64,000 nt of DNA from an uncultured Syntrophobacterales bacterium (GTDB lineage Bacteria; Desulfobacterota; Syntrophia; Syntrophales; UBA5619). The number at the start of each line of letters is the position of its first letter. The stretch's first letter is position 1. The stretch lies in the NCBI GenBank assembly GCA_903928915.1, contig CAIYSL010000098.1:161179-225178 (forward strand), given 5' to 3'. The notes below the pieces were generated by a model, which saw only the letters and a list, made by a program, of their open reading frames with translations, made no database searches and was not told the DNA's origin. Positions 1 through 64,000 of this stretch are shown here, one piece after another. Both the position numbers and the translations under genes were made by a program.

Positions 1-577
1 ACCGGGAAGGCCGGGGTGTTCGCCGGGGCCGACTGCGTGACCGGCCCCGGGTCGGTGATCGAAGCGATCGCCGGTGGCCGCCGGGCCGCCATGGCGATCG
101 ACCGGTACCTCGGCGGAACCGGCGCGATCGCGGAGCGGCTGGCCCCGGCCGAGGCGCCGCTGCCCCCCGCCGGAACTGCCCCCCGCGGGGATCTACCCGC
201 TCCCCACGGCCGGCCCGAACGCCGTCCCGCTTCTGCCCGTGGCCGAGCGGTTCGCCGGGTTCGCCACGGTGGAGCTGGCGCTTGCGCCCGAGACGGCCGT
301 CGCCGAGGCCAAGCGGTGCCTGCGCTGCGACCTCCCGATCACCGTCGAGGCGGCCAAATGCCGCAACTGCTACGTCTGCCAGCTGGTATGCTCGCTGCGA
401 TTCGAGGGGGCCTTCGCCGTAGCCAAGGCGGCCCTGCGGATCGACCCGGCCGTCACGCCGGGCGGCGAGACGCAGATCGCCATCACCTTCGAGGAGAAGT
501 GCGACAGCTGCGGGCTCTGCGCCCGGTACTGCCCCTTCGGCGCCCTCTCGCGGGGGTGTGCGGGCACGGCGGCGTGA
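1..577 (+). CDS. FAD/NAD(P)-dependent oxidoreductase with C-terminal ferredoxin module, 3' part, apparent frameshift
   Basis: Only the C-terminal part lies in the window. The first frame reads FAGADCVTGPGSVIEAIAGG, the typical end of the FAD/NAD(P)-binding domain of glutamate-synthase-small-subunit-like oxidoreductases. The second frame carries two cysteine clusters (CLRCDL with KCRNCYVCQLVC, then CDSCGLCARYCPFGAL) that would bind [4Fe-4S] centres. The two halves are in different frames. They join if the C6 run at 163-168 is read as five Cs, so this is either a real +1 mutation or a homopolymer sequencing error. The gene lies 54 nt upstream of an aldehyde:ferredoxin oxidoreductase, so it probably passes electrons between NAD(P)H, ferredoxin and that enzyme. 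The exact family member is not determined. Confidence 0.75.
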
Positions 578-631
578 CCGCGGAGGAACGGTAAACCACA
601 GTACACGAGTACGGGAAAGGAGCAATTCGTT

Positions 632-2506
632 ATGCCGTCTGCGGCTGTGTGCGGCTATGCCGGTAAGATCCTGAGGGTCGACCTGACCACCGAACGGATC
701 ACCGAGGAGGCGCTCGACGAGGCCACCCTGCGCAAGTGGGTGGGCGGAGTCGGCCTCGGGGCGAAGTATCTGTACGGGGAGGTCCCGCCCGAGGCGAAGT
801 GGAACGACCCGGAAAACCGCCTGATCGTGGCCAGCGGCCCGCTCGGGGGCACCATGGTGGGGGGAACCGGGCTGGTCTCCTTCAGCACCAAGGGGATCCT
901 GACCGGCGGCGCCACCTCCACCCAGGCCAACGGCTTCCTGGGGGCCTTCATGAAGACCTCGGGGTTCGACGCGGTCGTGTTCCAGGGAATCGCCAAGCGG
1001 TGGCTCTACCTGTACATCCACGACGCTACCGCCGAGCTCAGGGACGCGCGCCATCTGCTGGGGAAGAACACCTGGGACACGGAGGATTCTATCCGGCAGG
1101 AGCTGGGGTTCGCCGAGCAGCGGATGAGCGTCTTCTGCATCGGTCCGGCCGGGGAGAACCTGGTGAAGTTCGCCGGGATCTTCGGCGACAAGGACCACGC
1201 CGCCGGCCACAACGGTATCGGCGCAGTGATGGGCGTCAAGAAGCTGAAGGCCATCTGCGCCCCGCTCGGCGCCACGCCGATCAGGGTTGCGCACCCGCGA
1301 AAGCTGCTGGCGGCGATCGAGAACATCTGGCGCGAGGTGCAGGCCCACGAAGGGAGCCGCAGGATCTTCAACCTGGGGACCGGCGGCAGCTATCAGACCG
1401 GCGAGGAGCGCGTGGCGCTGGGGACGCTCCCCGTCAAGAACTACCTGACGAACCTCTACCCCGAGGCCCCGCTGATGACCTGCCAGTACGTGCGCGAACA
1501 CTGGCACGCAGTGCCGCGGCCCTGCTGGGCCTGCGGATCCCGCCACTGCCACATGGTCACCATCACCGACGGCCCCTACCGGGGGATGAAGGTGGAGGAG
1601 CCCGAGTACGAGATGTTCGCCGCCATGGGTTCGCTGGTCGGCAACACCGACCCGGTGGAGACGCTGGTCCTGGCCAACCTGATGACGCTGCTGGGGCTGG
1701 AGGGGAACGAGGCCGGGTTCCTGATCGCCATGCTGATCGAGCTGTACGAAAAGGGGTGTCTGACCAAAGAGGACACCGAGGGGCTGGAGCTCAACTGGGG
1801 GAACACCGCGGCCATCCGGACGCTGCTGGAGCGGATGGCCCGCCGGGAGGGGGCCTTCGCCGACATGCTGGCCGAGGGGATCAAGCACGCCGCCGAGCAG
1901 CTGGGGCCGGAGGCGAAGGCGTGCGGTGTCTACACCGTCAAGGGGCATGCCCCGCGCGGCCACGACCACCGGGGGATGTGGCGCGAGATGTTCGACACCT
2001 CCACCGCCGACGTGGGGACCTACGAATCGGGCTATCTCGGGCCGCAGGACCCCGACACGTACGGCCTGAAGGACCGCTTCTCGCCCGAGGAGGTGTCGAC
2101 CCACGTGGCCAGGGCCAAGGGCAGACGCCAGTTCGAGGATGTCCTGGGGAGCTGCTCCTTCTGCACGCGGGCGCGGCTGGCCACCGTGGTGGAGGCGTTC
2201 AACCTGGTCACGGGCTGGAATTTCACGGTCAAGGAGGCCCAGGACGTGGGCTACCGGGTCTCCAACACGATGCGCGCCTTCAACCTCAAGCACGGCGTTC
2301 CGATCGACCGGGAGCAGCCCTCCCCGCGCTGGAGCTCCGCCCCGACGGACGGCCCGGCAAAGGGGATCACCATCGCCCCCCACTGGGAGGCGATGCTGGA
2401 CATCTACTACCGCGAGATGGGCTGGGACCGCGCAACCGGAAAGCCGCTCCCGGAGACGCTGCGCTCGCTGGGGCTCGATTCGATCGCCCGAGACCTGTGG
2501 ACTTGA
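632..2506 (+). CDS. Aldehyde:ferredoxin oxidoreductase family tungsten/molybdopterin enzyme
   Basis: This 624-aa protein is full length for the AOR family, which oxidises aldehydes (or related substrates) to acids and passes electrons to ferredoxin at a tungsto-bispterin centre. The N-terminal third (GKILRVDLTT, then VASGPLGGTMVGGTG and STKGILTGGA) is the usual AOR start. The [4Fe-4S] ligands appear to be C298, C301 and C306 (PCWACGSRHCH) plus a cysteine in GSCSFC (C508 or C511). The first spacing is CX2CX4C rather than the textbook CX2CX3C, which suggests a divergent subfamily. A Shine-Dalgarno GGAG precedes the ATG by 9 nt. The upstream oxidoreductase is the likely redox partner. The substrate cannot be read from sequence. 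Confidence 0.9.
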   Translation: MPSAAVCGYAGKILRVDLTTERITEEALDEATLRKWVGGVGLGAKYLYGEVPPEAKWNDPENRLIVASGPLGGTMVGGTGLVSFSTKGILTGGATSTQANGFLGAFMKTSGFDAVVFQGIAKRWLYLYIHDATAELRDARHLLGKNTWDTEDSIRQELGFAEQRMSVFCIGPAGENLVKFAGIFGDKDHAAGHNGIGAVMGVKKLKAICAPLGATPIRVAHPRKLLAAIENIWREVQAHEGSRRIFNLGTGGSYQTGEERVALGTLPVKNYLTNLYPEAPLMTCQYVREHWHAVPRPCWACGSRHCHMVTITDGPYRGMKVEEPEYEMFAAMGSLVGNTDPVETLVLANLMTLLGLEGNEAGFLIAMLIELYEKGCLTKEDTEGLELNWGNTAAIRTLLERMARREGAFADMLAEGIKHAAEQLGPEAKACGVYTVKGHAPRGHDHRGMWREMFDTSTADVGTYESGYLGPQDPDTYGLKDRFSPEEVSTHVARAKGRRQFEDVLGSCSFCTRARLATVVEAFNLVTGWNFTVKEAQDVGYRVSNTMRAFNLKHGVPIDREQPSPRWSSAPTDGPAKGITIAPHWEAMLDIYYREMGWDRATGKPLPETLRSLGLDSIARDLWT

Positions 2507-2530
2507 TAGTTGCGGCCGTTCTGGTATAAG
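2503..2530 (+). promoter_or_regulatory. Candidate sigma-70 promoter for cysteine synthase gene
   Basis: TTGATA at 2503-2508 and TATAAG at 2525-2530 are separated by 16 nt. The -35 box overlaps the stop codon of the preceding AOR gene. AT-rich hexamers of this kind stand out in such GC-rich DNA. This would allow the cysteine synthase gene to be transcribed independently of the AOR operon. Confidence 0.5.
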
Positions 2531-2583
2531 GAACCCCGGCAGGCGCAGACTATCTCCCCGCAGGGGGAAAAAGGAGAACGTTC

Positions 2584-3501
2584 ATGGGCGTACTGGATGC
2601 CATCGGCAACACCCCTCTGGTGGAGATAACGAACCTCTGGGACTCGAAGAAGACCGGCGTGCGGATCATGGCCAAGCTGGAAGGCTCCAACCCCGGCGGC
2701 TCCGTGAAGGACCGGCCCGCCTATTTCATGATCAAGGAGGCGGTGGAAACGGGAAAGCTGACCCCGGGGAAAACGATCCTGGAGCCCACCTCGGGCAACA
2801 CCGGGATCGGGATGGCCGTGGTGGCGGCGGCGATGGGGTTCAAGATCAAACTCACCATGCCCACCTGCGTGAGCGAGGAGCGGCGGGCGGTCCTGCAGGC
2901 GCTGGGGGCGGAGCTGGAGCTGACCCCGGGGTGCGACCGCACCGACGGCGCCATCCGGCGCGCCCACTACATCATGGAGCACGAAGGCGACAGGTACTTC
3001 ATGCCGAACCAGTTCGACAACCCCCACAACTACCTGGCGCACTACCATACGACCGGTCCCGAGATCCTCCAGCAGACCGCAGGCTCGATCGACCTATTCG
3101 TGGCGGGCATGGGGACCACGGGCACCCTGATGGGCTGCTCGCTGTACTTCAAGGAGAAGAAGCCGTCGGTCCGGATCTGCGGCGTCGAGCCGACGCTCAA
3201 CCACCGCATCCAGGGGCTGAAGAACATGCAGGAGGCGATCGTCCCGAAGATCTACGACCCCGGACGGCTGGATTCCATCGTCAGCTGCGGCGACGACGAC
3301 GCCTTCAACACGACGCGGGACCTGTCGCTGCGGGAAGGGCTGTTCTGCGGGATCAGCTCGGGGGCGGCGATGTGGGGGGCAATGCAGGCCAGCCGGGACC
3401 TGCCCCGCGGATCGACCGTGGTGGTCATCCTCCCGGACCGCGGCGACCGCTACCTGTCGACGGAAGTCTTCCGTTCGGTCTGCGCCATCTGCCCGCCCTG
3501 A
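2584..3501 (+). CDS. cysM: Cysteine synthase (O-acetylserine sulfhydrylase family, CysM-like)
   Basis: This 305-aa PLP enzyme condenses an activated serine with sulfide (or another nucleophile) to make cysteine. The PLP lysine is K42 in GGSVKDRPA. The substrate/phosphate loop is PTSGNTG at about 67-73, and GISSGAAM near the C-terminus contacts the cofactor. IGNTPLVEI at the start is the classic family opening. The length and the NQFDNPHNYLAHYHTTGPEI stretch fit the CysM/CysK group; CysM is chosen on overall similarity and cannot be separated from CysK with certainty. An AGGAG lies 7-8 nt upstream of the ATG. A promoter-like pair overlaps the end of the AOR gene. Confidence 0.85.
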   Translation: MGVLDAIGNTPLVEITNLWDSKKTGVRIMAKLEGSNPGGSVKDRPAYFMIKEAVETGKLTPGKTILEPTSGNTGIGMAVVAAAMGFKIKLTMPTCVSEERRAVLQALGAELELTPGCDRTDGAIRRAHYIMEHEGDRYFMPNQFDNPHNYLAHYHTTGPEILQQTAGSIDLFVAGMGTTGTLMGCSLYFKEKKPSVRICGVEPTLNHRIQGLKNMQEAIVPKIYDPGRLDSIVSCGDDDAFNTTRDLSLREGLFCGISSGAAMWGAMQASRDLPRGSTVVVILPDRGDRYLSTEVFRSVCAICPP

Positions 3502-3621
3502 CGGGGCGGCCGGCCCGTCCCCGCATACGCCGGCAACCGCATTCCCGGCAGCCCGGCTGGCCCTTCGGTGCACGGTCCGGCAGGCATTCGCCAGACAGGC
3601 ACCGCGCTCCGAGGTACGCAC

Positions 3622-4278
3622 ATGCTGACAGAAGCATCCCAGAGGGCCCTGACCGGGATCAGGGACCTGACCACGATCCACTGGTACGCGGTCCCGCTGT
3701 TGGCCGTCGTCGTCTACATCTACGCGACGGAGACGAAGAAGGCCCGGGAGACGGGCAACTGGGATGCCGTCTTTGCCGGCCTCACCGTCTTCGGCATGGA
3801 TTTCTTCAACGAGACCTGGAACGGCTGGGTGCTCCACTTCACGAACCGCTCGGCCCTCTGGACTACCCCCGGCGAAACGGCCCTGCGAATCATGGTCGGC
3901 TGGAACATCGAGATCATGTTCATGTTCGCCATTTCCGGGATCATCTACTACCATACCCTTCCCCGGTACCGGGAGGAGCGGATCCTGGGGCTCCCGAACC
4001 GCTGGTTCTGGGCGGTCGTTTTTTCTGCCTTCTGCGTTTTCGTGGAATGTCTGCTGAACATCGGCGGCCACCTCGTCTGGGAGTACCCCTTCTGGAGGCT
4101 CTCCTTCGGCGGCGTCTGGCTGATCTTCCTGATCGGCTACTTCCCCTTCTATGCGGCAACCATCTTCGTGATCGAACGGGAAACGCCTCTGCGCAAGATC
4201 CAGGCGATCTGCCTGATCTACTCGGTCCCCATCCTGATGAACGTCATCGGCAAAGGGATTTTTCACTGGGCCTATTGA
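3622..4278 (+). CDS. Conserved multi-pass inner-membrane protein of unknown function
   Basis: The protein is 218 aa if started at MLTEASQRAL; an in-frame ATG 54 nt upstream is possible but its extension looks non-coding. About six hydrophobic segments are visible, for example WYAVPLLAVVVYIYA, IEIMFMFAISGIIYYH and VWLIFLIGYFPFYAATIFVI, interspersed with short charged loops. A conserved-looking DFFNETWNGW loop follows the first segment. I do not recognise the family. It lies 120 nt after cysM on the same strand and converges with the next gene, so co-transcription with cysM is possible. Confidence 0.65.
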   Translation: MLTEASQRALTGIRDLTTIHWYAVPLLAVVVYIYATETKKARETGNWDAVFAGLTVFGMDFFNETWNGWVLHFTNRSALWTTPGETALRIMVGWNIEIMFMFAISGIIYYHTLPRYREERILGLPNRWFWAVVFSAFCVFVECLLNIGGHLVWEYPFWRLSFGGVWLIFLIGYFPFYAATIFVIERETPLRKIQAICLIYSVPILMNVIGKGIFHWAY

Positions 4279-4333
4279 GGCCGCGGACGCTCAACCGGCT
4301 CCGCATGCGGCGCCCCCGGGGGTCGGCAGCGGC

Positions 4334-4900
4334 TCAGTCCGCCGCCAGCTTCCCGCCCAGTTCGAAGGCCTCCTGCATGACCCGGGCGTCGGTCCGGATC
4401 GCGCCCGCCTCCAGGGCGCTGCCGTAGACCATCCCCACGATCCGCGAGCCCGTGAACCGATAGGCGTCCTGAAAGGTCCGCAGGGCGTTGACGCAACCCG
4501 AGACGAAGGGGTCTGCGTCGGCGTAGGTCATGGCGATGGCGATCCTTTTCCCCCGGAAGGGCTCCTTTCCGTACGCGAGCAGGGCGAAGCAGCGATCCAT
4601 GAAGATCTTGGTCTGCGCCGACAGGGTGAACCAGTACACGGGGCTGGCGATCACCCATCCGTCGGCAGCCAGGAGCCGGGGGTAGAGCTGCTGCATGTCG
4701 TCGCGGATGGTGCAGCCGGTGCTGCCTTTGCGCTGGCAGTGCATGCAGCCCTTGCAGGGGGCAATCTTCTTCCCCTGGAGAAACACGGTCTCGACCTTCG
4801 CCCCCCCCGCTTTCGCCCCCCGGGCGATCTCTTCCGCCAGCGCGGCGCTGTTTCCTTTTTTCCGTGGAGACCCCAGCAGCACCAGAATCTTCTTCGCCAT
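4334..4900 (-). CDS. NADPH-dependent FMN reductase / flavodoxin-fold iron-sulfur flavoprotein family
   Basis: This 188-aa protein starts at MAKKILVLLGSPRKKGNS, where LLGSPRKKGNS is the FMN-phosphate loop of the NADPH-dependent FMN reductase family. CKGCMHCQRKGSTGC at about 50-64 matches the cysteine cluster of iron-sulfur flavoproteins and related multimeric flavodoxins. SPVYWFTLSAQTKIFMDR is the second flavin-binding loop. The start was chosen because GGGAGGGG lies just upstream and similarity begins there. It is a cytoplasmic redox protein; the physiological electron donor and acceptor are unknown. The nitroreductase-family gene immediately upstream on the same strand suggests a shared redox or detoxification role. 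Confidence 0.85.
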   Translation of the reverse strand: MAKKILVLLGSPRKKGNSAALAEEIARGAKAGGAKVETVFLQGKKIAPCKGCMHCQRKGSTGCTIRDDMQQLYPRLLAADGWVIASPVYWFTLSAQTKIFMDRCFALLAYGKEPFRGKRIAIAMTYADADPFVSGCVNALRTFQDAYRFTGSRIVGMVYGSALEAGAIRTDARVMQEAFELGGKLAAD

Positions 4901-5016
4901 CGCAACCCCTCCCGACCGGTGTAAGGTAAAACGCGAATGCCCGGAGATTTCTTTCGGCCGGCCGATGCCGGCGCGGGGGACCCGGATGCGGGCCGCACCG
5001 CACCGGTGCCGCGGCC

Positions 5017-5595
5017 TCAGTCCGCTTCCTTCCAGGTTTCCCGGAAGACCCATTTCACCTCGGCCTTGTACCGCTTTTCCGGCGGCCGGTAGTCCGGATG
5101 GGGAACGCCGACGTTGATCCCGACGACCATCCGGTACTTAGCCGGCACGCCCAGCAGGCGGTTTACCTGCTGCTCGAAATCGTCCCACAGGCCGAACAGC
5201 TGGCTCCCCAGCCCTTCGGCAACGGCGGACAGGCAGAAATTCTCGACGAACAGCCAGGCGCTCCCCATGTCGTACCGGTGGGGGTCCCTGTCCTCGGGGG
5301 CGAAGGTGTACACCACCAGCGACGTGCTGTTGCGGAACACCTCCTTCTGGGCCGCAAGCAGCGCCCTGCCCGTTTCGGTGTCCGGGGTGAAGGCGCTGTT
5401 CTGGGTATGCTTGATCGTACCGATCCTCTCGCGCGTGGCGGGATCGGAGACGATCACCACGAACCAGGCCTGTTTGTTTCCGGCGGAGGGGGCAAGCGAC
5501 CCCGCCTTGAGCAGACGGCTGAGCTGCTGTTCGCCGGGCGGTGCGGAAAACCTGCGGATGGTCCTGCGCTTCTCGAAGACGTCCCAGAGTTTCAT
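5017..5595 (-). CDS. Nitroreductase family protein
   Basis: This 192-aa protein has the nitroreductase fold, an FMN enzyme that uses NAD(P)H to reduce nitro groups, quinones or other acceptors. RRTIRRFS at the N-terminus and LAPSAGNKQAW at about 52-62 are the FMN-binding signatures. The C-terminal VGINVGVPHPDYRPPEKR is the usual family end. The start at MKLWDVFEKRRTIRRF fits family length. A longer in-frame start 51 nt upstream is unlikely, because its extension (MYVYSCIPVPP) has no family match. It precedes the flavodoxin-like reductase on the same strand, with 116 nt between them. Confidence 0.88.
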   Translation of the reverse strand: MKLWDVFEKRRTIRRFSAPPGEQQLSRLLKAGSLAPSAGNKQAWFVVIVSDPATRERIGTIKHTQNSAFTPDTETGRALLAAQKEVFRNSTSLVVYTFAPEDRDPHRYDMGSAWLFVENFCLSAVAEGLGSQLFGLWDDFEQQVNRLLGVPAKYRMVVGINVGVPHPDYRPPEKRYKAEVKWVFRETWKEAD

Positions 5596-5696
5596 GGCGG
5601 TGACCCTCAGAATAGGCGGTACCGGTATGCAGGAATACACATACAACAGATTGGGAAATAATCAAGATAAGAATAGGCAGCGCCGCTGGACACGCA

Positions 5697-7166
5697 TCAT
5701 TTTTCTTTCAGTCGGAACCCCTGCTCGCGAAAAAGGCGCAGGCAGGTGTCTGCAACACCCGTATCATAGAGGATTCCTCTGTTGCCTTCGATTTCCCGCA
5801 GGGCTTGATCGATACCCGCGGCAGGGCGGTACGGGCGATGGCAGGCCATGGCTTCGACCGTGTCGGCAACGGCAAGGATGCGAGCCTCCGCAAGAATGCT
5901 GCTGCCGTGCAGGTTTCGCGGATAGCCGGAGCCATCGACCCGTTCATGGTGCTGGTAGACGATCTCGGCCAACGGCCAGGGGGATTCCACATCGCGCAAC
6001 ATCTCGTACCCGAGCCGGGGGTGCTCCTTGATCATGCGGAATTCGAACTCCGTGAGCGGTGTGGGCTTTGACAATATCTCGGCGGGTATCGACAGTTTGC
6101 CGATGTCATGGATCGATCCTGCTAGCTGGATGGCTTCGATACGGTCCTTGGTCAGTCCCATTTCGGCGGCGATGGCGCAGGCAAGATCCGCGGCGCGGGT
6201 CTGATGGCCGGCAGTGTAGGGGTCCCGTATTTCGATGGCTGATTTCAGGACCTGAATCGTCGCTCCGAGCGCCCGTCTCAGGCGGTCGAGGGTATCCTGG
6301 ATTTTCTTATCCGCATGCTTGCGTTCCGATATGTCGCGGACAAAGCCGAGGACGATCATCCGATCTTTCCGTTGCACCACGCTGGTATTGATCTCGACCG
6401 GCACGATCAGCCCGTTCTTGTTGATGAGTTCAAGCTCATCCGGACCGGTTGATTTGCCCTCGCTGCTTGCCTGGAGCAACTGGACGGCCTTTTTCAGGCT
6501 GCGTTGCGTCAATATGTTCACTGCCGCGAAGTTCTTTCCGATCAATTCGGTGCGCCGGTAGCCCAGGATCTCCTCGCACGTGCGGTTCCCATAGAGGAAC
6601 CTTCCCTCCAGGTCGTTCATGTAAACGCCGTCGACGGCGTTCTCCAGATATCGGTTGAACAGCGCTTCGCTTTCCTGAAGCGCCTCCTCCGCTTGCCTGC
6701 GATCGGTGATGTCGCGGATCAGGCCGTAGAAACCGGCCAGTTTGCCCTGCGGGTCACGGATGCCCCGGATGTACGTTTCCAGATATCTCGTGGAGCCGTC
6801 TTTATGGTAGAACTCCAGCTCCAGGACGCGGGACCGATTCGGGTCTGTCCCTGCCTCGGCTTCCCGCTCCAGCTCGACAGCCAGTATCTCGCAGGCCAAT
6901 TTCAGAGACTGCGGGGTCAATTGTTCATCGACTGTCTGCGCCATTCTTTCCGCGGGGGTAAATCCGAGAACCCTCGTGATGGACGGACTCACGTACGTAG
7001 TCATCAGGTTCAAATCCACCTGATAGACCACGTCAGCCATATTTTCGGCGAGAAAGCGGCTCTCCTTTTCACTCTTCTCCAGGACGGCTATCCGCTGCCG
7101 CAGAGAGGCCAGCTCCTCGAGGAGCGTCTGCTTTGTCTTGGCCTGATCTTTCATGAGAGCGCTCAT
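5697..7166 (-). CDS. PAS-PAS-HD-GYP domain protein (putative c-di-GMP phosphodiesterase)
   Basis: This 489-aa protein begins with a short coiled coil (about 8-35), followed by two PAS domains (about 36-160 and 165-285) and a C-terminal HD-GYP domain (about 300-480). The HD-GYP family hydrolyses cyclic di-GMP. The catalytic residues are present: HD at 353-354 (SIHDIGKLSIP), HH at 406-407 and the loop DGSGYP at 411-416. No transmembrane segment is obvious, so it is likely cytoplasmic, with the PAS domains sensing a small ligand or redox state. It follows the J-domain/receiver gene by 51 nt on the same strand and is probably its operon partner. Confidence 0.9.
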   Translation of the reverse strand: MSALMKDQAKTKQTLLEELASLRQRIAVLEKSEKESRFLAENMADVVYQVDLNLMTTYVSPSITRVLGFTPAERMAQTVDEQLTPQSLKLACEILAVELEREAEAGTDPNRSRVLELEFYHKDGSTRYLETYIRGIRDPQGKLAGFYGLIRDITDRRQAEEALQESEALFNRYLENAVDGVYMNDLEGRFLYGNRTCEEILGYRRTELIGKNFAAVNILTQRSLKKAVQLLQASSEGKSTGPDELELINKNGLIVPVEINTSVVQRKDRMIVLGFVRDISERKHADKKIQDTLDRLRRALGATIQVLKSAIEIRDPYTAGHQTRAADLACAIAAEMGLTKDRIEAIQLAGSIHDIGKLSIPAEILSKPTPLTEFEFRMIKEHPRLGYEMLRDVESPWPLAEIVYQHHERVDGSGYPRNLHGSSILAEARILAVADTVEAMACHRPYRPAAGIDQALREIEGNRGILYDTGVADTCLRLFREQGFRLKEK

Positions 7167-7217
7167 CTCACGCGGGGAGGGGGAAGCCGTTGCCGGATTT
7201 CCGCCGGAGACAGCCGA

Positions 7218-7901
7218 TCAGACGCAGACGTTGACGCCGGTGAGATCGTTTTTGAGGTACTTCTCCACCAGCTCCAGCATGGCGCTGATCTTGAAGGGCT
7301 TTGAGAGGCAGGGGTACCCGTACCTCAGCATATCCTCCTGGAGCTCCTTCTTCACGTTCCGGAGGCCGAAGAATCCGCTGATGTAGATGACCTTGATCCG
7401 CGGGTTGTCCTGGCGGATCTTCTTCACGAGCTCGACCCCGCTCATGATGGGCATCACCACGTCGGTGAACAGCAGGTCGGGCTTGAACTGGAGGTAGGTC
7501 CGGTATCCCTCCTCGCCGTCCAGCGCCACCCGCACATCGTAGCCCTCCATGATGAACACGTCGCGGAAGGTCTCCTGGAGTCCGAACTCGTCCTCCACGA
7601 CGAGGATCTTTTTCTTCCCGTTCGTCTCCTCGGGGATCCCCTTCCTGAGCAGGGCGATCAGGTCGTTGTCTTCCACGGCGCCGATCAGTTCGCTGATGTG
7701 GTTGAGCCGTTTTTGCAGATGCTCCGCCTTCTTCACGTTGTCGGGGTTCAAATCGGGGTGGTACACCTTGCTCAGCAGGCGGTGGCTCGAACGGATGTAC
7801 GACAGGGCGGAAACGGCGCCGAGGTCGTGGTAGATTTCCCGCGCCTTGTCCAGGAGCCCCAGAAAGATCAGTTCGCGCTCGAGCGATGCGAGGTTGTCCA
7901 T
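7218..7901 (-). CDS. J-domain-like / response regulator receiver fusion
   Basis: Residues 1-90 are helical and contain RLLSKVYHPDLNPDN, a close match to the helix II-HPD-helix III core of DnaJ J-domains (H48, P49, D50). Residues 97-220 are a CheY-like receiver: acidic pocket VVEDE at about 101-105, phosphoacceptor D147 (LLFTDVVMP), a T/S-position serine in YISG and the conserved lysine K201 (LSKPFK). There is no DNA-binding output domain. The fusion suggests phosphorylation-dependent control of a DnaK-type chaperone interaction, or simply use of the J-like region as a docking helix pair. The HD-GYP gene follows directly. Confidence 0.8.
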   Translation of the reverse strand: MDNLASLERELIFLGLLDKAREIYHDLGAVSALSYIRSSHRLLSKVYHPDLNPDNVKKAEHLQKRLNHISELIGAVEDNDLIALLRKGIPEETNGKKKILVVEDEFGLQETFRDVFIMEGYDVRVALDGEEGYRTYLQFKPDLLFTDVVMPIMSGVELVKKIRQDNPRIKVIYISGFFGLRNVKKELQEDMLRYGYPCLSKPFKISAMLELVEKYLKNDLTGVNVCV

Positions 7902-8035
7902 GCCGTGTGTGCCTGCGCCGTTTCGGTTACGGGGAGGGCCTCCGCGTCCGCGGGGTCGTCGTGCGGGTTACCCGGATCGGGTTGATGACGCGGTGCTTTT
8001 TAACGGGCGATTCTTGGACCAAAGCGCCGCTGTTG

Positions 8036-9085
8036 TCAAGAAAAAATCTCGTCCTCGGGTTCCTTCGCCAGAGAGCTGAGCCGCACCCCCACCAGGCGGA
8101 CCTTCCGGTCGAGGTCGATCCGCTTGAGGCAGGCAAAGGCCGCCTTGCGTATCCCCTCTTCGGAATCGGTGTGGCCCGCCATGGTCAGCGCCCGGGTGAA
8201 GGTGGTGAAATCCGCGAACCGGATCTTGATCGTCACGGTCCTGGCGAGGGTATGCTGCCCCCGCAGGTCGACGGTGACCTCCCGGGCCAACTCGGCAAGG
8301 GTGCGGGCGATCGCCTGCCAGTCGCTCACGTCCTCCTGGAAGGTGGTCTCGCGGCTCATCGACTTGGGCTCCCAGTGGGTGACGAGCGGGCTTTCGTCGA
8401 TCCCCCGGCTGGCTTCGTGCAGGTAGCCGCCGGAGGAGTTGCCGAAGCGTTCCACGAGCGCTTCCCGGGAAAGCGCGGCCAGTTGCCCGATCGTCTCGAC
8501 GCCCATCGCCTTCAGCGACTCCTCGGTCTTCGGCCCCACGCCGTACAGCTTCCGAATCGCCAGGGGCCACAGGCGCGACTCCACGTCGCACTCCCGGATG
8601 ATCGTGACGCCGTCGGGCTTCCGCAGATCCGAGGCGATCTTGGCCAGGAGCTTGTTGGAGGCGATGCCGATGGAGCAGGTAAGCCCCGTCTTTTCCCGGA
8701 CCCCCGCCTTGATCCTGACGGCGATCTCCTCGTCCGGCTCTTCGTGGCCGGTCACTTCGAGGTACGCCTCGTCGATCCCTACGTCTTCCATCACCGGGCT
8801 GATCGCCCGGAGAACCTCCTTGATGTCGCGGGAGATGCGGGAATAGGTCTCGTAATCGATGGGGAGAAACACCGCCCGGGGGCAGAGCTTGAAGGCAGTC
8901 CTCAGGGGCATCCCGGAGTGGACGTGAAATTTCCGGGCCTCGTAGTTGGCCGTGGAGACGACGCCCCGCCGCGCAGGGTCCCCCCCGCCGCCGATGACGA
9001 CCGGCTTGCCGGCAAGCTCGGGCCTCCGCTGCTGCTCCACGGCGGCGAAGAAGGCGTCCATGTCGATATGGAGGATCCGTCTCAT
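8036..9085 (-). CDS. dinB: DNA polymerase IV (Y-family translesion polymerase)
   Basis: This 349-aa protein is the translesion polymerase DinB. Metal-binding acids are D8 (ILHIDMDAFFAAVE) and D105-E106 (GIDEAYLE); the second motif usually reads SVDEA and here has Gly-Ile before Asp. SIGIASNKLLAKIASDLRKPDG is split across the palm and finger regions as expected, and GVGPKTEESLKAMG is a helix-hairpin-helix. The little-finger domain follows (FQEDVSDW to KVRLVGVRLSSL). There is no clear beta-clamp peptide at the extreme C-terminus. It overlaps the preceding spermidine-synthase-like gene by 4 nt (ATGA). A GAAC-N4-GTTC palindrome 15 nt upstream of the ATG suggests SOS control. Confidence 0.93.
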   Translation of the reverse strand: MRRILHIDMDAFFAAVEQQRRPELAGKPVVIGGGGDPARRGVVSTANYEARKFHVHSGMPLRTAFKLCPRAVFLPIDYETYSRISRDIKEVLRAISPVMEDVGIDEAYLEVTGHEEPDEEIAVRIKAGVREKTGLTCSIGIASNKLLAKIASDLRKPDGVTIIRECDVESRLWPLAIRKLYGVGPKTEESLKAMGVETIGQLAALSREALVERFGNSSGGYLHEASRGIDESPLVTHWEPKSMSRETTFQEDVSDWQAIARTLAELAREVTVDLRGQHTLARTVTIKIRFADFTTFTRALTMAGHTDSEEGIRKAAFACLKRIDLDRKVRLVGVRLSSLAKEPEDEIFS

Positions 9086-11643
9086 GGCACTGCGTTGTAT
9101 AGAACTTTCGTTCTATTGTCAAGCCGAAACAGCGCGAGCAGGGCGATGCCGTAGGCCGCGGCAGCGCCGGCCATCACCCAGGTGAACCCCAGCTCCACGG
9201 CGATCACCGTGGCCAAGAGGGTGCTGACCACGGAGAGGCAGCCGTTGATCCCCCAGGCCCAGGGGATCTCCGCCTCGGCCGTGGCCGCCAGGAGGCGGAT
9301 CCCCAGCGGAAAGGGCACCCCCATCAGCAGGCCGGCCGGAGCGATCAGCAGCAGCGCGAGGGCAATCCGGGCTCCCCCGGGCAGGCCGATCGCGGCCAGC
9401 AAGAGCGGCGTCAGGAACCGGGCGTACAGGAGGATGGTGCAGCAGATCGCCCCCAGCAGCGCCGGGCCGTGCCACCGCTCCTTCAGCAGGCGCTCCGAAA
9501 GGAGGCTGCCGATGCCGGAGCTCAGCAGCATCCCGGCGATCACCACGGCCGCTGCGGTGATCGGGCTCCCCAGAAAGAGGATGAACCGCTGGATCAGACA
9601 GATCTCCACGAACAGATACCCGAGGCCAAGGCCGCCGAAGTACAGCAGGGTGGCCAGACGCGACCGCCGGCCGGGGCCGAGGGCCCGCAGCGGCGCCAGG
9701 ATCAGGACGACCGCGGCGGCGGCGACCTGCGCCAGCGTCAGCAGGATGAGGAGGTAGCCCGCCTCGAGGAAGGGAAAGGCATCCAGGCCGTACAGCGCCG
9801 CAAGGTAGGGGATGCTCTGCCAGCGCAAAAACTGGGAAAAGTAGGGCCGGTCGTCGGTTGCCGGGCCGATGGCAAAGGGGTATGCGGCGATGAAGCGTCC
9901 CCGCGACGGGCCGAGGAGTGCGTCCAGGGCGAGGAAGAGCCGGTCGTCCGGGAGGCCGTGGAAGCGCATCCGCTCCTCCGGCCGCAGCCCGGGCAGGAGC
10001 GCGGGGTCGAACCGGAGCTCCGCGCAGAAGCGGCGGACCCTGTCCGCATCGGTGGCGGTCAGGGGGCTCTTCTTCGCCAGGAACGTGATCGTTGCCCAGC
10101 CGCGGACCGCCGCCACGTGCCGTCGCGGGTCAACCACCCCTTCCGCTTCCAGGGCCTCGGCGAGCAGCGCCAGGATCTTCAGGGGGTGGCGGAGCGGCTC
10201 GTCCAGCCAGCAGGTGACCCCGATCGCCCCGCCGGGGGTGAGCTTTTGCCAGACCTGGCGGAGGGCTTCCCGGGTCAGCAGGTAGTCCTCGCGGACGGCA
10301 TACAGACCGGAGGTGCCGCCGAAGGCGTCGGGCGTGGGCAGGAGGACCAGGTCGTAGTGCGACCGGTCCCGGGAGAGGAAGGTCCGCGACGAGAGGGGCT
10401 GGAGCGAGACAGCCGGGTGGCTGACCGCAGCGTCGCCCCCCCCCGCGGATTCGCCGGCGAGCAGCGGGAGGACCGCGGGGTGGGGCTCCACCGCCGTGAT
10501 CCGCGTTGCGCCGCGGTTCACGGCCTGGGATACGAGGCCGAGCGACCCTGCGTCGAGGATCAGGACGCTCTGGGACTTCCCCAGGGCGTACGGGAGGGCG
10601 CCGGTGGTATGGTCCAGGAAGGCGCCCTGGCCGGGGCCGACAATGGCGCCGAACCAGTCGCCGCTGTTGAACAGCGCCGCTCCCCCCGGGATCTCCTCCT
10701 GCCAGGTGAGACTGAGCCCCGGCGCGGTCCGGAGGGCCGGGGAGGAGAAGCGCTGCATCAGGCCGTGGGGGCTCGTCCGTTCGGCAGTGATCCTGGCGCC
10801 GGGCAGATGGAGGCTGCGGCTCAGCCCCTTGAACTCCGAGAGGACCGGGACGGGCGGATGGACCACGGCGAAGGCCACGGCCAGGGCGGAGAGCAAAACG
10901 GCGGCGACCAGTGCCGGCTGCCACCCGCTGGCGGGACGGCCTGCCGCTCGGCGCAGCAGCCCTCCGGCGGCCCTGCCCCCCGGACCCGGCTCCGCCCGAG
11001 CGGCGGCACCGCCCCTGCCCTCGCCTTTTGCCAGCGCAGGCGCAGCCGGATCGGCCACTCCGCCGAGCCCCTCGGGCAGGACCAGGAGCCCTGCGGCCAG
11101 GGCGGGCAGCGCGGCGAGCCCCGGAAGCATCGCCGGCGCGAACAGCCACATCAGGCCGGTCATCAGCGCCCCCCCGGCGGCGGAACCGGCGAGGTTCCAG
11201 AAGTACAGCCTGCCGATCTCGCCCGCGTCCCGGACGAAGAGCATCCCCACGGCCAGCGCCGCCAGGAAGATGGGAAGGAAGAACACGCCGTAGCTGAGAA
11301 CCAGCTTCAGCAGCTCCCGGCCGGCGGTGAACACCAGCAGGGAATCGAACCGGACCCCGGGGAGCTGGGCGATCCCGACGGCCAGGGCCATCCCTGCCGC
11401 CGAGAGGCACAGCAGCAGCGGCAGGAGGGAATCGAACCGCCGCAGCAGCCATGGCCGCAGCAGGGCAAGACAGGTTCCCGCGGCGCCGAACCCCAACAGG
11501 GCGACGGCGATGATCATCGCGGCGAAATGGCGCCACTGGACGAGCGACAGGAACTGCATCAGCGCCAGTTGGAAGGCGATCACCGCCGCCGAGATCATCG
11601 CCAGGCTGAGATGGCGGCGGGTCTTGGGATACGCCGGGGCCAT
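9082..11643 (-). CDS. Membrane protein with internal spermidine-synthase-like (Rossmann) domain
   Basis: This 853-aa protein has an N-terminal block of about six to seven membrane segments (1-270), a soluble central domain (about 290-590) and a second block of about seven segments (about 600-845). The central part resembles polyamine aminopropyltransferase/methyltransferase folds: VLILDAGSLGLVSQAV is the nucleotide-binding loop, followed by ITAVEPHPAV and YDLVLLPTPDAF. ATDDRPYFSQFL is seen in other membrane-bound spermidine-synthase-like proteins. Key substrate acids of true SpeE were not confirmed, so activity is uncertain. It starts 1 nt into the pcm stop codon and overlaps dinB by 4 nt. 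The three genes form an operon. Confidence 0.75.
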   Translation of the reverse strand: MAPAYPKTRRHLSLAMISAAVIAFQLALMQFLSLVQWRHFAAMIIAVALLGFGAAGTCLALLRPWLLRRFDSLLPLLLCLSAAGMALAVGIAQLPGVRFDSLLVFTAGRELLKLVLSYGVFFLPIFLAALAVGMLFVRDAGEIGRLYFWNLAGSAAGGALMTGLMWLFAPAMLPGLAALPALAAGLLVLPEGLGGVADPAAPALAKGEGRGGAAARAEPGPGGRAAGGLLRRAAGRPASGWQPALVAAVLLSALAVAFAVVHPPVPVLSEFKGLSRSLHLPGARITAERTSPHGLMQRFSSPALRTAPGLSLTWQEEIPGGAALFNSGDWFGAIVGPGQGAFLDHTTGALPYALGKSQSVLILDAGSLGLVSQAVNRGATRITAVEPHPAVLPLLAGESAGGGDAAVSHPAVSLQPLSSRTFLSRDRSHYDLVLLPTPDAFGGTSGLYAVREDYLLTREALRQVWQKLTPGGAIGVTCWLDEPLRHPLKILALLAEALEAEGVVDPRRHVAAVRGWATITFLAKKSPLTATDADRVRRFCAELRFDPALLPGLRPEERMRFHGLPDDRLFLALDALLGPSRGRFIAAYPFAIGPATDDRPYFSQFLRWQSIPYLAALYGLDAFPFLEAGYLLILLTLAQVAAAAVVLILAPLRALGPGRRSRLATLLYFGGLGLGYLFVEICLIQRFILFLGSPITAAAVVIAGMLLSSGIGSLLSERLLKERWHGPALLGAICCTILLYARFLTPLLLAAIGLPGGARIALALLLIAPAGLLMGVPFPLGIRLLAATAEAEIPWAWGINGCLSVVSTLLATVIAVELGFTWVMAGAAAAYGIALLALFRLDNRTKVLYNAVP
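9100..9115. promoter_or_regulatory. SOS-box-like palindrome upstream of dinB
   Basis: TAGAACTTTCGTTCTA has 6-bp inverted arms around a 4-nt centre and contains GAAC-N4-GTTC, the core of the LexA box best known from Gram-positive bacteria. It ends 15 nt upstream of the dinB start and lies inside the last codons of the upstream gene. The assignment rests on position in front of a typical SOS gene and on the motif; the LexA of this organism is not in the window. Confidence 0.6.
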
Positions 11644-12488
11644 CAGGGCGCTCTCCGGAAGGGGACGAACCGGACCGGCATCAGCTGGCGGGTGGTCGTC
11701 TGCCCTCCCCGTTTCTCCACGAGGGTCAGCATCTGGGTGAAGAACGGGGCGCCTACGGGGATGATCATCCGCCCCCCCTCCCTGAGCTGTGCGATCAGCG
11801 GCGGCGGGATGTACTCGGCCGCGGCGGTGACGACGATGGCGTCGAAGGGGGCCTCGTCGGGCCAGCCGTCGTGGCCGTCGGCGACCCGCACCGCTGCGTT
11901 TCGGTAGCCCAGGTTCCGCAGGCGCTCCTGCGCCGTCTTCCCCAGTTCGGGGATGATCTCGACGGTGAAGACCTGCGCGACGATCTCGGCCAGGACGGCC
12001 GCCTGATAGCCCGAGCCGGTGCCGATCTCCAGGACCCGGTGCCCGGGCCGGGGGCGGATGCTCTCGGTCATGGCGGCCACGATGTAGGGCTGGGAGATCG
12101 TCTGGCCGTACCCGATCGGGAGTGGCCGGTCGTCGTAGGCATCGCCGAGCTGACCGGCCGGGACGAAGCGGTGGCGCTGCACCGCCCCCATGGCCTTGAG
12201 CACGGCCGGGTCGGCCACGCCCCGTTGGGCGATCTGGGTGCGGACCATGGCCGCGCGCCGGGCAGCGAGGGAGGCCTCCTCGGTTACCGCCGCAGGCGCG
12301 GCGGCCGCCAGGAGCAGCACGCAGCCGAGGATCGAGAGGGGCGCCGCGGACCTCGTCGGCCGCAGGGTGCGGCAGGCGGCAACCCGGGTTCCCCCGTTAC
12401 CAGGGCGCCTGCGGGCCGGGGGCCGGCCCTCCGGCGGGGACAGGCACGCTCCAGGGGTTCGGACCCCTCTTCCGGTCGGGGCCATCAT
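11643..12488 (-). CDS. pcm: Protein-L-isoaspartate O-methyltransferase, with N-terminal extension/signal-like segment
   Basis: Residues from about 80 onward are a complete Pcm: MVRTQIAQRGVADPAVLKAM, RHRFVP, then YDDRPLPIGYGQTISQP, VLEIGTGSGYQAAVLA (SAM-binding loop) and GGRMIIPVG. Pcm methylates isoaspartyl residues in damaged proteins for repair. About 75 residues precede this, including the hydrophobic PLSILGCVLLLAAAAPAA, which looks like a signal peptide or anchor, so the enzyme may act in the periplasm. The true start is uncertain because the first 45 residues are proline/arginine-rich and may be untranslated. The next gene starts within the stop codon, indicating translational coupling. 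Confidence 0.85.
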   Translation of the reverse strand: MMAPTGRGVRTPGACLSPPEGRPPARRRPGNGGTRVAACRTLRPTRSAAPLSILGCVLLLAAAAPAAVTEEASLAARRAAMVRTQIAQRGVADPAVLKAMGAVQRHRFVPAGQLGDAYDDRPLPIGYGQTISQPYIVAAMTESIRPRPGHRVLEIGTGSGYQAAVLAEIVAQVFTVEIIPELGKTAQERLRNLGYRNAAVRVADGHDGWPDEAPFDAIVVTAAAEYIPPPLIAQLREGGRMIIPVGAPFFTQMLTLVEKRGGQTTTRQLMPVRFVPFRRAP

Positions 12489-12530
12489 CCGCTCTTCCCT
12501 CCTCCGGTCATGCTGCGGCAGCGCACCGCC

Positions 12531-13397
12531 CTACCTGATCCTCCTGAGGATCTCCTCCCAATCCGCCACCGCCTCCCGATCCTCGGTAGCATCGAAACTG
12601 AAGGCGCGCGTCGCGTACCCCCTGGCGGCCTGCATCAGCTCCGGATTCCCGACCACGGCCCTGACCTTCAGCCGCTTCTCCCTGAGCGCCGCAAACACCG
12701 CGTCGCCCCCGGGAATCAGCGGGGCCTCGGGGAACCCGCGCTCCTTCAGCAGCCTCTTCATGGCGGCCGCGCCGATAAGCCCGCCCCCGAGGAACACCAC
12801 GGGGTAGTGGCGGCTGAGCTTCTTCAGCGCCTCCACGCTCCCGGGGCGCGGCTTCATCGTCAGGGAGCGCTCGAGCAGCCCCCCCTCCACCTCGATCAAG
12901 ACCAGCCCCGCCGATTCCTTCACCGCCAGGAGCAGCCCCTCGGCCCGCCCGCCCCGGGCCTCCGCCCGGAGGCTGTGGAGACGGGCCGTCCTCGGAACGA
13001 AGGAGAAGAAGGCGACGCCGTCGCCCCCGGACAGGTTCTTGCCGACCCGCCTGCCGTCTACGAAGAATTCCACCAGCACACCGCCGGCGCCGAACAGACC
13101 GCTTCCCGTCTCGGCCCGGAGCATCACCTCCCGCCCCACCAGTGCAAGGGCATCGTGCAGGGTGACCTGCGCCGGCGCCGCGGCCGGCGCCGGGAGGACG
13201 GAAAACAGGAGGCTGAGGACCAGGGGGAAAAGGGGCAGCCTGCCCCGGGGCGTGCGCAGCGGCGCCGGGTGTGCCGCGCCGTCAGACCCGGCCCCCCGGT
13301 CCGCAGCGGATGGGGCCGACCGGCAGTGACCGCCGGCAGCCCGGCGGCCTGTACACCGATCATCGCAAACAGGGCCATGCATCGCACTACCTCCCAA
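12531..13397 (-). CDS. Secreted protein with Ig-like N-terminal part and HAD-like C-terminal domain
   Basis: About 50 arginine/proline-rich residues precede the hydrophobic LPLFPLVLSLLFSVLPAPAAA, which looks like a signal peptide, so the annotated start is probably too far upstream; no good ATG/GTG lies just before it. Residues about 80-165 look like a beta-sandwich (VLVEFFVDGRRVG, GDGVAFFSFVP). Residues about 170-288 resemble HAD-superfamily phosphatase-like domains: PGSVEALKKLSRHYPVVFL, a GGDAVFAALREKRLKVRAVV stretch and a final FDATEDREAVADWEEI. The nucleophile Asp of true HAD enzymes is not evident; LVLIEVEGGLL occupies that place, so catalysis is doubtful. The gene precedes pcm by 42 nt on the same strand. 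Confidence 0.55.
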   Translation of the reverse strand: MGGSAMHGPVCDDRCTGRRAAGGHCRSAPSAADRGAGSDGAAHPAPLRTPRGRLPLFPLVLSLLFSVLPAPAAAPAQVTLHDALALVGREVMLRAETGSGLFGAGGVLVEFFVDGRRVGKNLSGGDGVAFFSFVPRTARLHSLRAEARGGRAEGLLLAVKESAGLVLIEVEGGLLERSLTMKPRPGSVEALKKLSRHYPVVFLGGGLIGAAAMKRLLKERGFPEAPLIPGGDAVFAALREKRLKVRAVVGNPELMQAARGYATRAFSFDATEDREAVADWEEILRRIR

Positions 13398-13443
13398 GTC
13401 AGGCAGCCGGCTCCGGCAGGAGACGAGACTGCAACGACAGGGC

Positions 13444-14754
13444 TCAGCCTACAGGCCCTGCGGGATGCCCCGCAGGCGGCCCGGGCGGGCGCATCCTCAC
13501 GGAGACGATCCCCGTGAGGAAGAACACCCCCACGAAAAAGGTGAACGGAACGGCGTAGCTCCCCAGCAGGTCGAAGCAGTAGCCCGCGAAAATCGGGCCG
13601 ATCGCGTTGGCGGCGAAGTAGAAGGGGTTTGCCAGGCTGTAGACGCTGCCCAGTGAACGGCGGCCGAAAAATTCCGCCCAGATGACGGGAAGCAGGGGGT
13701 TCCTGCCGCCGTGGATGATCCCGTGGAGCGACGCCAGGAGCACTATCAGCCCCATCCCCCAGGGGCCTTCGGGCCGGGAGAGGATCGCCCAGTACAGCGC
13801 CAGGAACACCACGCCGTTTCCCACGACGTTGGCGGCCAGGAGACGCTGGATGTGAACCCGTTCGGTCAGGGCCCCCCACAGCGGGGCCCCCACCATGCCG
13901 GTGAGCGCCACGATGCTGAGGAGCGACACGGCCGTGGCCTCGCTGAACCCCTGGTCGGTCAGGAAGGGGTACAGGTGGAAATTGATCCCGGCCTGCTGGA
14001 AGGGGATCAGGCTGTTGAGCAGGGTCAGCGCCCAAAACGCCCGGGTGCGCATCGCCTCCGACCGGGTCCAGACGGGCTCCTCCGGCCCGCCGGCATGTTC
14101 ACTCCCATTTCCCGGCCGGGGACCGCCGGCCTGAGCCGCTGCGGAGCCGGGCGCGGCGCCGTCGGGCAAGAGCCCCATGTCCTCGGGCCTGCGCCGGAGA
14201 AGGAGCAGCGCGGGGATGCCCGAGATCAAAAACACCACGACCCCCAGGGTGCCCCAGGCCATCCTCCATCCCAGGGCGAGGATTAGAAACTGCACCATCA
14301 GCGGCAAGAGCGCGCTCCCGAGCCGGTCGCCGATCCGGGTGATCCCCATGGCCCTGCCCCGGAAGCGGACGAACCAGTTGGCCACGGAGACCGAGATCGC
14401 CAGGCTCAGTACCCCCACGGCGACCATGCGCCCCACCCCGAAGAACAGGTACAGCCCCCAGAGGCTCTCGACGAAGGTCATGGCCGCCAGGCCGAGGCTC
14501 ATAAACAGGACCCCCCAGAACGACATCATCCGCGGTCCGTACCGGTCGAGCAGCGGCCCCACCACCAGGGACAAGAGCCCCCCCAGGAGCGACCCGAAGG
14601 CGATCGCGCCGGTCACGGAGGCCCGCGACCAGCCGAACTCCTCCACCATCGGTTTCATGAAAATGGACAGGATGTTCTGGAAAACTCCGGACTCGGTAAA
14701 ACCGATCAGGAACGAAACGCCGACGATGATCCAGCCGTAGAAGGGTTTGCGCAA
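13444..14754 (-). CDS. MFS transporter (monocarboxylate/oxalate-formate antiporter-like)
   Basis: This 436-aa protein has twelve predicted membrane segments with a central cytoplasmic loop (about 190-225). YGWIIVGVSFLIGFTESGVF at the N-terminus and the loop GPLLDRYGPRMM (the MFS motif A position) fit the monocarboxylate/OFA branch of the major facilitator superfamily. RRRPEDMGLLPDG at the end of the first half is typical of this branch. The substrate is probably a small carboxylate but is not shown by sequence. It stands alone between two minus-strand genes, with about 46 nt to the next. Confidence 0.85.
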   Translation of the reverse strand: MRKPFYGWIIVGVSFLIGFTESGVFQNILSIFMKPMVEEFGWSRASVTGAIAFGSLLGGLLSLVVGPLLDRYGPRMMSFWGVLFMSLGLAAMTFVESLWGLYLFFGVGRMVAVGVLSLAISVSVANWFVRFRGRAMGITRIGDRLGSALLPLMVQFLILALGWRMAWGTLGVVVFLISGIPALLLLRRRPEDMGLLPDGAAPGSAAAQAGGPRPGNGSEHAGGPEEPVWTRSEAMRTRAFWALTLLNSLIPFQQAGINFHLYPFLTDQGFSEATAVSLLSIVALTGMVGAPLWGALTERVHIQRLLAANVVGNGVVFLALYWAILSRPEGPWGMGLIVLLASLHGIIHGGRNPLLPVIWAEFFGRRSLGSVYSLANPFYFAANAIGPIFAGYCFDLLGSYAVPFTFFVGVFFLTGIVSVRMRPPGPPAGHPAGPVG

Positions 14755-14803
14755 TCCGAACCTGCTTTCTGAACCGGGGGCAACGGCGGCACCGGGGTCC
14801 CGC

Positions 14804-15007
14804 TCACGGCCCTGTCCGGCGGGGCGTTTCGCCGGCGAGGCAATCCGGCTTCCAGAGGCACGCCTCCCCGCATTCTTCCCGCGTACGATAGCAGGGCGAG
14901 TACCCTTCCCTCACCTGAATGTCACGGATGATCTCCTGCTTGGTACGTCCGACCCGGACATCCACCCCCCACCTGCGGGCGATTTCACGCACTTCCTGCA
15001 TCTTCAC
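14804..15007 (-). CDS. Small SAP/Rho-N-like conserved protein with four cysteines
   Basis: The protein is 67 aa with a GTG start, chosen because AGGAGG sits 6 nt upstream of the GTG; the internal ATG two codons later would be 12 nt away. The first 35 residues (KMQEVREIARRWGV, RTKQEIIRDIQ) form the helix-extended-helix of small SAP-like domains. The C-terminal part carries four cysteines (SPCYRTREECGEACLWKPDC) that could bind a metal. Similar short proteins occur in Geobacter-type deltaproteobacteria. A nucleic-acid-binding role is an inference from the SAP-like half only. Confidence 0.65.
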   Translation of the reverse strand: MKMQEVREIARRWGVDVRVGRTKQEIIRDIQVREGYSPCYRTREECGEACLWKPDCLAGETPRRTGP

Positions 15008-15418
15008 GGCGAACCTCCTTCCTCGCACCGTCGGGTTGCGGCAACAGGGGAGCACGTCGCTCGACAACCTTCGCCCCGAGTATACCACAGCTCCCCCGGA
15101 AACGCCGCAGCGATTTGGAGGGGAAGGCTCGCAGAGCCCCTGCCGGATGAGGCGGCCCGGCAATTAATGGTTGAAATTTTGCGGAAATCCGTTTACACGG
15201 TGAGGAACGCTTCCCATTTCCCGGTGCCCGCAGCCGGCGGCTCGAACGTACGCCCGCGGTCCCCCGGTGCCGACGCATATCGGTCGTAGAGCGCCCCGCC
15301 CGGCGGGCGGCTTTCGCGGCAGGGAAGCGCTCCGGTTCGCATGGCGCCCCCGCAGGGCTCGCGGGTCGCGCCCCCGGTCAGGGGAACAGGACTCTTCGGT
15401 CCACGAACGAGGCCCCGG
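15008..15418. other. Intergenic region with no recognisable gene
   Basis: About 410 nt lie between the divergent small genes. A TATACT-like box in minus orientation near 15077-15082 could serve the SAP-like gene. Short open frames on both strands have no family features and poor starts. I see no RNA gene or repeat here. Confidence 0.4.
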
Positions 15419-15691
15419 ATGAACGACCACGCCCTCTTGGAGCAGCTCGAAGAACTGGCAGAACGGCTGTCCGTCACGGTTCGGTATGAGAACATCGCCC
15501 GGGAGGATGCGTACGGCCGGGGGGGGCTGTGCCGCGTCAAGGGCGAATACGTGCTGTTCGTCTATTCCCGGGCGACTCTGCGGGAAAAAATCCGGATCAT
15601 CTCCGGTTCGCTCAGAAAGTTCGACCTCGGCGGCATGTACGTGCTGCCCGCCCTCAGAGAACTGCTGGACAGCAGGGGTCCCGACGGGTGA
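15419..15691 (+). CDS. Conserved hypothetical protein, 90 aa
   Basis: The start MNDHALLEQLEELAERL was chosen because the preceding in-frame residues are arginine/proline-rich and look non-coding. The protein is soluble and alternates helix (1-17), beta (RLSVTVRYENI, YVLFVYSRATL) and helix (EKIRIISGSLRKFDL, VLPALRELLDSRG). I recognise no domain with a known role, though the same architecture occurs as an uncharacterised small protein in deltaproteobacteria. No co-directional close neighbour gives a functional clue; the cytidylate-kinase-like gene follows after 138 nt and has its own promoter. Confidence 0.6.
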   Translation: MNDHALLEQLEELAERLSVTVRYENIAREDAYGRGGLCRVKGEYVLFVYSRATLREKIRIISGSLRKFDLGGMYVLPALRELLDSRGPDG

Positions 15692-15745
15692 AGACGTCAA
15701 GGCCGGTCTTCCCCCGCGACCCGGGCGCGGGCCGCATCAATTTCC

Positions 15746-15776
15746 TTGACACGGCCCGCCCCTCTTCCTGTACAAT
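15746..15776 (+). promoter_or_regulatory. Candidate sigma-70 promoter for cytidylate-kinase-like gene
   Basis: A perfect TTGACA at 15746-15751 and TACAAT at 15771-15776 lie 54 nt upstream of the next start codon. The 19-nt spacer is longer than the 17-nt optimum but within the tolerated range. Confidence 0.5.
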
Positions 15777-15829
15777 CAGGCCGTAGCGATGTTCTCCCTC
15801 GTTCCACCCCCCCCTGGAGGAGGCGTGCC

Positions 15830-16555
15830 ATGCAGACACCGAAACACCGTTCCCTGGATCAACTCGTGGAAGAACAGCTCGCCAAGTGGCGGCAGCTCAT
15901 GAGCGGGCAGGAACGGGAGCGCGACCGCCCGTCCCCCCAACCCTGCATCAGCATCTCACGCGAGCCGGGATGCGGCGGCACCGCGATCGCACGGCGCCTT
16001 GCCGCCGACCTCGGCATGGACGTGATCGGGTCGAGCATCATTCAGCAGGTGGCCGAGCGGGCCGATATCAGCGAGAAGGTGATCGCCTCCCTGGACGAAA
16101 AGCAGGTTCGCCTGCGGGACCTCTGGCTCGAATCGCTGTTCAGGACGCGCCACATCCTCCCGAATGAATACCTCCGCTACCTCTCCCGGGTTGTCGGCAC
16201 CATCGGCAAGCAGGGCAATACGATCATCATCGGCCGGGGAGGCCAGTTCCTCCTCCCGCCCGACGAGACCTTCCGCATCCGCCTCGTCGGACCCCGGGAG
16301 ACCCGGATCCGCAACGTCATGGGATATTCGAACACGGATTACGAAACGGCAAAACGCTACGTGGTCAAGACGGAAACGGACCGCAACGCCTTCCACTGCC
16401 GCCATTTCGGGGCCGACTGGACGAACCCCGTCCATTACGACCTGACGATCAACATCGGCGTCCTCGGCGCCGAGGGGGCCGGCGCCGTCGTCAAGGACGG
16501 GTTCGCCGCTTGGAAGGATGCCCGCCGCAGTCGGCAGCAGGATTGCCGAACCTGA
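15830..16555 (+). CDS. Cytidylate-kinase-like family protein
   Basis: This 241-aa protein has a P-loop-like sequence at about 45-60 (SREPGCGGTAIARRLA) followed by LGMDVIGSSIIQQVAERADIS, as in the cytidylate-kinase-like (AAK6) family of uncharacterised nucleotide-binding proteins. GNTIIIGRGGQFLL and RIRLVGPRETRIRNVM supply the second strand and a lid-like arginine region. The start is supported by GGAGGAGG 6 nt upstream; similarity begins only after about 40 helical residues. The substrate is unknown, since the family lacks proven CMP kinase activity. It stands alone on the plus strand and ends at a strong hairpin. Confidence 0.8.
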   Translation: MQTPKHRSLDQLVEEQLAKWRQLMSGQERERDRPSPQPCISISREPGCGGTAIARRLAADLGMDVIGSSIIQQVAERADISEKVIASLDEKQVRLRDLWLESLFRTRHILPNEYLRYLSRVVGTIGKQGNTIIIGRGGQFLLPPDETFRIRLVGPRETRIRNVMGYSNTDYETAKRYVVKTETDRNAFHCRHFGADWTNPVHYDLTINIGVLGAEGAGAVVKDGFAAWKDARRSRQQDCRT

Positions 16556-16656
16556 CCGCTTCCGCAGCCGCCTCTCGACGGCGCCGCTGCGCCATTCGCG
16601 CGACCCTGCCCGGGGCCGGCGGATGCCGGCCCGGGGAGGACCAGTCCAGGAGTACG

Positions 16657-16678
16657 CCCCCCGGCAACAGCCGGGGGG
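16657..16678. terminator. Strong GC hairpin, bidirectional terminator
   Basis: CCCCCCGGC and GCCGGGGGG form a perfect 9-bp stem with an AACA loop. It lies between the convergent cytidylate-kinase-like and uspA genes. A long T tract is lacking on both sides, so its termination strength is uncertain. Confidence 0.6.
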
Positions 16679-16701
16679 CTGATCGATCGGTCGGGGTTGT
16701 G

Positions 16702-17157
16702 CTACAGACGGCAGGATTCGGGTCTGATCAGCAGGACGGGGACGGGCGAGGCGTGGAGAACGCCGAAGGCCACGCTGCCCAGCAGGAGTTTCTTCATCCC
16801 GGTGTACCCGTGGGTGGCGATGACGATCACGTCCATGCCCTTGTCGCGCGCGTAGTCGGTAATCGTTTCCGCCGGCCGGTTCCCCTCCACAGACGCCGCC
16901 GTTACCTTGACGCCCTCGGCTTCAAGCCTGCCTTTGATTTCCGCAAGGTACTTCCGGGAGGCGGCGAACAGCGGTTCCCTGATTGCGTTGAGGTCGATCC
17001 GTTCGGGGTATTCCCCTCCCCAGGGGATGTCAAAGGTCACTACATTGAGCAGGGTTACTTCCTTCACCAGGCCTTCCTTCGCCAGCTGTTTGATGTGCGT
17101 ATGCACGCACTCCGCCAGCGCCGAACCGTCGAGGGGAACCAGGGCTTTCTGATACAT
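16702..17157 (-). CDS. Universal stress protein (UspA family)
   Basis: This 151-aa single-domain Usp begins KALVPLDGSALAE and ends with the nucleotide-binding signature GYTGMKKLLLGSVAFGVL followed by PVPVLLIR, matching ATP-binding Usp proteins (G-2X-G-9X-G-S/T type). VIVIATHG precedes it. A perfect AGGAGG lies 7 nt before the ATG. The start of a small zinc-ribbon gene lies upstream on the same strand (81 nt away), and the pair sits downstream of a palindromic element shared with the wrbA-like gene. A role in stress or growth-arrest physiology is inferred from the family. Confidence 0.9.
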   Translation of the reverse strand: MYQKALVPLDGSALAECVHTHIKQLAKEGLVKEVTLLNVVTFDIPWGGEYPERIDLNAIREPLFAASRKYLAEIKGRLEAEGVKVTAASVEGNRPAETITDYARDKGMDVIVIATHGYTGMKKLLLGSVAFGVLHASPVPVLLIRPESCRL

Positions 17158-17238
17158 TCCATTACCTCCTTGTGTTAGTGATTATGCAACCCGTTCGCTT
17201 TCTGTCCTGCCGGGGTGTGAACCGCGGCAGTGTACCGA

Positions 17239-17583
17239 TCATCCGCGGCGCTCGACGAGTCCCACGTTCCCGGGGAGCAGTCGCATCTGAATAGTCTTGC
17301 GGAGCTCCTTCACCCGCTCCGGCGCGTTCGCAGCGATCCGGCCGAAGGAATCGCCCCGGCCGGAGCCGGGAAACCCGCTGGCGACCTTCCCTTCCAGGAT
17401 GTCCATCGGAACGACGAGCTGGACGATCGAACAGGAAGGGCACTGGTAGTGGATATGACCCGAAACGGGGTTGTATCCGCGATACTGGAAGACAGCCGCC
17501 TCACGATCGCCCGGCCCGGCCGGAGACCCGTCTATCTTGCCCGTCAACCCGCAGTACGCGCACCGCATGTCACCCGTGATCAT
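17239..17583 (-). CDS. Small zinc-ribbon-like protein
   Basis: The protein is 114 aa. MRCAYCGLTGKIDG and YQCPSCSIVQLVVP give two CXXC pairs about 40 residues apart, a probable zinc ribbon. The rest is polar and helical (RVKELRKTIQMRLLPG). GGGGAGG lies 5-6 nt before the ATG. I recognise no family beyond the ribbon. It precedes uspA on the same strand, and about 160 nt upstream of its start is the TGGTAG-N7-CTACCA palindrome. Confidence 0.6.
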   Translation of the reverse strand: MITGDMRCAYCGLTGKIDGSPAGPGDREAAVFQYRGYNPVSGHIHYQCPSCSIVQLVVPMDILEGKVASGFPGSGRGDSFGRIAANAPERVKELRKTIQMRLLPGNVGLVERRG

Positions 17584-17730
17584 TCCAACCTCCCCTTCGG
17601 TTGCCGCCCGCTGTTGTCTCGGGCCCGTCCGTCATTTACTGAGCTCCGCTCCGGTCAATCTTCCGGAGTGAACAAAAATGCAGGTCGCGTATCGTTTAAT
17701 ATGGACGGCGCGTGAACACAATGAGGATTG

Positions 17731-17763
17731 ATTAGACGTCTAATGGTAGGCTAAAGCTACCAT
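17731..17763. promoter_or_regulatory. Overlapping palindromes, operator candidate (copy 1)
   Basis: ATTAGACGTCTAAT at 17731-17744 is a perfect 14-bp palindrome. It overlaps ATGGTAG-GCTAAAG-CTACCAT at 17743-17763 (perfect 7-bp arms, 7-nt centre). On the minus strand the second element reads CTTGAATGGTAG...GCCTACCA, nearly the same as the element upstream of the wrbA-like gene at 20433-20451. It lies directly 3' of a LuxR-type response regulator gene and upstream of the zinc-ribbon/uspA pair. A simple terminator is possible, but no T tract follows. Confidence 0.5.
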
Positions 17764-18630
17764 TCAAGAGAGGGACGAGAGAAAGGCCATCAGGTTAGTT
17801 TTCTTGTTCTTGATGCCGAATTTGGCGCGGAGGTTTTTCCGGTGGAAGTCAACGGCAGTTGCCGAAATATTGAGGATATCGGTCATCTCTTTGGTGGTCT
17901 TCCCCTCCTTCACCAGGTTGGCGATCTGGATTTCCCGGGGAGTCAGGTCGAGGTAGGTGGAGGTGAGGTTGCGCAGGAAGGGAGAAACGATCGCCCTGAG
18001 GTTCTCCTCGACGATGTTGACCAGGGCCAGTTGGCTTTCGTTCAGCTTGAGGTGTTTGAGGTTTTCGATGTAGGGCAGCACCAGTTTCCGGACGTTGGCC
18101 AATACCTGCTCTTCCAGGTCCATCTTGTCCTCGTCCCGGCGCTGCAGCAAGACCTTGAGGGCCGTATTGGCTTCCTCCAGGCTCCGGGTCTTCAGCTCCA
18201 GCGCCTGTTCCCTCTTTTTCAGCGCCTCCTCTGCCGCTTTCCGTTCGCGGCGTTCTTCCACCTCCAGGAGCGCCCGGGCCACGGCCGGCGCCAGACGGGA
18301 CAGCCTGCTCTTCAGGACGTAGTCCGTCGCCCCCTGCTTGAGCAGCTCGATGGCCGTCTCTTCGCCTAACGCGCCCGAGACGAAGATGAACGGCACATCG
18401 GGACACTTCTCTACGGCGATCTTCAGCGCTGAAACCCCGTCGAAGGAGGGCAGGGAATAGTCCGAGAGGATGATGTTGGGGGCAAACTCCGCCAGGGCCT
18501 GCAGGTAGGAGGCCCGGTCGGCAACGCACCGCGGAACGAAGGTCGTTCCCGCTTCGGTGAGTTCAAACTGGATCAATTCGGCATCAGTCGGGACATCCTC
18601 GAGAATCACGATCCGCAGGTCACCGCTCAC
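17764..18630 (-). CDS. Response regulator with LuxR-type HTH output
   Basis: This 288-aa protein has a receiver (about 5-125; phosphoacceptor D57 in LSDYSLPSFDG, lysine in YVLKSRLSR), a coiled-coil linker (about 125-215) and a LuxR/FixJ-type helix-turn-helix at the C-terminus (LTPREIQIANLVKEGKTTKE and the recognition helix AVDFHRKNLRAKFGI). It is predicted to bind DNA after phosphorylation. The start codon is GTG with GGAGGGCGG upstream. It follows a stand-alone receiver gene by 24 nt in the same operon; no histidine kinase is in the window, so the kinase is elsewhere. It is the obvious candidate to bind the nearby palindromes. Confidence 0.88.
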   Translation of the reverse strand: MSGDLRIVILEDVPTDAELIQFELTEAGTTFVPRCVADRASYLQALAEFAPNIILSDYSLPSFDGVSALKIAVEKCPDVPFIFVSGALGEETAIELLKQGATDYVLKSRLSRLAPAVARALLEVEERRERKAAEEALKKREQALELKTRSLEEANTALKVLLQRRDEDKMDLEEQVLANVRKLVLPYIENLKHLKLNESQLALVNIVEENLRAIVSPFLRNLTSTYLDLTPREIQIANLVKEGKTTKEMTDILNISATAVDFHRKNLRAKFGIKNKKTNLMAFLSSLS

Positions 18631-18654
18631 GATCCGCCCTCCATTCCTTCGTGC

Positions 18655-19101
18655 CTATCCGTCAGTATAGCACGTTCGGTTCATCATAAACCAGTAGGTC
18701 TTGATGTCGGCCACAAACTGCGAAAAACAGTCCGCGTCCAGGGGCTTGACAACGTAACTGTTGGCCCCCGACAGATAACATTCGCTCCGGTCTCTTGCCT
18801 CGTTCGAGGAGGTAAAGACGATGACGGGGATATTCTTCGTCCGTTCATCCGCTTTCAGCCGCTTGAGCACCTCCAGCCCGCTGACCTTGGGAAGCTTCAG
18901 GTCGAGCATGATGAACTTGGGGCAGGGGAACTGGCTGTCTTGCGCGAGGCATCCCCCGGCGCCGAAGAAGTAGTCCAGCACCTCGGCCCCGTTTCCCAGG
19001 ATGCAGACCTTTTCCTTGATGTTCCTCTCGGAGAACGCCTCCTGGATCATTGCCACATCATGCCGGTTGTCCTCGACGATCAAGATTTCAGCGGTGTTCA
19101 T
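18655..19101 (-). CDS. Single-domain response regulator (Rcp1-like receiver)
   Basis: This 148-aa CheY-like receiver belongs to the Rcp1/phytochrome-partner type, recognisable by ILIVEDNRHDVAMIQEAF at the start, phosphoacceptor D67 in FIMLDLKLPK, PVIVFTSS and the lysine in SYVVKPLDADCFSQF. It has no output domain and probably works in a phosphorelay. It overlaps the upstream 117-aa gene by 4 nt (ATGA) and precedes the LuxR-type regulator, so all are translated from one message. The cognate kinase is not here. Confidence 0.9.
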   Translation of the reverse strand: MNTAEILIVEDNRHDVAMIQEAFSERNIKEKVCILGNGAEVLDYFFGAGGCLAQDSQFPCPKFIMLDLKLPKVSGLEVLKRLKADERTKNIPVIVFTSSNEARDRSECYLSGANSYVVKPLDADCFSQFVADIKTYWFMMNRTCYTDG

Positions 19102-19451
19102 GCAGCGACGTTACCCTCCTTCTGAACAGGTACCCGGATGAAGAGATCATCCGAACCGGTTTCCTCTTCTCGTTCCGTTCCCTCAGGGGCCGGAAGCACG
19201 GCACTATCCCCGGTGATGAAACGAGTGACTGGCTGTCTGTGCGACGACATACCGTCGTCCGCAGATTCTGCCGGGGTTTCGAGGTATTCTCTCCCCCTGC
19301 GCAGGAAAAAAGAGTATATCAGCAAATCGTTCATACGGCCAGGATAAATCAACTCCGGTGCGGATTGTCCGCTGAATCGGTCGGCTTCTCCGTGCCGATC
19401 GACTGAACGTCGCTCCCGGGCAGAGCCCCCCCGGTACATCGTCCGCTCCAT
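19098..19451 (-). CDS. Hypothetical protein, 117 aa, in response-regulator operon
   Basis: I do not recognise this protein. It starts 1 nt after the stop of the upstream 59-aa gene and overlaps the receiver gene by 4 nt, which is the main support for its reality. It is polar and arginine-rich at the N-terminus, with one short hydrophobic patch (MNDLLIYSFFLRR). The end, DLFIRVPVQKEGNVAA, resembles the last strand of a histidine-kinase ATPase domain, so it could be the scrambled remnant of a kinase gene that once sat in front of the receivers. Base composition is slightly less GC-rich than its neighbours. Confidence 0.35.
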   Translation of the reverse strand: MERTMYRGGSARERRSVDRHGEADRFSGQSAPELIYPGRMNDLLIYSFFLRRGREYLETPAESADDGMSSHRQPVTRFITGDSAVLPAPEGTEREEETGSDDLFIRVPVQKEGNVAA

Positions 19452-19452
19452 G

Positions 19453-19632
19453 TTACTGCCCCATTTCCCGCAGTTCGATCTGCGGACGTTCCGACGGTCG
19501 CTCCAGGAGCGGAACGATGAAGCGTGGTTTGTATTCGATCCGCTGCGCATCGCTCTTGAGCGCCTGGCTGAAAAACCCCTCGATGTGGGATTGTAGCTGC
19601 CGCCACCCCTGCTCGGATGTCGTCTGATTCAT
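19453..19632 (-). CDS. Small hypothetical protein, 59 aa
   Basis: The start at MNQTTSEQGWRQLQSHIEGF was chosen because GAGGGGG lies about 7 nt upstream; an ATG two codons earlier would be almost on top of it. The sequence has a helical N-terminal half and a basic, proline-containing C-terminal half (YKPRFIVPLLERPSERPQ). No family is recognised. It appears to lead the operon of the 117-aa protein, the receiver and the LuxR-type regulator. Confidence 0.5.
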   Translation of the reverse strand: MNQTTSEQGWRQLQSHIEGFFSQALKSDAQRIEYKPRFIVPLLERPSERPQIELREMGQ

Positions 19633-19711
19633 AGTCATACCCCCTCTGTTTTCGGTGACGATCTTGGACGTCCCACCGGCAGGGTCGCGCCGCATCGTCC
19701 GCAGTGAGTCC

Positions 19712-20323
19712 TTACCGGAACAGTCTGGATGCGATTTCAGCCACGTGCCTGCCCTGGAACCGGGCCGCGTCGAGCTCGTTGGCGCTCGGCATCCGCGAGC
19801 CGTCCCCTCCGGCAATGGTGGAGGCGCCGTAGGGCGATCCGCCCGTGATCTCGTCGATGCGCATCTGCCCCGCGAAGGTGTAGGGAAGACCGACGATTAT
19901 CATCCCCTGGTGCAGGAGGGTGGTGTGGAAGGAGAGAATCGTCGATTCCTGCCCCCCGTGCTGCGTCGCACTGGAGGTGAAAACGCTCCCCACCTTTCCG
20001 ACCAGAGCGCCCTTGGACCAGAGCCCGCCGGTCGCGTCGAGGAATTGCCGCATCTGACCGCACATGTTGCCGAACCGGGTGGGTGAACCGAAGATGATCG
20101 CATCCGGCTCCACCAGCTCTTCCACGGTACAGACCGGCACGTCGGCCTGCGCCTGCTGCGCTTCCCGGGCGCCCATCTTGTGCAGGACCTCCGGGGAGAG
20201 GGTTTCCGGAACGCGGCAAATCCTCACCTCGGCACCCTTGACGCCGGCCGCGCCCTCTTTCACGGCCTCCGCCATCCGGCGGATATGTCCGTACAGGGAG
20301 TGATACACGATCAGTACCTTCAT
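19712..20323 (-). CDS. wrbA: WrbA-type NAD(P)H:quinone oxidoreductase
   Basis: This 203-aa flavodoxin-fold protein is Wrb[21 protein letters not shown] (FMN phosphate loop), [18 protein letters not shown], and the WrbA-specific [18 protein letters not shown] and [16 protein letters not shown]. It reduces quinones by two electrons with NAD(P)H, avoiding semiquinone radicals. The first ATG of the conserved domain was chosen. The upstream region (20324-20460) carries TGGTAG-N7-CTACCA, shared with the uspA region, which suggests co-regulation under stress. Confidence 0.92.
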
Positions 20324-20432
20324 TGTCAGCTCCTGCCTGGTTGTGTTTGCCCCATTTCGGGAAGGATCGAGGTTGTTGTAACAACTACTGTGACGGGTAA
20401 TAAAAAACAATGATGATCAATGGTAAGCTGAT

Positions 20433-20451
20433 TGGTAGGCAATATCTACCA
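20433..20451. promoter_or_regulatory. Palindromic operator candidate upstream of wrbA (copy 2)
   Basis: TGGTAG-GCAATAT-CTACCA lies 110 nt upstream of the wrbA-like start. In minus orientation it shares CTCNCTTG(A)ATGGTAG and GCCTACCA with the copy at 17743-17763, including flanks outside the palindrome. An extra half-site, TTACCAT (minus), lies just downstream toward the gene. Confidence 0.5.
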
Positions 20452-20559
20452 TCAAGCGAGGAGCCGGTGTCGACATGAATCGCGTCTCGTCGTTTCTCCA
20501 CCCAGACATGGTATAGTCTGGCAGCCGGCAACGCCGTCGGGACCGGGAGGGCGAGGCCT

Positions 20560-20657
20560 GGATACTTTATGCGCACGTGGATATTCAAGCGGATACTTTA
20601 TACTCATCTTCAGTTCAAGTACGCCCCCGTATCCCGCAGGGGAAAAAATATTTCCCC
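20560..20657. repeat. Direct repeat and A/T-cored palindrome in wrbA-lipoprotein intergenic region
   Basis: GGATACTTTAT occurs at 20560-20570 and again at 20591-20601, exactly 31 nt (three helical turns) apart. GGGGAAA-AAATA-TTTCCCC at 20639-20657 is a 7-bp inverted repeat. Both are unusual AT-rich features in GC-rich surroundings and lie upstream of the plus-strand lipoprotein promoter. They look like activator or repressor sites but have no assigned regulator. The rest of the 530-nt gap (20324-20853) holds no convincing gene. Confidence 0.4.
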
Positions 20658-20704
20658 GTATATCAGTCAGTTGCGATGCGAACAGGGATTTGTTCGACAG
20701 CCCA

Positions 20705-20733
20705 TCGACCGGGCACGTCTTTTGCTGTATAAT
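20705..20733 (+). promoter_or_regulatory. Candidate sigma-70 promoter for the envelope-protein pair
   Basis: TCGACC at 20705-20710 and a perfect TATAAT at 20728-20733 are separated by 17 nt. The box lies about 120 nt upstream of the lipoprotein start. Confidence 0.55.
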
Positions 20734-20853
20734 CTGCAAAACAGCAGCGGGCGCACAGCAGCACAAGGAGATGTCGTTTAGACGCCGCGGCGGCAGCGAC
20801 CATCGCCCCGCGGTGGCTGGTCCTGGGCCGGCAATCGAGAAGGAGGGTGAACC

Positions 20854-21477
20854 ATGATATCGCTTCTGGGGAGTAGACAGACGGTCGGAAAGACGGCGGC
20901 GGAGAGCCGCAGGGCAGAGGCCAGCCTCGGGGCGGCGCTCCTGGCGGCCATCGTGGCGTTGAGCGCCTGTGCGCCGGCCCCGTATCGCCCCCATCCCCGT
21001 CCCCTGCCCGAGGCTGCCCGGGCCCCGCAGGCGCCCTCGACGCAGGTCTATTTCTACCCGAAGGCGGGCCAGACGCAGGAACAGCAGTCCCGCGACCATT
21101 ACGACTGCTACAACTGGGCAATAAAGCAGACCGGGTTCGATCCGGGCCGGTCGGCGATTCCGCGGGAGGAACGGGTGCGGGTCGTGCCGATGCCCCCGCC
21201 GGGACACGATACGGCCACGCTGGCGATCGCCGGTGCGGTGCTGGGGGCGCTGATAGGCGGACCGCGGCACGCCGGGCAGGGCGCCCTGATCGGCGCAACG
21301 GGCGGGGCCATCGCCGGGGCCGCGTCGGATGCGTCGCGGGTGGAAGCGGCCCGGCAGCAGGAGGAGGCCTACGCCAGCCGGGACCGGCTCCGCGACTCCC
21401 AGCTCGAAACAAAGGCAGCCGGTTTCCGCCGGGCCATGTCCGCCTGCCTCGAAGGCCGCGGCTACAGCGTACGGTGA
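20854..21477 (+). CDS. Glycine-zipper outer-membrane lipoprotein
   Basis: This 207-aa protein has an N-terminal hydrophobic segment ending in a lipobox (VALSAC at about 35-40). A glycine-zipper stretch at about 128-160 (AGAVLGALIGG, GALIGATGGAIAGA) probably inserts into or spans the membrane. The flanking region has a repeated module: YPKAGQTQEQQSRDHYDCYN before the zipper and RAMSACLEGRGYSVR at the end, with paired cysteines. The same modules recur in the next gene. GAAGGAGGG precedes the ATG. An envelope-integrity role is inferred only from the zipper-lipoprotein type. Confidence 0.8.
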   Translation: MISLLGSRQTVGKTAAESRRAEASLGAALLAAIVALSACAPAPYRPHPRPLPEAARAPQAPSTQVYFYPKAGQTQEQQSRDHYDCYNWAIKQTGFDPGRSAIPREERVRVVPMPPPGHDTATLAIAGAVLGALIGGPRHAGQGALIGATGGAIAGAASDASRVEAARQQEEAYASRDRLRDSQLETKAAGFRRAMSACLEGRGYSVR

Positions 21478-21524
21478 GGAAACGGCAAGAGCAGCACCAT
21501 CCATTCACTACGGAGGCATGTGCG

Positions 21525-22301
21525 ATGAGATACATTCACGGCAGATACAGGTGCGTATCGCTCGGGCTGCTGACGGCCCTGGTGACGGGACTCCTGTTGT
21601 TCGGAATGACCCAGGCGGCCCAGGCGCGTGAGCGCGCAGCCGCCGTCGAGCGCGGAATCCACAGCGACCGCGGACCCGGGGACCGCGGAATCCGTGGCGA
21701 GCGCGGACCCGGAGACCGCGGACCGGGCGACCGCGACCGCGGGCCCCGCCCGAACGAATTCCGGGATTCCCGCCATCGCCACGACCGGTACTACCCTTCC
21801 CGTGGTCATGCCATCAAGGCGCTGCCGCACGGCCATCGTGTCGTGTTCCACGGCCGCGATCGGTTCTTCTTCCACGGCGGCGTCTGGTACCGTCCGAGCG
21901 GGCCGCGATTCATCGTCGTTGCCCCCCCGGTCGGCCTGTTCCTGCCCATCCTGCCCCCCTACTACACGACGGTCTGGGTGGGCGGTGCGCCCTACTACTA
22001 CGCCAATGACGTCTACTACGCGCACCGGGGGGACGGCTACGTCGTCGTAGACCCGCCCCAGAGCGACGTCAGCGAGGCGCCGCCGCCGGCGGACCAGCTG
22101 TTCATCTACCCCCGCCTGGGCCAGACCGAACAGCAACAGGCCGACGACCGCTACGATTGCCACCGCTGGGCCGTGGGCCAGACCGGGTTCGACCCGACCC
22201 AGCCGCCCGGGGCGCCGGAGGCGCAGCGGGCCGACAAGCGCGCCGATTACCAGCGGGCAATGAGCGCCTGCCTCGACGGCCGCGGGTATACCGTAAAGTA
22301 A
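21525..22301 (+). CDS. Secreted envelope protein with collagen-like run and module shared with preceding gene
   Basis: This 258-aa protein has a signal peptide (LGLLTALVTGLLLFGMTQAAQA), then a low-complexity GDRG-rich run (about 45-80; RGPGDRGIRGERGPGDRGPG), a DUF6515-like middle (HRVVFHGRDRFFFHGGVWYR, proline/tyrosine-rich YYTTVWVGGAPYYYANDVYY) and a C-terminal module YPRLGQTEQQQADDRYDCHR ending RAMSACLDGRGYTVK. The module closely matches the previous gene, so the pair arose by duplication or domain sharing. CGGAGG lies 10 nt before the chosen ATG. It is likely periplasmic or surface exposed; function unknown. Confidence 0.75.
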   Translation: MRYIHGRYRCVSLGLLTALVTGLLLFGMTQAAQARERAAAVERGIHSDRGPGDRGIRGERGPGDRGPGDRDRGPRPNEFRDSRHRHDRYYPSRGHAIKALPHGHRVVFHGRDRFFFHGGVWYRPSGPRFIVVAPPVGLFLPILPPYYTTVWVGGAPYYYANDVYYAHRGDGYVVVDPPQSDVSEAPPPADQLFIYPRLGQTEQQQADDRYDCHRWAVGQTGFDPTQPPGAPEAQRADKRADYQRAMSACLDGRGYTVK

Positions 22302-22303
22302 CG

Positions 22304-22371
22304 GTGAACCGCCGCAGACGAACGCCTTCGCCGGGTTCCTTCCTCCCCCGGCGGGGCGTTCGTCGGTTCAC
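22304..22371 (+). terminator. Composite long hairpin after the envelope-protein gene
   Basis: GTGAACCG (22304-22311) pairs with CGGTTCAC (22364-22371), and inside it ACGAACGCC (22318-22326) pairs with GGCGTTCGT (22355-22363); GCCGGG/CCCGGC extends the inner stem. It begins 3 nt after the stop codon. No T tract follows, so it may terminate weakly or stabilise the mRNA end. Confidence 0.6.
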
Positions 22372-22420
22372 GGCGGCGCCGGGAAGGGCGCGGCCGGGCA
22401 GGCGCCCCGGCCGGAGGGGA

Positions 22421-23269
22421 TCAGGGTTGCGGGCCGAGGCGGGCCGCCAGCCAGTGCTCCACATCGTCCAGCACCCGGCTGTGCTCCGGTTCGTTGAACA
22501 CCTCGTGGTAGAGCCCCTCGTACAGGATCAGCCGTTTGTCCCGCGACGCGACCCCGTCATACAGGATGCGCGCCCCGGCCGGATCGACGAGCCGGTCCGC
22601 GCTCCCCTGGAGGATCAACAGCGGGAGCCTGATCCTGCCGGCCTCCCTCCGGACGCGTGCCATCGCCCCGAGCAGCTCCGCCCCCAGGCGCGCCGTCAAC
22701 TTCCCCTGGTACACCAGCGGATCGGCAAGGTAGGCGGCCACCACCGCCGGGTCGCGGCAGATGTCCCCTGCCGGGCCCCGGGGGACGATCCCCAGCCGGG
22801 GCAGCAGCAGCGAAAGCAGCCGGCCGGTGAGGATGGTCAGGGCCGGGATGGTGCCGGGCGGCCTGATCGCCGGGCCGGAGAGAACCGCGCCGGAGAGCCC
22901 CTCCTGGTCGGTGAGCAGATAAGCGGCGGCTATCAACCCCCCCATGCTGTGGCCGACGAGAAACACCGGCTTACCCGGCTGCCAGCGCCCGACCATGGCG
23001 GCATAGGTCTTGAGCGACTCCGTGTAATCGCTGAACCGTTCCAGGACGAGCCGCTCCCCCGCCGAACGGCCATGACCGAGGTGGTCGATGCCGTACAGCG
23101 CATACCCCTGCGGTACGAAACGGTTCACCAGGTTCATGTACCGGCCGCTGTGCTCGGCCAGCCCATGGACGATGAGCAGCACCGCCTTCGGCTCCCCCTC
23201 CGGCAGCCAGCCCTGGTAGTACAGGCGGGAATTCCGTACACCCGCGAACACCCCTTCCTGATGTCTCAT
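22421..23269 (-). CDS. Alpha/beta hydrolase, monoacylglycerol-lipase-like
   Basis: This 282-aa protein resembles monoacylglycerol lipases/lysophospholipases, which release fatty acids from monoglycerides. The oxyanion region VHGLAEHSGRY is family-typical. The nucleophile serine is in LVGHSMGGLIAAA; the acid is the Asp of GSADRLVDP and the histidine is in EGLYHEVFNEP. A cap region (about 140-215) covers the active site. No signal peptide is present, so it acts in the cytoplasm or peripherally on the membrane. It lies 13 nt downstream of the tolC-like gene on the same strand and may be read through from the RND operon. Confidence 0.88.
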   Translation of the reverse strand: MRHQEGVFAGVRNSRLYYQGWLPEGEPKAVLLIVHGLAEHSGRYMNLVNRFVPQGYALYGIDHLGHGRSAGERLVLERFSDYTESLKTYAAMVGRWQPGKPVFLVGHSMGGLIAAAYLLTDQEGLSGAVLSGPAIRPPGTIPALTILTGRLLSLLLPRLGIVPRGPAGDICRDPAVVAAYLADPLVYQGKLTARLGAELLGAMARVRREAGRIRLPLLILQGSADRLVDPAGARILYDGVASRDKRLILYEGLYHEVFNEPEHSRVLDDVEHWLAARLGPQP

Positions 23270-23282
23270 CGCACCCTCCCGG

Positions 23283-24617
23283 CTACCTCGGCTCCTCGCC
23301 GAGGATGCCCATCACCCAGTCGAGATTGACCCGGGCGACGATGTAGTCGCGGCGGGAGCGGCTCAGCGAACCCCTGGCCTGCCGGAGGTTCAACTCCGCG
23401 TCCTCCACCTCCAGGCGGGTCTTGACCCCCAGTTCGTACCCCTGCTCCGCCATGGCCAGGAGCCGCTCCGCCTGACCCACGGTCCCGGACAGGGAACGGA
23501 CGATCAGCTCCGCCTCCCCCAGGTTGTTCACCGCCTCGCGCGTCTCGAGGGCGATCGCATCGATCTGTTTGGCCGCGTCGATCTCGACCCGCTTCAGGTC
23601 GCTCTTGGCCTGGGCGACCCTCCCGCGGGTCCGGAGTCCGTCGAAGAAGGGATAGCTCAGTTGGATCCCCACGCCCCAGGAGGGGCCGTCGGCGTACAGG
23701 TTCGGCTGTTCGAGGTAATTCCAGCCGTAGGAGCCCCGAAGGTCGATGCGCGGTTTGTCCTGCGCGTCGGCCAGGACGACCAGCTCCCGGGCGACCCCGA
23801 CCCGATGGCGGAGGTCGGCCAGGTCCGGTCGCCGCGCACGGGCCAGGGCGAAGGCCTCCTCGTAGGAGCGAACCGGGGTGAACTCCGCCGCGAGGGTTCC
23901 CGCCGCGTCCACCTCGCCGCTTTCCATGGCGAGCAGGAAGCGGAGCCGCTCCCGGGCGGTGCGGATCTGGTTCTCCGTACGGATCGTCTCGGGGAGGGCG
24001 TTTTCCACTGACACCTCCGCCGCCAGCACGTCGTAATCGGTGGCCACCCCCGCCTGGAACTTGCGCCGCGCCTCGTCGCGGTGCCGCTTCCGCTGTTCGA
24101 GGCTGTGGCGCGCCAGGCTGTGGAGCTCCCGGGCGAGGAGCACGTCGGTGAAGGCGGCCGAGACGTCGCGGCTTGCCGCCTGCCGAAACACGCGGAGCTG
24201 TTCGTCGGCGGACTGGAGCCCCACCGTCGCCGCCCGGATGGCCGCGCTCACCTGGCCCCAGGTGAACAGCGGCTGGGTGACGACGACCTGGGCCGAACGC
24301 CGGTCCGTCGTCGCCGTCATCAGCGGCCCGTAGATCTTCTGGCTTTCGTCGCGGTCCCGGCCGAGCGTAGCCGAGGCGGTGAGCTGCGGGAAGGCGGCCG
24401 CCCGCTCCTCCACGTACCTCCCCCGCGCCCAGGCGATGTAGGCCCGGGCCTTCTCGATATCGCGGTTCTTCTCCGCAGCGATCGCCAGGGCCTGCTCCAG
24501 CGTCAACACCCGCGTCTCGGCGCCGGCCGCCCCGCCGCACAGCAGCAGAAGCGCCGCGGCGATCAGTCCCGCCCCCGCCCGGCAGACACTCCCGAGTGCC
24601 CCGTGCCGAATCTTCAT
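23283..24617 (-). CDS. TolC-family outer-membrane efflux protein
   Basis: This 444-aa protein has a signal peptide (LIAAALLLLCGGAAGAETRV) and two repeats of the outer-membrane efflux family, beginning LTLEQALAIAAEKNRDIEKA. Long amphipathic helices dominate, with the beta strands visible as TASATLGRD and LRGSYGWNY. It would form the outer-membrane channel for the RND pump encoded just upstream. The start overlaps the pump gene stop by 4 nt (ATGA). Operon order is tetR, adaptor, pump, tolC, so the four genes are co-transcribed. Confidence 0.92.
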   Translation of the reverse strand: MKIRHGALGSVCRAGAGLIAAALLLLCGGAAGAETRVLTLEQALAIAAEKNRDIEKARAYIAWARGRYVEERAAAFPQLTASATLGRDRDESQKIYGPLMTATTDRRSAQVVVTQPLFTWGQVSAAIRAATVGLQSADEQLRVFRQAASRDVSAAFTDVLLARELHSLARHSLEQRKRHRDEARRKFQAGVATDYDVLAAEVSVENALPETIRTENQIRTARERLRFLLAMESGEVDAAGTLAAEFTPVRSYEEAFALARARRPDLADLRHRVGVARELVVLADAQDKPRIDLRGSYGWNYLEQPNLYADGPSWGVGIQLSYPFFDGLRTRGRVAQAKSDLKRVEIDAAKQIDAIALETREAVNNLGEAELIVRSLSGTVGQAERLLAMAEQGYELGVKTRLEVEDAELNLRQARGSLSRSRRDYIVARVNLDWVMGILGEEPR

Positions 24618-27600
24618 GTCCGTCCGTTCCTCCGCTTCCCGAACTTTTCCGCCGCCCACCTTCCCATGTCCTCCATGAAGGTATACATCACCGGGACGAC
24701 CAGGAGCGTCAGCAGCGTGGAGGTGAGCAGCCCGCCCACCACGGCCCGGGCCATCGGCGCCCGCATCTCCGCGCCGGCGCCGATCTCCATCGCCAGCGGG
24801 AGCATCCCGAAGATCATCGCCAGGGTCGTCATGACGATCGGCCTGAGCCGCGTCCGCCCCGCGGTGATGACCGCCTCCCGCCGCTCCATGCCGCGGCCCC
24901 GCAGGACCTTGGCGTAATCGACCAGCAGGATCGCGTTTTTCGTCACCAGCCCCATGAGCATGATCAGGCCGATCAGCGACATGATGTTGATCGTGTCCCC
25001 GGTCGCCAGCAGCATCCCCGCCATCCCGACGATCGACAGCGGCAGCGAGAACATGATCGCCAAGGGCTCCAGGAAGGACTCGAACTGCGCCGCCAGGATG
25101 AAGTACACGAACAGCACCGCCAGGATCAGCGCCTCGGCCATATAGCCGAAGGACTCGGCCATGTCCGCCGCGTCGCCCGAGAACACGACCCGGTAGCCCG
25201 GCGCCAGGCTGAGCGTTGCCGCGGCCTGCTGCACCCGCTCCACGGCGGTCCCGAGCGGCAGCCCCTCGAGGTTGGCGCTGATCGTCACCTGCCGGGTGAG
25301 CTCCTGCCGGTTGATCTCCGAGGGGGTGGCGTAGGCGCGGTAGGAGACGAGGTTCGTAAGCGGCAGTAGGGCGGTCCGGCCGTCCGGCTGGACCACGGCC
25401 AGGCGGATGTTCCGGACCTGCTCCGGGTCCTCCCGGAGGCGCTCGGGGAGCCGCACGCGGACCTCCACGGCGTCGCCGTCCTCGTCCTCGTAGGTGGAAA
25501 CCAGCTCGCCGCCGATCAGCGCCCCGACGGTCCGGACGATCCGGTCGGTCATCACCCCGGCGCTGGCCGCCTTCTGCCGGTCCACGGTCAGGCGGTACTC
25601 GGGGACGTCGTGCTCCAGGCTGATCTCGATGTCCCGGATCCCCTGGATTCCATACATCCGGTCGCGGAGTTGGCCCGCGTAAGTCTTCAGCCGCAGGATG
25701 TCCGTGCCGCGGAGGTTGACCTGGAGGGGCTTCCGGCTCGAGCCGGTCTCGTCGGCCTCCTCGATCGAGGTGATCACCCCGGCGATCCCGGCGAAGCGCC
25801 GGCGGAACTCCTGCTGCACCTGCTTCTGGCTCTGGACCCGCTCCTTTTTTTCCTTGAGCTTTACGAAGATCCTGCCGCTGCGGACCGTCCCGCTGTCGCC
25901 GGCGCCGATCGTGGCGTAGGTGTGGCGGACGGCGGGGATCTCGCCGATCGCCGCCAAGAGGGCCTCCAGACGCCCCCTGCTCTCGGTGATCGAGGCGTCG
26001 GGCGCGGTCTTGAAGGTCACGATGAATTCCCCGCTGTCGATGTCCGGAAAGAAAGCGGACTGCAGCGAGCCGAAGGCGAAGATCCCGCCGGCGAAGGCCG
26101 CCAGGGCCAGCGCCAGGACCTTCTTGCGGTTGTCCAGGGACCAGCCGATCATCGCCCGGTACGAATCGGCCGCCCGGTCGAACCAGTCGTTGAACCGCTC
26201 CAGGAGCCTCCCCAGGCCGCGCCGCTTCCCCTTCGCCTCGATGGCCGGGTCGTACCAGCGCGACGAGAGCATCGGGTCGAGGGTGAAGGAGACGAACAGC
26301 GATACCAGGACGGCAAAGGCGACGGTGATCCCGAACTGGAAGAAGAACCGGCCGACGATCCCCTTCATGAACGCCACCGGCACGAACACGGCCACGATCG
26401 ACATCGTCGTGGCAAAGACGGCCAGGCCGATCTCGCTCGTCCCGTTCCGGGCCGCCAGGAAGTGCTCCTCCCCGCGCTCCAGATGGCGGACGATGTTCTC
26501 CCGCACCACGATCGCATCGTCGATCAAGAGCCCCACGGCCAGCGACAGGGCCATCATCGTCATCACGTTGAGCGACATGCCGAAGAGCTTCATGACGAGG
26601 AAGGAGGAGAGCACCGAGATCGGCAGCGTCAGACCGGTGATGACCGTCGAACGCCAGGAGTTGATGAAGCAGAACACGATCAGGATCGTCAGGACGCCGC
26701 CCATGATCAGGGTCTGCTGGACGTCCTCGAGCGACTCCCGGGTGAACACCGAACTGTCGCGCACCACCGTGAGCTGCGTCCCCGGCGGGAGCTCCTGCCG
26801 GAGAGTCTCTGCCGTCCGTTTCACCGCGTCGGCCACTTCGACGATGTTGGCCCCCGCCTGCTTGAGGATGTCCAGCGAGATCGCCGGAACCCCGTTGACC
26901 AGGCCCAGCGACCGCTGCTCCTCGACCCCGTCTCTGACCTCGGCGACCTCGCCCAGACGGACCGGCCGGCCACCCCGTTCGGCGATCACCATGTCCCGGA
27001 ATCCGTCGACGGCCGCGGGCTTGCCCGCCACCCGCAGGTTGTACTCCGTACCCCGGCGGTTGAGCCGGCCGAGCGGGGTGTTGACGTTCTCCGACCTGAG
27101 CCCGGCGACGACGGCGTCGACGCCGAGGCCGAGGGCCGAAAGCCGCTCCGGGTCGATGATCACGTTCACCTCCCGCTTGGCGGCGCCCACCAGGTCGACT
27201 TTGCCCACGCCGGCGATCCCCTCGAACCGGCGCTTGATCTGCTTCTCGATCAGGATGGTCAGGTCCCGCGGGGAGAGGGTCGTAGACTGGATCGCCAGCG
27301 ACACGATCGGCATGGCGTTGAAGTCGAGCTTCTGGATGATCGGGTCTTCGATCCCCTTGGGGAGCAGCCCCCGGGCCGCGTTCACCTTGGCCCGCGCCTC
27401 CTGGATGACGTCGTTGATCCGTTCCTCCAGCCGGAATTCGACCACCACGGTGGAGACCCCTTCCCGGGAGTAGGAGTAGATGTGCTTCACGCCGGAGATG
27501 CCGTTGACGGCCTCCTCGAGGCGCTTGGAGACCTCGCGCTCGACACTCTCCGGTGAGGCGCCGGGGAATTTCGTGACGATCGAAACGACCGGAATCTCCA

Positions 27601-27718
27601 CGTTCGGGTACATCTCGACGGAGAGCCACCGGTAGGAGAAGATCCCCAGGGTCACCAGGACCAGGACCATCACCGTCGCAAACACCGGCCGCTTGATGGA
27701 GAGGTCGGAGAGGATCAC
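24614..27718 (-). CDS. RND multidrug efflux pump, inner-membrane transporter (AcrB/HAE-like)
   Basis: This 1034-aa protein is a full-length proton-driven RND exporter. It has twelve membrane helices and two large periplasmic loops after TM1 and TM7. SIKRPVFATVMVLVLVTLGI is the usual N-terminus, FPGASPESVEREV the first pore-domain segment and VGLLIDDAIVVREN carries the paired aspartates of TM4 for proton relay. The second half repeats the pattern (LIGLIMLMGLVTKNAILLVD). It belongs to the divergent HAE branch. The substrate is unknown. It is flanked by an adaptor gene (3 nt apart) and a tolC gene (4-nt overlap). Confidence 0.95.
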   Translation of the reverse strand: MILSDLSIKRPVFATVMVLVLVTLGIFSYRWLSVEMYPNVEIPVVSIVTKFPGASPESVEREVSKRLEEAVNGISGVKHIYSYSREGVSTVVVEFRLEERINDVIQEARAKVNAARGLLPKGIEDPIIQKLDFNAMPIVSLAIQSTTLSPRDLTILIEKQIKRRFEGIAGVGKVDLVGAAKREVNVIIDPERLSALGLGVDAVVAGLRSENVNTPLGRLNRRGTEYNLRVAGKPAAVDGFRDMVIAERGGRPVRLGEVAEVRDGVEEQRSLGLVNGVPAISLDILKQAGANIVEVADAVKRTAETLRQELPPGTQLTVVRDSSVFTRESLEDVQQTLIMGGVLTILIVFCFINSWRSTVITGLTLPISVLSSFLVMKLFGMSLNVMTMMALSLAVGLLIDDAIVVRENIVRHLERGEEHFLAARNGTSEIGLAVFATTMSIVAVFVPVAFMKGIVGRFFFQFGITVAFAVLVSLFVSFTLDPMLSSRWYDPAIEAKGKRRGLGRLLERFNDWFDRAADSYRAMIGWSLDNRKKVLALALAAFAGGIFAFGSLQSAFFPDIDSGEFIVTFKTAPDASITESRGRLEALLAAIGEIPAVRHTYATIGAGDSGTVRSGRIFVKLKEKKERVQSQKQVQQEFRRRFAGIAGVITSIEEADETGSSRKPLQVNLRGTDILRLKTYAGQLRDRMYGIQGIRDIEISLEHDVPEYRLTVDRQKAASAGVMTDRIVRTVGALIGGELVSTYEDEDGDAVEVRVRLPERLREDPEQVRNIRLAVVQPDGRTALLPLTNLVSYRAYATPSEINRQELTRQVTISANLEGLPLGTAVERVQQAAATLSLAPGYRVVFSGDAADMAESFGYMAEALILAVLFVYFILAAQFESFLEPLAIMFSLPLSIVGMAGMLLATGDTINIMSLIGLIMLMGLVTKNAILLVDYAKVLRGRGMERREAVITAGRTRLRPIVMTTLAMIFGMLPLAMEIGAGAEMRAPMARAVVGGLLTSTLLTLLVVPVMYTFMEDMGRWAAEKFGKRRNGRT

Positions 27719-27721
27719 GGC

Positions 27722-28879
27722 TCAGCTCCCCTGCTTCCGGGCGATGACGAGCAGATCGCCCTCCCGGACGTTGAAGGCGCCTCGGACGACGTAGGTGTCC
27801 CCGGCCTTGAGGCCCAAGACGATCTCCACGCCGCTGTCGGTCACCTTCCCGGTCCGCACCTCCCTCAGCTGAGCGCGATCGCCCGCGACCACGAACAGCC
27901 GCGCCTTCCCGGCGAAGCTGTCCCACCCCGCAAGGGCCTCCCGGGGCACGAGGATCGTCCCGCTGCGGCGCCCGGTGACGATCCGCCCGGTGACGAACAG
28001 CCCTCCCTTGAGCTCGCCGGAGGCGTTCTCCACCTCCGCGATCACCCGGACCGACCGATCCGCTTCGCTCACCGCGGGGTTGATGAACCGCACCGTGCCG
28101 GTGAAGTTCCTGCCGGGAAGCGCATCGGTCGTGAATTCGAGTGGCTGTCCCGTCTTGAGGCCGGCCATCGCGCCCGAGGGGACGGTGACGGTAAGGTTCA
28201 GGATGCGGTTGTCCACGATGTGGAACAGGGGCGGGTTCGCCCCTGCCTCGCCGACGAGGTCGCCCACGTTCGCCCGGCGTTCGGAAACGGTCCCCGCGAT
28301 CGGGGCGACGATCAGCCCCTTGGCGAGGCGGGTCCGCACCTGGCTGAGTTCCTGCTCCCCGGCGCGGACCTGGGCGCGCGCCGCCTCGACCCGCGACGCC
28401 GCGGCTTCCGCCTCGGTCCCGGCTTCTTCGAACCCCTGGCGCGTGGCGAGCCCCGCTTCTTTGAGCTCGCGCATCCGGGCGAGCTCGCGCCGGGCGCGAT
28501 TGTCGGCGACCCGAGCCTGAAGCTCCGCGGACTTCGCCGCCTCCAGCGCCGCTTCGGTACGCTTGCCCAGGGCCTCCGTCTCCCGGACGTCGATCCGGGC
28601 AAGCGGGTCTCCCTTCTTCACCCGGATCCATTCCGTGACGAAGACCTCGCTGATAAGCCCGGTCACTTCCGATTTCACGTCCACCTCGAACTTGGGGGCG
28701 AGGGTCCCGGTTACGGCGACCCCTTCCGTCAGGGTGACGCCGGCGGCGACGGCGGTCTCCACGGCGACCGGCGGGCGGGCCGGCGCCGGGGCCGCCGGGT
28801 TCGCCGTCTCCCCGCTGCCGGAACAGGCTGCGGCGGCGAGCGCCGTTGCAATGCAGACAAGACCCAGGATGCGGTTCAT
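27722..28879 (-). CDS. RND efflux periplasmic adaptor (membrane-fusion lipoprotein)
   Basis: This 385-aa protein has a lipobox signal (ALAAAACSGSG), then the barrel-sandwich hybrid halves (VKSEVTGLISEVFV and APIAGTVSERRANVGDLV), a helical hairpin (about 100-170) and a beta-barrel region. It would link the RND pump to TolC in the periplasm. The start was chosen at the ATG that overlaps the tetR stop codon (4 nt). Translation is thus coupled to the repressor, an arrangement that lets the TetR protein control its own operon. Confidence 0.92.
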   Translation of the reverse strand: MNRILGLVCIATALAAAACSGSGETANPAAPAPARPPVAVETAVAAGVTLTEGVAVTGTLAPKFEVDVKSEVTGLISEVFVTEWIRVKKGDPLARIDVRETEALGKRTEAALEAAKSAELQARVADNRARRELARMRELKEAGLATRQGFEEAGTEAEAAASRVEAARAQVRAGEQELSQVRTRLAKGLIVAPIAGTVSERRANVGDLVGEAGANPPLFHIVDNRILNLTVTVPSGAMAGLKTGQPLEFTTDALPGRNFTGTVRFINPAVSEADRSVRVIAEVENASGELKGGLFVTGRIVTGRRSGTILVPREALAGWDSFAGKARLFVVAGDRAQLREVRTGKVTDSGVEIVLGLKAGDTYVVRGAFNVREGDLLVIARKQGS

Positions 28880-29571
28880 GGTGCTCCTTTCTTGTTCCGG
28901 CCGGGGTCGGCCGTCAGGCCGTCGAACACGAGACCCAGGAGGCGTCCGAGCGTCTCGCGGTCGATCCGGGGGGCGTGGTTTGCGATCTGGTCCTCCACGG
29001 CGATCGAGATGGTTCCCAGTACGATCCATGCCATGTCGGCCGCGTTTTCGCGCCGGAATTCATTTCGTTCGATCCCCTCTCCGATCAGCCGGGCGATCAG
29101 GTCGTGGTACCGCTGGTGGTAGGCGTCGAAATCGAACCGGGGCGCTTCGTCGGGCGGACCGAAGTAAACGGCGTGCATCAGACGGACGAAATCGCGGTCC
29201 TGCTGGACGTAGGCGAAGGCGCTGTCCAGCATCGCCGTCAGACGCGGCCGGACGCGCCCCTCCCCCTGTCGGTGGCGGTCGACGACCGCCTCGAGGCGGG
29301 CAAAATGCGTCCGCATCAGCTCGAGGAAGAGCCCCTCCTTGCTGCCGAAATAGTAGTACAGGACCGGCTTGGTTACCCCCGCCTCCGCAACCAGCTCCCG
29401 GACCGTGGTCGCGGCATAGCCCCGCCGGGTGAACAGTCCCAGCGCCGCCCCCATCAGCTTCTCCCGGATGTGCCCCTCCGGCCGAAGCGGCTCAACCGTT
29501 CGGCTTCCCCGCCCCTTCCCGGCGTCCGGCCGGCCGGCAACCGGCGACATGGCCCGTCCGTTTCTTGCCAT
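28876..29571 (-). CDS. TetR/AcrR-family repressor of the RND operon
   Basis: This 231-aa protein has a basic N-terminal extension (about 1-33) and a TetR HTH (about 34-82; LGLFTRRGYAATTVRELVAE, GVTKPVLYYYFGSKEGLF). The C-terminal part (FAYVQQDRDFVRLMHAVYFG) is the ligand-binding domain. It is the first gene of the efflux operon. A TACCGACCGGTA motif 23-34 nt upstream is a likely operator, giving autorepression relieved by a pump substrate. The start could be the ATG seven codons later. Confidence 0.9.
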   Translation of the reverse strand: MARNGRAMSPVAGRPDAGKGRGSRTVEPLRPEGHIREKLMGAALGLFTRRGYAATTVRELVAEAGVTKPVLYYYFGSKEGLFLELMRTHFARLEAVVDRHRQGEGRVRPRLTAMLDSAFAYVQQDRDFVRLMHAVYFGPPDEAPRFDFDAYHQRYHDLIARLIGEGIERNEFRRENAADMAWIVLGTISIAVEDQIANHAPRIDRETLGRLLGLVFDGLTADPGRNKKGAP

Positions 29572-29593
29572 GACACAGTCCCCCTTCGCAATT

Positions 29594-29605
29594 CTACCGA
29601 CCGGT
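29594..29605. promoter_or_regulatory. TetR-type operator candidate
   Basis: TACCGACCGGTA (minus strand TACCGGTCGGTA) is a near-palindrome of the kind bound by many AcrR-type repressors. It lies 23 nt upstream of the tetR start codon. TAAGTATAGG beside it may be part of the promoter. The identical 12-mer occurs once more in the window at 40293-40304. Confidence 0.55.
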
Positions 29606-29714
29606 AAGTATAGGATCGCCGGAGGGTTGTCAAGAGAAAATCACGAGAAGCGGAGGCGAAATCCTGTTCCTCTGGGGGCTGTTCTCTGGTACAATCCGCG
29701 CCACGGCGGTGACG

Positions 29715-30092
29715 ATGAGACTCAACTCTCGGGAATTCGACAAGGCGGTCCGGCGGGCGTACAACCGCATCCCGGCGGAGATCCGTGAGCGGATGGACAG
29801 CGTGGCGCTCGTTATCAGGAAACGGCCGAGCCCGGAGATGCTGGAGGAGATGGGCTACCCGCCGGACGAGCCGCTCCTCGGCCTCTACCAGGGCGCCAGC
29901 CTCGGGGAGCACTCGTTTTTTGCCCCGCCTCAGGTCCATCCTGACACGATCTTCATCTTCCAGGAGCCGCTGGAGGAGATGTGCAGGAATCTCGCCGAGC
30001 TGGAATGGGAGATCGAGATCACCGTGGTCCACGAGGTAGCCCACTTCCTCGGAATCAGCGAGGAGCGCCTGGAAGAGCTCGGATACGGCTGA
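29715..30092 (+). CDS. Zincin-like metallopeptidase family protein
   Basis: The protein is 125 aa from the ATG; an in-frame GTG two codons earlier is also possible. It belongs to the small bacterial zincin-like family (PF06262 type). [20 protein letters not shown] contains HEXXH and a downstream glutamate, the zinc ligands and catalytic glutamate. [16 protein letters not shown] and [12 protein letters not shown] are also typical of the family. The cellular substrate is unknown. It is followed 73 nt later by rmuC on the same strand. Confidence 0.85.
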
Positions 30093-30165
30093 ACCGCCTG
30101 ACGCGGCGGGAGCTGGGAATAGCGGGTGGTCGAGGATTGCCACCGGATCGGGAGGGTATGCTGCG

Positions 30166-31719
30166 ATGGGGATCGATACGCTCGGATGGCTGATTCTGGC
30201 ACTGGTGGTCGGGGCCTTTGCGGCTGTTGCCGTGGTCCGGCGACGAGGGGGATCCGAGCAGGAGTGCGCCCGCCGGGAGGCGGAGAGCGAGCGCGCCGCC
30301 CTGACCGAACGTCTCCGGGGCCGGGAAGAGCAGCTCGGGCAGGCCAAAGACGACCTGACAGCGGCCCATGCGGAGCTTGCCGGCCTGCGCGCCGAGCTGA
30401 CCCGGCAGACCGAACGGCGGTCCGCCGCAGAGGAGAAGAACCTGCGGATCCCCGAGGTCGAGCGGGCAGTGGCAACGAAGGAGTCCCTGATCGCCTCGCT
30501 CCAGGCCGAAAACGGCGACCTGAAGACCCGCCTTTCCGAGGCGGAGGTGAAACGGGAGGAGGAGCGGCGCGCTGCGGAGGAGAAGCTGCAGCTCCTGGAG
30601 GAGGCCCGGCGGGCCCTCTCCGATGCCTTCCGCTCCCTTTCCGCCGAGGCGCTCCAGAGCAACAACCAGTCCTTCCTCGCGCTGGCCAAAGCGACGCTGG
30701 AGAAGTACCAGGAGGGGGCGCACCAGGAGCTGACGGCGCGCCAGCAAGCGATCGACGAACTCGTCAAACCGTTGAAGGAGTCGCTGGAGAAGGTCGACGT
30801 CCGCATTCGCGAGGTCGAACTGCTCCGCACGTCCGCATACGCCACGCTCACCGAGCAGCTCAAGTCGCTGGCCTTGACCCAGGGCCGTCTGGAGAGCGAG
30901 ACGGCGAATCTCGTGCGGGCCCTGCGGACGCCGTCGGTCCGCGGCCGCTGGGGGGAGATCCAGCTCCAGCGGGTCGTGGAGATGGCGGGGATGGTCGAGT
31001 ACTGCGACTTCGTCCAGCAGGAGACCGCCGCGACCGAAACCGGGCGGCTCCGCCCCGACATGGTCGTGCGGCTGCCGAACGGGAAGAACATCGTCATCGA
31101 CGCCAAGGCGCCGCTGGCGGCCTACCTCGACGCGACGGAGGCGACGGACGAGGCGACCCGCACGGCGCGGCTCAAGGACCATGCCCGCCAGATCCGCGTC
31201 CATCTCCAGGCGCTCGGGGCAAAGGCCTACTGGGAGCAGTTCAAACCGACCCCGGAATTCGCGGTCCTGTTCCTCCCCGGCGAGACCTTCTTCAGCGCGG
31301 CCCTGGAACAGGACCCCGGGCTGATCGAATACGGGGTCGACCAGCGGGTGATCCTGGCGACGCCCACTACGCTGATCGCGCTGCTCAGAGCGGTGGCCTA
31401 CGGCTGGCGCCAGGAGAAGATGGCGGAAAACACCGCTGAGATCAGCCGCCTGGGCCGGTCGCTGTACGAACGGATCGCCACGATGACCGCCCACCTGACC
31501 GGCCTCGGCAGATCGTTGGACGGCGCGGTGGAGGCCTACAACCGGACCGTCGGCTCCTTCGAGAGCCGCGTCCTGGTCGCGGCCCGCCGGTTTCGGGAGC
31601 TGGGCGCCGCGGCAAACGGGGAGATCGACTCTCCCGAGGTGGTGGACAAGACGACCCGGAAGCTCATTGCCGGGGAAAACTGCGCCGAGCCGCCGGAAGC
31701 GGTACCCCTGGACAGATGA
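30166..31719 (+). CDS. rmuC: DNA recombination protein RmuC
   Basis: This 517-aa protein has one N-terminal transmembrane helix ([20 protein letters not shown]), a long coiled coil (about 35-200) and the RmuC nuclease-like core: [40 protein letters not shown] (core Asp/Lys of the PD-(D/E)XK type) and [21 protein letters not shown]. RmuC limits inversions and rearrangements between repeats in E. coli. An N-terminal anchor suggests membrane association. Its end is followed by a hairpin that also terminates the convergent RRM gene. Confidence 0.93.
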
Positions 31720-31796
31720 GCGTGGGGCCGGGGGGGATCGAAGAGCTGCTCGATACCCCGTATCCGGGCCGCCAACCGGCAGGCCGGATAAAATGG

Positions 31797-31830
31797 AACC
31801 GCCGCACAGGATGACTCCCGTGCGGCGGTT
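31797..31830 (-). terminator. Intrinsic terminator between rmuC and RRM gene
   Basis: AACCGCCGCAC (31797-31807) pairs with GTGCGGCGGTT (31820-31830), an 11-bp stem with a 12-nt loop. On the minus strand it is followed by CCATTTTATC, a short T-rich tail, so it best serves the RRM gene. Confidence 0.7.
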
Positions 31831-31852
31831 GCCTATTCACTCAGGGATTCGG

Positions 31853-32185
31853 TTAGTACCGGCCGCGTCCGCCGCCCCGGTAGCCGCCGCCGCCCGGTCC
31901 GCGGCCGCCGCCATCCCGGCGCGGTCCGCTCGACTCGGTCTTCGGCTTGGCCTCGTTCACGGTGATCGTCTTGCCGTCGAGGTCGCCGCCGTTGAACTTC
32001 TTGATCGCCTCCGCAGCGCCCTCTTCGGTTGCCATCTCGACGAAGCCGAAGCCCCGCGACACCCCGGAAAACTTGTCCTTGATGATCGACACCGATGCGA
32101 CCTCTCCCGCCTCGGAAAAATTGTTCCGCAGGTCGTCTTCGGTCACCTTCTGCGACAGATTCCCCACATACAGATTCTTGTTCAT
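31853..32185 (-). CDS. Single RRM RNA-binding protein with Gly/Arg-rich tail
   Basis: This 110-aa protein has one RNA recognition motif (1-80) with RNP2 LYVGNL and RNP1 RGFGFVEM, then a glycine/arginine-rich C-terminus (GGGRGPGGGGYRGGGRGRY). Proteins of this type in bacteria are cold- or stress-associated RNA chaperones. The ATG follows GGAGGCGAGCG. The gene is monocistronic, with a terminator 23 nt after the stop. Confidence 0.92.
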   Translation of the reverse strand: MNKNLYVGNLSQKVTEDDLRNNFSEAGEVASVSIIKDKFSGVSRGFGFVEMATEEGAAEAIKKFNGGDLDGKTITVNEAKPKTESSGPRRDGGGRGPGGGGYRGGGRGRY

Positions 32186-32295
32186 CGCTCGCCTCCTTTT
32201 TGTTCGCGATATCCCTTCATTCCCCACCCGATGGGAGAATGCCATGTTGTGTTCATGCCGCATGCCCTTCGGCCGTTGCATGACGAGTCAGTGAT

Positions 32296-32330
32296 GAAAA
32301 AACCGCCGAGCCCCTGAAGAGTCCGGCGGT
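32296..32330 (-). terminator. Rho-independent terminator
   Basis: On the minus strand ACCGCCG and CGGCGGT form a 7-bp stem directly followed by TTTTTT. It ends the candidate small RNA and any read-through from the gene at 32476-32703. Confidence 0.75.
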
Positions 32331-32398
32331 CACCTTACGCTTCATATCGTCGATCTGTCTGCCCCGCCGGCTCAGGATTTCGCTGCTTCCGGCAGTTA
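32296..32398 (-). ncRNA. Candidate small RNA with its own promoter and terminator
   Basis: On the minus strand a promoter (TTGACT, 17 nt, TAAAAG at 32405-32433) is followed by about 100 nt without a plausible reading frame. That stretch ends in ACCGCCG...CGGCGGT (stem arms 32302-32308 and 32324-32330) plus TTTTTT. Internal complementarity (GCCGG...CCGGC) suggests a further stem. It matches no RNA family I can name. The alternative is a 3' UTR with terminator for the small membrane-protein gene that ends at 32476. Confidence 0.5.
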
Positions 32399-32404
32399 TG
32401 TCTC

Positions 32405-32433
32405 CTTTTACGCCCGCTAAGCGGCGAAGTCAA
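32405..32433 (-). promoter_or_regulatory. Candidate sigma-70 promoter for small RNA
   Basis: Reading the minus strand, TTGACT (32433-32428) and TAAAAG (32410-32405) have an exact 17-nt spacer. No open reading frame follows, only the structured stretch that ends at the T-tailed hairpin. Confidence 0.5.
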
Positions 32434-32475
32434 GGCATTTCACCGCCCCCCGGCTCCCAGCGTCGACGCTGCGAA

Positions 32476-32703
32476 TCAGTACCGGGGTTCCCGATCCCCG
32501 GGGCTGCTCCCGGTATCCCGATCCTCCGGGACCTCGTCCGCGCCCCCCGTGGCATCGTCCCGGCGGAGAAGCCCCACCAGAAAGAGAACGACGGCGATCC
32601 CGGTTATGACCCAGACCCCGTAGCGCTTGGTCAGTACAAAGATCACCGCGCAGACGACGAGCAGCACCGCGGCGATCATCACCCGTTTCAGAACGGCACT
32701 CAT
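32476..32703 (-). CDS. Small two-helix membrane protein
   Basis: This 75-aa protein starts MSAVLKRVMIAAVLL and has two adjacent hydrophobic segments (VMIAAVLLVVCAVIFVL and VWVITGIAVVLFLVGLL) separated by TKRYG, then an acidic tail. No family is recognised. The start is well placed after a GGGGAAGG. It is divergent from the DevB-like gene. Confidence 0.6.
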   Translation of the reverse strand: MSAVLKRVMIAAVLLVVCAVIFVLTKRYGVWVITGIAVVLFLVGLLRRDDATGGADEVPEDRDTGSSPGDREPRY

Positions 32704-32838
32704 GGAACCTTCCCCTGCCCCTGTCGATGAGACGCGGCACAGGCTGTCACGGGACCGGGCAGCGGCATCCCCCCTCCCGCCGCAGGACAACCCCTCCACC
32801 GCCGGGGATCATATGCGCCTTCGCCGGCGAGTGCAATC

Positions 32839-32869
32839 ATTTCCTGATGCGGTGCCGGATTCAGGAAAT
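32839..32869. promoter_or_regulatory. Inverted-repeat operator candidate between divergent genes
   Basis: ATTTCCTGA (32839-32847) and TCAGGAAAT (32861-32869) are perfect 9-bp arms 22 bp centre to centre, that is, two helical turns apart. The site lies in the 335-nt divergent gap upstream of the DevBCA-like operon and the small membrane-protein gene. No regulator gene is adjacent. Confidence 0.45.
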
Positions 32870-32976
32870 CTCCGGAGCTGAGCGGACGAATTGTCTGTTC
32901 TTCCCCGCAGCGCGGGCACCCTCCGGGACGCCCTCCGTTTTCGGGCTGAGACGGGGGGGAGTCGGCGGATATTTTT

Positions 32977-33005
32977 TTGAAATCTGTATCAAATCCTGTT
33001 ATGTA
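32977..33005 (+). promoter_or_regulatory. Candidate promoter of the DevBCA/acyltransferase operon
   Basis: TTGAAA at 32977-32982 and TATGTA at 33000-33005 are spaced 17 nt apart, 34 nt before the first start codon. The -10 match is partial. Confidence 0.4.
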
Positions 33006-33038
33006 GCAGGCGCTTCGTTGTCTCGCCGTGAGGATCGT

Positions 33039-34088
33039 ATGAAGAACGGGCGCGCATGGGTTGGGTTAACCGGAAAGAAGCGGCTGTGGCTGCCGATCGT
33101 CGTCGCAGTCTGCGGTCTGGTGACCGCCTTTTTGCTGCTCGACAGCGGGGCGCCCTTCCGGGGAAAACCTCCCGCTGCCGCGGTCACGCCGGTGAAAACC
33201 GATGTCGCCTGCCTGGGGCGGCTCCTGCCCGGCGGACGGATCCTCCAGGTCGCCGGCCCGTCCGGCGCCCTTATCGGAGAACTTCTCGTCCGCCGCGGCC
33301 AGTGGGTCGAGCGGGGTGAAATCCTTGCCCGCCTGCGCGACCACGCCCGGGATACGGCCGCCCTCGGGCAGTCGGACAAAGAGGTCGCCGTCGCCGTAAG
33401 CGAGCTCGACCGCGTGCGCGCCGGAGAAAAAACGATCGACGCCCAGCAGGCGGCGGTCGCGCGCCAGGAGGCAGTCCTCCGCCAGGAAGAAGCCAACTAC
33501 GAGCGGATCAAGCGTCTGTACGAAAAGAGAATCATCGCCGCAAGGAATTTTGAAGAGGCCGAAACCCGCCGGGACACGGCGCGGGAATCGCTGCTCTGGG
33601 AGCGCCGTCATCTCGCGGCGCTGCAGGAGGTTCGCACGCAAGACCTGGCCCTTGCGGGAAACAGGATTGAAGCGGCCCAGGGCGCCAGGGACGTGGTCCG
33701 GGAGACTCTGGAACTGAACCTCATCCGCGCCCCCGTCTCCGGCCGCGTCCTGGAGATCTACGCCTTTCCGGGGGAAGCAGTCCCGGGCCGGGGCCTCCTC
33801 GAACTGAGCAGCGGCCGCGACATGCTGGTCGAGGCGGAAGTGTATGTCAGCGATATCGGTCGCGTCCGCCTCGGCGCGCCGGCGGTCGTGACCGGGGAGG
33901 CCTTCCCGGGAAGCCTGCGGGGCCGCGTCGTCGAGATCGTCCCCCTGGTCACCCGCAGCACGATCATGCCGATCGACCCGCTGGCCTTCTCCGACCTGCG
34001 TGTCGTCAAAGTCTGGATCAGGCTGGAGAACGCACAGACGGTCGCCCAACTGGGCAATCACCAGGTGTCCGTCACGATCAAACCATGA
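33039..34088 (+). CDS. ABC exporter membrane-fusion protein, DevB/HlyD-like
   Basis: This 349-aa protein has an N-terminal membrane anchor (LWLPIVVAVCGLVTAFLLL), a first lipoyl-like strand set (GRLLPGGRILQVAGPSGALI), a long helical hairpin (about 110-215) and the second half (APVSGRVLEIYAFPGEAV). GRVVEIVPLVTRSTIMPIDP and the final RLENAQTVAQLGNHQVSVTI resemble DevB, the adaptor of the DevBCA glycolipid exporter of heterocyst-forming cyanobacteria. GAGG lies 5 nt before the ATG; long upstream in-frame sequence looks non-coding. Its last codons overlap the permease start by 4 nt. Confidence 0.85.
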   Translation: MKNGRAWVGLTGKKRLWLPIVVAVCGLVTAFLLLDSGAPFRGKPPAAAVTPVKTDVACLGRLLPGGRILQVAGPSGALIGELLVRRGQWVERGEILARLRDHARDTAALGQSDKEVAVAVSELDRVRAGEKTIDAQQAAVARQEAVLRQEEANYERIKRLYEKRIIAARNFEEAETRRDTARESLLWERRHLAALQEVRTQDLALAGNRIEAAQGARDVVRETLELNLIRAPVSGRVLEIYAFPGEAVPGRGLLELSSGRDMLVEAEVYVSDIGRVRLGAPAVVTGEAFPGSLRGRVVEIVPLVTRSTIMPIDPLAFSDLRVVKVWIRLENAQTVAQLGNHQVSVTIKP

Positions 34089-35278
34089 AGAGCCCGCTCA
34101 CCGGAATTTTCACCGCGGCCGCCCCGCTGGGCATTCCCCTTGCCTGGCGTCAACTGACCCGTGACCGGAAACGGTTTGCCACGGCCGTCGTCGGCGTCAC
34201 CTTCGGGGTCGTCCTGATGCTCTATCAAGTGGGTCTGTACACGGCGGCAAACCGCATGGTCGTGTTTCCGCATACCGCGCTGAAGGGGGAGATCGTCATC
34301 ACCAGCCGGAATTACGAATACTTCTACGCGAACCGGCCTTTTTCCAAACGCATTCTGTACCAGGTTCAGGGTGTTCCCGAAGTGGCCTCCGTAGCCCCGC
34401 TGGGAATCGATTTTCTGAAATGGAAGAATACGGTGACCGGGGTGGACAAAGAGATCGGCGTCCTCTCCGTCAACCCCTCCCAGAACCCGTTCCTGCTTCC
34501 CGACGTGGCCGAACAGTTCGCACTGCTGACAAACGGCGAAACCGTCTTGTTCGACGCGCACTCCAAGGAGGCCGACTTCGGCAACGTCGGCGCGGCCTTC
34601 CGGAAACAGGGCGAGGTGATCTCCGAAATCGAGCATTCCCGGGTCAGGGTGAAGGGGCTGTTTTCGCTGGGGCAGACCCTGGCCAGCACCGGCCACGTCA
34701 TCGTCAGCGACCAGACCCTGGGGCGTATCCATCCCCGCCGTTCGGCCAATATGATCAACGTCGGCGTCGTGAACCTCGGACCGGGAGCCGACCCGGCGGA
34801 GCTTCGCGCCCGGATACGGGCCCTCGTGCCGGCGGATGTCCGGGTCATGACCGCCGCGGAATTTCGCGCTGAGGAACAGGAATTCTGGGTATCCCGCACG
34901 GCGATCGGATTCATCTGTCTGGCGGGGATGCTGGTCGGAATGCTCGTCGGCGGGATCGTGGTATACCAGATCCTGTATACCGAGGTAACGGATCACCTGC
35001 GGGAATATGCCACCCTCAAGGCCATGGGGATCACGGACCGGTTCCTGTTTCGCATCGTCATCACCGAGGCGTTCATTCTCCTGCTCGCAGTCGCCCTTCC
35101 GTCGACTCTCCTGGCGGCCGCGCTGTTTACGGTAACCAAGACCGGATCCGGCATGCCCACGGAGGTGACCGCCGGGGAGCTGCTGGCGGTGTTCGCCCTG
35201 GCGGCCGTCATGTGCATCATCGCCGCCCTCCTGGCAACCCGCAAACTGAAGACGGCCGACCCGGCCGATATATTCTGA
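34085..35278 (+). CDS. ABC exporter permease, DevC-like
   Basis: This 397-aa protein has one N-terminal membrane helix (RFATAVVGVTFGVVLMLYQVG), a large periplasmic domain (about 60-265) and three C-terminal helices (about 270-390), the FtsX/MacB-type topology of DevC permeases. IPLAWRQLTRDRKRF at the start and LREYATLKAMGI in the coupling-helix region are characteristic. With the adaptor and ATPase it would form an exporter that pushes a periplasmic or outer-leaflet substrate outward. It sits 3 nt before the ATPase gene. Confidence 0.88.
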   Translation: MKSPLTGIFTAAAPLGIPLAWRQLTRDRKRFATAVVGVTFGVVLMLYQVGLYTAANRMVVFPHTALKGEIVITSRNYEYFYANRPFSKRILYQVQGVPEVASVAPLGIDFLKWKNTVTGVDKEIGVLSVNPSQNPFLLPDVAEQFALLTNGETVLFDAHSKEADFGNVGAAFRKQGEVISEIEHSRVRVKGLFSLGQTLASTGHVIVSDQTLGRIHPRRSANMINVGVVNLGPGADPAELRARIRALVPADVRVMTAAEFRAEEQEFWVSRTAIGFICLAGMLVGMLVGGIVVYQILYTEVTDHLREYATLKAMGITDRFLFRIVITEAFILLLAVALPSTLLAAALFTVTKTGSGMPTEVTAGELLAVFALAAVMCIIAALLATRKLKTADPADIF

Positions 35279-35281
35279 ACC

Positions 35282-36583
35282 ATGGCCACGGAACCCTTCA
35301 TCACCATCCAGGCCCTCTCCCATTCCTTCGGTACGGGCGCGTTGAAGAAAGAGATCCTCCGGGAGGTGGCCGCCGATTTCTATCCCGGGGAAATCGTCAT
35401 CATCAGGGGACCGTCCGGTTCGGGGAAAACCACCCTGCTGACCCTCACCGGGGCGCTCCGCACCGTTCAGCAGGGAAGCATCCGGATCGGCGGAGTCGAG
35501 CTGTACAAGGCCAGGCCTGCCCAAATCATGGCGGTGCGCAGACGAATCGGGTTCATCTCCCAGGATCACAACCTGATCGCCTCCCTGTCGGCCTGTGAGA
35601 ACGTACAGCTCGCCCTGGCGATGGACCCCTCCGCAACCCCCGCGGGCTCCCGGAAGAAGGCCCGGGAACACCTGGCGATGGTGGGGCTGGGCGAACACGG
35701 CCATAAGAGACCCGGAGAGATGTCGGGCGGGCAGAAGCAGCGCGTGGCCATTGCGCGCGCCCTCATCCACCGGCCCGACATCATCATGGCCGACGAGCCG
35801 ACCGCCGCCCTGGACCGGGAGACCGGCCGGGAGGTGGTGGAACTGCTGCAGACAGCGGCGCGCCGGGAAGGGGTCGCCGTCCTGCTGGTCACCCATGACG
35901 ACCGGATCCTCGACATTGCGGACCGCATCATCACGCTGGAAGACGGCCGGCTCGAAGAGACCCACCGGGGGATGGAGCGGCTGCGCGAGGGGTTGGCTGC
36001 CCTCACCGGCCTGCTGCCCCGGTATGCCGCGGCCGCAGCCGCGGCGGCAACGGATGGTGGGGGGGCCCGCGAAGCGCTGCGGCGCCGTTTCCGGGAACTC
36101 AGGGAACCCCTGCTGCCCCGGACGGCGGCATTCAGCGCCAGGAGAATGAGCCCCCTGCTCATGGCCCGGGCCCGCAGCCTCGAAAAGCAGTCGCACGACC
36201 TTGCCCTGTGCGAAGAGACGCTCGACCGGCTGCTGACCCTCCTCTCCGCCCCTCCCTCAGACCGAATGCGCGGTATCGGGGATACCTTCTTTCAGCCGCT
36301 GGAGTTCCTTCTGGCCACGATGGCGGAAACCGGTGCAGCTTCGATCGCCCCGGAAGTCGAGCTGCTCCTGCGGCTGACGGAAGACCGCGGGGAGATGATG
36401 ACCAGCCTCCGGGAGCGGTATTTTTCCTCCGAGTCCGGACTCACCGGGGAGGAAAAACGGTATCTGTTCGCGATGACGGAGCTGTTTAGCCGGGCCGTGT
36501 ACCTCATCCGCCAGTGGGCCGAGTCCTGCCGGGTCTGGAGTGACGGCACGCAGCCATTTTCCTTGACCGCCGGGATGCTTTGA
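35282..36583 (+). CDS. ABC exporter ATPase, DevA-like, with about 200-residue C-terminal extension
   Basis: Residues 1-235 are a complete ABC ATPase: Walker A GPSGSGKTT, Q-loop FISQDHNLIASLSA, signature MSGGQKQRVA, Walker B DIIMADEP, H-loop LVTHDD. It belongs to the DevA/MacB/LolD branch. Residues about 236-433 are an added domain, alanine-rich at first and then helical (LLMARARSLEKQSHDLALCE, LEFLLATMAETG, YLIRQWAESCRVW), that I cannot assign. DevA proteins normally end near residue 235, so the extension is unusual and may couple transport to the acyltransferases encoded next. Confidence 0.85.
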   Translation: MATEPFITIQALSHSFGTGALKKEILREVAADFYPGEIVIIRGPSGSGKTTLLTLTGALRTVQQGSIRIGGVELYKARPAQIMAVRRRIGFISQDHNLIASLSACENVQLALAMDPSATPAGSRKKAREHLAMVGLGEHGHKRPGEMSGGQKQRVAIARALIHRPDIIMADEPTAALDRETGREVVELLQTAARREGVAVLLVTHDDRILDIADRIITLEDGRLEETHRGMERLREGLAALTGLLPRYAAAAAAAATDGGGAREALRRRFRELREPLLPRTAAFSARRMSPLLMARARSLEKQSHDLALCEETLDRLLTLLSAPPSDRMRGIGDTFFQPLEFLLATMAETGAASIAPEVELLLRLTEDRGEMMTSLRERYFSSESGLTGEEKRYLFAMTELFSRAVYLIRQWAESCRVWSDGTQPFSLTAGML

Positions 36584-36630
36584 GCTATTGACCTGTGCAA
36601 ATTCATCATGGTCCGGAGATCAAAGGCCCC

Positions 36631-37323
36631 ATGACAGAACGGGTCGGCTGGCCGGGGCGGCGCAACAATGACGTGCAGGTGACGACGGTCGCCCGGACGG
36701 ACGAGACGCTGTACCGTTGTTGCGAGTCCCTGGAATACCGGGTCTTCGTGGAATCCGGGTACGTGGAGGAAAACCCGGACGGCCGGATCGCTGCCTTGGA
36801 CCGGTATCCCCACCACGTCTTCCTGGCGGCCCTAACCGGGGACCGCGCGTTCCCCCCGGAACGGAGGCTGTCGGGGGTGATGCGGATCATCACTGCCCCC
36901 CATGCCCGTAAAATGGGGCCGGGCCTCTTCCCGACGCTGGACCACGGGTCAGAGCTCCGGATCGATCCGGAGAAGCTGGCACGGATCATGCGGATGGATC
37001 CCCGCCGATTCATCGATATAGCCACGATGGCCATCCCCGGGGAGAACCGGGATGCCCGGACCTCCACGGCGCTGATAACCGAGCTCATGCAGCGGGTCTG
37101 GGGGATGCCGCCGCTGCGGTACGCCCTGGCCGCAATCGATACGGTCTTCTACGAGAAGCTCAAGGCGCGGGACCTCCCCTTCGCCGACCTGGGCCCCTCG
37201 GTACTCTACTGGGGCTCCCCGTCGACGGCCACGATCGGCGATTCCTACCGGGCCCTGCGGGGGGTGAGGAGACTGGTGATGGCATACTACCGGGTGCGCG
37301 GATGGGCACGGGTGATCCGATGA
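36631..37323 (+). CDS. Autoinducer-synthase / FeeM-like N-acyltransferase
   Basis: The protein is 230 aa from the ATG; a GTG 36 nt earlier is a less likely start. LEYRVFVESGYVEENPDG, DRYPHHVFLAAL and LSGVMRIITAP follow the pattern of the acyl-homoserine-lactone-synthase/FeeM superfamily, in which acyl-ACP or acyl-CoA is joined to an amino group. RFIDIATMAIPGENRDAR occupies the acyl-carrier-contact region. FeeM-type enzymes make long-chain N-acyl amino acids. It begins 47 nt after the exporter ATPase and overlaps the GNAT gene by 4 nt. Substrates are not deducible. Confidence 0.7.
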   Translation: MTERVGWPGRRNNDVQVTTVARTDETLYRCCESLEYRVFVESGYVEENPDGRIAALDRYPHHVFLAALTGDRAFPPERRLSGVMRIITAPHARKMGPGLFPTLDHGSELRIDPEKLARIMRMDPRRFIDIATMAIPGENRDARTSTALITELMQRVWGMPPLRYALAAIDTVFYEKLKARDLPFADLGPSVLYWGSPSTATIGDSYRALRGVRRLVMAYYRVRGWARVIR

Positions 37324-38465
37324 TCCGGACACGGGACTATCTGCATCGCCAAACGGAGGCCCTGCTCCGCATGCATCCCGATCTGCGGGAACTCCGGGTC
37401 GTGACCGTGCAGGAGACAGGGTGGGATCATCAGCAGGCTTCCGATTTCGTCGAGTCCTGCTGGCGGGACTATTACCGGGCAGAGGAAGCCCGGGTGATCT
37501 TCAGCCCTGAATTCCTGGAATGGCAGCTGCCCGAACTGCGGGGAATGTGCACGCTCGACCGGGGCGGGCGCCCGGTAGGGTGCCTGATCACATTTCCGCG
37601 GTCGTATCGGATGAATGGCCGGACAGGTGTGGAACGATTCACCCTTGGTTCCTGCCTGAGCGTCCTTCCGGACCTGCGGGGCCGGGGGATTGCCCAGCTG
37701 ATGGTCTTAGCCGTTCAAGAGCTCGACCTGGACAGCGGCAGCTCCTTTTCCTGCTGCTACATCGACCGGAGAAAAGACGGGTCCGGCAGTTCTTACCGGA
37801 TGTGGGGCACCTCCCGGTCACGGGCCTATTCGCTCGCGCGCATCTCCCTGCTGGCCAAGGCCTTCGACTGGCGCAAGGCGCGGGAATACGGTCGTCTGAA
37901 TAGTGTTGCCGCCGCAGTCGTCCGGGGCGCGCAGGGCTTGTTCCCCTCCCGGCCGGGTCAAACTTTTCCGGACGGCCGCCGGGTGCAGGAGGGGAGCCGG
38001 GAGGATCTGCCGGCGGTGCGGGACCTGCTTGCCGCGGCCGATCAGTCCCTCCCCGCCAGACGGGTCTATGGGGACGAAGAATTGACGCGGATGATTGCGT
38101 TTAGGAAGAACGCCTTCCGCGCCCTGAGCTATGTCCTGCGGGACGGAGAGGGCCGCGCCGACGGTTTTCTCTGCGGCTACCGGCTCCCCGTCGGAGCGCG
38201 TGATTGGGCCTGCTTCGCCGACGGCATCGTCTTCCGCCCCGGTCTTCCCGCGCCGGTGAGACGGGCGTTTCTTTCCGAATGCGAAGGAAGGCTTCGGGAC
38301 GGGGAGGGGTGCGTGGGGATTACGCTGCTTTCCACCGCCGCCCCGGAAAATCTTCTGCAATACGGCTATGTGCCCTACGACAGCCAGATTCTCGGCATGG
38401 ATCTGTACGTCGGGACAGGGCTGACCCCTCGGAATCTCCGCGGCCTCCGGATTGAGCTGCGGTAG
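37320..38465 (+). CDS. GNAT-family N-acyltransferase, probably with two GNAT-like halves
   Basis: This 381-aa protein starts with the ATG in the stop of the previous gene. The N-terminal half (about 30-190) has a clear acyl-CoA loop, LPDLRGRGIAQLMVLAVQEL, following TLGSCLSVL, the hallmark of GNAT motif A. The C-terminal half (about 215-375; LPAVRDLLAAADQSL, GFLCGYRLP, ILGMDLYVG) looks like a second, degenerate GNAT-like domain. It likely acylates an amine, perhaps the product or substrate of the FeeM-like enzyme. A role in protein acetylation cannot be excluded. Confidence 0.72.
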   Translation: MIRTRDYLHRQTEALLRMHPDLRELRVVTVQETGWDHQQASDFVESCWRDYYRAEEARVIFSPEFLEWQLPELRGMCTLDRGGRPVGCLITFPRSYRMNGRTGVERFTLGSCLSVLPDLRGRGIAQLMVLAVQELDLDSGSSFSCCYIDRRKDGSGSSYRMWGTSRSRAYSLARISLLAKAFDWRKAREYGRLNSVAAAVVRGAQGLFPSRPGQTFPDGRRVQEGSREDLPAVRDLLAAADQSLPARRVYGDEELTRMIAFRKNAFRALSYVLRDGEGRADGFLCGYRLPVGARDWACFADGIVFRPGLPAPVRRAFLSECEGRLRDGEGCVGITLLSTAAPENLLQYGYVPYDSQILGMDLYVGTGLTPRNLRGLRIELR

Positions 38466-38522
38466 GAAGCGTGATCCGGGAAGACTCTCCGCGGCGGCGG
38501 CCTTCACCGGAGTGAAGAACCC

Positions 38523-39752
38523 ATGCATACGATCCCCTCCCCAGACCCGTTACCGCGGGCCGCAGGCCAGAGCTGGCGGCTGACCCTCGCCGTCGTCTTC
38601 GTCGCCCAGCTCCTGTCGATCGTCGGGTTCGCCTTCACCCTGCCCTTCATCCCCTTTTACATCCGGGAGCTGGGGGTCACCGATGAGCGGCTCGTCCCCC
38701 TTTGGGCCGGGTTCATCCTGGCCTCCTCGGCTCTGGTCATGGCCTTCTTCTCGCCCCTCTGGGGGTGGCTCTCCGACCGGTACGGCCGGAAGATCATGGT
38801 CGAGCGCGCCATGTTCGGCGGGGCCGTGATCACCTTCGCCATGGGGCTGATCGACACCGTGTGGCAGTTGCTCCTGCTGCGGATGCTGTCGGGGGCCGCA
38901 ACCGGAACGATTTCCGCCTCGATCGCCATGATATCCACCGTCGTTCCCCGGCAGAACCTCGGCGCCAGCCTCGGCCTCCTGCAGGTGGCGGTGTTTCTGG
39001 GGATGACCCTGGGACCCTGGATCGGGGGATTTCTCGCCGAATCGATCGGCTACCGCTCCACCTTCATGACCGGCGGCGTGATCCTGCTGATGGGCGGGCT
39101 CCTCGTCCTGGGCGGGGCCCGGGAGAAGTTCGTCCGGCCTTCGGCGGAGGAGCTCCGGAAGAGCGGCCGGCTCGTCTCGCTGCTTCGCTACGCGGGGTTC
39201 CCGGCGCTGCTCGCCCTCTTCTTCGTTTTCGAATTCACCCTCGACTTCGTCGCCCCCATCCTCCCGCTGTTCATCGAGACGCTGTGCGATACCGGGGGGG
39301 GCGGCGTGGCCCTGACGACGGGGATGCTGTATGCGGCCAGTGGCGGCGCGGCCGCGCTGGCCGCCGGAGGGATCGGCGCTCTGAGCGACCGGATCGGATA
39401 CAAGCGGATCCTCATCTTCACGCTCGCCCTGACGGCCCTGAGCATGATCCTGCACGCCCTGGCCGCGAGCATCGCCCAGCTGGCCCTCCTCAGGGTGCTG
39501 TACGGACTGGCCGCGGGTGCCATCCTGCCGGCGATGAACGCCCTGGTGGGCAGGCTCGTCCCGCCGGACAGCTACGGCAAGGCATACGGGCTCGCGGCTT
39601 CCATGACCTGCCTGGGAATGGCCGCCGGCCCGTTTTTCGGCGGGATCATGGCCTCCGGGTGGGGGTATCGCTGGCCCTTCGTCCTCGTCGGCGCCATGAT
39701 TGCGCTGATCGCCCTGCCAACGCTCGGCGCCATCCGGATGCGTGCCCGCTGA
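38523..39752 (+). CDS. MFS multidrug efflux transporter (MdtG-like)
   Basis: This 409-aa protein has twelve membrane helices. FFSPLWGWLSDRYGRKIMVE is MFS motif A, and the first helix (VVFVAQLLSIVGFAFTLPFI) with MLSGAATGTISASIAMIS fits the MdtG/drug:H+ antiporter-1 group. It is 57 nt after the GNAT gene on the same strand, so it may belong to the exporter/acyltransferase operon and export the same product or protect against it. The last helix is followed by a promoter for the cold-shock gene. Confidence 0.82.
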   Translation: MHTIPSPDPLPRAAGQSWRLTLAVVFVAQLLSIVGFAFTLPFIPFYIRELGVTDERLVPLWAGFILASSALVMAFFSPLWGWLSDRYGRKIMVERAMFGGAVITFAMGLIDTVWQLLLLRMLSGAATGTISASIAMISTVVPRQNLGASLGLLQVAVFLGMTLGPWIGGFLAESIGYRSTFMTGGVILLMGGLLVLGGAREKFVRPSAEELRKSGRLVSLLRYAGFPALLALFFVFEFTLDFVAPILPLFIETLCDTGGGGVALTTGMLYAASGGAAALAAGGIGALSDRIGYKRILIFTLALTALSMILHALAASIAQLALLRVLYGLAAGAILPAMNALVGRLVPPDSYGKAYGLAASMTCLGMAAGPFFGGIMASGWGYRWPFVLVGAMIALIALPTLGAIRMRAR

Positions 39753-39766
39753 GTGAAAATTAATCC

Positions 39767-39795
39767 TTGACATTTCCCCGCAAACCGGGTAAATG
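39767..39795 (+). promoter_or_regulatory. Candidate cold-shock gene promoter
   Basis: TTGACA at 39767-39772 and TAAATG at 39790-39795 have a 17-nt spacer. The transcript would run through the terminator at 39843-39878 before reaching the csp start codon. Confidence 0.5.
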
Positions 39796-39842
39796 CACGG
39801 CAACAATAAGTTTGGATGAAGACATTATGATGTATGAAGGCG

Positions 39843-39878
39843 GCCACCAAGCTTTTTGCGATTTTGGTGGCTTTTTTT
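39843..39878 (+). terminator. Intrinsic terminator inside the csp leader
   Basis: GCCACCAA (39843-39850) pairs with TTGGTGGC (39864-39871), followed by seven Ts. It lies between the promoter-like pair and the csp start codon (59 nt further on). It either ends a small RNA or the MFS transcript, or acts as an attenuator in the csp leader. Confidence 0.8.
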
Positions 39879-39937
39879 CACCTTCCGTCATTGTGCGGAT
39901 CCGACTTAGGGAACTTTAAGAAAGGAGGATGCAAGCA

Positions 39938-40138
39938 ATGCCGGAAGGAAAAGTGAAGTGGTTCAACGATCAGAAGGGCTTCGGCTTCATCGAAAAGGAT
40001 GAGGGAGGCGATGTGTTCGTACACCACAGCGCCATCCAGGCCGTAGGCTTCAAGACGCTGGCCGAAGGACAGCGGGTCAGTTTCGAAGTCAAGCAGGGCC
40101 CCAAGGGCCCGGCGGCCGAGAACGTAAAGGCCCTGTAG
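39938..40138 (+). CDS. Cold-shock domain protein (CspA family)
   Basis: This 66-aa protein has [15 protein letters not shown] (RNP1) and [10 protein letters not shown] (RNP2), the two nucleic-acid-binding motifs of CspA-type RNA chaperones. The ATG nine nt upstream directly abuts AGGAGG, so translation more likely starts at MPEGKVKWF, where spacing is correct. An intrinsic terminator follows 18 nt after the stop. The leader carries an upstream terminator. Confidence 0.95.
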
Positions 40139-40155
40139 TCCAAACGGACAATCAG

Positions 40156-40195
40156 AAAAAGGCATCGCGCTCGCACGAGCGGGGTGCCTTTTTTT
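40156..40195 (+). terminator. Rho-independent terminator of the csp gene
   Basis: AAAAAGGCA pairs with TGCCTTTTT around an inner CGCTCG-CAC-GAGCGG stem, followed by a T run. The A-rich 5' arm makes it functional on both strands, so it may also stop glpK transcripts. Confidence 0.85.
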
Positions 40196-40260
40196 ATGCC
40201 TGACCGGGCACAGACCGGGTGAGCCGCGGCCTGCCGCGGCCCCTCTGGATCGGGCGCGAC

Positions 40261-40304
40261 GTTCGCGAACCCCGGCGCCGCCCGGGTGCCCGTACCGACC
40301 GGTA
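40261..40304. repeat. Palindromes between csp and glpK, including second TACCGACCGGTA
   Basis: GTTCGCGAAC (40261-40270) is a perfect 10-bp palindrome. TACCGACCGGTA at 40293-40304 is identical to the presumed TetR operator at 29594-29605. The position is 3' of glpK and of csp (convergent ends), where an operator would be unusual. Confidence 0.35.
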
Positions 40305-40324
40305 GGGAACGGCCCGGCCGCCGG

Positions 40325-41815
40325 TCACGGTTCGATCCAGCAGAGGCACCGCTCCAGCGCCCGTTTCCACCCCCGGGTCAGCCGCTCGACCCGGCCGGCC
40401 TCCATGTTCGGCAGGAACCGTTGTTCCGCCAGCGCCCTGCGGCCGATTTCTTCGGCATCTTTCCAAACCCCCGCGGCGATGCCCGCCAGGTAGGCGGCGC
40501 CCAGGGCCGTGGTCTCCCGGACCGCGGGAAGGACCACGGGGCAACCCAGGATGTCGGCCTGGAACTGCATTAGGGTTGCATTTGCCGTGGCGCCGCCGTC
40601 GGCCCGTAGCTCGGCGATGGCGCTCCCGGAATCGGCCCGCATGCAGTCCAGAAGGTCCGCCGACTGATAGGCGATGCCCTCCAGGGCGGCGCGGGCGATG
40701 TGGGCGGACGTGGTCCCGCGGCTGATCCCCACCAGGATCCCCCGGGCGTAAGGGTCCCAGCGGGGCGCCCCCAGGCCGGCAAAGGCGGGGACGAGGTAGA
40801 CCCCGTCCGTATCGTCCACCTGCCGGGCCAGCGCCTCCACGTCGGCGGAGCAGCCGATGATCCCCAGCCCGTCCCGGAGCCACTGCACTACGGCGCCCCC
40901 GATGAACACGCTCCCCTCGAGGGCGTAGTCCGTCCGCTCCCCGATCCTCCAAGCCACGGTGGTCAGCAGGTTGTGGGCCGAAGAAACAGGGGTCTCCCCC
41001 GTGTTCATCAGCATGAAGCATCCCGTGCCGTAGGTGTTCTTGACCATGCCCGGGCGGACGCAGCGCTGGCCGAACAGGGCCGCCTGCTGGTCGCCGGCCG
41101 CCCCGGCGATCGGGATCGGGCCCGGAAGGAGCGGGGTGCGGGTTTCGCCGTACACCTCGCTGGAGGCACACACCTGGGGGAGGACTTCGCGGGGGACGCG
41201 GAGGATCTCCAGCAGCTCCTCGTCCCAATCGCCGCGGTGGATGTTGTACAGCATCGTCCGGGAGGCGTTGGAGCAGTCGGTGACATGCCGGCTGCCGCCG
41301 GTGAGGTTCCAGATCAGCCAGGTGTCGATCGTCCCGAAGGCGAGCAGACCCTCCTCAGCCATCCGCCGGGCGCCGGGCACCTGGTCGAGGATCCAAGCGA
41401 CCTTGGTCCCCGAGAAGTAAGCGTCCGGGACCAGCCCCGTCTTCTCGCGGATCAGCCCTGCCAGCCCATCGGCCTTGAGGCGGTCGCAGGCGGCGGCGGT
41501 GCGGCGGTCCTGCCAGACGATCGCGTTATGGATCGGCCGGCCCGTGGCGCGCTCCCAGACCACCGTCGTCTCCCGCTGGTTGGCGACCCCCAGGGCGGCG
41601 ATGTCGGCGGGCCGCAGGCCCGCCTCCCTCAGGGCCGCGGCGGCGACGCCGGCCTGGGTTTCCCAGATCTCGAGCGGATCGTGCTCCACCCAGCCCGAGG
41701 CCGGATAGTGCTGGGGAAACTCCTTCTGGGCCGAGGCGACACAGGCGCCCGCCTCGTCGAAGACGATCGCCCGCGAGCTGGTCGTGCCCTGATCGAGGGC
41801 CAGAAGATATGCCAT
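40325..41815 (-). CDS. glpK: Glycerol kinase
   Basis: This 496-aa FGGY kinase phosphorylates glycerol to glycerol-3-phosphate. [17 protein letters not shown] is the first phosphate loop, [14 protein letters not shown] contacts glycerol and [20 protein letters not shown] is the second ATP-binding region. Length and the final [14 protein letters not shown] are typical for the family. GGGAGG lies 5 nt before the ATG. No glycerol facilitator or glycerol-3-phosphate dehydrogenase is adjacent, so it acts alone here. Confidence 0.96.
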
Positions 41816-41923
41816 CGGAACCTCCCGGAGCGTGCGTGCGAACCCGGCCGGCCGCTACGGCGCGGGATGGACGAACGAGCATAGGGAGCGCCGCAGCAAA
41901 TTGTCAAGGCCAAAGATAAATGG

Positions 41924-41952
41924 TTGATCGATCCGCGAATTAACGGTATGGA
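41924..41952 (+). promoter_or_regulatory. Candidate promoter for cyclophilin gene
   Basis: TTGATC (41924-41929) and TATGGA (41947-41952) are 17 nt apart, 40 nt before the cyclophilin ATG. Weak -10 match. Confidence 0.35.
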
Positions 41953-41991
41953 AGGTGTCACAGGACTGACTCACGCAAAGGAGAAACGCGC

Positions 41992-42477
41992 ATGGCAAAG
42001 AAGCAATGGGACCGTCAACCGGAGATGCAGATCGACCCGCAGAAGGCCTACCGGATCACGCTGGAAACGAACCGGGGAGTCATCGAGCTGGAGCTCTTCC
42101 CCGGCTACGCGCCGAAGACCGTCAACAACTTCGTCTTTCTTGCCCGGGAGGGGTTCTACGACGGCGTCACCTTCCACCGGGTGATCGCCGACTTCATGAT
42201 CCAGGGCGGCGACCCGACCGGGACCGGGCGGGGCGGGCCGGGGTACCGGTTCGAGGACGAGCTGGCAGGCAATCCGCTGAAGCACGAGGCCAAGGTGATC
42301 TCCATGGCCAACGCCGGACCCGACACGAACGGCAGCCAGTTTTTCATTACCCACTCGCCCCAGCCCCACCTGAACGGCAAACACACCGTCTTCGGCAAGG
42401 TAGTCGCCGGGTCCGAGGTGGTCGACGCGATCCAGCAGGGCGACCAGATGCAGAAGGTGTCGGTGAGCGAGAAGTAG
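41992..42477 (+). CDS. Peptidyl-prolyl cis-trans isomerase, cyclophilin type
   Basis: This 161-aa protein is a cytoplasmic cyclophilin: [40 protein letters not shown] (catalytic arginine in FHRV), [16 protein letters not shown] and HTVFGKVV. It catalyses proline isomerisation in protein folding. There is no signal peptide. AAAGGAG lies upstream of the ATG. An alcohol dehydrogenase gene starts 11 nt after its stop. Confidence 0.95.
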
Positions 42478-42488
42478 GACGCGATTCG

Positions 42489-43517
42489 ATGCAGGCGATG
42501 ATCCTGGAGGGGATTTCATCATTCGCAGAGAATCCGTCGCCGCTGGTCCAGGCCGAACTGCCCGAGCCCGTACCCGGCGCGGGGGAGATCCTGATCGCCG
42601 TCTCGGCCTGCGGCGTCTGCCATACGGAGCTCGACGAGGTCGAGGGGCGGACCCCGCCGCCCGCCTTTCCGGTGATCCCGGGCCATCAGGTCGTCGGCAC
42701 CGTGGCCGGCCGCGGACCGAACGCCGAACGGTTCCGGCCCGGCGAACGGGTGGGGGTCGGCTGGATCCACCACGCCTGCGGCCTCTGCGCCGCCTGCCGC
42801 TCGGGCAGCGAGAACCTCTGCCCCTCCTTCCGCGCCACCGGGCGCGACGTGCACGGCGGCTATGCGGAGTTCTTGACCGTACCCGAGGCCTTCGCCCACC
42901 GGATCCCGCCGGTCTTCTCGGACAGCGAGGCGGCGCCGCTCTTGTGCTCGGGGGCCATCGGCTGGCGGTCACTGCGCCTGGCCGGCCTGAACGACGGCGA
43001 GACCCTCGGGCTCGCGGGGTTCGGCGCCTCGGCGCACCTCGTCCTGGCCGCGGTCCGGCACCGGTTTCCCCGCGCGCGCGTCTTCGTGTTCGCGCGCAGC
43101 GAGCGGGAGCGGGCCTTTGCCCGCGAGCTGGGGGCCGCCTGGGCCGGGACGACCGACGAGGCGCCGCCGGAGCCGCTTAGGGCCGTCATCGACACGACGC
43201 CGGCCTGGAAGCCGGCGCTCGCGGCCCTGCGGCATCTCGCGCCGGGCGGCCGCCTCGTCATCAACGCCATCCGGAAGGAGGAGGCCGACAAGGCCGAGCT
43301 CCTCGGGCTCGACTATCCGGCGCAACTCTGGCGGGAGAAGGAGATCAAGAGCGTGGCCAACGTGACCCGGAGCGACATCCGGGAATTTCTGGAAGTGGCG
43401 GCCCGGATTCCGCTTCGGCCCACCGTCGAGGAGTATCCGCTGGCCGAGGCCAACCGGGCCCTCGCCGAGCTCAAGACAGGAAAGCTCCGCGGGGCGAAGG
43501 TCCTCCGGATGGCGTGA
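42489..43517 (+). CDS. Zinc-dependent medium-chain alcohol dehydrogenase
   Basis: This 342-aa protein has catalytic-zinc Cys in SACGVCHTELDEVEG, GHQVVGTVAGRG with the zinc histidine, and structural-zinc cysteines in CGLCAACRSGSENLC. The Rossmann-type stretch reads LGLAGFGASAHLVLAAV. It resembles the AdhA-type/propanol-preferring alcohol dehydrogenases that oxidise short-chain alcohols with NAD(P)+. The start is the first ATG after the cyclophilin stop, giving a normal family length. A longer frame extends upstream through the cyclophilin gene but is not coding there. Confidence 0.9.
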   Translation: MQAMILEGISSFAENPSPLVQAELPEPVPGAGEILIAVSACGVCHTELDEVEGRTPPPAFPVIPGHQVVGTVAGRGPNAERFRPGERVGVGWIHHACGLCAACRSGSENLCPSFRATGRDVHGGYAEFLTVPEAFAHRIPPVFSDSEAAPLLCSGAIGWRSLRLAGLNDGETLGLAGFGASAHLVLAAVRHRFPRARVFVFARSERERAFARELGAAWAGTTDEAPPEPLRAVIDTTPAWKPALAALRHLAPGGRLVINAIRKEEADKAELLGLDYPAQLWREKEIKSVANVTRSDIREFLEVAARIPLRPTVEEYPLAEANRALAELKTGKLRGAKVLRMA

Positions 43518-43674
43518 ACGAGCGGTATCCCCTTTCCTCTTGCCCGCATCTGTGGTATGTCCCGGAACCGCGTTGCTCGCGAACGGGAACCGCGGGGTGC
43601 GGTACCGCTGCCGAACGTGCAGCCGTGCCCCCGCCCGGACTAAGCGATCCGGAGAGAGGAGGTGTTCCGGCAAG

Positions 43675-44859
43675 TTGAACCTGCGCACCCTTTTCGGGGG
43701 GATGATCCCCCTGTTCATCCTGGGGCACTTCAGCCACCATGTCCTGACGGCGATCACGGTGCCGCTGATGCCCTTCATCCGCGGCACCTTCACCCTGGAT
43801 TACACCCAGTCGGGGTTCGTCCTGTCGGCCTTTACGCTCGCCTACGGGATCGGCCAGCTCCCGGCGGGGTGGCTCGCCGACCGGATCGATCCGCGTAAGC
43901 TCCTGGTAGTGGGGATCTCCGGCGTGGCGCTCGCCGGCATCCTGGTCGGCCTCTCCCAGACCTATCTGCCGATGGTCGTCTTCCTGGTGGTGATGGGGCT
44001 CCTGGCGGGCGGCTACCATCCGGCGGCCCCGCCCCTGATCTCGGCGCTGTCCCCCCCGGAGCACCTGGGACGGTCGCTGGGCCTGCACAACATCGGCGGC
44101 GGGGCCAGCAACATCCTGACACCGCTGATCGCCGTCGCCCTGGCCAACGCCTGGGGCTGGCGGAACGCCTACCTGGGGCTGGCGGTCCCGACCTTCCTGT
44201 TCGGCGCCCTCTTCTACCTGCTGCTCGGCCGGTTCGTGGCCCGGGCGGAGAAGCGCTCCGGCGGCGTCCGGAAGAAGGAGGAACGGCCGTTCCAGCCCGA
44301 GAGCCCGGGGCGCATCGTCGTCTTCCTGTTCCTTTCGACCTTCACGGCGGCCGTCGTCATGTCCGCCACCTCCTTCGTCCCGCTGATCGTGATCGACCAT
44401 TTCGGCCAGAGCAAGGAGACCGCCGCCGCGCTCCTGTCGCTGACCTTCACGGCGGTCTTCTGGGCGGGTCCGCTGGGCGGCTATTTCGGTGACCGCTTCG
44501 GGAGCATCCCGGTGACCATCGCGATCTGCTCCATCGCCGGCCCGGTCCTGATTCTCTTCACGATCCTCCCCTACGGCTGGGGCATCTACCTCCTGCTTTT
44601 GCTCGTCGGCACGGTGGTGTTCGCCCGGATGGCCGCGTCGGAGATGTTCATCGTCAGCCAGGCGCCGCCGGGGAGCCGATCGACGATCCTGGGTATCTAT
44701 TACTTCGCCGGCACCGAGGGGGGCGGGATCCTGACGCCGATCCTCGGGTATACGATCGACCGATTCGGGTTTCCGACGGCCTTCACGATCGCCGGGGGCG
44801 CCTCCATCCTGGTGACGCTCGTGTGTTCCCTCTGGCTGCTCAGGGGGAAGCGGGGCTGA
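43675..44859 (+). CDS. MFS transporter
   Basis: The protein is 394 aa if started at TTG 43675, which has GAGAGGAGG 12 nt upstream and opens LNLRTLFGGMIPLFILGHFS. An earlier ATG at 43540 adds 45 basic, cysteine-rich residues that look non-coding. Twelve membrane helices are visible; LADRIDPRKLLVVG is motif A. GYHPAAPPLISALSPPEHLG and GRSLGLHNIGGGASNI resemble sugar-phosphate/organic-acid MFS carriers. The substrate is unknown. A Dabb gene follows 73 nt later. Confidence 0.82.
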   Translation: MNLRTLFGGMIPLFILGHFSHHVLTAITVPLMPFIRGTFTLDYTQSGFVLSAFTLAYGIGQLPAGWLADRIDPRKLLVVGISGVALAGILVGLSQTYLPMVVFLVVMGLLAGGYHPAAPPLISALSPPEHLGRSLGLHNIGGGASNILTPLIAVALANAWGWRNAYLGLAVPTFLFGALFYLLLGRFVARAEKRSGGVRKKEERPFQPESPGRIVVFLFLSTFTAAVVMSATSFVPLIVIDHFGQSKETAAALLSLTFTAVFWAGPLGGYFGDRFGSIPVTIAICSIAGPVLILFTILPYGWGIYLLLLLVGTVVFARMAASEMFIVSQAPPGSRSTILGIYYFAGTEGGGILTPILGYTIDRFGFPTAFTIAGGASILVTLVCSLWLLRGKRG

Positions 44860-44932
44860 AACACTGCACACCCCCGGGGCGGCGGGATGCCGCGGCTTCC
44901 GGGAATGACGCTTGAACGGGAGGAAGATCGCT

Positions 44933-45220
44933 ATGCTCAAACACGTGGTACTGGCCAAGTTCAAACCGGAAGTGACGGCGTCGGACATCGCCCGGCTGAA
45001 GGAAGCGCTGGCATCGCTGCCAGGGATCATCCCGGAGATCAAGGGGTACGATTTCGGCCAGGATACGCGGCCGGAGCGGAGCTTCGATTTCGCGCTGGTC
45101 TCGACCTTCGCCGATGCCGAGGCGCTGAAAGGCTACATCAGCCAGCCCGACCATGCCGCTGTCGGCAAGTTCATCCGGACGCTGTGCGAGAATCTCAAGA
45201 TCGTCGATTTCACGTACTGA
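44933..45220 (+). CDS. Dabb (stress-responsive alpha/beta barrel) domain protein
   Basis: This 95-aa protein starts at MLKHVVLAKFK with GGGAGGAAG upstream; a TTG seven codons earlier is possible. HVVLAKFKPEV, the central FDFALVSTF and AVGKFIRTLCE match the Dabb/ferredoxin-like dimeric barrel family. Such proteins bind small hydrophobic ligands or have unknown roles. It is convergent with selD, with only 10 nt between stops. Confidence 0.88.
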   Translation: MLKHVVLAKFKPEVTASDIARLKEALASLPGIIPEIKGYDFGQDTRPERSFDFALVSTFADAEALKGYISQPDHAAVGKFIRTLCENLKIVDFTY

Positions 45221-45230
45221 GCGGGGGAGA

Positions 45231-46280
45231 TTAGACCAGCACGATCTTCCCGGCGGGAGATGCGATGACCTCGCCGACGATCGCCGCCTCGGTGATCCCT
45301 GCGGTGTGCATCCTGGCGAGGAGTCTCTCCGCTTCCCCGGGTGCGAGCGCGATCAGGAGCCCCCCGGCGGTCTGCGGGTCGAAGAGGATGTCCACGAGCC
45401 AGGCGGGGCAGTTCTCCCCGACTTCGATCTGCGCTTCGCGGTACTTCCGATTGCGGATCAATCCGCCGGGGACGATCCCCTCCTCGGCAAAGGGGCGGAC
45501 CTCCGGGAAGAAGGGCACCGCCGATGCGAAGATCCGCATACCCGTTGCGCTCCCCTCGATCATCTCCAGGGCGTGGCCGATCAGCCCGAACCCGGTGACG
45601 TCGGTGCAGGCGTGCACCCCCTCCGTCACCGTCAGCAGTTCGGCGGCCCGTCTGTTGAGGGTGGTCATCGAGGCGACCGAGCGGGCGACCAGCCCCGCGC
45701 CGGCGAGTCCGGCCTTGAGGGCCGTGCTGACGATCCCCGTGCCGACCCCTTTGGTCAGGATCAGCCGGTCCCCGGGCTGCGCCCCCCGGTTGAACAGCAC
45801 CCGGTCGGGGTGAATGGTTCCGGTCACGGAAAGACCGTACTTCAGCTCGTCGTCTTCGACGCTGTGGCCGCCGATCAGCAGGACCCCCGCCTCCCGCATC
45901 TTGTCCAGTCCCCCCCGGAGGATCTCCCGGAGGATCCCGATCGCCATCTTCCGGATGGGGAAACAGACGATGTTCAGCGCCGTGAGCGGCCTGCCGCCCA
46001 TGGCATAGACGTCGCTGAGCGCGTTGGTCACGGCGATCTGACCGAAGGTGTACGGGTCGTCGACGATCGGGGTGAAAAAATCGACGGTCTGGATGATGGC
46101 CAGATCAGCGGCGAGACGGTACACCCCGGCGTCTTCCGCGTGCTCCATCCCCACGATCAGGTTCGGATCGGTGATGAGCGGCAAACCCTTCAGCGCTTCC
46201 TGCAGGTCCCCCGGACCTATCTTGCAGGCTCACCCCGCCCCGTGGACCGTTTCGGTGAGACGCACCACGCTTTCTTCCAT
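45231..46280 (-). CDS. selD: Selenide, water dikinase SelD containing selenocysteine (in-frame TGA)
   Basis: Started at the ATG 46280 (GGAAAGGAGG upstream), the frame is open for 350 codons except one TGA at 46230-46232. Translated as Sec it gives HGAGUACKIGPGDLQEAL, where U17 occupies the active-site Cys/Sec position and K20 follows as in SelD. The rest is a full SelD: GVYRLAADLAIIQTVDFFTP, GIVSTALKAG, CTDVTGFGLIGHALEM, FDPQTAGGLL. SelD makes selenophosphate for selenocysteine synthesis. A hairpin immediately 3' of the TGA (46199-46228) fits a bacterial SECIS. A TTG-started 317-aa version would lack the catalytic site. Confidence 0.95.
46199..46228 (-). promoter_or_regulatory. Bacterial SECIS-like hairpin for Sec17 of SelD
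   Basis: On the minus strand the stem begins 1 nt after the UGA: CCTGC pairs with GCAGG, and AGGTCC pairs with GGACCT around a GGG loop, with AAGAT bulged on the 5' side. Position and size match SelB-binding SECIS elements, which sit directly downstream of the UGA. Confidence 0.8.
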
Positions 46281-46341
46281 CGCCGCCACCTCCTTTCCGC
46301 CCGCTTCCCGCTTCTTCCGCCCGCCCTGCGCAGCGAAGAAT

Positions 46342-47019
46342 CTACCGGGCCTTGTGGTTCTTCTCCGTCAGCAGCGCTTCCAGCCGCTCCGCACGTTCGT
46401 CCTCAAGGTCGACGAACTCGCCGCCGAACCCCGGAACGCGCATGGCCTTGCCCCAGGGCAGTTTCCACTTGACCCGCACCTGAAAGGGGCGATCGTCCGC
46501 CTCCCGGAGCGCGACCCAGATCAGGCTGCCCTCCTGGGGAGGATCGCAGGTCCCGACGAACAGCCCGCCGGTGGATACGTCCAGGGTGAATGCCTTCTGC
46601 GCCTGCTCCGGCGGTGCGTCGAGCGGCCAGAACAGGACGTTGAATTTCTTTTCGTGGCGCCTCTTCTTGCGCAGGGCGCGGGGGGTGAACGTACCGCAAT
46701 CACGGATGAAGGCCCGCAGGTTTTCCTCGCCCGATTTCTCGCTGTCATTGTACAACGCCCGGAATCCCTGCTCGGGGTGCCAATTGGTCTTTGCGCTGGG
46801 AAAGATCTCCATGATGGTGTGGAGCAGCTCCTTCTCCGTATCGGTCGTCTTGACCATCATCTGAATCTCGATCACAAACCCGGAGATCATGGCGTCGGGC
46901 AGCTTCTGGTACAGCTCCGCAACGCTCCGCGCATGGATCAAGCTGACGTCGTAGGCGGCAAAGAAGTGCTCGTACGCATTCAGCACCGGCCCCGGTCGTG
47001 ACACGATCGCAATGTGCAT
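46342..47019 (-). CDS. PilZ domain protein with uncharacterised N-terminal domain
   Basis: This 225-aa protein starts MHIAIVSRPGP. Residues 1-110 look like a receiver-like alpha/beta domain without an obvious phosphoacceptor (HARSVAELYQKLPDAMISGF). Residues about 115-215 resemble a PilZ domain: the basic patch RALRKKRRHEKKF, then DVSTGGLFVGTCD (the D/NxSxxG motif) and IWVALREADDRPFQVRVKW. PilZ domains bind c-di-GMP. The second arginine motif is not fully canonical. It lies 61 nt upstream of selD on the same strand. Confidence 0.75.
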   Translation of the reverse strand: MHIAIVSRPGPVLNAYEHFFAAYDVSLIHARSVAELYQKLPDAMISGFVIEIQMMVKTTDTEKELLHTIMEIFPSAKTNWHPEQGFRALYNDSEKSGEENLRAFIRDCGTFTPRALRKKRRHEKKFNVLFWPLDAPPEQAQKAFTLDVSTGGLFVGTCDPPQEGSLIWVALREADDRPFQVRVKWKLPWGKAMRVPGFGGEFVDLEDERAERLEALLTEKNHKAR

Positions 47020-47077
47020 GGTGGTTCTCCCGCTGTTTGTTGCCGCAGACACACTTCCGGAACGCCCATCGCTTCAT

Positions 47078-47106
47078 ATTATACCGTTCGGGGTGCAATA
47101 GCACAA
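47078..47106 (-). promoter_or_regulatory. Candidate promoter for PilZ-selD transcription unit
   Basis: On the minus strand TTGTGC (47106-47101) and a perfect TATAAT (47083-47078) have a 17-nt spacer, about 60 nt upstream of the PilZ start. The divergent LysR gene begins 67 nt on the other side. Confidence 0.5.
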
Positions 47107-47172
47107 CACAAATCAGGGCCGCCAATGGCGCTTCCCGTTGCGTATCCCCCCCGATTGTGGTATGGACGCGCC

Positions 47173-48093
47173 ATGAGACAGGACGCCTTCCGGAACATAA
47201 CCCTGCACCAGCTCGAGGCGCTGATCCGCCTGGCCGAAACGGGCAGTTTCACCCGCGCCGCGGAGCGGATGGCGCTCAGCCAGCCCACCCTGACCAAGCA
47301 CATCCGCAATCTGGAAGAGGAAGTCGGCGCCCGGCTCGTCGATCGCACGGGCCGGGGGATCTCGCTCACCCCGGAAGGCCGGGTCCTGCACGATTACGCC
47401 CGCAGGATCGCCCGGTTGCGCGAGGAGGCCCGGGAAAAGATCGCCAACCTGGCCGCCTATGAATCGGGACACATCTTCCTGGCCGCGAGCACCATCCCGG
47501 CCACCTACATCGTACCGCGCTTCCTCGGTCTGCTGAAGAAGAGCGATCCGGAGATCCGGGTCCACATCCAGACGGGCGACAGCGAGGAGACGATCCAGAC
47601 GATCCTCGGCGACCATGCGGAGTTGGGGATCGTGGGGAAACGGTCTGCCGACCGCAGATTGAACGTCGAGGCGCTCTGGCAGGACCGGCCCGTCCTGGTC
47701 CTCCCGGCGGGCCACCCCTGGGCGAAACGGGACGCCGTCTCCCCGGAGGAGATTGCCGGCGCCCCCTTCGTCCTCAGGGAGCGGGGCTCCGGGACCCGCA
47801 GCGCCCTGGAGGAGTGCCTGGCAAAACGGGGCGGGCCGACCCTCGCCTCGTTCAACATCACCTGCGAGATGGGAAGTTCCGAGGCGGTCAAGGAGGCCGT
47901 GCTCGCAGGCCTGGGGGTTTCGGTCCTCTCGGTCCATGCGATCGAACGCGAACTGGCACAGGGGCTGCTCGCGGCCGTGGCCCTTCAGGATTGTCCGATC
48001 GACCGCCGTTTCTATCTGATCACCCGGACGCAGTTCCGCCCGCAGAAGCGCCACCGGCGGTTTCTGGCCCGGATTCGTACTTTTTCCCTTTGA
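47173..48093 (+). CDS. LysR-family transcriptional regulator
   Basis: This 306-aa protein has a winged HTH (about 8-70: LHQLEALIRLAETGSFTRAA, LSQPTLTKHIRNLEEEVG, GRGISLTPEG) and a LysR effector-binding domain (about 95-300; ASTIPATYIVPRFLGLLKK, ILGDHAELGIVGK, VAEV-like VKEAVLAGLGVSVLS). It is divergent from the PilZ-selD unit, so a role in selenium metabolism is plausible, as some LysR regulators are associated with selD loci. thrC follows 9 nt after its stop on the same strand. Confidence 0.9.
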   Translation: MRQDAFRNITLHQLEALIRLAETGSFTRAAERMALSQPTLTKHIRNLEEEVGARLVDRTGRGISLTPEGRVLHDYARRIARLREEAREKIANLAAYESGHIFLAASTIPATYIVPRFLGLLKKSDPEIRVHIQTGDSEETIQTILGDHAELGIVGKRSADRRLNVEALWQDRPVLVLPAGHPWAKRDAVSPEEIAGAPFVLRERGSGTRSALEECLAKRGGPTLASFNITCEMGSSEAVKEAVLAGLGVSVLSVHAIERELAQGLLAAVALQDCPIDRRFYLITRTQFRPQKRHRRFLARIRTFSL

Positions 48094-48102
48094 GGTTTTC
48101 GC

Positions 48103-49494
48103 ATGTCAAAGAAGTCAGGATACTACAGCACCAACCGCGACCTGGACAACGTCCCGGGGATCACCCCCTTCCGCACGATCGTATCCTTCCGGGAAGCCCT
48201 GCTGATGGGCCAGGCCCCGGACGAGGGGCTGTTCATGCCCGAGAAGATCCCGCACATCCCGCTGAAGGCGTTCAAGGCGCTCAAGGGGGCGCCCTACACC
48301 GAGGCCGCGCTGCTCGTGGCCAACGCCTTCCTCGCGGGGGAGTTCCCGGCGGAGACGCTGCGGCGGATCGTCGACGACTCGTACACCTACCCGGTGCCGC
48401 TGGAGAACGTCCACGCACGCAAGTACGTCATGCGCCTCGACCAGGGGCCGACGGCATCCTTCAAGGACTTTGCCGCCCGGATGATGGCCCGCCTGATGAG
48501 CGCCTCGCGCGACCCGGGAAAGCGCCTGAACGTGCTGGTCGCCACATCGGGGGACACGGGCAGCGCCGTGGGCGATGCCTTCCACGGCGTGGAGGGGATT
48601 GGGGTGACGATCCTCTACCCCGAGGGCGAGGTGAGCGGCCGCCAGAAGAAGCAGCTCGTCACGATCGGCGGCAACGTCCGGGCGGTCTCGGTGGCGGGGA
48701 AGTTCGACGATTGCCAGGACCTCGTCAAGCGGGCCTTCGCCGACCCGGCCTTCGCGGAGTTCAACCTCACGTCGGCCAATTCGATCAATTTTGGCCGGAT
48801 CCTGCCGCAGATCGTCTACTACGTCTACGCCTGGGCGCAGCTCAGCCGGGATAAGGAACCGGCCGTTTTCTCCGTCCCCTCGGGGAACTTCGGCGACGCC
48901 CTCGGCTGCGAGTATGCCCGGCGGATGGGGCTCCCGGTGGAGCGGCTGGTCATGCCGACGAACGAGAACGACGAGTTTCCCCGCTTCCTCGAAACGGGGG
49001 TGTACGAAAAGGTCTCGCCTTCCAAGGCCTGCCTGTCGAACGCCATGAACGTGGGCCATCCGAGCAACCTCGCCCGCTTCTTCGACCTCTACGGCGGGAC
49101 CGTCGACCGCAACGGAATCGTCCACCGCATGCCCGATGTGGCCGAAATGCGGAAGCGGATCTACTCGGTCAGCATCTCCGACCGCGAGACGAAGAAGACG
49201 ATCAAACGGGTGTACGAGCAGTACAAGGTTCTGCTGGAGCCGCACGGCGCCGTGGGATGGCGGGGGCTGGAGGTCTATCTGGAGCTGTACGGCGACGCCC
49301 CGCTGTGCGTCGCGCTGGAGACGGCCCACCCGTCCAAATTCCCCGCCGAGATCCGGGAACTGCTCGCGATCGAACCCGACCTCCCGGAGAGCATGCAGGA
49401 CCTCGATTCACGTCAGGGCGAGCCGGTCTCCCTTTCGGCCGATTACGGTGCGTTCAGGGAGTACCTGCTCAAAAACCTGCGGGCGGCGGATTGA
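48103..49494 (+). CDS. thrC: Threonine synthase
   Basis: This 463-aa PLP enzyme makes threonine from O-phosphohomoserine. It belongs to the longer, E. coli/yeast-like class: YYSTNRDLDNVPGITPFRTI, LDQGPTASFKDFAARMMA with PLP lysine K121, ATSGDTGSAVGDAF (phosphate loop) and SVPSGNFGDALGCEYARRMG. It starts 9 nt after the LysR gene. Its final 26 nt overlap a convergent small gene. Confidence 0.95.
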   Translation: MSKKSGYYSTNRDLDNVPGITPFRTIVSFREALLMGQAPDEGLFMPEKIPHIPLKAFKALKGAPYTEAALLVANAFLAGEFPAETLRRIVDDSYTYPVPLENVHARKYVMRLDQGPTASFKDFAARMMARLMSASRDPGKRLNVLVATSGDTGSAVGDAFHGVEGIGVTILYPEGEVSGRQKKQLVTIGGNVRAVSVAGKFDDCQDLVKRAFADPAFAEFNLTSANSINFGRILPQIVYYVYAWAQLSRDKEPAVFSVPSGNFGDALGCEYARRMGLPVERLVMPTNENDEFPRFLETGVYEKVSPSKACLSNAMNVGHPSNLARFFDLYGGTVDRNGIVHRMPDVAEMRKRIYSVSISDRETKKTIKRVYEQYKVLLEPHGAVGWRGLEVYLELYGDAPLCVALETAHPSKFPAEIRELLAIEPDLPESMQDLDSRQGEPVSLSADYGAFREYLLKNLRAAD

Positions 49495-49690
49495 GACGAT
49501 TCCCCCGCCGCTGGCGGGCGATCTCCGGGATGATGCACTGGGTCCGGAACGTACAGTACTGCTCCGGATCGACGCACGCGGCGCAGCCGGGGCCGCCGTC
49601 GGCGCAGTCGCAGCACTCCCGGCAGAACCCCAGGCCGTGCTTCTGACAGCAGGCCGCGGCCTCGCGATCGGGATGGTTCCCGCAGCGCAT
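49469..49690 (-). CDS. Small cysteine-rich B-box-like zinc-finger protein
   Basis: This 73-aa protein begins MRCGNHPDREAAACCQKHG and LGFCRECCDCADGG, a B-box-like Cys/His arrangement; CAACVDPEQYCTFRTQC adds further cysteines. Nine or more cysteines suggest zinc or iron-sulfur binding. It overlaps the end of thrC by 26 nt on the opposite strand, where its codon pattern still looks coding. Function unknown. Confidence 0.6.
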   Translation of the reverse strand: MRCGNHPDREAAACCQKHGLGFCRECCDCADGGPGCAACVDPEQYCTFRTQCIIPEIARQRRGNRLNPPPAGF

Positions 49691-49712
49691 CTGCCCGCCG
49701 CCTCCGCCCCGG

Positions 49713-50174
49713 CTACTTCTTATCCGCAGGCATCAGCGTGCGGAGGATGTCCTCCTTGCCGATGACGCCCACCAGCCAGCCGTTATCCAGGACGGGCACC
49801 GTGTGGATGGCGTTCTCCACCATCAGCGTGGCGATGTCCTCCAGGCTGGTCTCCGGGTCGACGGCGACGGGGTCGGGGGTCATGGCGTCGGCGACCTTCG
49901 TCGCCGCCATCTTCTTGATCACGTGCTCGACCTCGTGCGAGGTGGTGAGCTGGATCGCGCTGTCGAGCAGGACGAAGTAGGACGGCAGGGGAATCTTCCG
50001 CTGCTGGACCATCAGATCGGACTGGCAGATAATCCCTTTGAGGCGTCCCTCCCTGTCGACGACCGGCAGACCGTTGAGGTGCTTTGCGAGCATCAGGTTC
50101 GCCGCCTGGATGACCTCCGTGTCGGGGTAGACCGTGGTTACTTCCCTGCTCATGATGTCCCGTGCTTTCAGCAT
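49713..50174 (-). CDS. CBS-domain protein
   Basis: This 153-aa protein is a tandem CBS pair: MLKARDIMSREVTTVYPDTE, AANLMLAKHLNGLPVVDREG, then KVADAMTPDPVAVDPETSLE and NAIHTVPVLDNGWLVGVIGK. A short insert (IPLPSYFVLLDSAIQL) joins the two. CBS pairs bind adenosyl nucleotides and often act as energy sensors. AAAAAAGGAGCGG precedes the ATG. It has no close partner gene and converges with nothing, so the target is unknown. Confidence 0.92.
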   Translation of the reverse strand: MLKARDIMSREVTTVYPDTEVIQAANLMLAKHLNGLPVVDREGRLKGIICQSDLMVQQRKIPLPSYFVLLDSAIQLTTSHEVEHVIKKMAATKVADAMTPDPVAVDPETSLEDIATLMVENAIHTVPVLDNGWLVGVIGKEDILRTLMPADKK

Positions 50175-50238
50175 AGCCGCTCCTTTTTTCGTTTGCCCTT
50201 CCCTGCGAATGTTCGCGAAATCCGCCGGCGATTTTCCC

Positions 50239-50640
50239 TCATCTGCCCGGCACGGCCGGGGCAGTCGGCTCTGCCTCCGGATCGGCCGCCGGGACCGCGA
50301 AGGCCAGGAAATTCTGCTCGCTCAGGCTCGCCCCGCTTATCGTAAGGGTGAGCGTGGGGGGCAGGAAGGTGTAGCCCGTCTTGGCCGGGACGATCGTGTA
50401 GGTGCCGTCCCGCAGGCTCGAAAACCGGTAGGCCCCGTTGAAGTCCGTGAACGCATTCCCGGAGCCGCTCCCGAAGAGGTTGAGCGCCACCTGGAACACC
50501 GGGGCCCCGGTCGTCGAGAGCCTGATCGTGCCGGAGATGCCGACGGTGCCGTCATCGGCGGGCGTTCCTCCGCCGCAGGAGCAAAGGCCGGCGATCAGCA
50601 GCGCGAGGCCCGCACGCAGGATGATTCCCCGTTTTCCCAT
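50239..50640 (-). CDS. Lipoprotein with carboxypeptidase-regulatory-like domain
   Basis: This 133-aa protein has a lipobox signal (LALLIAGLCSCGGG), a flexible linker and one beta-sandwich domain (GTIRLSTTGAPVFQVALNLF, TDFNGAYRFSSLRDGTYTIV, TPAKTGYTF-like strand). The fold is common in secreted and outer-membrane proteins as a scaffold. It lies 64 nt before the CBS gene on the same strand and 68 nt after the DUF4396 gene. It is envelope-anchored; function unknown. Confidence 0.75.
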   Translation of the reverse strand: MGKRGIILRAGLALLIAGLCSCGGGTPADDGTVGISGTIRLSTTGAPVFQVALNLFGSGSGNAFTDFNGAYRFSSLRDGTYTIVPAKTGYTFLPPTLTLTISGASLSEQNFLAFAVPAADPEAEPTAPAVPGR

Positions 50641-50708
50641 CGCATACCCTCCGTTCGCCTCCGCCCGGCTCCTCCGCCCACCGGCGCAGGGGCCGCCGTG
50701 CCGTTCCC

Positions 50709-51197
50709 TCACGCGTGGTTCCCGGGGAGCGCCGCGTGGCCCGCCCCCCGGGCGATCAGCCAGCGGTTCAGCGGATAGGCCGCCCCCCAGGCGACGGCGA
50801 AGGAGAACGCCATGGCGCCCCAGAACAGGGCCGCATCCGGCGGGGCCTCCATCGCCCCGGGGACGGCGAGCATCACGGCATTGTCGACGATCTCCATCAG
50901 GGTGATCGACGCCGTGTCGCTGACGAAGGCCAGCGCTGCCGCCCTCCGCAGGGGCATCCCCGCCCGCAGCAGCGGCAGGATGGTCAGCGCGTAGCCGAAG
51001 CAATAGGCCAGCGCCACCGCCAGCGCGATCGCGGCGGCGGTTCCCCAGCCGGCGAGCGACGCGATCACCAGCCCCAGCGCCTCGCCGATGGCGCACCCGG
51101 TCAGGCAATGGGTCGTCGCGCTCGCCGCGAGGCGGGCCGGCGACGGTCCTGCCGCCCGGTGCGGCCGATGGTCGTGCCCCCCGTGCATCCCGGTCAT
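50709..51197 (-). CDS. DUF4396-type integral membrane protein
   Basis: This 162-aa protein starts at MTGMHGGHDHRPHR, a histidine-rich N-terminus that could bind metal. It has four membrane segments (HCLTGCAIGEALGLVIASLA, IALAVALAYCFGYALTIL, AFVSDTASITLMEIVDNAVM, FWGAMAFSFAVAWGAAYPL) typical of DUF4396 proteins, whose function is unknown. GAGGGCGGGG lies just before the ATG. A longer frame upstream adds non-coding-looking residues. Confidence 0.78.
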   Translation of the reverse strand: MTGMHGGHDHRPHRAAGPSPARLAASATTHCLTGCAIGEALGLVIASLAGWGTAAAIALAVALAYCFGYALTILPLLRAGMPLRRAAALAFVSDTASITLMEIVDNAVMLAVPGAMEAPPDAALFWGAMAFSFAVAWGAAYPLNRWLIARGAGHAALPGNHA

Positions 51198-51309
51198 CCC
51201 CGCCCTCCATCCGGCACTATGGTATGTCCGGAGAGCGGCAAAAGCAAGCGCCTTCGCGCCCGCGACACCGCTCTCCCCCGGGCTGACCGCACCAGCCGCA
51301 GGAAACGGC

Positions 51310-51338
51310 TTGACAGCGGGGCGCCACACCTGTATATA
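51310..51338 (+). promoter_or_regulatory. Strong sigma-70 promoter of the aspA-hydF-hydG operon
   Basis: TTGACA (51310-51315) and TATATA (51333-51338) are separated by exactly 17 nt. It is the best-formed promoter in the 325-nt divergent gap (51198-51522). The transcript would carry a leader of about 175 nt before aspA. Confidence 0.7.
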
Positions 51339-51344
51339 CAGACC

Positions 51345-51522
51345 GCTGAAAAACCGCGATCCTGACTTCGAGGCATCACTTTTCCAGCGACAGGCGGTTT
51401 ACACAACACCTGCGAGGAAGGCCCCGGGCTCACCTCAAGGGAGACGACGAACTGAGTGCGAGGTTTGATCTCCTGCGGTCAAACCTCGTTTTTTTTGACG
51501 GCCGCGAAGGGTTCAACCGCTG
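51345..51522 (+). promoter_or_regulatory. Leader RNA with candidate attenuator before aspA
   Basis: From the predicted start near 51345 to the aspA ATG there is no good reading frame. The leader contains complementary segments such as CCGC/GCGG and GAGG/CCTC and ends in an intrinsic terminator (51459-51496), 26 nt before the ATG. The layout is that of a riboswitch or attenuator, but it matches no consensus I can name. Confidence 0.5.
51459..51496 (+). terminator. Intrinsic terminator/attenuator upstream of aspA
   Basis: CGAGGTTTGA (51459-51468) and TCAAACCTCG (51479-51488) form a perfect 10-bp stem with a 10-nt loop, followed by eight Ts (51489-51496). Placement between promoter and aspA implies conditional read-through. 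Confidence 0.85.
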
Positions 51523-52968
51523 ATGGAAACGGTCACCACACGAACGGAAGCGGACCTCCTCGGCCCCCGGGAGGTCCCGGCAGAGGTCTACTGGGGCATC
51601 CATACCGCCCGCGCCCTCGACAATTTCCCCTTGAGCGGCCGGCCAGTCCGTCCGACCCTGATCCGGGCGCTCGCATCCGTCAAGAAAGCCTGCGCCGCCG
51701 CCAATACCGAACTCGGCTACCTCCCGGCAACGAAGGGCGAGGCGATCATCGCCGCCGGCGCCGAGGTTGCCGCCGGGGCCCTCTGCGACCAGTTTCCCGT
51801 CGATGCCCTCCAGGGGGGCGCGGGCACCTCCACGAACATGAACGTCAACGAGGTAATCGCCAACCGGGCCATCGAAATCCTCGGCGGGCGGAAGGGCGAC
51901 TACCGTCTCGTCGACCCCCTCGACGACGTGAACCTCCACCAGTCGACGAACGACGTCTACCCGACGGCGCTCAAGGTCGCTGCCATCGCGGGCCTCCGTG
52001 AGCTCGGCCGGACCGTCGCCGGCCTCCAGGGGGCCTTCCAGGAAAAGGAGAAGGCCTTCGGCAGCATCGTGACGATCGGCAGGACCGAGCTCCAGGAGGC
52101 GGTGCCGATGACCCTGGGGGCCCAGTTTGCCGGATTCAGCGAGGCCTTCTCCCGCGACCGGTGGCGGACCGCCAAGTGCGAGGAGCGGCTCCGCGTCGTG
52201 AACCTCGGCGGCACGGCGATCGGGACGGGGCTTGCAGCACCGCGGGACTACATCTTCCTCGTCATCGAGAAGCTCCGCGAGACTACGGGGATGGGGCTGT
52301 CCCGGGGGGAAAACCTTACCGGCGAGACGGCCAACGCCGACCCCTTCGTCGAGGTGTCGGGGATCCTGAAGGCGCACGCCGCGAACCTCGTCAAGATCGC
52401 AGGAGACCTGCGGCTGCTCAACTTCACCGGGGAGATCCGCCTCCCCCCGCTCCAGGCCGGCTCGTCGATCATGCCGGGCAAGGTCAACCCGGTCCTGGCC
52501 GAGGCGATCATCCAGACGGGGCTCCGCGCGATGGCGGACGACATGCTGATCGCCGACGCCGCCAGCCGCGGAACCTTGCAGATCAACGAGTTCCTCCCAC
52601 TGATCGCCGACGCGTTCCTGGAAGAGGTCGAACTCCTCGCGGCGGCGGGCCCGCTCCTGGCTGCCTACGTCCGGGGGTTGACCGCCGACGAAGCGCGCTG
52701 CCGGGCGCTGTTCGACGCGAGCCCGATGATCGTCACGGCGCTGGTGCCGCTCATCGGCTACGAGCGGGCCACCGAGCTGATCAGGGAATACCACGCCGGG
52801 GCGGGCGATGCCAGTCGCCCCCCGGGGGGGGACGCCGCGGCGGCAGCCACCATCCGCATCTTTCTGGAGGCGAGGCTGGGGAAGAAGCTGATCGACGAGG
52901 TCCTCTCCGCCTACCGCCTCACCGCACTGGGATACCGAAAAGATGGATACGACACCGAAGGGGAATAG
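51523..52968 (+). CDS. aspA: Aspartate ammonia-lyase
   Basis: This 481-aa protein deaminates aspartate to fumarate and ammonia. TSTNMNVNEVIANRA, HQSTNDVYPTALK and the superfamily signature GSSIMPGKVNP (313-323) are all present; the signature serine is the catalytic base. Aspartase and fumarase share this fold, and sequence at TELQEAVPMTLGAQF does not separate them absolutely. It is first in the hydrogenase-maturation operon, where aspA-like genes are often found. Its end overlaps hydF by 26 nt. It may supply the ammonia for the azadithiolate bridge, but that is inference. Confidence 0.9.
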   Translation: METVTTRTEADLLGPREVPAEVYWGIHTARALDNFPLSGRPVRPTLIRALASVKKACAAANTELGYLPATKGEAIIAAGAEVAAGALCDQFPVDALQGGAGTSTNMNVNEVIANRAIEILGGRKGDYRLVDPLDDVNLHQSTNDVYPTALKVAAIAGLRELGRTVAGLQGAFQEKEKAFGSIVTIGRTELQEAVPMTLGAQFAGFSEAFSRDRWRTAKCEERLRVVNLGGTAIGTGLAAPRDYIFLVIEKLRETTGMGLSRGENLTGETANADPFVEVSGILKAHAANLVKIAGDLRLLNFTGEIRLPPLQAGSSIMPGKVNPVLAEAIIQTGLRAMADDMLIADAASRGTLQINEFLPLIADAFLEEVELLAAAGPLLAAYVRGLTADEARCRALFDASPMIVTALVPLIGYERATELIREYHAGAGDASRPPGGDAAAAATIRIFLEARLGKKLIDEVLSAYRLTALGYRKDGYDTEGE

Positions 52969-54226
52969 GCTCCACATCGCCATCTTCGGACGGACGAATG
53001 TGGGCAAATCGAGCCTCCTGAACTACCTGATCGGCCAGGAGATCGCCATCACCTCCCCCGTGGCGGGGACCACGACCGACGTGGTGGAGAAGGCGGCCGA
53101 GCTCCTGCCGCTCGGTCCGGTCCTGTTCCTGGACACGGCGGGCCTCGACGACGCCTCCGAGCTGGCCGCCGCCCGCCTGCGGAAAACGGCGCGGATCTTC
53201 GACCGCGCCGACTGCATCCTCCTGGTCACCGAGGCGGAGGTCTGGAGCGGCTACGAGGAGTCGGTCCTCGGCGAGGCCAGGCAGCGGAAGATCCCGGTCT
53301 TGGCCGTGGTCAACAAGACCGACCTGGCGGCCCCCTCCCCCGCGTACGTGAAGCGACTGGCAGCGCTCACCGGGGCGGACGGGGAAGCAGCCGGGCGGGT
53401 CGTTACCCTCTCGAGCATCGACCCTGCCGGCAGGGAGGCCGCGCTGGAAGCCCTCAAGCGCCATCTGCTCGAGATGGCGCCCGACGCATTCATCGAGACG
53501 CCCCCCCTGGTGGGCGACCTCCTGCCGGCCGGAGGGCTGGCGGTCCTGGTCGTCCCGATCGACCTCCAGGCGCCGAAAGGCCGGCTCATCCTGCCGCAGG
53601 TCCAGACGATCCGCGACGCCCTCGACAACGACGCCGCGGCCTTGATCGTCAAGGAGCGCGAGCTGGCGGCCGCGCTGGCCCTCCTCAACCGGCGGCCCGA
53701 CGTGGCCGTCTGCGACTCCCAGGCGATCCTGAAGGTCGCCGCCGACGTACCCCCGGAGATCCCCTGCACCACCTTCTCGGTCCTCTTCGCCCGGCAGAAG
53801 GGGGACCTGGCCACAGCGGCGGCCGGGGCAGCGGTGATCGAGACCCTCAGGCCGGGAGACAAGGTCCTCGTCGCCGAGGCCTGCAGCCACCACCCGCTCC
53901 AGGACGACATCGGGAGGGTCAAGATCCCCCGGTGGCTCCGCCAGTACGTGGGCGGCGAACTGACGGTCGACGTCACGGCGGGGCGCGACTACCCCGACAA
54001 CGTCGGCGATTACCGGCTGATCATCCACTGCGGCGGCTGCATGCTGACCAGGCGGGAGATGCTGACCCGCCTCCAGAAGGCCCGGAGCGCCGGGGTGGCC
54101 GTCACCAACTACGGCCTGGCCATCTCCTTCACCCAGGGGGTGATTAGAAGGGTGCTCGGCCCGTTCCCGGCGGCGCTGACGGCGTTCGAGCGGAAGACGG
54201 CGGAGCTGAAGAAAGGGAGGGGATAG
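52943..54226 (+). CDS. hydF: [FeFe]-hydrogenase maturation GTPase HydF
   Basis: This 427-aa protein is the scaffold on which the diiron subcluster is assembled. The GTPase domain has GRTNVGKSS (16-24), the AGTTTDVV switch, LDTAGLDD and NKTD. The C-terminal [4Fe-4S] motif is CXH...HCXXC: C314 and H316 (EACSHHP), then H362, C363 and C366 (IHCGGC), the diagnostic HydF pattern. The start overlaps aspA, indicating tight coupling. A small regulator gene follows 5 nt later. Confidence 0.96.
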   Translation: MDTTPKGNRLHIAIFGRTNVGKSSLLNYLIGQEIAITSPVAGTTTDVVEKAAELLPLGPVLFLDTAGLDDASELAAARLRKTARIFDRADCILLVTEAEVWSGYEESVLGEARQRKIPVLAVVNKTDLAAPSPAYVKRLAALTGADGEAAGRVVTLSSIDPAGREAALEALKRHLLEMAPDAFIETPPLVGDLLPAGGLAVLVVPIDLQAPKGRLILPQVQTIRDALDNDAAALIVKERELAAALALLNRRPDVAVCDSQAILKVAADVPPEIPCTTFSVLFARQKGDLATAAAGAAVIETLRPGDKVLVAEACSHHPLQDDIGRVKIPRWLRQYVGGELTVDVTAGRDYPDNVGDYRLIIHCGGCMLTRREMLTRLQKARSAGVAVTNYGLAISFTQGVIRRVLGPFPAALTAFERKTAELKKGRG

Positions 54227-54231
54227 GCACC

Positions 54232-54492
54232 ATGGACACCCCCAGGGACAAACGGATCGGTACGATCACGATCATCATCACCAACCGGGCCTCCCAGGCC
54301 GCCCGCGTCAACGCGATCCTCGGCGACTACGGCGACGCCGTCATCGGACGGATGGGGCTCCCCTATCCCGCCCGGGGGCTCCACATCATCGCGCTCATCG
54401 TCCACGCCTCCACCGACGCGATCGGTGCGCTGACCGGGAAGCTCGGGGCGCTGGACGGTGTCGAGGTCAAATCGGCCCTGACGCGGGCCTGA
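54232..54492 (+). CDS. TM1266-type iron-only hydrogenase system regulator
   Basis: This 86-aa ferredoxin-fold protein (ACT/NikR-C-like) is of the TM1266 family, encoded with [FeFe]-hydrogenase maturases. RIGTITIIITNRASQAARVN, AILGDYGDAVIGRMGLPY and HIIALIVHASTDAIGALTGK match the family. Its ligand and target are unknown. It lies between hydF (5 nt) and hydG (24 nt). Confidence 0.9.
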   Translation: MDTPRDKRIGTITIIITNRASQAARVNAILGDYGDAVIGRMGLPYPARGLHIIALIVHASTDAIGALTGKLGALDGVEVKSALTRA

Positions 54493-54516
54493 GAAAGGCA
54501 GGAAGCAGAATAGAAG

Positions 54517-55920
54517 ATGGACGAAACCAAGGATTTCATCGACGACGGCAAGATCGAGGCGCTCCTCGCGGCGGCCGCCCGTCCGGAACGGCAGCGGACC
54601 GAGGAGATCATCGCCAAGGCCCGGGAACTGAAGGGGCTTACCCCTGCGGAGACCGCGGTCCTGCTGATGACCGAGGACGGGGAGTTGATCGAACGGATCC
54701 AGGCGGCGGCCCGAGAGATCAAACAGGCGATCTACGGGAACCGTCTCGTGCTGTTTGCCCCGCTGTACATCGCCAACCACTGCTCCAACGACTGTCTGTA
54801 CTGCGGGTTTCGCCGGAGCAACGGGGAGCTGACCCGGGTCGCCCTGACGATGGACCAGATCGCGAGCGAGGTCGGGGTCCTGGAACGGGAGGGGCACAAG
54901 CGCCTCCTGATGCTCTGCGGCGAGCACCCGAACCGCTCCAGCCTGGACTACTTCGTCGAGGCGATCGAGACGGCCTACGCCGTCCGGACGGACAAGGACG
55001 GGGAGATCCGGCGGATCAACGTGGAGATCGCGCCGCTCGACGTCGACGGGTTCAGGCGGCTCAAGGCGACCAAGATCGGGACCTACGTCCTGTTCCAGGA
55101 AACCTACCACCACGAGACCTACCGGCGGATGCACCCGAGCGGCCCGAAGGCCGACTTTGCCTGGCGCGTCACGGCGATGCACCGGGCGCAGGAGGGGGGG
55201 ATCGACGACGTGGGGATCGGGGCCCTGTTCGGGCTGTACGACTACCGGTACGAGGTCCTGGGGCTGCTCTGCCACGCCCTGCAGCTCGAGCAGGACTGCG
55301 GGGTCGGCCCCCACACGATCTCGATCCCGCGGCTCCAGCCCGCCCTGAACGCGCCGGCCGCGGTCTCCCCGCCGCACCCGGTGAGCGACGGAGAGTTCAA
55401 GAAGCTGGTGGCGATCCTGCGCCTCGCCGTCCCCTACACGGGGATCATCCTGACGACCCGCGAGACGCCTGAGCTGCGCAACGATGTGTTCAACCTCGGG
55501 GTGTCTCAGATCAGCGCCGGTTCCCGGACCAACCCCGGGGGGTACAAGAGCGATTCCAGCGCGCAGTTCCGGGCGGCGCAATTCAACCTCGGCGACACCC
55601 GGACCCCCGACGAGGTGATCCACGACATCACCCTGATGGGGCACATCCCGAGCTTCTGCACCGCCTGCTACCGCCTCGGCCGGACCGGCCAGGACTTCAT
55701 GGAGCTGGCCAAGCCCGGGCTGATCCAGAAGTTCTGCCGGACCAACGCGATTTTGACCTTCAAGGAGTACCTCCTCGACTACGCCTCGCCGGAGACGCGC
55801 GCCGCCGGAGACGACCTGATCGCCCGGCTCGTGGCGGAGACGCCGTCGGCGAAGCTGCGCGGAACCCTGACCGAACGGCTCGGCCGGATGGAGGCCGGGC
55901 AGCGGGACCTGTACGTGTAA
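54517..55920 (+). CDS. hydG: [FeFe]-hydrogenase maturase HydG (radical SAM tyrosine lyase)
   Basis: This 467-aa radical SAM enzyme cleaves tyrosine to give CO and cyanide for the H-cluster. The SAM cluster motif CX3CX2C is C89, C93 and C96 (HCSNDCLYCGF). The C-terminal auxiliary cluster motif CX2CX22C is C381, C384 and C407 (FCTACYRLGRTG ... KFCRTN), which separates HydG from ThiH. The start lies 24 nt after the TM1266 gene. The operon ends here; hydE and hydA must be elsewhere. Confidence 0.96.
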   Translation: MDETKDFIDDGKIEALLAAAARPERQRTEEIIAKARELKGLTPAETAVLLMTEDGELIERIQAAAREIKQAIYGNRLVLFAPLYIANHCSNDCLYCGFRRSNGELTRVALTMDQIASEVGVLEREGHKRLLMLCGEHPNRSSLDYFVEAIETAYAVRTDKDGEIRRINVEIAPLDVDGFRRLKATKIGTYVLFQETYHHETYRRMHPSGPKADFAWRVTAMHRAQEGGIDDVGIGALFGLYDYRYEVLGLLCHALQLEQDCGVGPHTISIPRLQPALNAPAAVSPPHPVSDGEFKKLVAILRLAVPYTGIILTTRETPELRNDVFNLGVSQISAGSRTNPGGYKSDSSAQFRAAQFNLGDTRTPDEVIHDITLMGHIPSFCTACYRLGRTGQDFMELAKPGLIQKFCRTNAILTFKEYLLDYASPETRAAGDDLIARLVAETPSAKLRGTLTERLGRMEAGQRDLYV

Positions 55921-55964
55921 GGCACCCAGCAGCGGGACGGCGTTCGGCGAGCGGTCTAATTATC

Positions 55965-55993
55965 TTGACAGGAGGAAACCGTCTCTATATACT
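55965..55993 (+). promoter_or_regulatory. Strong sigma-70 promoter for receiver/GGDEF gene
   Basis: A perfect TTGACA (55965-55970) and TATACT (55988-55993) have a 17-nt spacer. The coding region begins 170 nt downstream, leaving a long leader. Confidence 0.7.
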
Positions 55994-56162
55994 CCGCGCA
56001 CCGCCAACAGGTCCTGGGAAGTGTGCGCCCGGTGAGCGGATGCGCAAAGCACCCACCGGGTCGCGTTGAGGAACGGAAATCCGCGGCCCTGAGGCGTCAG
56101 ACCCGAGGCGGGAATGATCCGCGACCGGGAATACGCCCATCTCCGGAGCAGAAGAGACGCAC
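55994..56162 (+). promoter_or_regulatory. Structured 5' leader of receiver/GGDEF gene
   Basis: Two consecutive hairpins are visible. GCGCAC (55996-56001) pairs with GTGCGC (56023-56028). CCCGGTG (56028-56034) pairs with CACCGGG (56054-56060). The loop includes GCGCAAAGC. Further GC-rich complementarity follows. A riboswitch is possible; the c-di-GMP-I consensus is not met. Confidence 0.4.
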
Positions 56163-57080
56163 ATGAAAGTCTTGATCGCAGAAGACGATCCGGCCAGCAA
56201 CGCCCTCGTGAAGAACCTGCTGTTTCGGTGGGGATTCGATGTCGTCACGACCTTCGACGGCACGGAGGCCCTGAAGGCGCTCCGGGAGAAGGATGCCCCG
56301 CAGATCGTCATCATGGACTGGATGATGCCCGGGATCGACGGGCTGGAGGTGTGCCGGCGGCTCCGGGAGGATGAGAAGGGCGGCGACCTGTACACCTATG
56401 TGATCATGCTCACCGCCAAGGGCGAGAAGCAGGATGTGGTCAGTGGCATCGACGCCGGGGCCGACGACTACATCGTCAAACCTTTCGACAAGGAGGAGTT
56501 GCGGGCACGCATCCGCACGGGCCAGCGGATCATCGAGCTGCAGACGGCGCTCCGCGCGGCGAACCGAAAACTCCTGCTGCTGTCGCGCCTGGACCCGCTG
56601 ACCGGCGCGCTGAGCCGGAGCGCCATTCTCGACGACCTGGACCTGGCCATCTACCGCTCCCGGCGCGAAAAACTGCCGCTCAGCATTTCCCTGATCGACG
56701 TGGACGGTCTCAAGAAGATCAACGAGCGGAGCGGACGCCTCGCCGGCGACCGGGTGCTCCAGGAAATAGTCCGGAGAACCACCGCCTGTATGCGGAGGAC
56801 CGACTGTTTCGGCCGCTACGAAAGCGACTCCTTCCTGGTCGTCCTGCCCGCGGTGAACCGGGCAACCGGCATGGACATCTGCCAGCGGGTCCGGGATGCC
56901 ATCGCCGGCCGGGAGGTCGGCACGGACGGCCACGAACTCTCCGTCACGGTAAGCCAATGCCTGACCGTCTGGGACGGCAACGCCACTGTCCAGGAATTCA
57001 TCGCCGCGGCCGAGCAGACCCTGACGGCGACAAGAAGCGGCGGTCCGAACCGCATCGAGTCACCGGCGCTCGCCCCATAA
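56163..57080 (+). CDS. Response regulator with degenerate GGDEF domain
   Basis: This 305-aa protein has a receiver (1-120; phosphoacceptor D52 in VIMDWMMPG, lysine K106 in YIVKPFD) and a GGDEF-like domain (about 140-295; DPLTGALSR, ISLIDVDGLKKIN). The active-site motif that should read GGDEF is ESDSF (220-224), so both glycines and the glutamate are changed. Diguanylate cyclase activity is therefore unlikely, and the domain may instead bind nucleotide or protein. It has its own promoter and ends at a strong terminator. Confidence 0.9.
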   Translation: MKVLIAEDDPASNALVKNLLFRWGFDVVTTFDGTEALKALREKDAPQIVIMDWMMPGIDGLEVCRRLREDEKGGDLYTYVIMLTAKGEKQDVVSGIDAGADDYIVKPFDKEELRARIRTGQRIIELQTALRAANRKLLLLSRLDPLTGALSRSAILDDLDLAIYRSRREKLPLSISLIDVDGLKKINERSGRLAGDRVLQEIVRRTTACMRRTDCFGRYESDSFLVVLPAVNRATGMDICQRVRDAIAGREVGTDGHELSVTVSQCLTVWDGNATVQEFIAAAEQTLTATRSGGPNRIESPALAP

Positions 57081-57111
57081 GAAACCCGCCCGAGATTCTC
57101 GGGCGGGTTTC
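57081..57111. terminator. Bidirectional intrinsic terminator
   Basis: GAAACCCGCCCGAG and CTCGGGCGGGTTTC form a perfect 14-bp stem around an ATT loop, starting just after the stop codon. Outer A/T pairs give U-rich tails on both strands. It separates the receiver/GGDEF gene from the convergent tct operon. Confidence 0.88.
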
Positions 57112-57203
57112 TGGTTTCGCCAGGCCCTCGCACCGGGACGGCCGTCAGTCGCGCTCCCTTTCCGGTCCTCCCCCTCCCCGCGTTTCCGCCGGGCGGGGGC
57201 CCT

Positions 57204-58718
57204 TCATGGTACGCTCAGCCGCTCCCGATCACGGTACCGCCGCCACATCTGTTTTGCCACCGGCGTCAGCATCAAGAGCCCTGCGGCAATCAGCAGCGTC
57301 GCCGAAATCGGCCGGTCGAAGAAGGTCAGGAAACTGCCGCCGGAGCCGATCAGCGACTGCTGGAGGGTCTTCTCCAGCATCGGCCCCAGGATCATCGCCA
57401 GGATGAACGGCGCAGCCGGGAAGGCGAACTTGCGCAGAACATATCCCACGACCCCGAAAAACAGCATCATCCCCACGTCCCATGCCGAGTTGTTCACGCT
57501 GTAGGCCCCGATGATGCAGACCGCCACCACGATCGCCGCCAGGTACCGGTAGGGCACCCGCAGCACCCGCACCCAGAAGCCGATCAACGGAAGGTTGAGC
57601 CCCAGGAGCATGACGTTGCCGATGTACATCGAGGCGATCACCCCCCAGAAGATGTCCGGATGCTCCGTGAGGAGCAGGGGGCCCGGCCGGACGCCGTGCA
57701 TCATCAGCGCGACGAAGATCATGGCGATCGACGCATTCCCGGGGATCCCCAGGGTCAACAGCGGGATGAACGAGGAGGTGGAGGCCGCGTTGTTGGCCGA
57801 CTCGGGGGCGGCCACCCCCTCGATCGCCCCGTGACCGAACTCCTCGGGGTGCTTCGCGAGACGCTTCTCCACGGCGTAGGCGGCAAAGGAGCTGATGATC
57901 GCCCCGCCGCCGGGCAGCACCCCGATGAAGAACCCGAGGAGCGATCCCCGGAGCACCGAACCCCAGGCCTTCCGCCAGTCGTCAGCGGTGGGGAGCAGCC
58001 CCTTCAGCGCCGTCTTGAAGATCTCCCGCTGCTCTACTTCCTCCAGGTTGCAGAGGATCTCGGCCAGGCCGAACATGCCCATGGCCATCACCACGAAATC
58101 GACCCCGTCCGTCAGCCGGTCGAACCCCAGCGTGAACCGGTGCGTTCCATCGACCGGGTCGAGGCCGACGGTCCCGAACAGGAGACCGAGGGAGGCCATC
58201 ATCAGCCCCTTCAGGATCGATTCCTCGGCGAGGTAGATCGCCATCATCAGGCCGAGAAAGACCAGACAGAAATACTCGGGCGGACCGAACTTCAACGCGA
58301 AGGAGGCCAGGGTCGGGGCCATGAAGGAGATGCCCAGCACGGCGAGCGACCCGGCGATGAACGACCCGATGGCCGACATCCCCAGGGCCGCGCCGGCCCT
58401 CCCCTTCCGGGCCAGCTTGTACCCGTCCAGGCAGGTGACTACCGAAGCGGCCTCCCCGGGGATGTTCAGGAGGATCGACGTGGTGGAGCCGCCGTACATG
58501 GCGCCGCAGAAGATCCCGGCAAGCATGATGACCGCGGAGACCGGCTGCATCTTCAGGGTCACGGGCAGCAGCAGCGCGATCGTCGCCGGAGGCCCGAGAC
58601 CGGGCAGGACGCCGATCGCCGTTCCCAAAAGCGCGCCGATCGCACAGTAGAAAAGGTTCGACCAGGTAACGGCCACGGCGAACCCGCCGGCCATATTTTC
58701 GAATAACCCCATACCCAC
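57204..58718 (-). CDS. tctA: Tripartite tricarboxylate transporter, large permease TctA
   Basis: This 504-aa protein has about twelve membrane segments and the TctA hallmarks: GVLPGLGPPATIALLLPVTL, AGIFCGAMYGGSTTSILLNI (the GSTTSIL substrate loop) and the internally repeated GVLPGGGAIISSFAAY. It forms the sodium-driven uptake channel with TctB for substrates delivered by the TctC protein. It is last in the operon, 3 nt after tctB. TTT systems import citrate, tartrate, terephthalate and other carboxylates, so the family alone does not name the substrate. Confidence 0.94.
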   Translation of the reverse strand: MGMGLFENMAGGFAVAVTWSNLFYCAIGALLGTAIGVLPGLGPPATIALLLPVTLKMQPVSAVIMLAGIFCGAMYGGSTTSILLNIPGEAASVVTCLDGYKLARKGRAGAALGMSAIGSFIAGSLAVLGISFMAPTLASFALKFGPPEYFCLVFLGLMMAIYLAEESILKGLMMASLGLLFGTVGLDPVDGTHRFTLGFDRLTDGVDFVVMAMGMFGLAEILCNLEEVEQREIFKTALKGLLPTADDWRKAWGSVLRGSLLGFFIGVLPGGGAIISSFAAYAVEKRLAKHPEEFGHGAIEGVAAPESANNAASTSSFIPLLTLGIPGNASIAMIFVALMMHGVRPGPLLLTEHPDIFWGVIASMYIGNVMLLGLNLPLIGFWVRVLRVPYRYLAAIVVAVCIIGAYSVNNSAWDVGMMLFFGVVGYVLRKFAFPAAPFILAMILGPMLEKTLQQSLIGSGGSFLTFFDRPISATLLIAAGLLMLTPVAKQMWRRYRDRERLSVP

Positions 58719-58721
58719 CCC

Positions 58722-59168
58722 TTACAAGAAGGTCAACAGCCCCGGAGGCAGTGTGACTCCCAGCAGCCGCGAGAACAGCAGATAGCTGGTCAGTGCCAGC
58801 CCCAGACTGACCGGGACCAGCACCCGCGGCTTCGTGTCCAGCACGTGCAGGACCACGGCGGAAAGGACGGTGGTGGTCAGGACGTATCCCACCGTGTCGA
58901 GCGTCGCCACGTACAGGATGAGCGTCACGATGACGACGGCCGGCCCCCTGATCTTGCCGAAGGGCTGGCTCTCACCGGCCTGTCCCCGCCAGGCCTGCAC
59001 GAGGAACAGGGCGGAGAGCGCCACCAGGATGACCCCGTCGATGAACGGGAAGAAGCCGGGTTTCGGCTCCGTCGGCACCCCCACCGTCAGCTTGACGGCG
59101 CCGATCACGAAGGCGATCCCGATTGCCGCAAAACAGAGCCCTACCGCCATTTCCCCGGGTTTGCGCAT
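58722..59168 (-). CDS. tctB: Tripartite tricarboxylate transporter, small permease TctB
   Basis: This 148-aa protein has four hydrophobic segments (VGLCFAAIGIAFVIGAVKL, GVILVALSALFLVQAW, VVIVTLILYVATLDTVGYVL, VLVPVSLGLALTSYLLF), the normal TctB topology. LTVGVPTEPKPGFFPFIDGV is the family loop. It lies between tctC (146 nt away, with a stem-loop between) and tctA (3 nt away). Confidence 0.9.
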   Translation of the reverse strand: MRKPGEMAVGLCFAAIGIAFVIGAVKLTVGVPTEPKPGFFPFIDGVILVALSALFLVQAWRGQAGESQPFGKIRGPAVVIVTLILYVATLDTVGYVLTTTVLSAVVLHVLDTKPRVLVPVSLGLALTSYLLFSRLLGVTLPPGLLTFL

Positions 59169-59234
59169 ACTGCATCCTCACTGCACAGCCCGAAAAACGG
59201 ATCCCGGAAGCGCGCAATTGAGATCATTCGCGGC

Positions 59235-59270
59235 ATCCTGTCCCCGCCGCGAAGCGAAGAGGAACAGGAT
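59235..59270 (-). other. Intercistronic stem-loop between tctC and tctB
   Basis: ATCCTGT (59235-59241) pairs with ACAGGAT (59264-59270), extended by flanking C/G pairs. A stem-loop behind the binding-protein gene can protect that part of the message and raise tctC output over the permeases. No T tract, so it is not a classic terminator. Confidence 0.45.
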
Positions 59271-59314
59271 CGAAGAATGTCCAGCGCGCCGAGGGATCAC
59301 GATTTTCGGACATC

Positions 59315-60292
59315 TCACTTCTTCAGGGCCTTGCCCAGCTCCTTCTGCAGCTCGTACTCCTCCCGCCAGGCCTTGCCGAACTCGTCGGGCCCCAGATAGT
59401 AGACCTCGTCGCCGAACTGCTTGATCATCGTCACGACCGTCTTATCCTCGGTCATCTTCTTGAAGGCTTGAGCCAGCTTGTCGACGATCGGGCGGGGGGT
59501 TCCCTTGGGGGCCAGGACGGCCCGCCACATCAGGTTGATCACGTTCACCCCCTCCTCCTTGGCGGTGGGGGTATCGGGCAGTTTTTCCTCGCGCTTGTTG
59601 TCCAGAACGGCCAGGGCGTTGAGCTTGCCCGACTTGATGTGCGGCAGGAGCGCCGTGACCAGCCCGCCGGTAACATCGGCATGTCCGCCCAGGACCGCCA
59701 GCAGCGCGGGACCGCCGCCGTCATAGGGAACGTTCTTCGTCTTGATGCCGGTCTGCTTGCCGATCATCTTCCAGGGCAGGTCGGCCTGACCCCAGGGCCC
59801 CGTGTTGGCGAAGATCAGCTTGTCGGGATTGGCCTTCGCCCAGGCCAGCATCTCCTTGAACGTCTTGTACGGCGCCCCCGCGCGGGCGGCGATGATGGTG
59901 GGGCTGTAGTTGATCCGGCAGACGGCCATCAGGTCGTCCGGCCCCTTCGACCGGCCCTCGACGGCGGGATAGGTGGTGCTCCACCCCATGCCGCCGAACA
60001 GCAGGGTGTAGCCGTCCGGTGCGGCCTTGGCCACCATCTCGGAGCCGATCGCTCCGCCCCCGCCGGGCTTGAGCTGAACGATGATCGGCTGACCCAGGTA
60101 CTGCGCCGCCACGCTGGTCACCGCCCGGGCAGTCAGATCGTGGGACCCGCCCGCCCCCACCGGGATGATCAGGGTCACGGGTTTGGTGGGGAACTCTTCC
60201 GCAGCCGCGGCCGCGGATACCCCCAGGCCGACCGACGCCAGGGCCACACACAGGCCGACCACGATCTTCGTCAAAAGATTACGCATGCCCAT
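59315..60292 (-). CDS. tctC: Tripartite tricarboxylate transporter substrate-binding protein TctC
   Basis: This 325-aa periplasmic binding protein has a signal peptide (VVGLCVALASVGLGVSAAAA) and the TctC/Bug pattern: EFPTKPVTLIIPVGAGGSHD, NALAVL and the closing loop PDEFGKAWREEY. The start is the ATG after AGGAGG with a 5-nt gap. It delivers the solute to TctAB. Bug proteins bind many carboxylates, so ligand identity needs binding data. Confidence 0.92.
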   Translation of the reverse strand: MGMRNLLTKIVVGLCVALASVGLGVSAAAAAEEFPTKPVTLIIPVGAGGSHDLTARAVTSVAAQYLGQPIIVQLKPGGGGAIGSEMVAKAAPDGYTLLFGGMGWSTTYPAVEGRSKGPDDLMAVCRINYSPTIIAARAGAPYKTFKEMLAWAKANPDKLIFANTGPWGQADLPWKMIGKQTGIKTKNVPYDGGGPALLAVLGGHADVTGGLVTALLPHIKSGKLNALAVLDNKREEKLPDTPTAKEEGVNVINLMWRAVLAPKGTPRPIVDKLAQAFKKMTEDKTVVTMIKQFGDEVYYLGPDEFGKAWREEYELQKELGKALKK

Positions 60293-60333
60293 ATTTTCCT
60301 CCTTTGCTGAAGCGATCGCTGACAATCGTTGCC

Positions 60334-61701
60334 CTACACCGCGCCCTTCGCCGCGTTCAGGAACCGCCGCTGATAGGAGACCACCTGATTCGTGCTGGTG
60401 AACCGCGCGAGATACTCGGGCTCCGCGGTGATCACCACCCGGTCGATCATGTCCACGAACTCGTCCTCGGTGAGCATCGAATCGATCGCCGGATACATGG
60501 TCTCACCCTCCATGCTGCAGATGATCAGCCGCGTGTCGGGCAGGTTGCAGTTCCTCAGCACCCGCAGGTTATGACGGACCGCGTCGAGGCCGTCGTCGCC
60601 TTCGAGCCCCTCTTCGACCTGCCGGTACGTGACGATCCGCTCGCCCATCTTCTTCACGTCGAACAGGTCCATGTCGGCCGCACTCGGCGGGAGATAATCC
60701 TTCTCGACGAAGAATTTCCTGAGGTCGGCGAGGACCTTCTTGTCGTCGGACAGTCGGTACATATCCAGGTACTGCCTGATGGCTGCGCTCTGAATCTGCC
60801 GGTGCCGGATGAAGCTGTTGATGAAATACGGCTTCGCCTGCAGGGCCAGGGCCGTCTGGAAGGGCTCGAACATCAGCGTGAAATTGATCCGGAAGCCGTG
60901 CTCGCGCAGCTTCAGCGCGAGGTTGTGGCCGTGCACCATGTCCGCCGTCCGGCCGTCATCGAAGCGCCGTTTGAACAGCTTGTCGCCTTCCAGGAGCTCG
61001 CCCATGTTCTGCATGTTGACCGGCCCGGTATGCGGCACTTTGATCACCACGCGGTACGGGGAGAGCATCTCCCGGAATTTCTCCGCCTCCTCGAGGCACT
61101 TCTGGACGTCGTCGAAGGGGTTGTTCAGCTCGACGCTGATGTCGGCGCCGGGGCCGAGGATCCTGCCGATCTCCCCCATCACCTCGTCGCGCGTCTTGAA
61201 CTTGGCGCCCACGTTCGCCTTCGGGTTGTTGATGAACAGGTCGTAGATGATGCCCGGGTTGCAGGTCAGATTGACGATCAGGTTGCTGATCGCCCCCACC
61301 TCGTAGGGGTTGGCGCTGTCGGCGGAGAACAGCAGATTCGTCGGCCGCTTCTGCCCGTTCTCGTCGTACCCGATGTCGCGCACCAGATCCACCCGGAGCA
61401 GTCCGTCCCGTTCGAGGACGTATTCGATCCGGAAGCCCTGCGGCGTCTCGTTCGCCGGCACCTTGAAATAATCGATCACCTCCCGGAAATTCTTGGTCAC
61501 CCCGATCGCCTTCGTGACGTATCTCAGGTCGTCATACAGCGCCAGCGTGATCGGCAGGTCGAGCACGCGCTTCACGTATTTCTCCTCAGGGGTGACGAGC
61601 GTTGCGCCTTCCCCCTTCGTATCGGACAGCAGCGCTCCCAGCGAGGTCCGCACCCCTTCGTCCAACAGTTGTTCCCTTCCCTGATTCGGCGTTACCTTCA
61701 T
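60334..61701 (-). CDS. Transaldolase-like TIM-barrel protein
   Basis: This 455-aa protein looks like a divergent transaldolase/fructose-6-phosphate-aldolase relative. NLTCNPGIIYDLF, ISVELNNPFDDVQKCLEEAE, YRVVIKVPHTGPVN (the Schiff-base lysine position of transaldolases, K in VIKVP) and FRINFTLMFEPFQTALALQA follow the order of a transaldolase barrel. It is twice the usual length, with an N-terminal extension (about 1-90) and a C-terminal helical part. Start at GAGGTGGAGAAA-ATG. Its neighbours suggest aldol cleavage of a sugar- or keto-acid. The assignment is by pattern only. Confidence 0.6.
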   Translation of the reverse strand: MKVTPNQGREQLLDEGVRTSLGALLSDTKGEGATLVTPEEKYVKRVLDLPITLALYDDLRYVTKAIGVTKNFREVIDYFKVPANETPQGFRIEYVLERDGLLRVDLVRDIGYDENGQKRPTNLLFSADSANPYEVGAISNLIVNLTCNPGIIYDLFINNPKANVGAKFKTRDEVMGEIGRILGPGADISVELNNPFDDVQKCLEEAEKFREMLSPYRVVIKVPHTGPVNMQNMGELLEGDKLFKRRFDDGRTADMVHGHNLALKLREHGFRINFTLMFEPFQTALALQAKPYFINSFIRHRQIQSAAIRQYLDMYRLSDDKKVLADLRKFFVEKDYLPPSAADMDLFDVKKMGERIVTYRQVEEGLEGDDGLDAVRHNLRVLRNCNLPDTRLIICSMEGETMYPAIDSMLTEDEFVDMIDRVVITAEPEYLARFTSTNQVVSYQRRFLNAAKGAV

Positions 61702-61783
61702 TTTCTCCACCTCGTTCGTTCCTGATTTTCCCATCCGCAGCGCAGCAACGGACCCTTGTGCGGGAACCGTTCGCCCGTGCACA

Positions 61784-62791
61784 TCATTTCCTCTTCAGCC
61801 CCTCCCACCGCGCAAGCGACAGCACCTCCGGATTGGCCACGTTTTCGGGGATGAACCCGTCGAGCAGGTCGACCACCCGCTGGGCCCCGGAAACGGCCAT
61901 CCGCGTCACGCACTCCTCGGTCAGCGCCGCCGTATGGGGAGTGAGTATCACATTCGGCAGGGAAAGCAACCCATTTTCCGGCGGGATCGGCTCCTGCGCG
62001 AAGACGTCGAGCCCCGCGCCGGCGATGACCCCCTCTTGAAGCGCGCCCACCAAGTCCGCCTCGTCGATGACCCCGCCCCGCGACGTGTTGATGATGAAGG
62101 CCGTCTTCTTCATCGCGGCGAAGAACCGGCGGTCGAACATCCCCTTGGTTTCGGCCGTCAGCGGGATGTGGAGCGAGATGACGTCGGCCTTCCGGGCGAG
62201 CTCGTCCAGGTCGACGAAGGTCACCCACTCCTTGTACTCGGCCTTCTGGGCGTCCGTCAGCAGGGCGTCGAAGGCCAGCACCTTCATGGCGAAGATCGTC
62301 CGGCAGGCCCGGGCGATCTCCGAGCCGATCCGCCCGAACCCCACGACGCCGATCGTCTTTTCGCGCAGATCCTGCGGGAGGTTCTTGTACCGGATCGCGA
62401 AATTGCCCTTGCGCACCTCCGAGTCCATGCGGAACAGCTGCTTGAACAGCGCCAGGATCAGCGAGAGGCCGTGCTCGGCCACCGAGGTGGTGTTGACCCC
62501 GATGCTGGAGGTCACGATGATCCCCTGCGCGGTCGCGGCGGGGATGTCGACGTTGTCGACCCCGGCGCCGGTGCGGGAGATCATCATCAACTCGTTCGGG
62601 TAGGCCAGGAGTTCCCGGGTGACCTTGATCCCGGTCCGCAGGACGATCGCCCGCGCCTCCTTCATCAGCGGCCCGACGATCTCGGGCTTCGGGGCGCTGG
62701 CCGTGATCAGCCGGAGACCCCGCGCTTCCAGGACAGCAACCGCCTCGGCCTCGATCGGCTGGGGCAACAGTACCGTCATCTCATTCGCCAT
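61784..62791 (-). CDS. D-2-hydroxyacid dehydrogenase (phosphoglycerate-dehydrogenase-like)
   Basis: This 335-aa NAD-dependent enzyme has IGVVGFGRIGSEIARACR (Rossmann loop), ISRTGAGVDNVDIPAA, HIPLTAETKGMFDRRFF, then NTSRGGVIDEADLVGAL with the active-site arginine, an aspartate/glutamate in the following strand and the histidine in ILTPHTAAL. It lacks the ACT domain of serine-biosynthetic SerA. In this operon it likely oxidises or reduces a 2-hydroxy/2-keto acid in catabolism. It starts 11 nt after the SDR stop. Confidence 0.9.
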   Translation of the reverse strand: MANEMTVLLPQPIEAEAVAVLEARGLRLITASAPKPEIVGPLMKEARAIVLRTGIKVTRELLAYPNELMMISRTGAGVDNVDIPAATAQGIIVTSSIGVNTTSVAEHGLSLILALFKQLFRMDSEVRKGNFAIRYKNLPQDLREKTIGVVGFGRIGSEIARACRTIFAMKVLAFDALLTDAQKAEYKEWVTFVDLDELARKADVISLHIPLTAETKGMFDRRFFAAMKKTAFIINTSRGGVIDEADLVGALQEGVIAGAGLDVFAQEPIPPENGLLSLPNVILTPHTAALTEECVTRMAVSGAQRVVDLLDGFIPENVANPEVLSLARWEGLKRK

Positions 62792-62802
62792 GCTCAATCC
62801 TT

Positions 62803-63576
62803 TCAGCGCAGATACCTGCCGCCGCAGACATCCAGCGTGATCCCGGTGATGTAGCTCGCCTCGTCGGACAGGAGAAACACGATGGCCGCGGTGATCTCCT
62901 CGACCTTGCTCAGCCGCCGAAGCGGGATCTGGGAATAGACCTTCTGCTTCTCCTCCTCGCTCCGGGCGTCCCAGAGGCCCTGCATCCGTTCGCTGGTCAT
63001 GGCCACCGTGGGGGCGACGGCGTTGATCCGCACCCCCAGCGGGCCGAAGTCGTAGGCGAGCTGCCGGGTGATCCCTTCGACGCCCGCCTTGGCGGCCGAG
63101 TACTGCACCCCGGCGAGCGAGGCGCGCCAGTGGCCGGCCAGGGCGGAGATGTTGACGATCGCCCCCTTCCCCTGGCTGACCATCGTCGGGATCACCTGCT
63201 GGCAGCAGAGGAACGTCCCCTTCATGTTCACGTCCACCACCAGGTCCCAGTGTTTCTCCTCGACCTCCTCGAGCTTGTAGGGGGTGTTGAGGGAACCGCC
63301 GGCACAGTTGACGAGGCAGTCGATCCTCCCCCAGGCGTCCAGGACCTGCCGCACCCCGTTTTCGACCTCGGAGCGCTTCGTGATGTCCACCTTGATCCCG
63401 ATCACCTCGGCGCCGTTTTGCTTCTTGATCTCCTCCACGGCGCCCGCGATCGTCTGCTCGTTGATGTCCGCCACGACGACCTTCGCCCCTTCCCGAGCGC
63501 AGGCCTGGCCGATCGACAGCCCCATCCCCTGGCCGGCCCCGGTAACGATTGTCACTCTCCCCTTCAGCCTCTCCAT
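62803..63576 (-). CDS. Short-chain dehydrogenase/reductase (FabG-like)
   Basis: This 257-aa protein has the SDR cofactor loop TGAGQGMGLSIG, the NCAG motif (CLVNCAGGS), the catalytic serine in VNISALAGHW and YSAAKAG with the Y-X3-K pair. ITGITLDVCGG closes the fold. Cofactor preference is NAD-like from VVVADINEQ. It is the second gene of the operon and probably oxidises a hydroxyl of the imported substrate. AGGAACG lies before the ATG. Confidence 0.92.
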   Translation of the reverse strand: MERLKGRVTIVTGAGQGMGLSIGQACAREGAKVVVADINEQTIAGAVEEIKKQNGAEVIGIKVDITKRSEVENGVRQVLDAWGRIDCLVNCAGGSLNTPYKLEEVEEKHWDLVVDVNMKGTFLCCQQVIPTMVSQGKGAIVNISALAGHWRASLAGVQYSAAKAGVEGITRQLAYDFGPLGVRINAVAPTVAMTSERMQGLWDARSEEEKQKVYSQIPLRRLSKVEEITAAIVFLLSDEASYITGITLDVCGGRYLR

Positions 63577-63675
63577 TCGTTCCTCCCTGTGTATGACAAG
63601 GCCCCTCTCTTCTCTCCCCGGTGGATGAAGGACGGTGCGCACGCATTCACCCGACGGAGTGAGTACCGTCTCTCC

Positions 63676-63698
63676 CCCTCCCCCTCGGCGGGGGAGGG
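63676..63698. other. G/C-only hairpin between aldolase and SDR genes
   Basis: CCCTCCCCC (63676-63684) and GGGGGAGGG (63690-63698) are perfect 9-bp arms around TCGGC. It lies 14 nt past the end of the upstream aldolase gene. No T tract follows, so it may be an mRNA stabiliser or weak terminator within the operon. Confidence 0.5.
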
Positions 63699-63711
63699 AG
63701 GAGGCGGGGGG

Positions 63712-64000
63712 CTACTGCGCGAAGGCGCTCTCGGCGAGCGACGCCTTGAGCGCGGCGATCTGCTCCGCGGTGAGCGGCAGGAGCGGCCGGCGCGGAGCGC
63801 CGCCGCAGAACCCCGCCAAGTCCATCGCCGCCTTGACCCCGGCCACGCCGTACGAACCGGAGACCTTATGGTTCAGGCTGACCAGCGCGGCGTTCAATTT
63901 CTCGGCCTCGTCCTGCTTGCCCTCCCGAAAGAGCGTGTACAGTCTCGCGCAGGCGTCGGGGTACACGTTGGCCAGCGAAAGCACGCCGCCGGTCCCGCCC
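63712..64000 (-). CDS. Dihydrodipicolinate-synthase-family aldolase, C-terminal part (gene runs off window)
   Basis: Ninety-five C-terminal residues are visible (GGTGGVLSLANVYPDACARL to the end). GGVLSLANVYPD and KAAMDLAGFCGGAPRRPLLP are the closing strand and helical tail of the DapA/NanA/KDG-aldolase family (class I aldolases). The catalytic lysine and tyrosine lie outside the window. It is the first visible gene of the operon with the SDR, hydroxyacid dehydrogenase and TTT transporter, fitting cleavage of a keto-deoxy sugar acid, but DapA itself is not excluded. Confidence 0.85.
   Translation of the reverse strand, partial: GGTGGVLSLANVYPDACARLYTLFREGKQDEAEKLNAALVSLNHKVSGSYGVAGVKAAMDLAGFCGGAPRRPLLPLTAEQIAALKASLAESAFAQ

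Follow-up and report, generated by a model that had tools for sequence, protein, structure and literature searches.

Do the six co-directional genes at 33039-39752 of this 64,000-nucleotide window, from an uncultured Syntrophobacterales bacterium, form one system that makes and exports an N-acylated small molecule? The preliminary description read them as a single operon joining a DevBCA-like exporter to a FeeM-like N-acyltransferase, a GNAT protein and an MFS exporter. To our knowledge, what is known of DevBCA-type pumps comes mostly from cyanobacteria, and their established cargoes are few. The six ORFs are present as described, all on the forward strand in the order DevB, DevC, DevA, FeeM-like, GNAT and MFS. 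The features that bear on the question are:

23283-24617, reverse strand: TolC-type outer-membrane efflux protein (OEP PF02321, 5.5e-59), in a neighbouring RND operon
32445-38522, no strand: segment inserted relative to the related loci L081 and L082, from blastn of the relatives' intergenic DNA
32476-32799, reverse strand: s107, a small divergent ORF upstream of the cassette, with a weak homologue in the related locus L084
33039-34088, forward strand: devB-like periplasmic adaptor (membrane fusion protein), 349 aa (TIGR02971; HlyD_3 PF13437)
34085-35278, forward strand: devC-like FtsX/MacB-type permease, 397 aa (TIGR01185; FtsX PF02687)
35282-35965, forward strand: devA-like ABC ATPase domain (TIGR02982; ABC_tran 3e-30)
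35966-36583, forward strand: DevA C-terminal extension, 205 aa, all-helical with a predicted PhoU-like fold, in the same ORF as the ATPase
36631-37323, forward strand: divergent FeeM/exosortase-acyltransferase/LuxI-superfamily N-acyltransferase-like protein, 230 aa (PF21926 sub-threshold; hhalign match to exosort_acyl)
37320-38465, forward strand: long GNAT protein, 381 aa (PF00583), starting in an ATGA overlap with the FeeM-like stop codon
38523-39752, forward strand: MFS efflux protein (MFS_1, 5e-56), a backbone gene directly downstream of the cassette and outside it

Comparison with same-genus genomes redraws the limits of the unit. One lineage is represented by a 58-kb contig (L084), the other by two shorter ones (L081 and L082). 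These loci keep the genes for RmuC, an RRM protein, s107 (a weak match), the MFS protein and GlpK, at a protein identity of roughly 71-97% (s107 excepted); where the contigs are long enough, TetR precedes this block and PPIase and ADH follow it. Both lineages lack devB, devC, devA, the FeeM-like gene and the GNAT gene between RRM/s107 and MFS, and in all three cassette-less loci an MFS orthologue, 71% identical, adjoins RRM/s107. DNA similarity to L081 and L082, followed by blastn in intergenic DNA, ends near 32444 and restarts inside the MFS gene at 38573. Since same-genus loci keep the MFS gene after RRM/s107 without the other five genes, it is, judged by synteny, an old resident outside the cassette. 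We therefore reject the six-gene operon, with its MFS exporter, on this synteny and the blastn break. By the same comparison, the unit is the five genes devB-devC-devA-FeeM-like-GNAT (33039-38465), inserted ahead of MFS. s107 matches L084:12274-12660 with 54% identity over 46 aa; because this weak homologue occupies the same place in L084, s107 is perhaps resident rather than inserted. A MAG assembly artefact or chimaeric join is unlikely, since the 250-kb contig has same-genus genes, in synteny, on both sides of the cassette. Overall, horizontal acquisition of the five genes as a cassette is the best reading, and we hold its anatomy with high confidence.

Several 4-nt overlaps had been reported within the row. 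ATGA overlaps do occur at DevB/DevC and FeeM-like/GNAT, but at these two junctions only; 3, 47 and 57 nt separate the genes at the rest. Coding GC3 of the six ORFs is 0.76-0.91, matching adjoining genes; within the cassette it is 0.76-0.85, slightly lower than in clearly coding backbone genes (mostly 0.83-0.95). A promoter scan found no sigma-70-type site exceeding chance, and a weak TTGAAA-17-TATGTA at 32977-33005, 5' of devB, was spotted by eye only.

The exporter assignment holds well. DevB and DevC pass the curated NCBIfam cut-offs of TIGR02971 (183.5 bits, cut-off 129) and TIGR01185 (346.1 bits, cut-off 290.35), and DevA falls 0.1 bit short of that of TIGR02982 (295.7 against 295.8 bits) while covering the full model length. 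The DevA motifs are complete, with Walker A GPSGSGKTT, signature MSGGQ, Walker B IIMADEPT and H-loop THD; LolD is its second-best NCBIfam model. From their families, the three proteins would assemble into a MacB-type tripartite pump, for which a TolC-type outer-membrane protein has to be recruited from elsewhere. The OEP protein encoded within the window is a possible but unproven partner; its gene sits in a separate RND operon. In Anabaena, DevBCA exports glycolipids (PMC6161253), and DevBCA-like paralogues also pump drugs, conferring resistance, and serve iron metabolism (PMC8277102). The gene order and families here match those of Anabaena DevBCA-HgdD, whereas this locus differs in its attached acyltransferase pair and its 205-aa PhoU-like DevA domain, and no heterocyst-type glycolipid synthesis genes were recognised around the operon.

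That domain was overlooked in the earlier reading of the sequence. The DevA ORF (35282-36583, 433 aa) runs about 205 aa beyond the DevA model, and these last 205 residues are common to the DevA proteins of two Smithellaceae (32%). No Pfam family matches the extension over its cut-off, PF01895 (PhoU) gives no match up to E=10, and hhalign similarity to the C-termini of PhoU-bearing transporters is not significant; homology to PhoU at the sequence level was thus not detected by either method. The AF2 model is all-helical (pLDDT 71.5, pTM 0.65), and in a Foldseek search of the PDB its best eight matches are all PhoU proteins (E 0.014-0.14, TM 0.38-0.54), the first at E 0.014, probability 1.0 and TM about 0.5. 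The model hints at a PhoU-like fold, and the likeness stays a fold-level hint because sequence comparison gives no confirmation. In G019, a relative of the same family, DevA ends in a GAF domain (PF01590, 1.3e-13) instead of this extension. Appended regulatory-looking DevA domains may therefore be a theme in this order, and together the two domains suggest exporters controlled at the ATPase. No DevA with such a C-terminal domain was described in the literature searched.

For the 230-aa protein, the claim of a FeeM-like N-acyltransferase survives at the level of the superfamily but not of FeeM. PF21926, the sole Pfam family seen for it up to E=1, gives 15.5 bits (E=0.015), under the gathering cut-off of 27 bits, and the Pfam autoinducer-synthase (LuxI) model gives no match up to E=1. 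No NCBIfam model matches, TIGR03694 and OlsB included, and the gene has no exosortase context. A search of the bacterium's own genome with PF21926 returned no match at E<=0.01. We then turn to profile comparison, using an alignment of six exosortase-associated acyltransferases from Syntrophales (exosort_acyl), of which two were tested and both are TIGR03694 members. Here hhalign aligns 148 columns collinearly at E=0.0028, with the YRVF...ENPDGR...LD motif region at one end and the LGPSVLYWG region at the other. The profile score of 27.1 exceeds the best of 200 shuffles of the protein's own sequence (25.5, over 59 columns) and the best of 192 unrelated ORFs (20.1, over 15 columns); comparison with a second FeeM-like group gave nothing. 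Because this long collinear match beats both sets of controls, the protein likely belongs to the FeeM/OlsB/LuxI/exosort_acyl acyltransferase superfamily, without being FeeM itself. FeeM-type enzymes need a catalytic glutamate, E95 in FeeM and E103 in Nas354 (PMC4897644). The corresponding position is Asp (FIDIATMAI) in the fullest alignment, an 11-sequence L-INS-i alignment, and three other alignments differ. An AF2 model with five distant homologues as input reached a pLDDT of 33.4.

The GNAT assignment stands, marginally: the protein scores 21.1 bits against PF00583, just over the gathering cut-off of 20.7. It has homologues in two further genomes of the phylum; in one the reading frame is broken, and in the other a short piece lies near a contig end. 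Another lies on a Deinococcus plasmid beside PKS, condensation, KAS III and ACP genes, in a PKS/NRPS-type cluster. The GNAT of a Nostoc DevBCA cluster matches by annotation but is not homologous to the cassette protein.

How widely is this combination distributed? Searches of 60 close relatives, 394 other genomes from across the phylum and 153 further genomes of the order (overlapping sets) returned no confident match to the FeeM-like gene, and it did not recur in a genome-contig collection, viral contigs, plasmids or phages. Of the weak order-level matches (E 0.0015 to 0.1), the best three fall in ORFs that by eye are unlike acyltransferases: one resembles a substrate-binding protein, one an MFS protein, and the third is 379 aa long. 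Of 395 phylum genomes 7 have DevC, as do 11 of the 153 from the order. The nearest DevBCA loci are those of the two Smithellaceae, with a DevC identity of 44-45%, and are followed by an unknown 170-189-aa protein that is not an acyltransferase; no acyltransferase was recognised alongside the G019 locus. A contig scan with a DevC pair alignment found only the two Smithellaceae, and because its patterns were weak, wider DevC diversity was sampled through genome searches and plasmids. Among all genomes searched, the full five-gene combination occurs in one. In relatives the acyltransferase genes are not adjacent to the exporter; by the preliminary description's own standard this counts, in a weak sense, against its reading, since the FeeM-like gene was found in no relative at all. 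With the FeeM-like/DevBCA pairing occurring once, selection for linkage cannot be shown, and the product of the cassette is a guess because no other genome searched carries the combination.

Our best explanation, to which we give an even chance, is a horizontally acquired cassette that makes and exports an N-acylated small molecule through a regulated pump. The idea that the cluster makes and exports such a molecule remains the best reading, as an inference, though with the MFS gene outside it and a weak FeeM assignment. Most likely, the FeeM-like protein would use acyl-ACP to attach a fatty-acyl chain to an amino group, either that of an amino acid or that of another small amine. The long GNAT would acylate that product or its precursor once more, with an acetyl or a longer group; superfamily membership and the ATGA overlap that couples the two genes are our grounds for proposing these steps. 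DevBCA would next take this amphiphilic molecule out of the inner membrane and through the envelope, much as DevBCA-HgdD handles heterocyst glycolipids, and the predicted fold of the PhoU-like domain suggests an on-board regulator of the ATPase. We consider the acyl-transfer chemistry rather probable, and that the acylated product is the cargo of the pump somewhat short of an even bet.

This reading draws on the hhalign match, the sub-threshold FeeM and above-cut-off GNAT assignments, the GNAT homologue in the Deinococcus cluster, the DevBCA models, the insertion synteny and the slightly lower cassette GC3, together with the analogies to DevBCA-HgdD (PMC6161253) and to plasmid-borne DevBCA. 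In Thioclava, Methylocystis and Nostoc plasmids, DevBCA adjoins lipid or polyketide biosynthesis genes, so coupling of DevBCA to local biosynthesis is, by gene neighbourhood, a recurring pattern. A fuller version, in which a lineage-specific N-acyltransferase pair feeds a DevBCA pump gated by the PhoU-like domain on its ATPase as a mobile make-sense-export module, we consider unlikely; our searches returned no earlier description of a DevBCA-type ABC exporter gated by a built-in PhoU-like domain.

Counting against the make-and-export reading are a FeeM-like protein without a close homologue, its Asp for Glu in one alignment, its pLDDT of 33.4 and a pairing seen once. The drug and iron roles of DevBCA paralogues (PMC8277102) also count against it, as does the absence of any carrier-protein, ligase or peptide-synthetase gene from the five-gene cassette.

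The leading alternative, to which we assign a modest but real chance, is a conventional MacB-like pump for drug or stress efflux that forms a detoxification island with the resident MFS protein. The GNAT-superfamily genes would be unrelated passengers of the same segment, either small-molecule-inactivating acetyltransferases or housekeeping modifiers. This alternative stays live because DevBCA paralogues in Anabaena can be drug pumps (PMC8277102). Moreover, TetR-MFP-RND-TolC and MFS efflux genes are already in the neighbourhood, MdtG is the best NCBIfam model for the MFS protein (though far under its cut-off), and DevBCA loci of relatives lack the acyltransferases. However, the FeeM and exosort_acyl relatives of the 230-aa protein are long-chain N-acyltransferases and not resistance enzymes, the Deinococcus GNAT homologue lies inside a biosynthetic cluster, and the FeeM-like and GNAT genes are translationally coupled directly after devA.

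Alternatively, the acyltransferases might acylate an outer-membrane lipid or lipoprotein precursor that DevBCA, acting in a MacB/Lol-like manner, moves to the outer membrane. DevC and DevA are of the MacB/LolCDE-type ABC class, with LolD next after the DevA model, and it is the exosortase-associated type that the FeeM-like protein resembles most, a type which Craig 2011, as cited in PMC7293339, links to envelope protein sorting. Yet no exosortase, PEP-CTERM or lipoprotein gene was recognised in or beside the cassette, and we regard this alternative as improbable. It is very improbable that the 230-aa protein is no acyltransferase, its FeeM/exosort_acyl similarity being due to chance and the five genes lacking a common pathway: the sub-cut-off Pfam score, missing NCBIfam match, low pLDDT and lack of a detected family would fit, but the profile score tops all 200 shuffles and 192 control ORFs, and N- and C-terminal motifs are collinear.

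Returning to the make-and-export cassette, we find no described system of this composition in the open-access literature, whose coverage was incomplete, in agreement with the preliminary description. FeeM, type I N-acyl amino acid synthases and exosortase acyltransferases (PF21926, TIGR03694) resemble the 230-aa protein in length, collinear motifs and a profile score over controls; it differs in its sub-cut-off PF21926 score, its lack of a TIGR03694 match and of exosortase context, and a Glu that is possibly Asp. The Thioclava, Methylocystis and Nostoc plasmid clusters likewise place DevBCA beside acyl or polyketide biosynthesis genes. However, the first two have their own PKS, PPTase and acyl-CoA dehydrogenase genes and the Nostoc cluster its own aminotransferase, dehydrogenase and glycosyltransferase genes, whereas this locus has two acyltransferases only and no carrier machinery. 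Ornithine-lipid synthesis by OlsB and OlsA is similar in that the N-acyltransferase OlsB shares the LuxI/FeeM superfamily and the locus provides two acyl transfers; here, in contrast, the second enzyme is a long GNAT and not an OlsA-type O-acyltransferase, and the 230-aa protein is not identified as OlsB by NCBIfam.

Overall, the locus is real and interesting, a variation on the DevBCA exporter that was seen once, and less than first claimed, with five genes, a weak FeeM assignment and no recurrence. That the full combination was seen in a single genome is the main caution. If the pump and its own acyltransferases truly pair, they would provide a small, expressible system for finding DevBCA cargo outside cyanobacteria. 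Moreover, control at the level of the ATPase through DevA C-terminal domains, PhoU-like here and GAF in a relative, is a directly testable idea.

The DevA-type exporter ATPase of the window shares with those of two Smithellaceae MAGs (loci L015 and L026) a fusion to a helical C-terminal domain that is PhoU-like in predicted fold; in a same-family genome (L114), DevA ends in a GAF domain.

window 35966-36583, PhoU-like domain
L015:6964-7596, minus strand, PhoU-like domain
L026:2917-3552, plus strand, PhoU-like domain
L114:9397-10728, plus strand, DevA with GAF domain

Directly downstream of DevBCA, the two Smithellaceae loci also conserve a 170-189-aa protein with no Pfam match, and upstream of devB in L114 lies a protein in which a cNMP-binding domain is fused with an Rce1-like protease.

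L015:6365-6877, minus strand, 170-189-aa protein
L026:3656-4168, plus strand, 170-189-aa protein
L114:5856-6983, plus strand, cNMP-binding/Rce1-like protein

Two DevC-like permeases lie in tandem in Smithellaceae-family-level relatives (f14), with neither DevA nor DevB directly adjoining at any of the three loci. By appearance, the surrounding genes resemble glycosyltransferase and sugar-related genes.

L115:7710-9996, minus strand, tandem permeases
L116:7991-10277, minus strand, tandem permeases
L117:4010-6293, minus strand, tandem permeases

Exosortase-associated N-acyltransferases, the comparison group for the FeeM-like protein, occur elsewhere as tandem pairs (~73% identical); by eye, the ORF directly 5' looks ATPase/patatin-type. 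A homologue of the window GNAT on a Deinococcus plasmid sits within a PKS/condensation/KASIII/ACP/aminotransferase cluster.

L043:1453-3001, tandem N-acyltransferases
L051:471-2323, minus strand, tandem N-acyltransferases
L089:12007-13080, plus strand, GNAT homologue

Finally, a conserved TetR-MFP-RND-TolC efflux operon neighbouring the cassette (window 23283-29571, minus strand), its synteny largely kept across the genus, could supply the outer-membrane channel.
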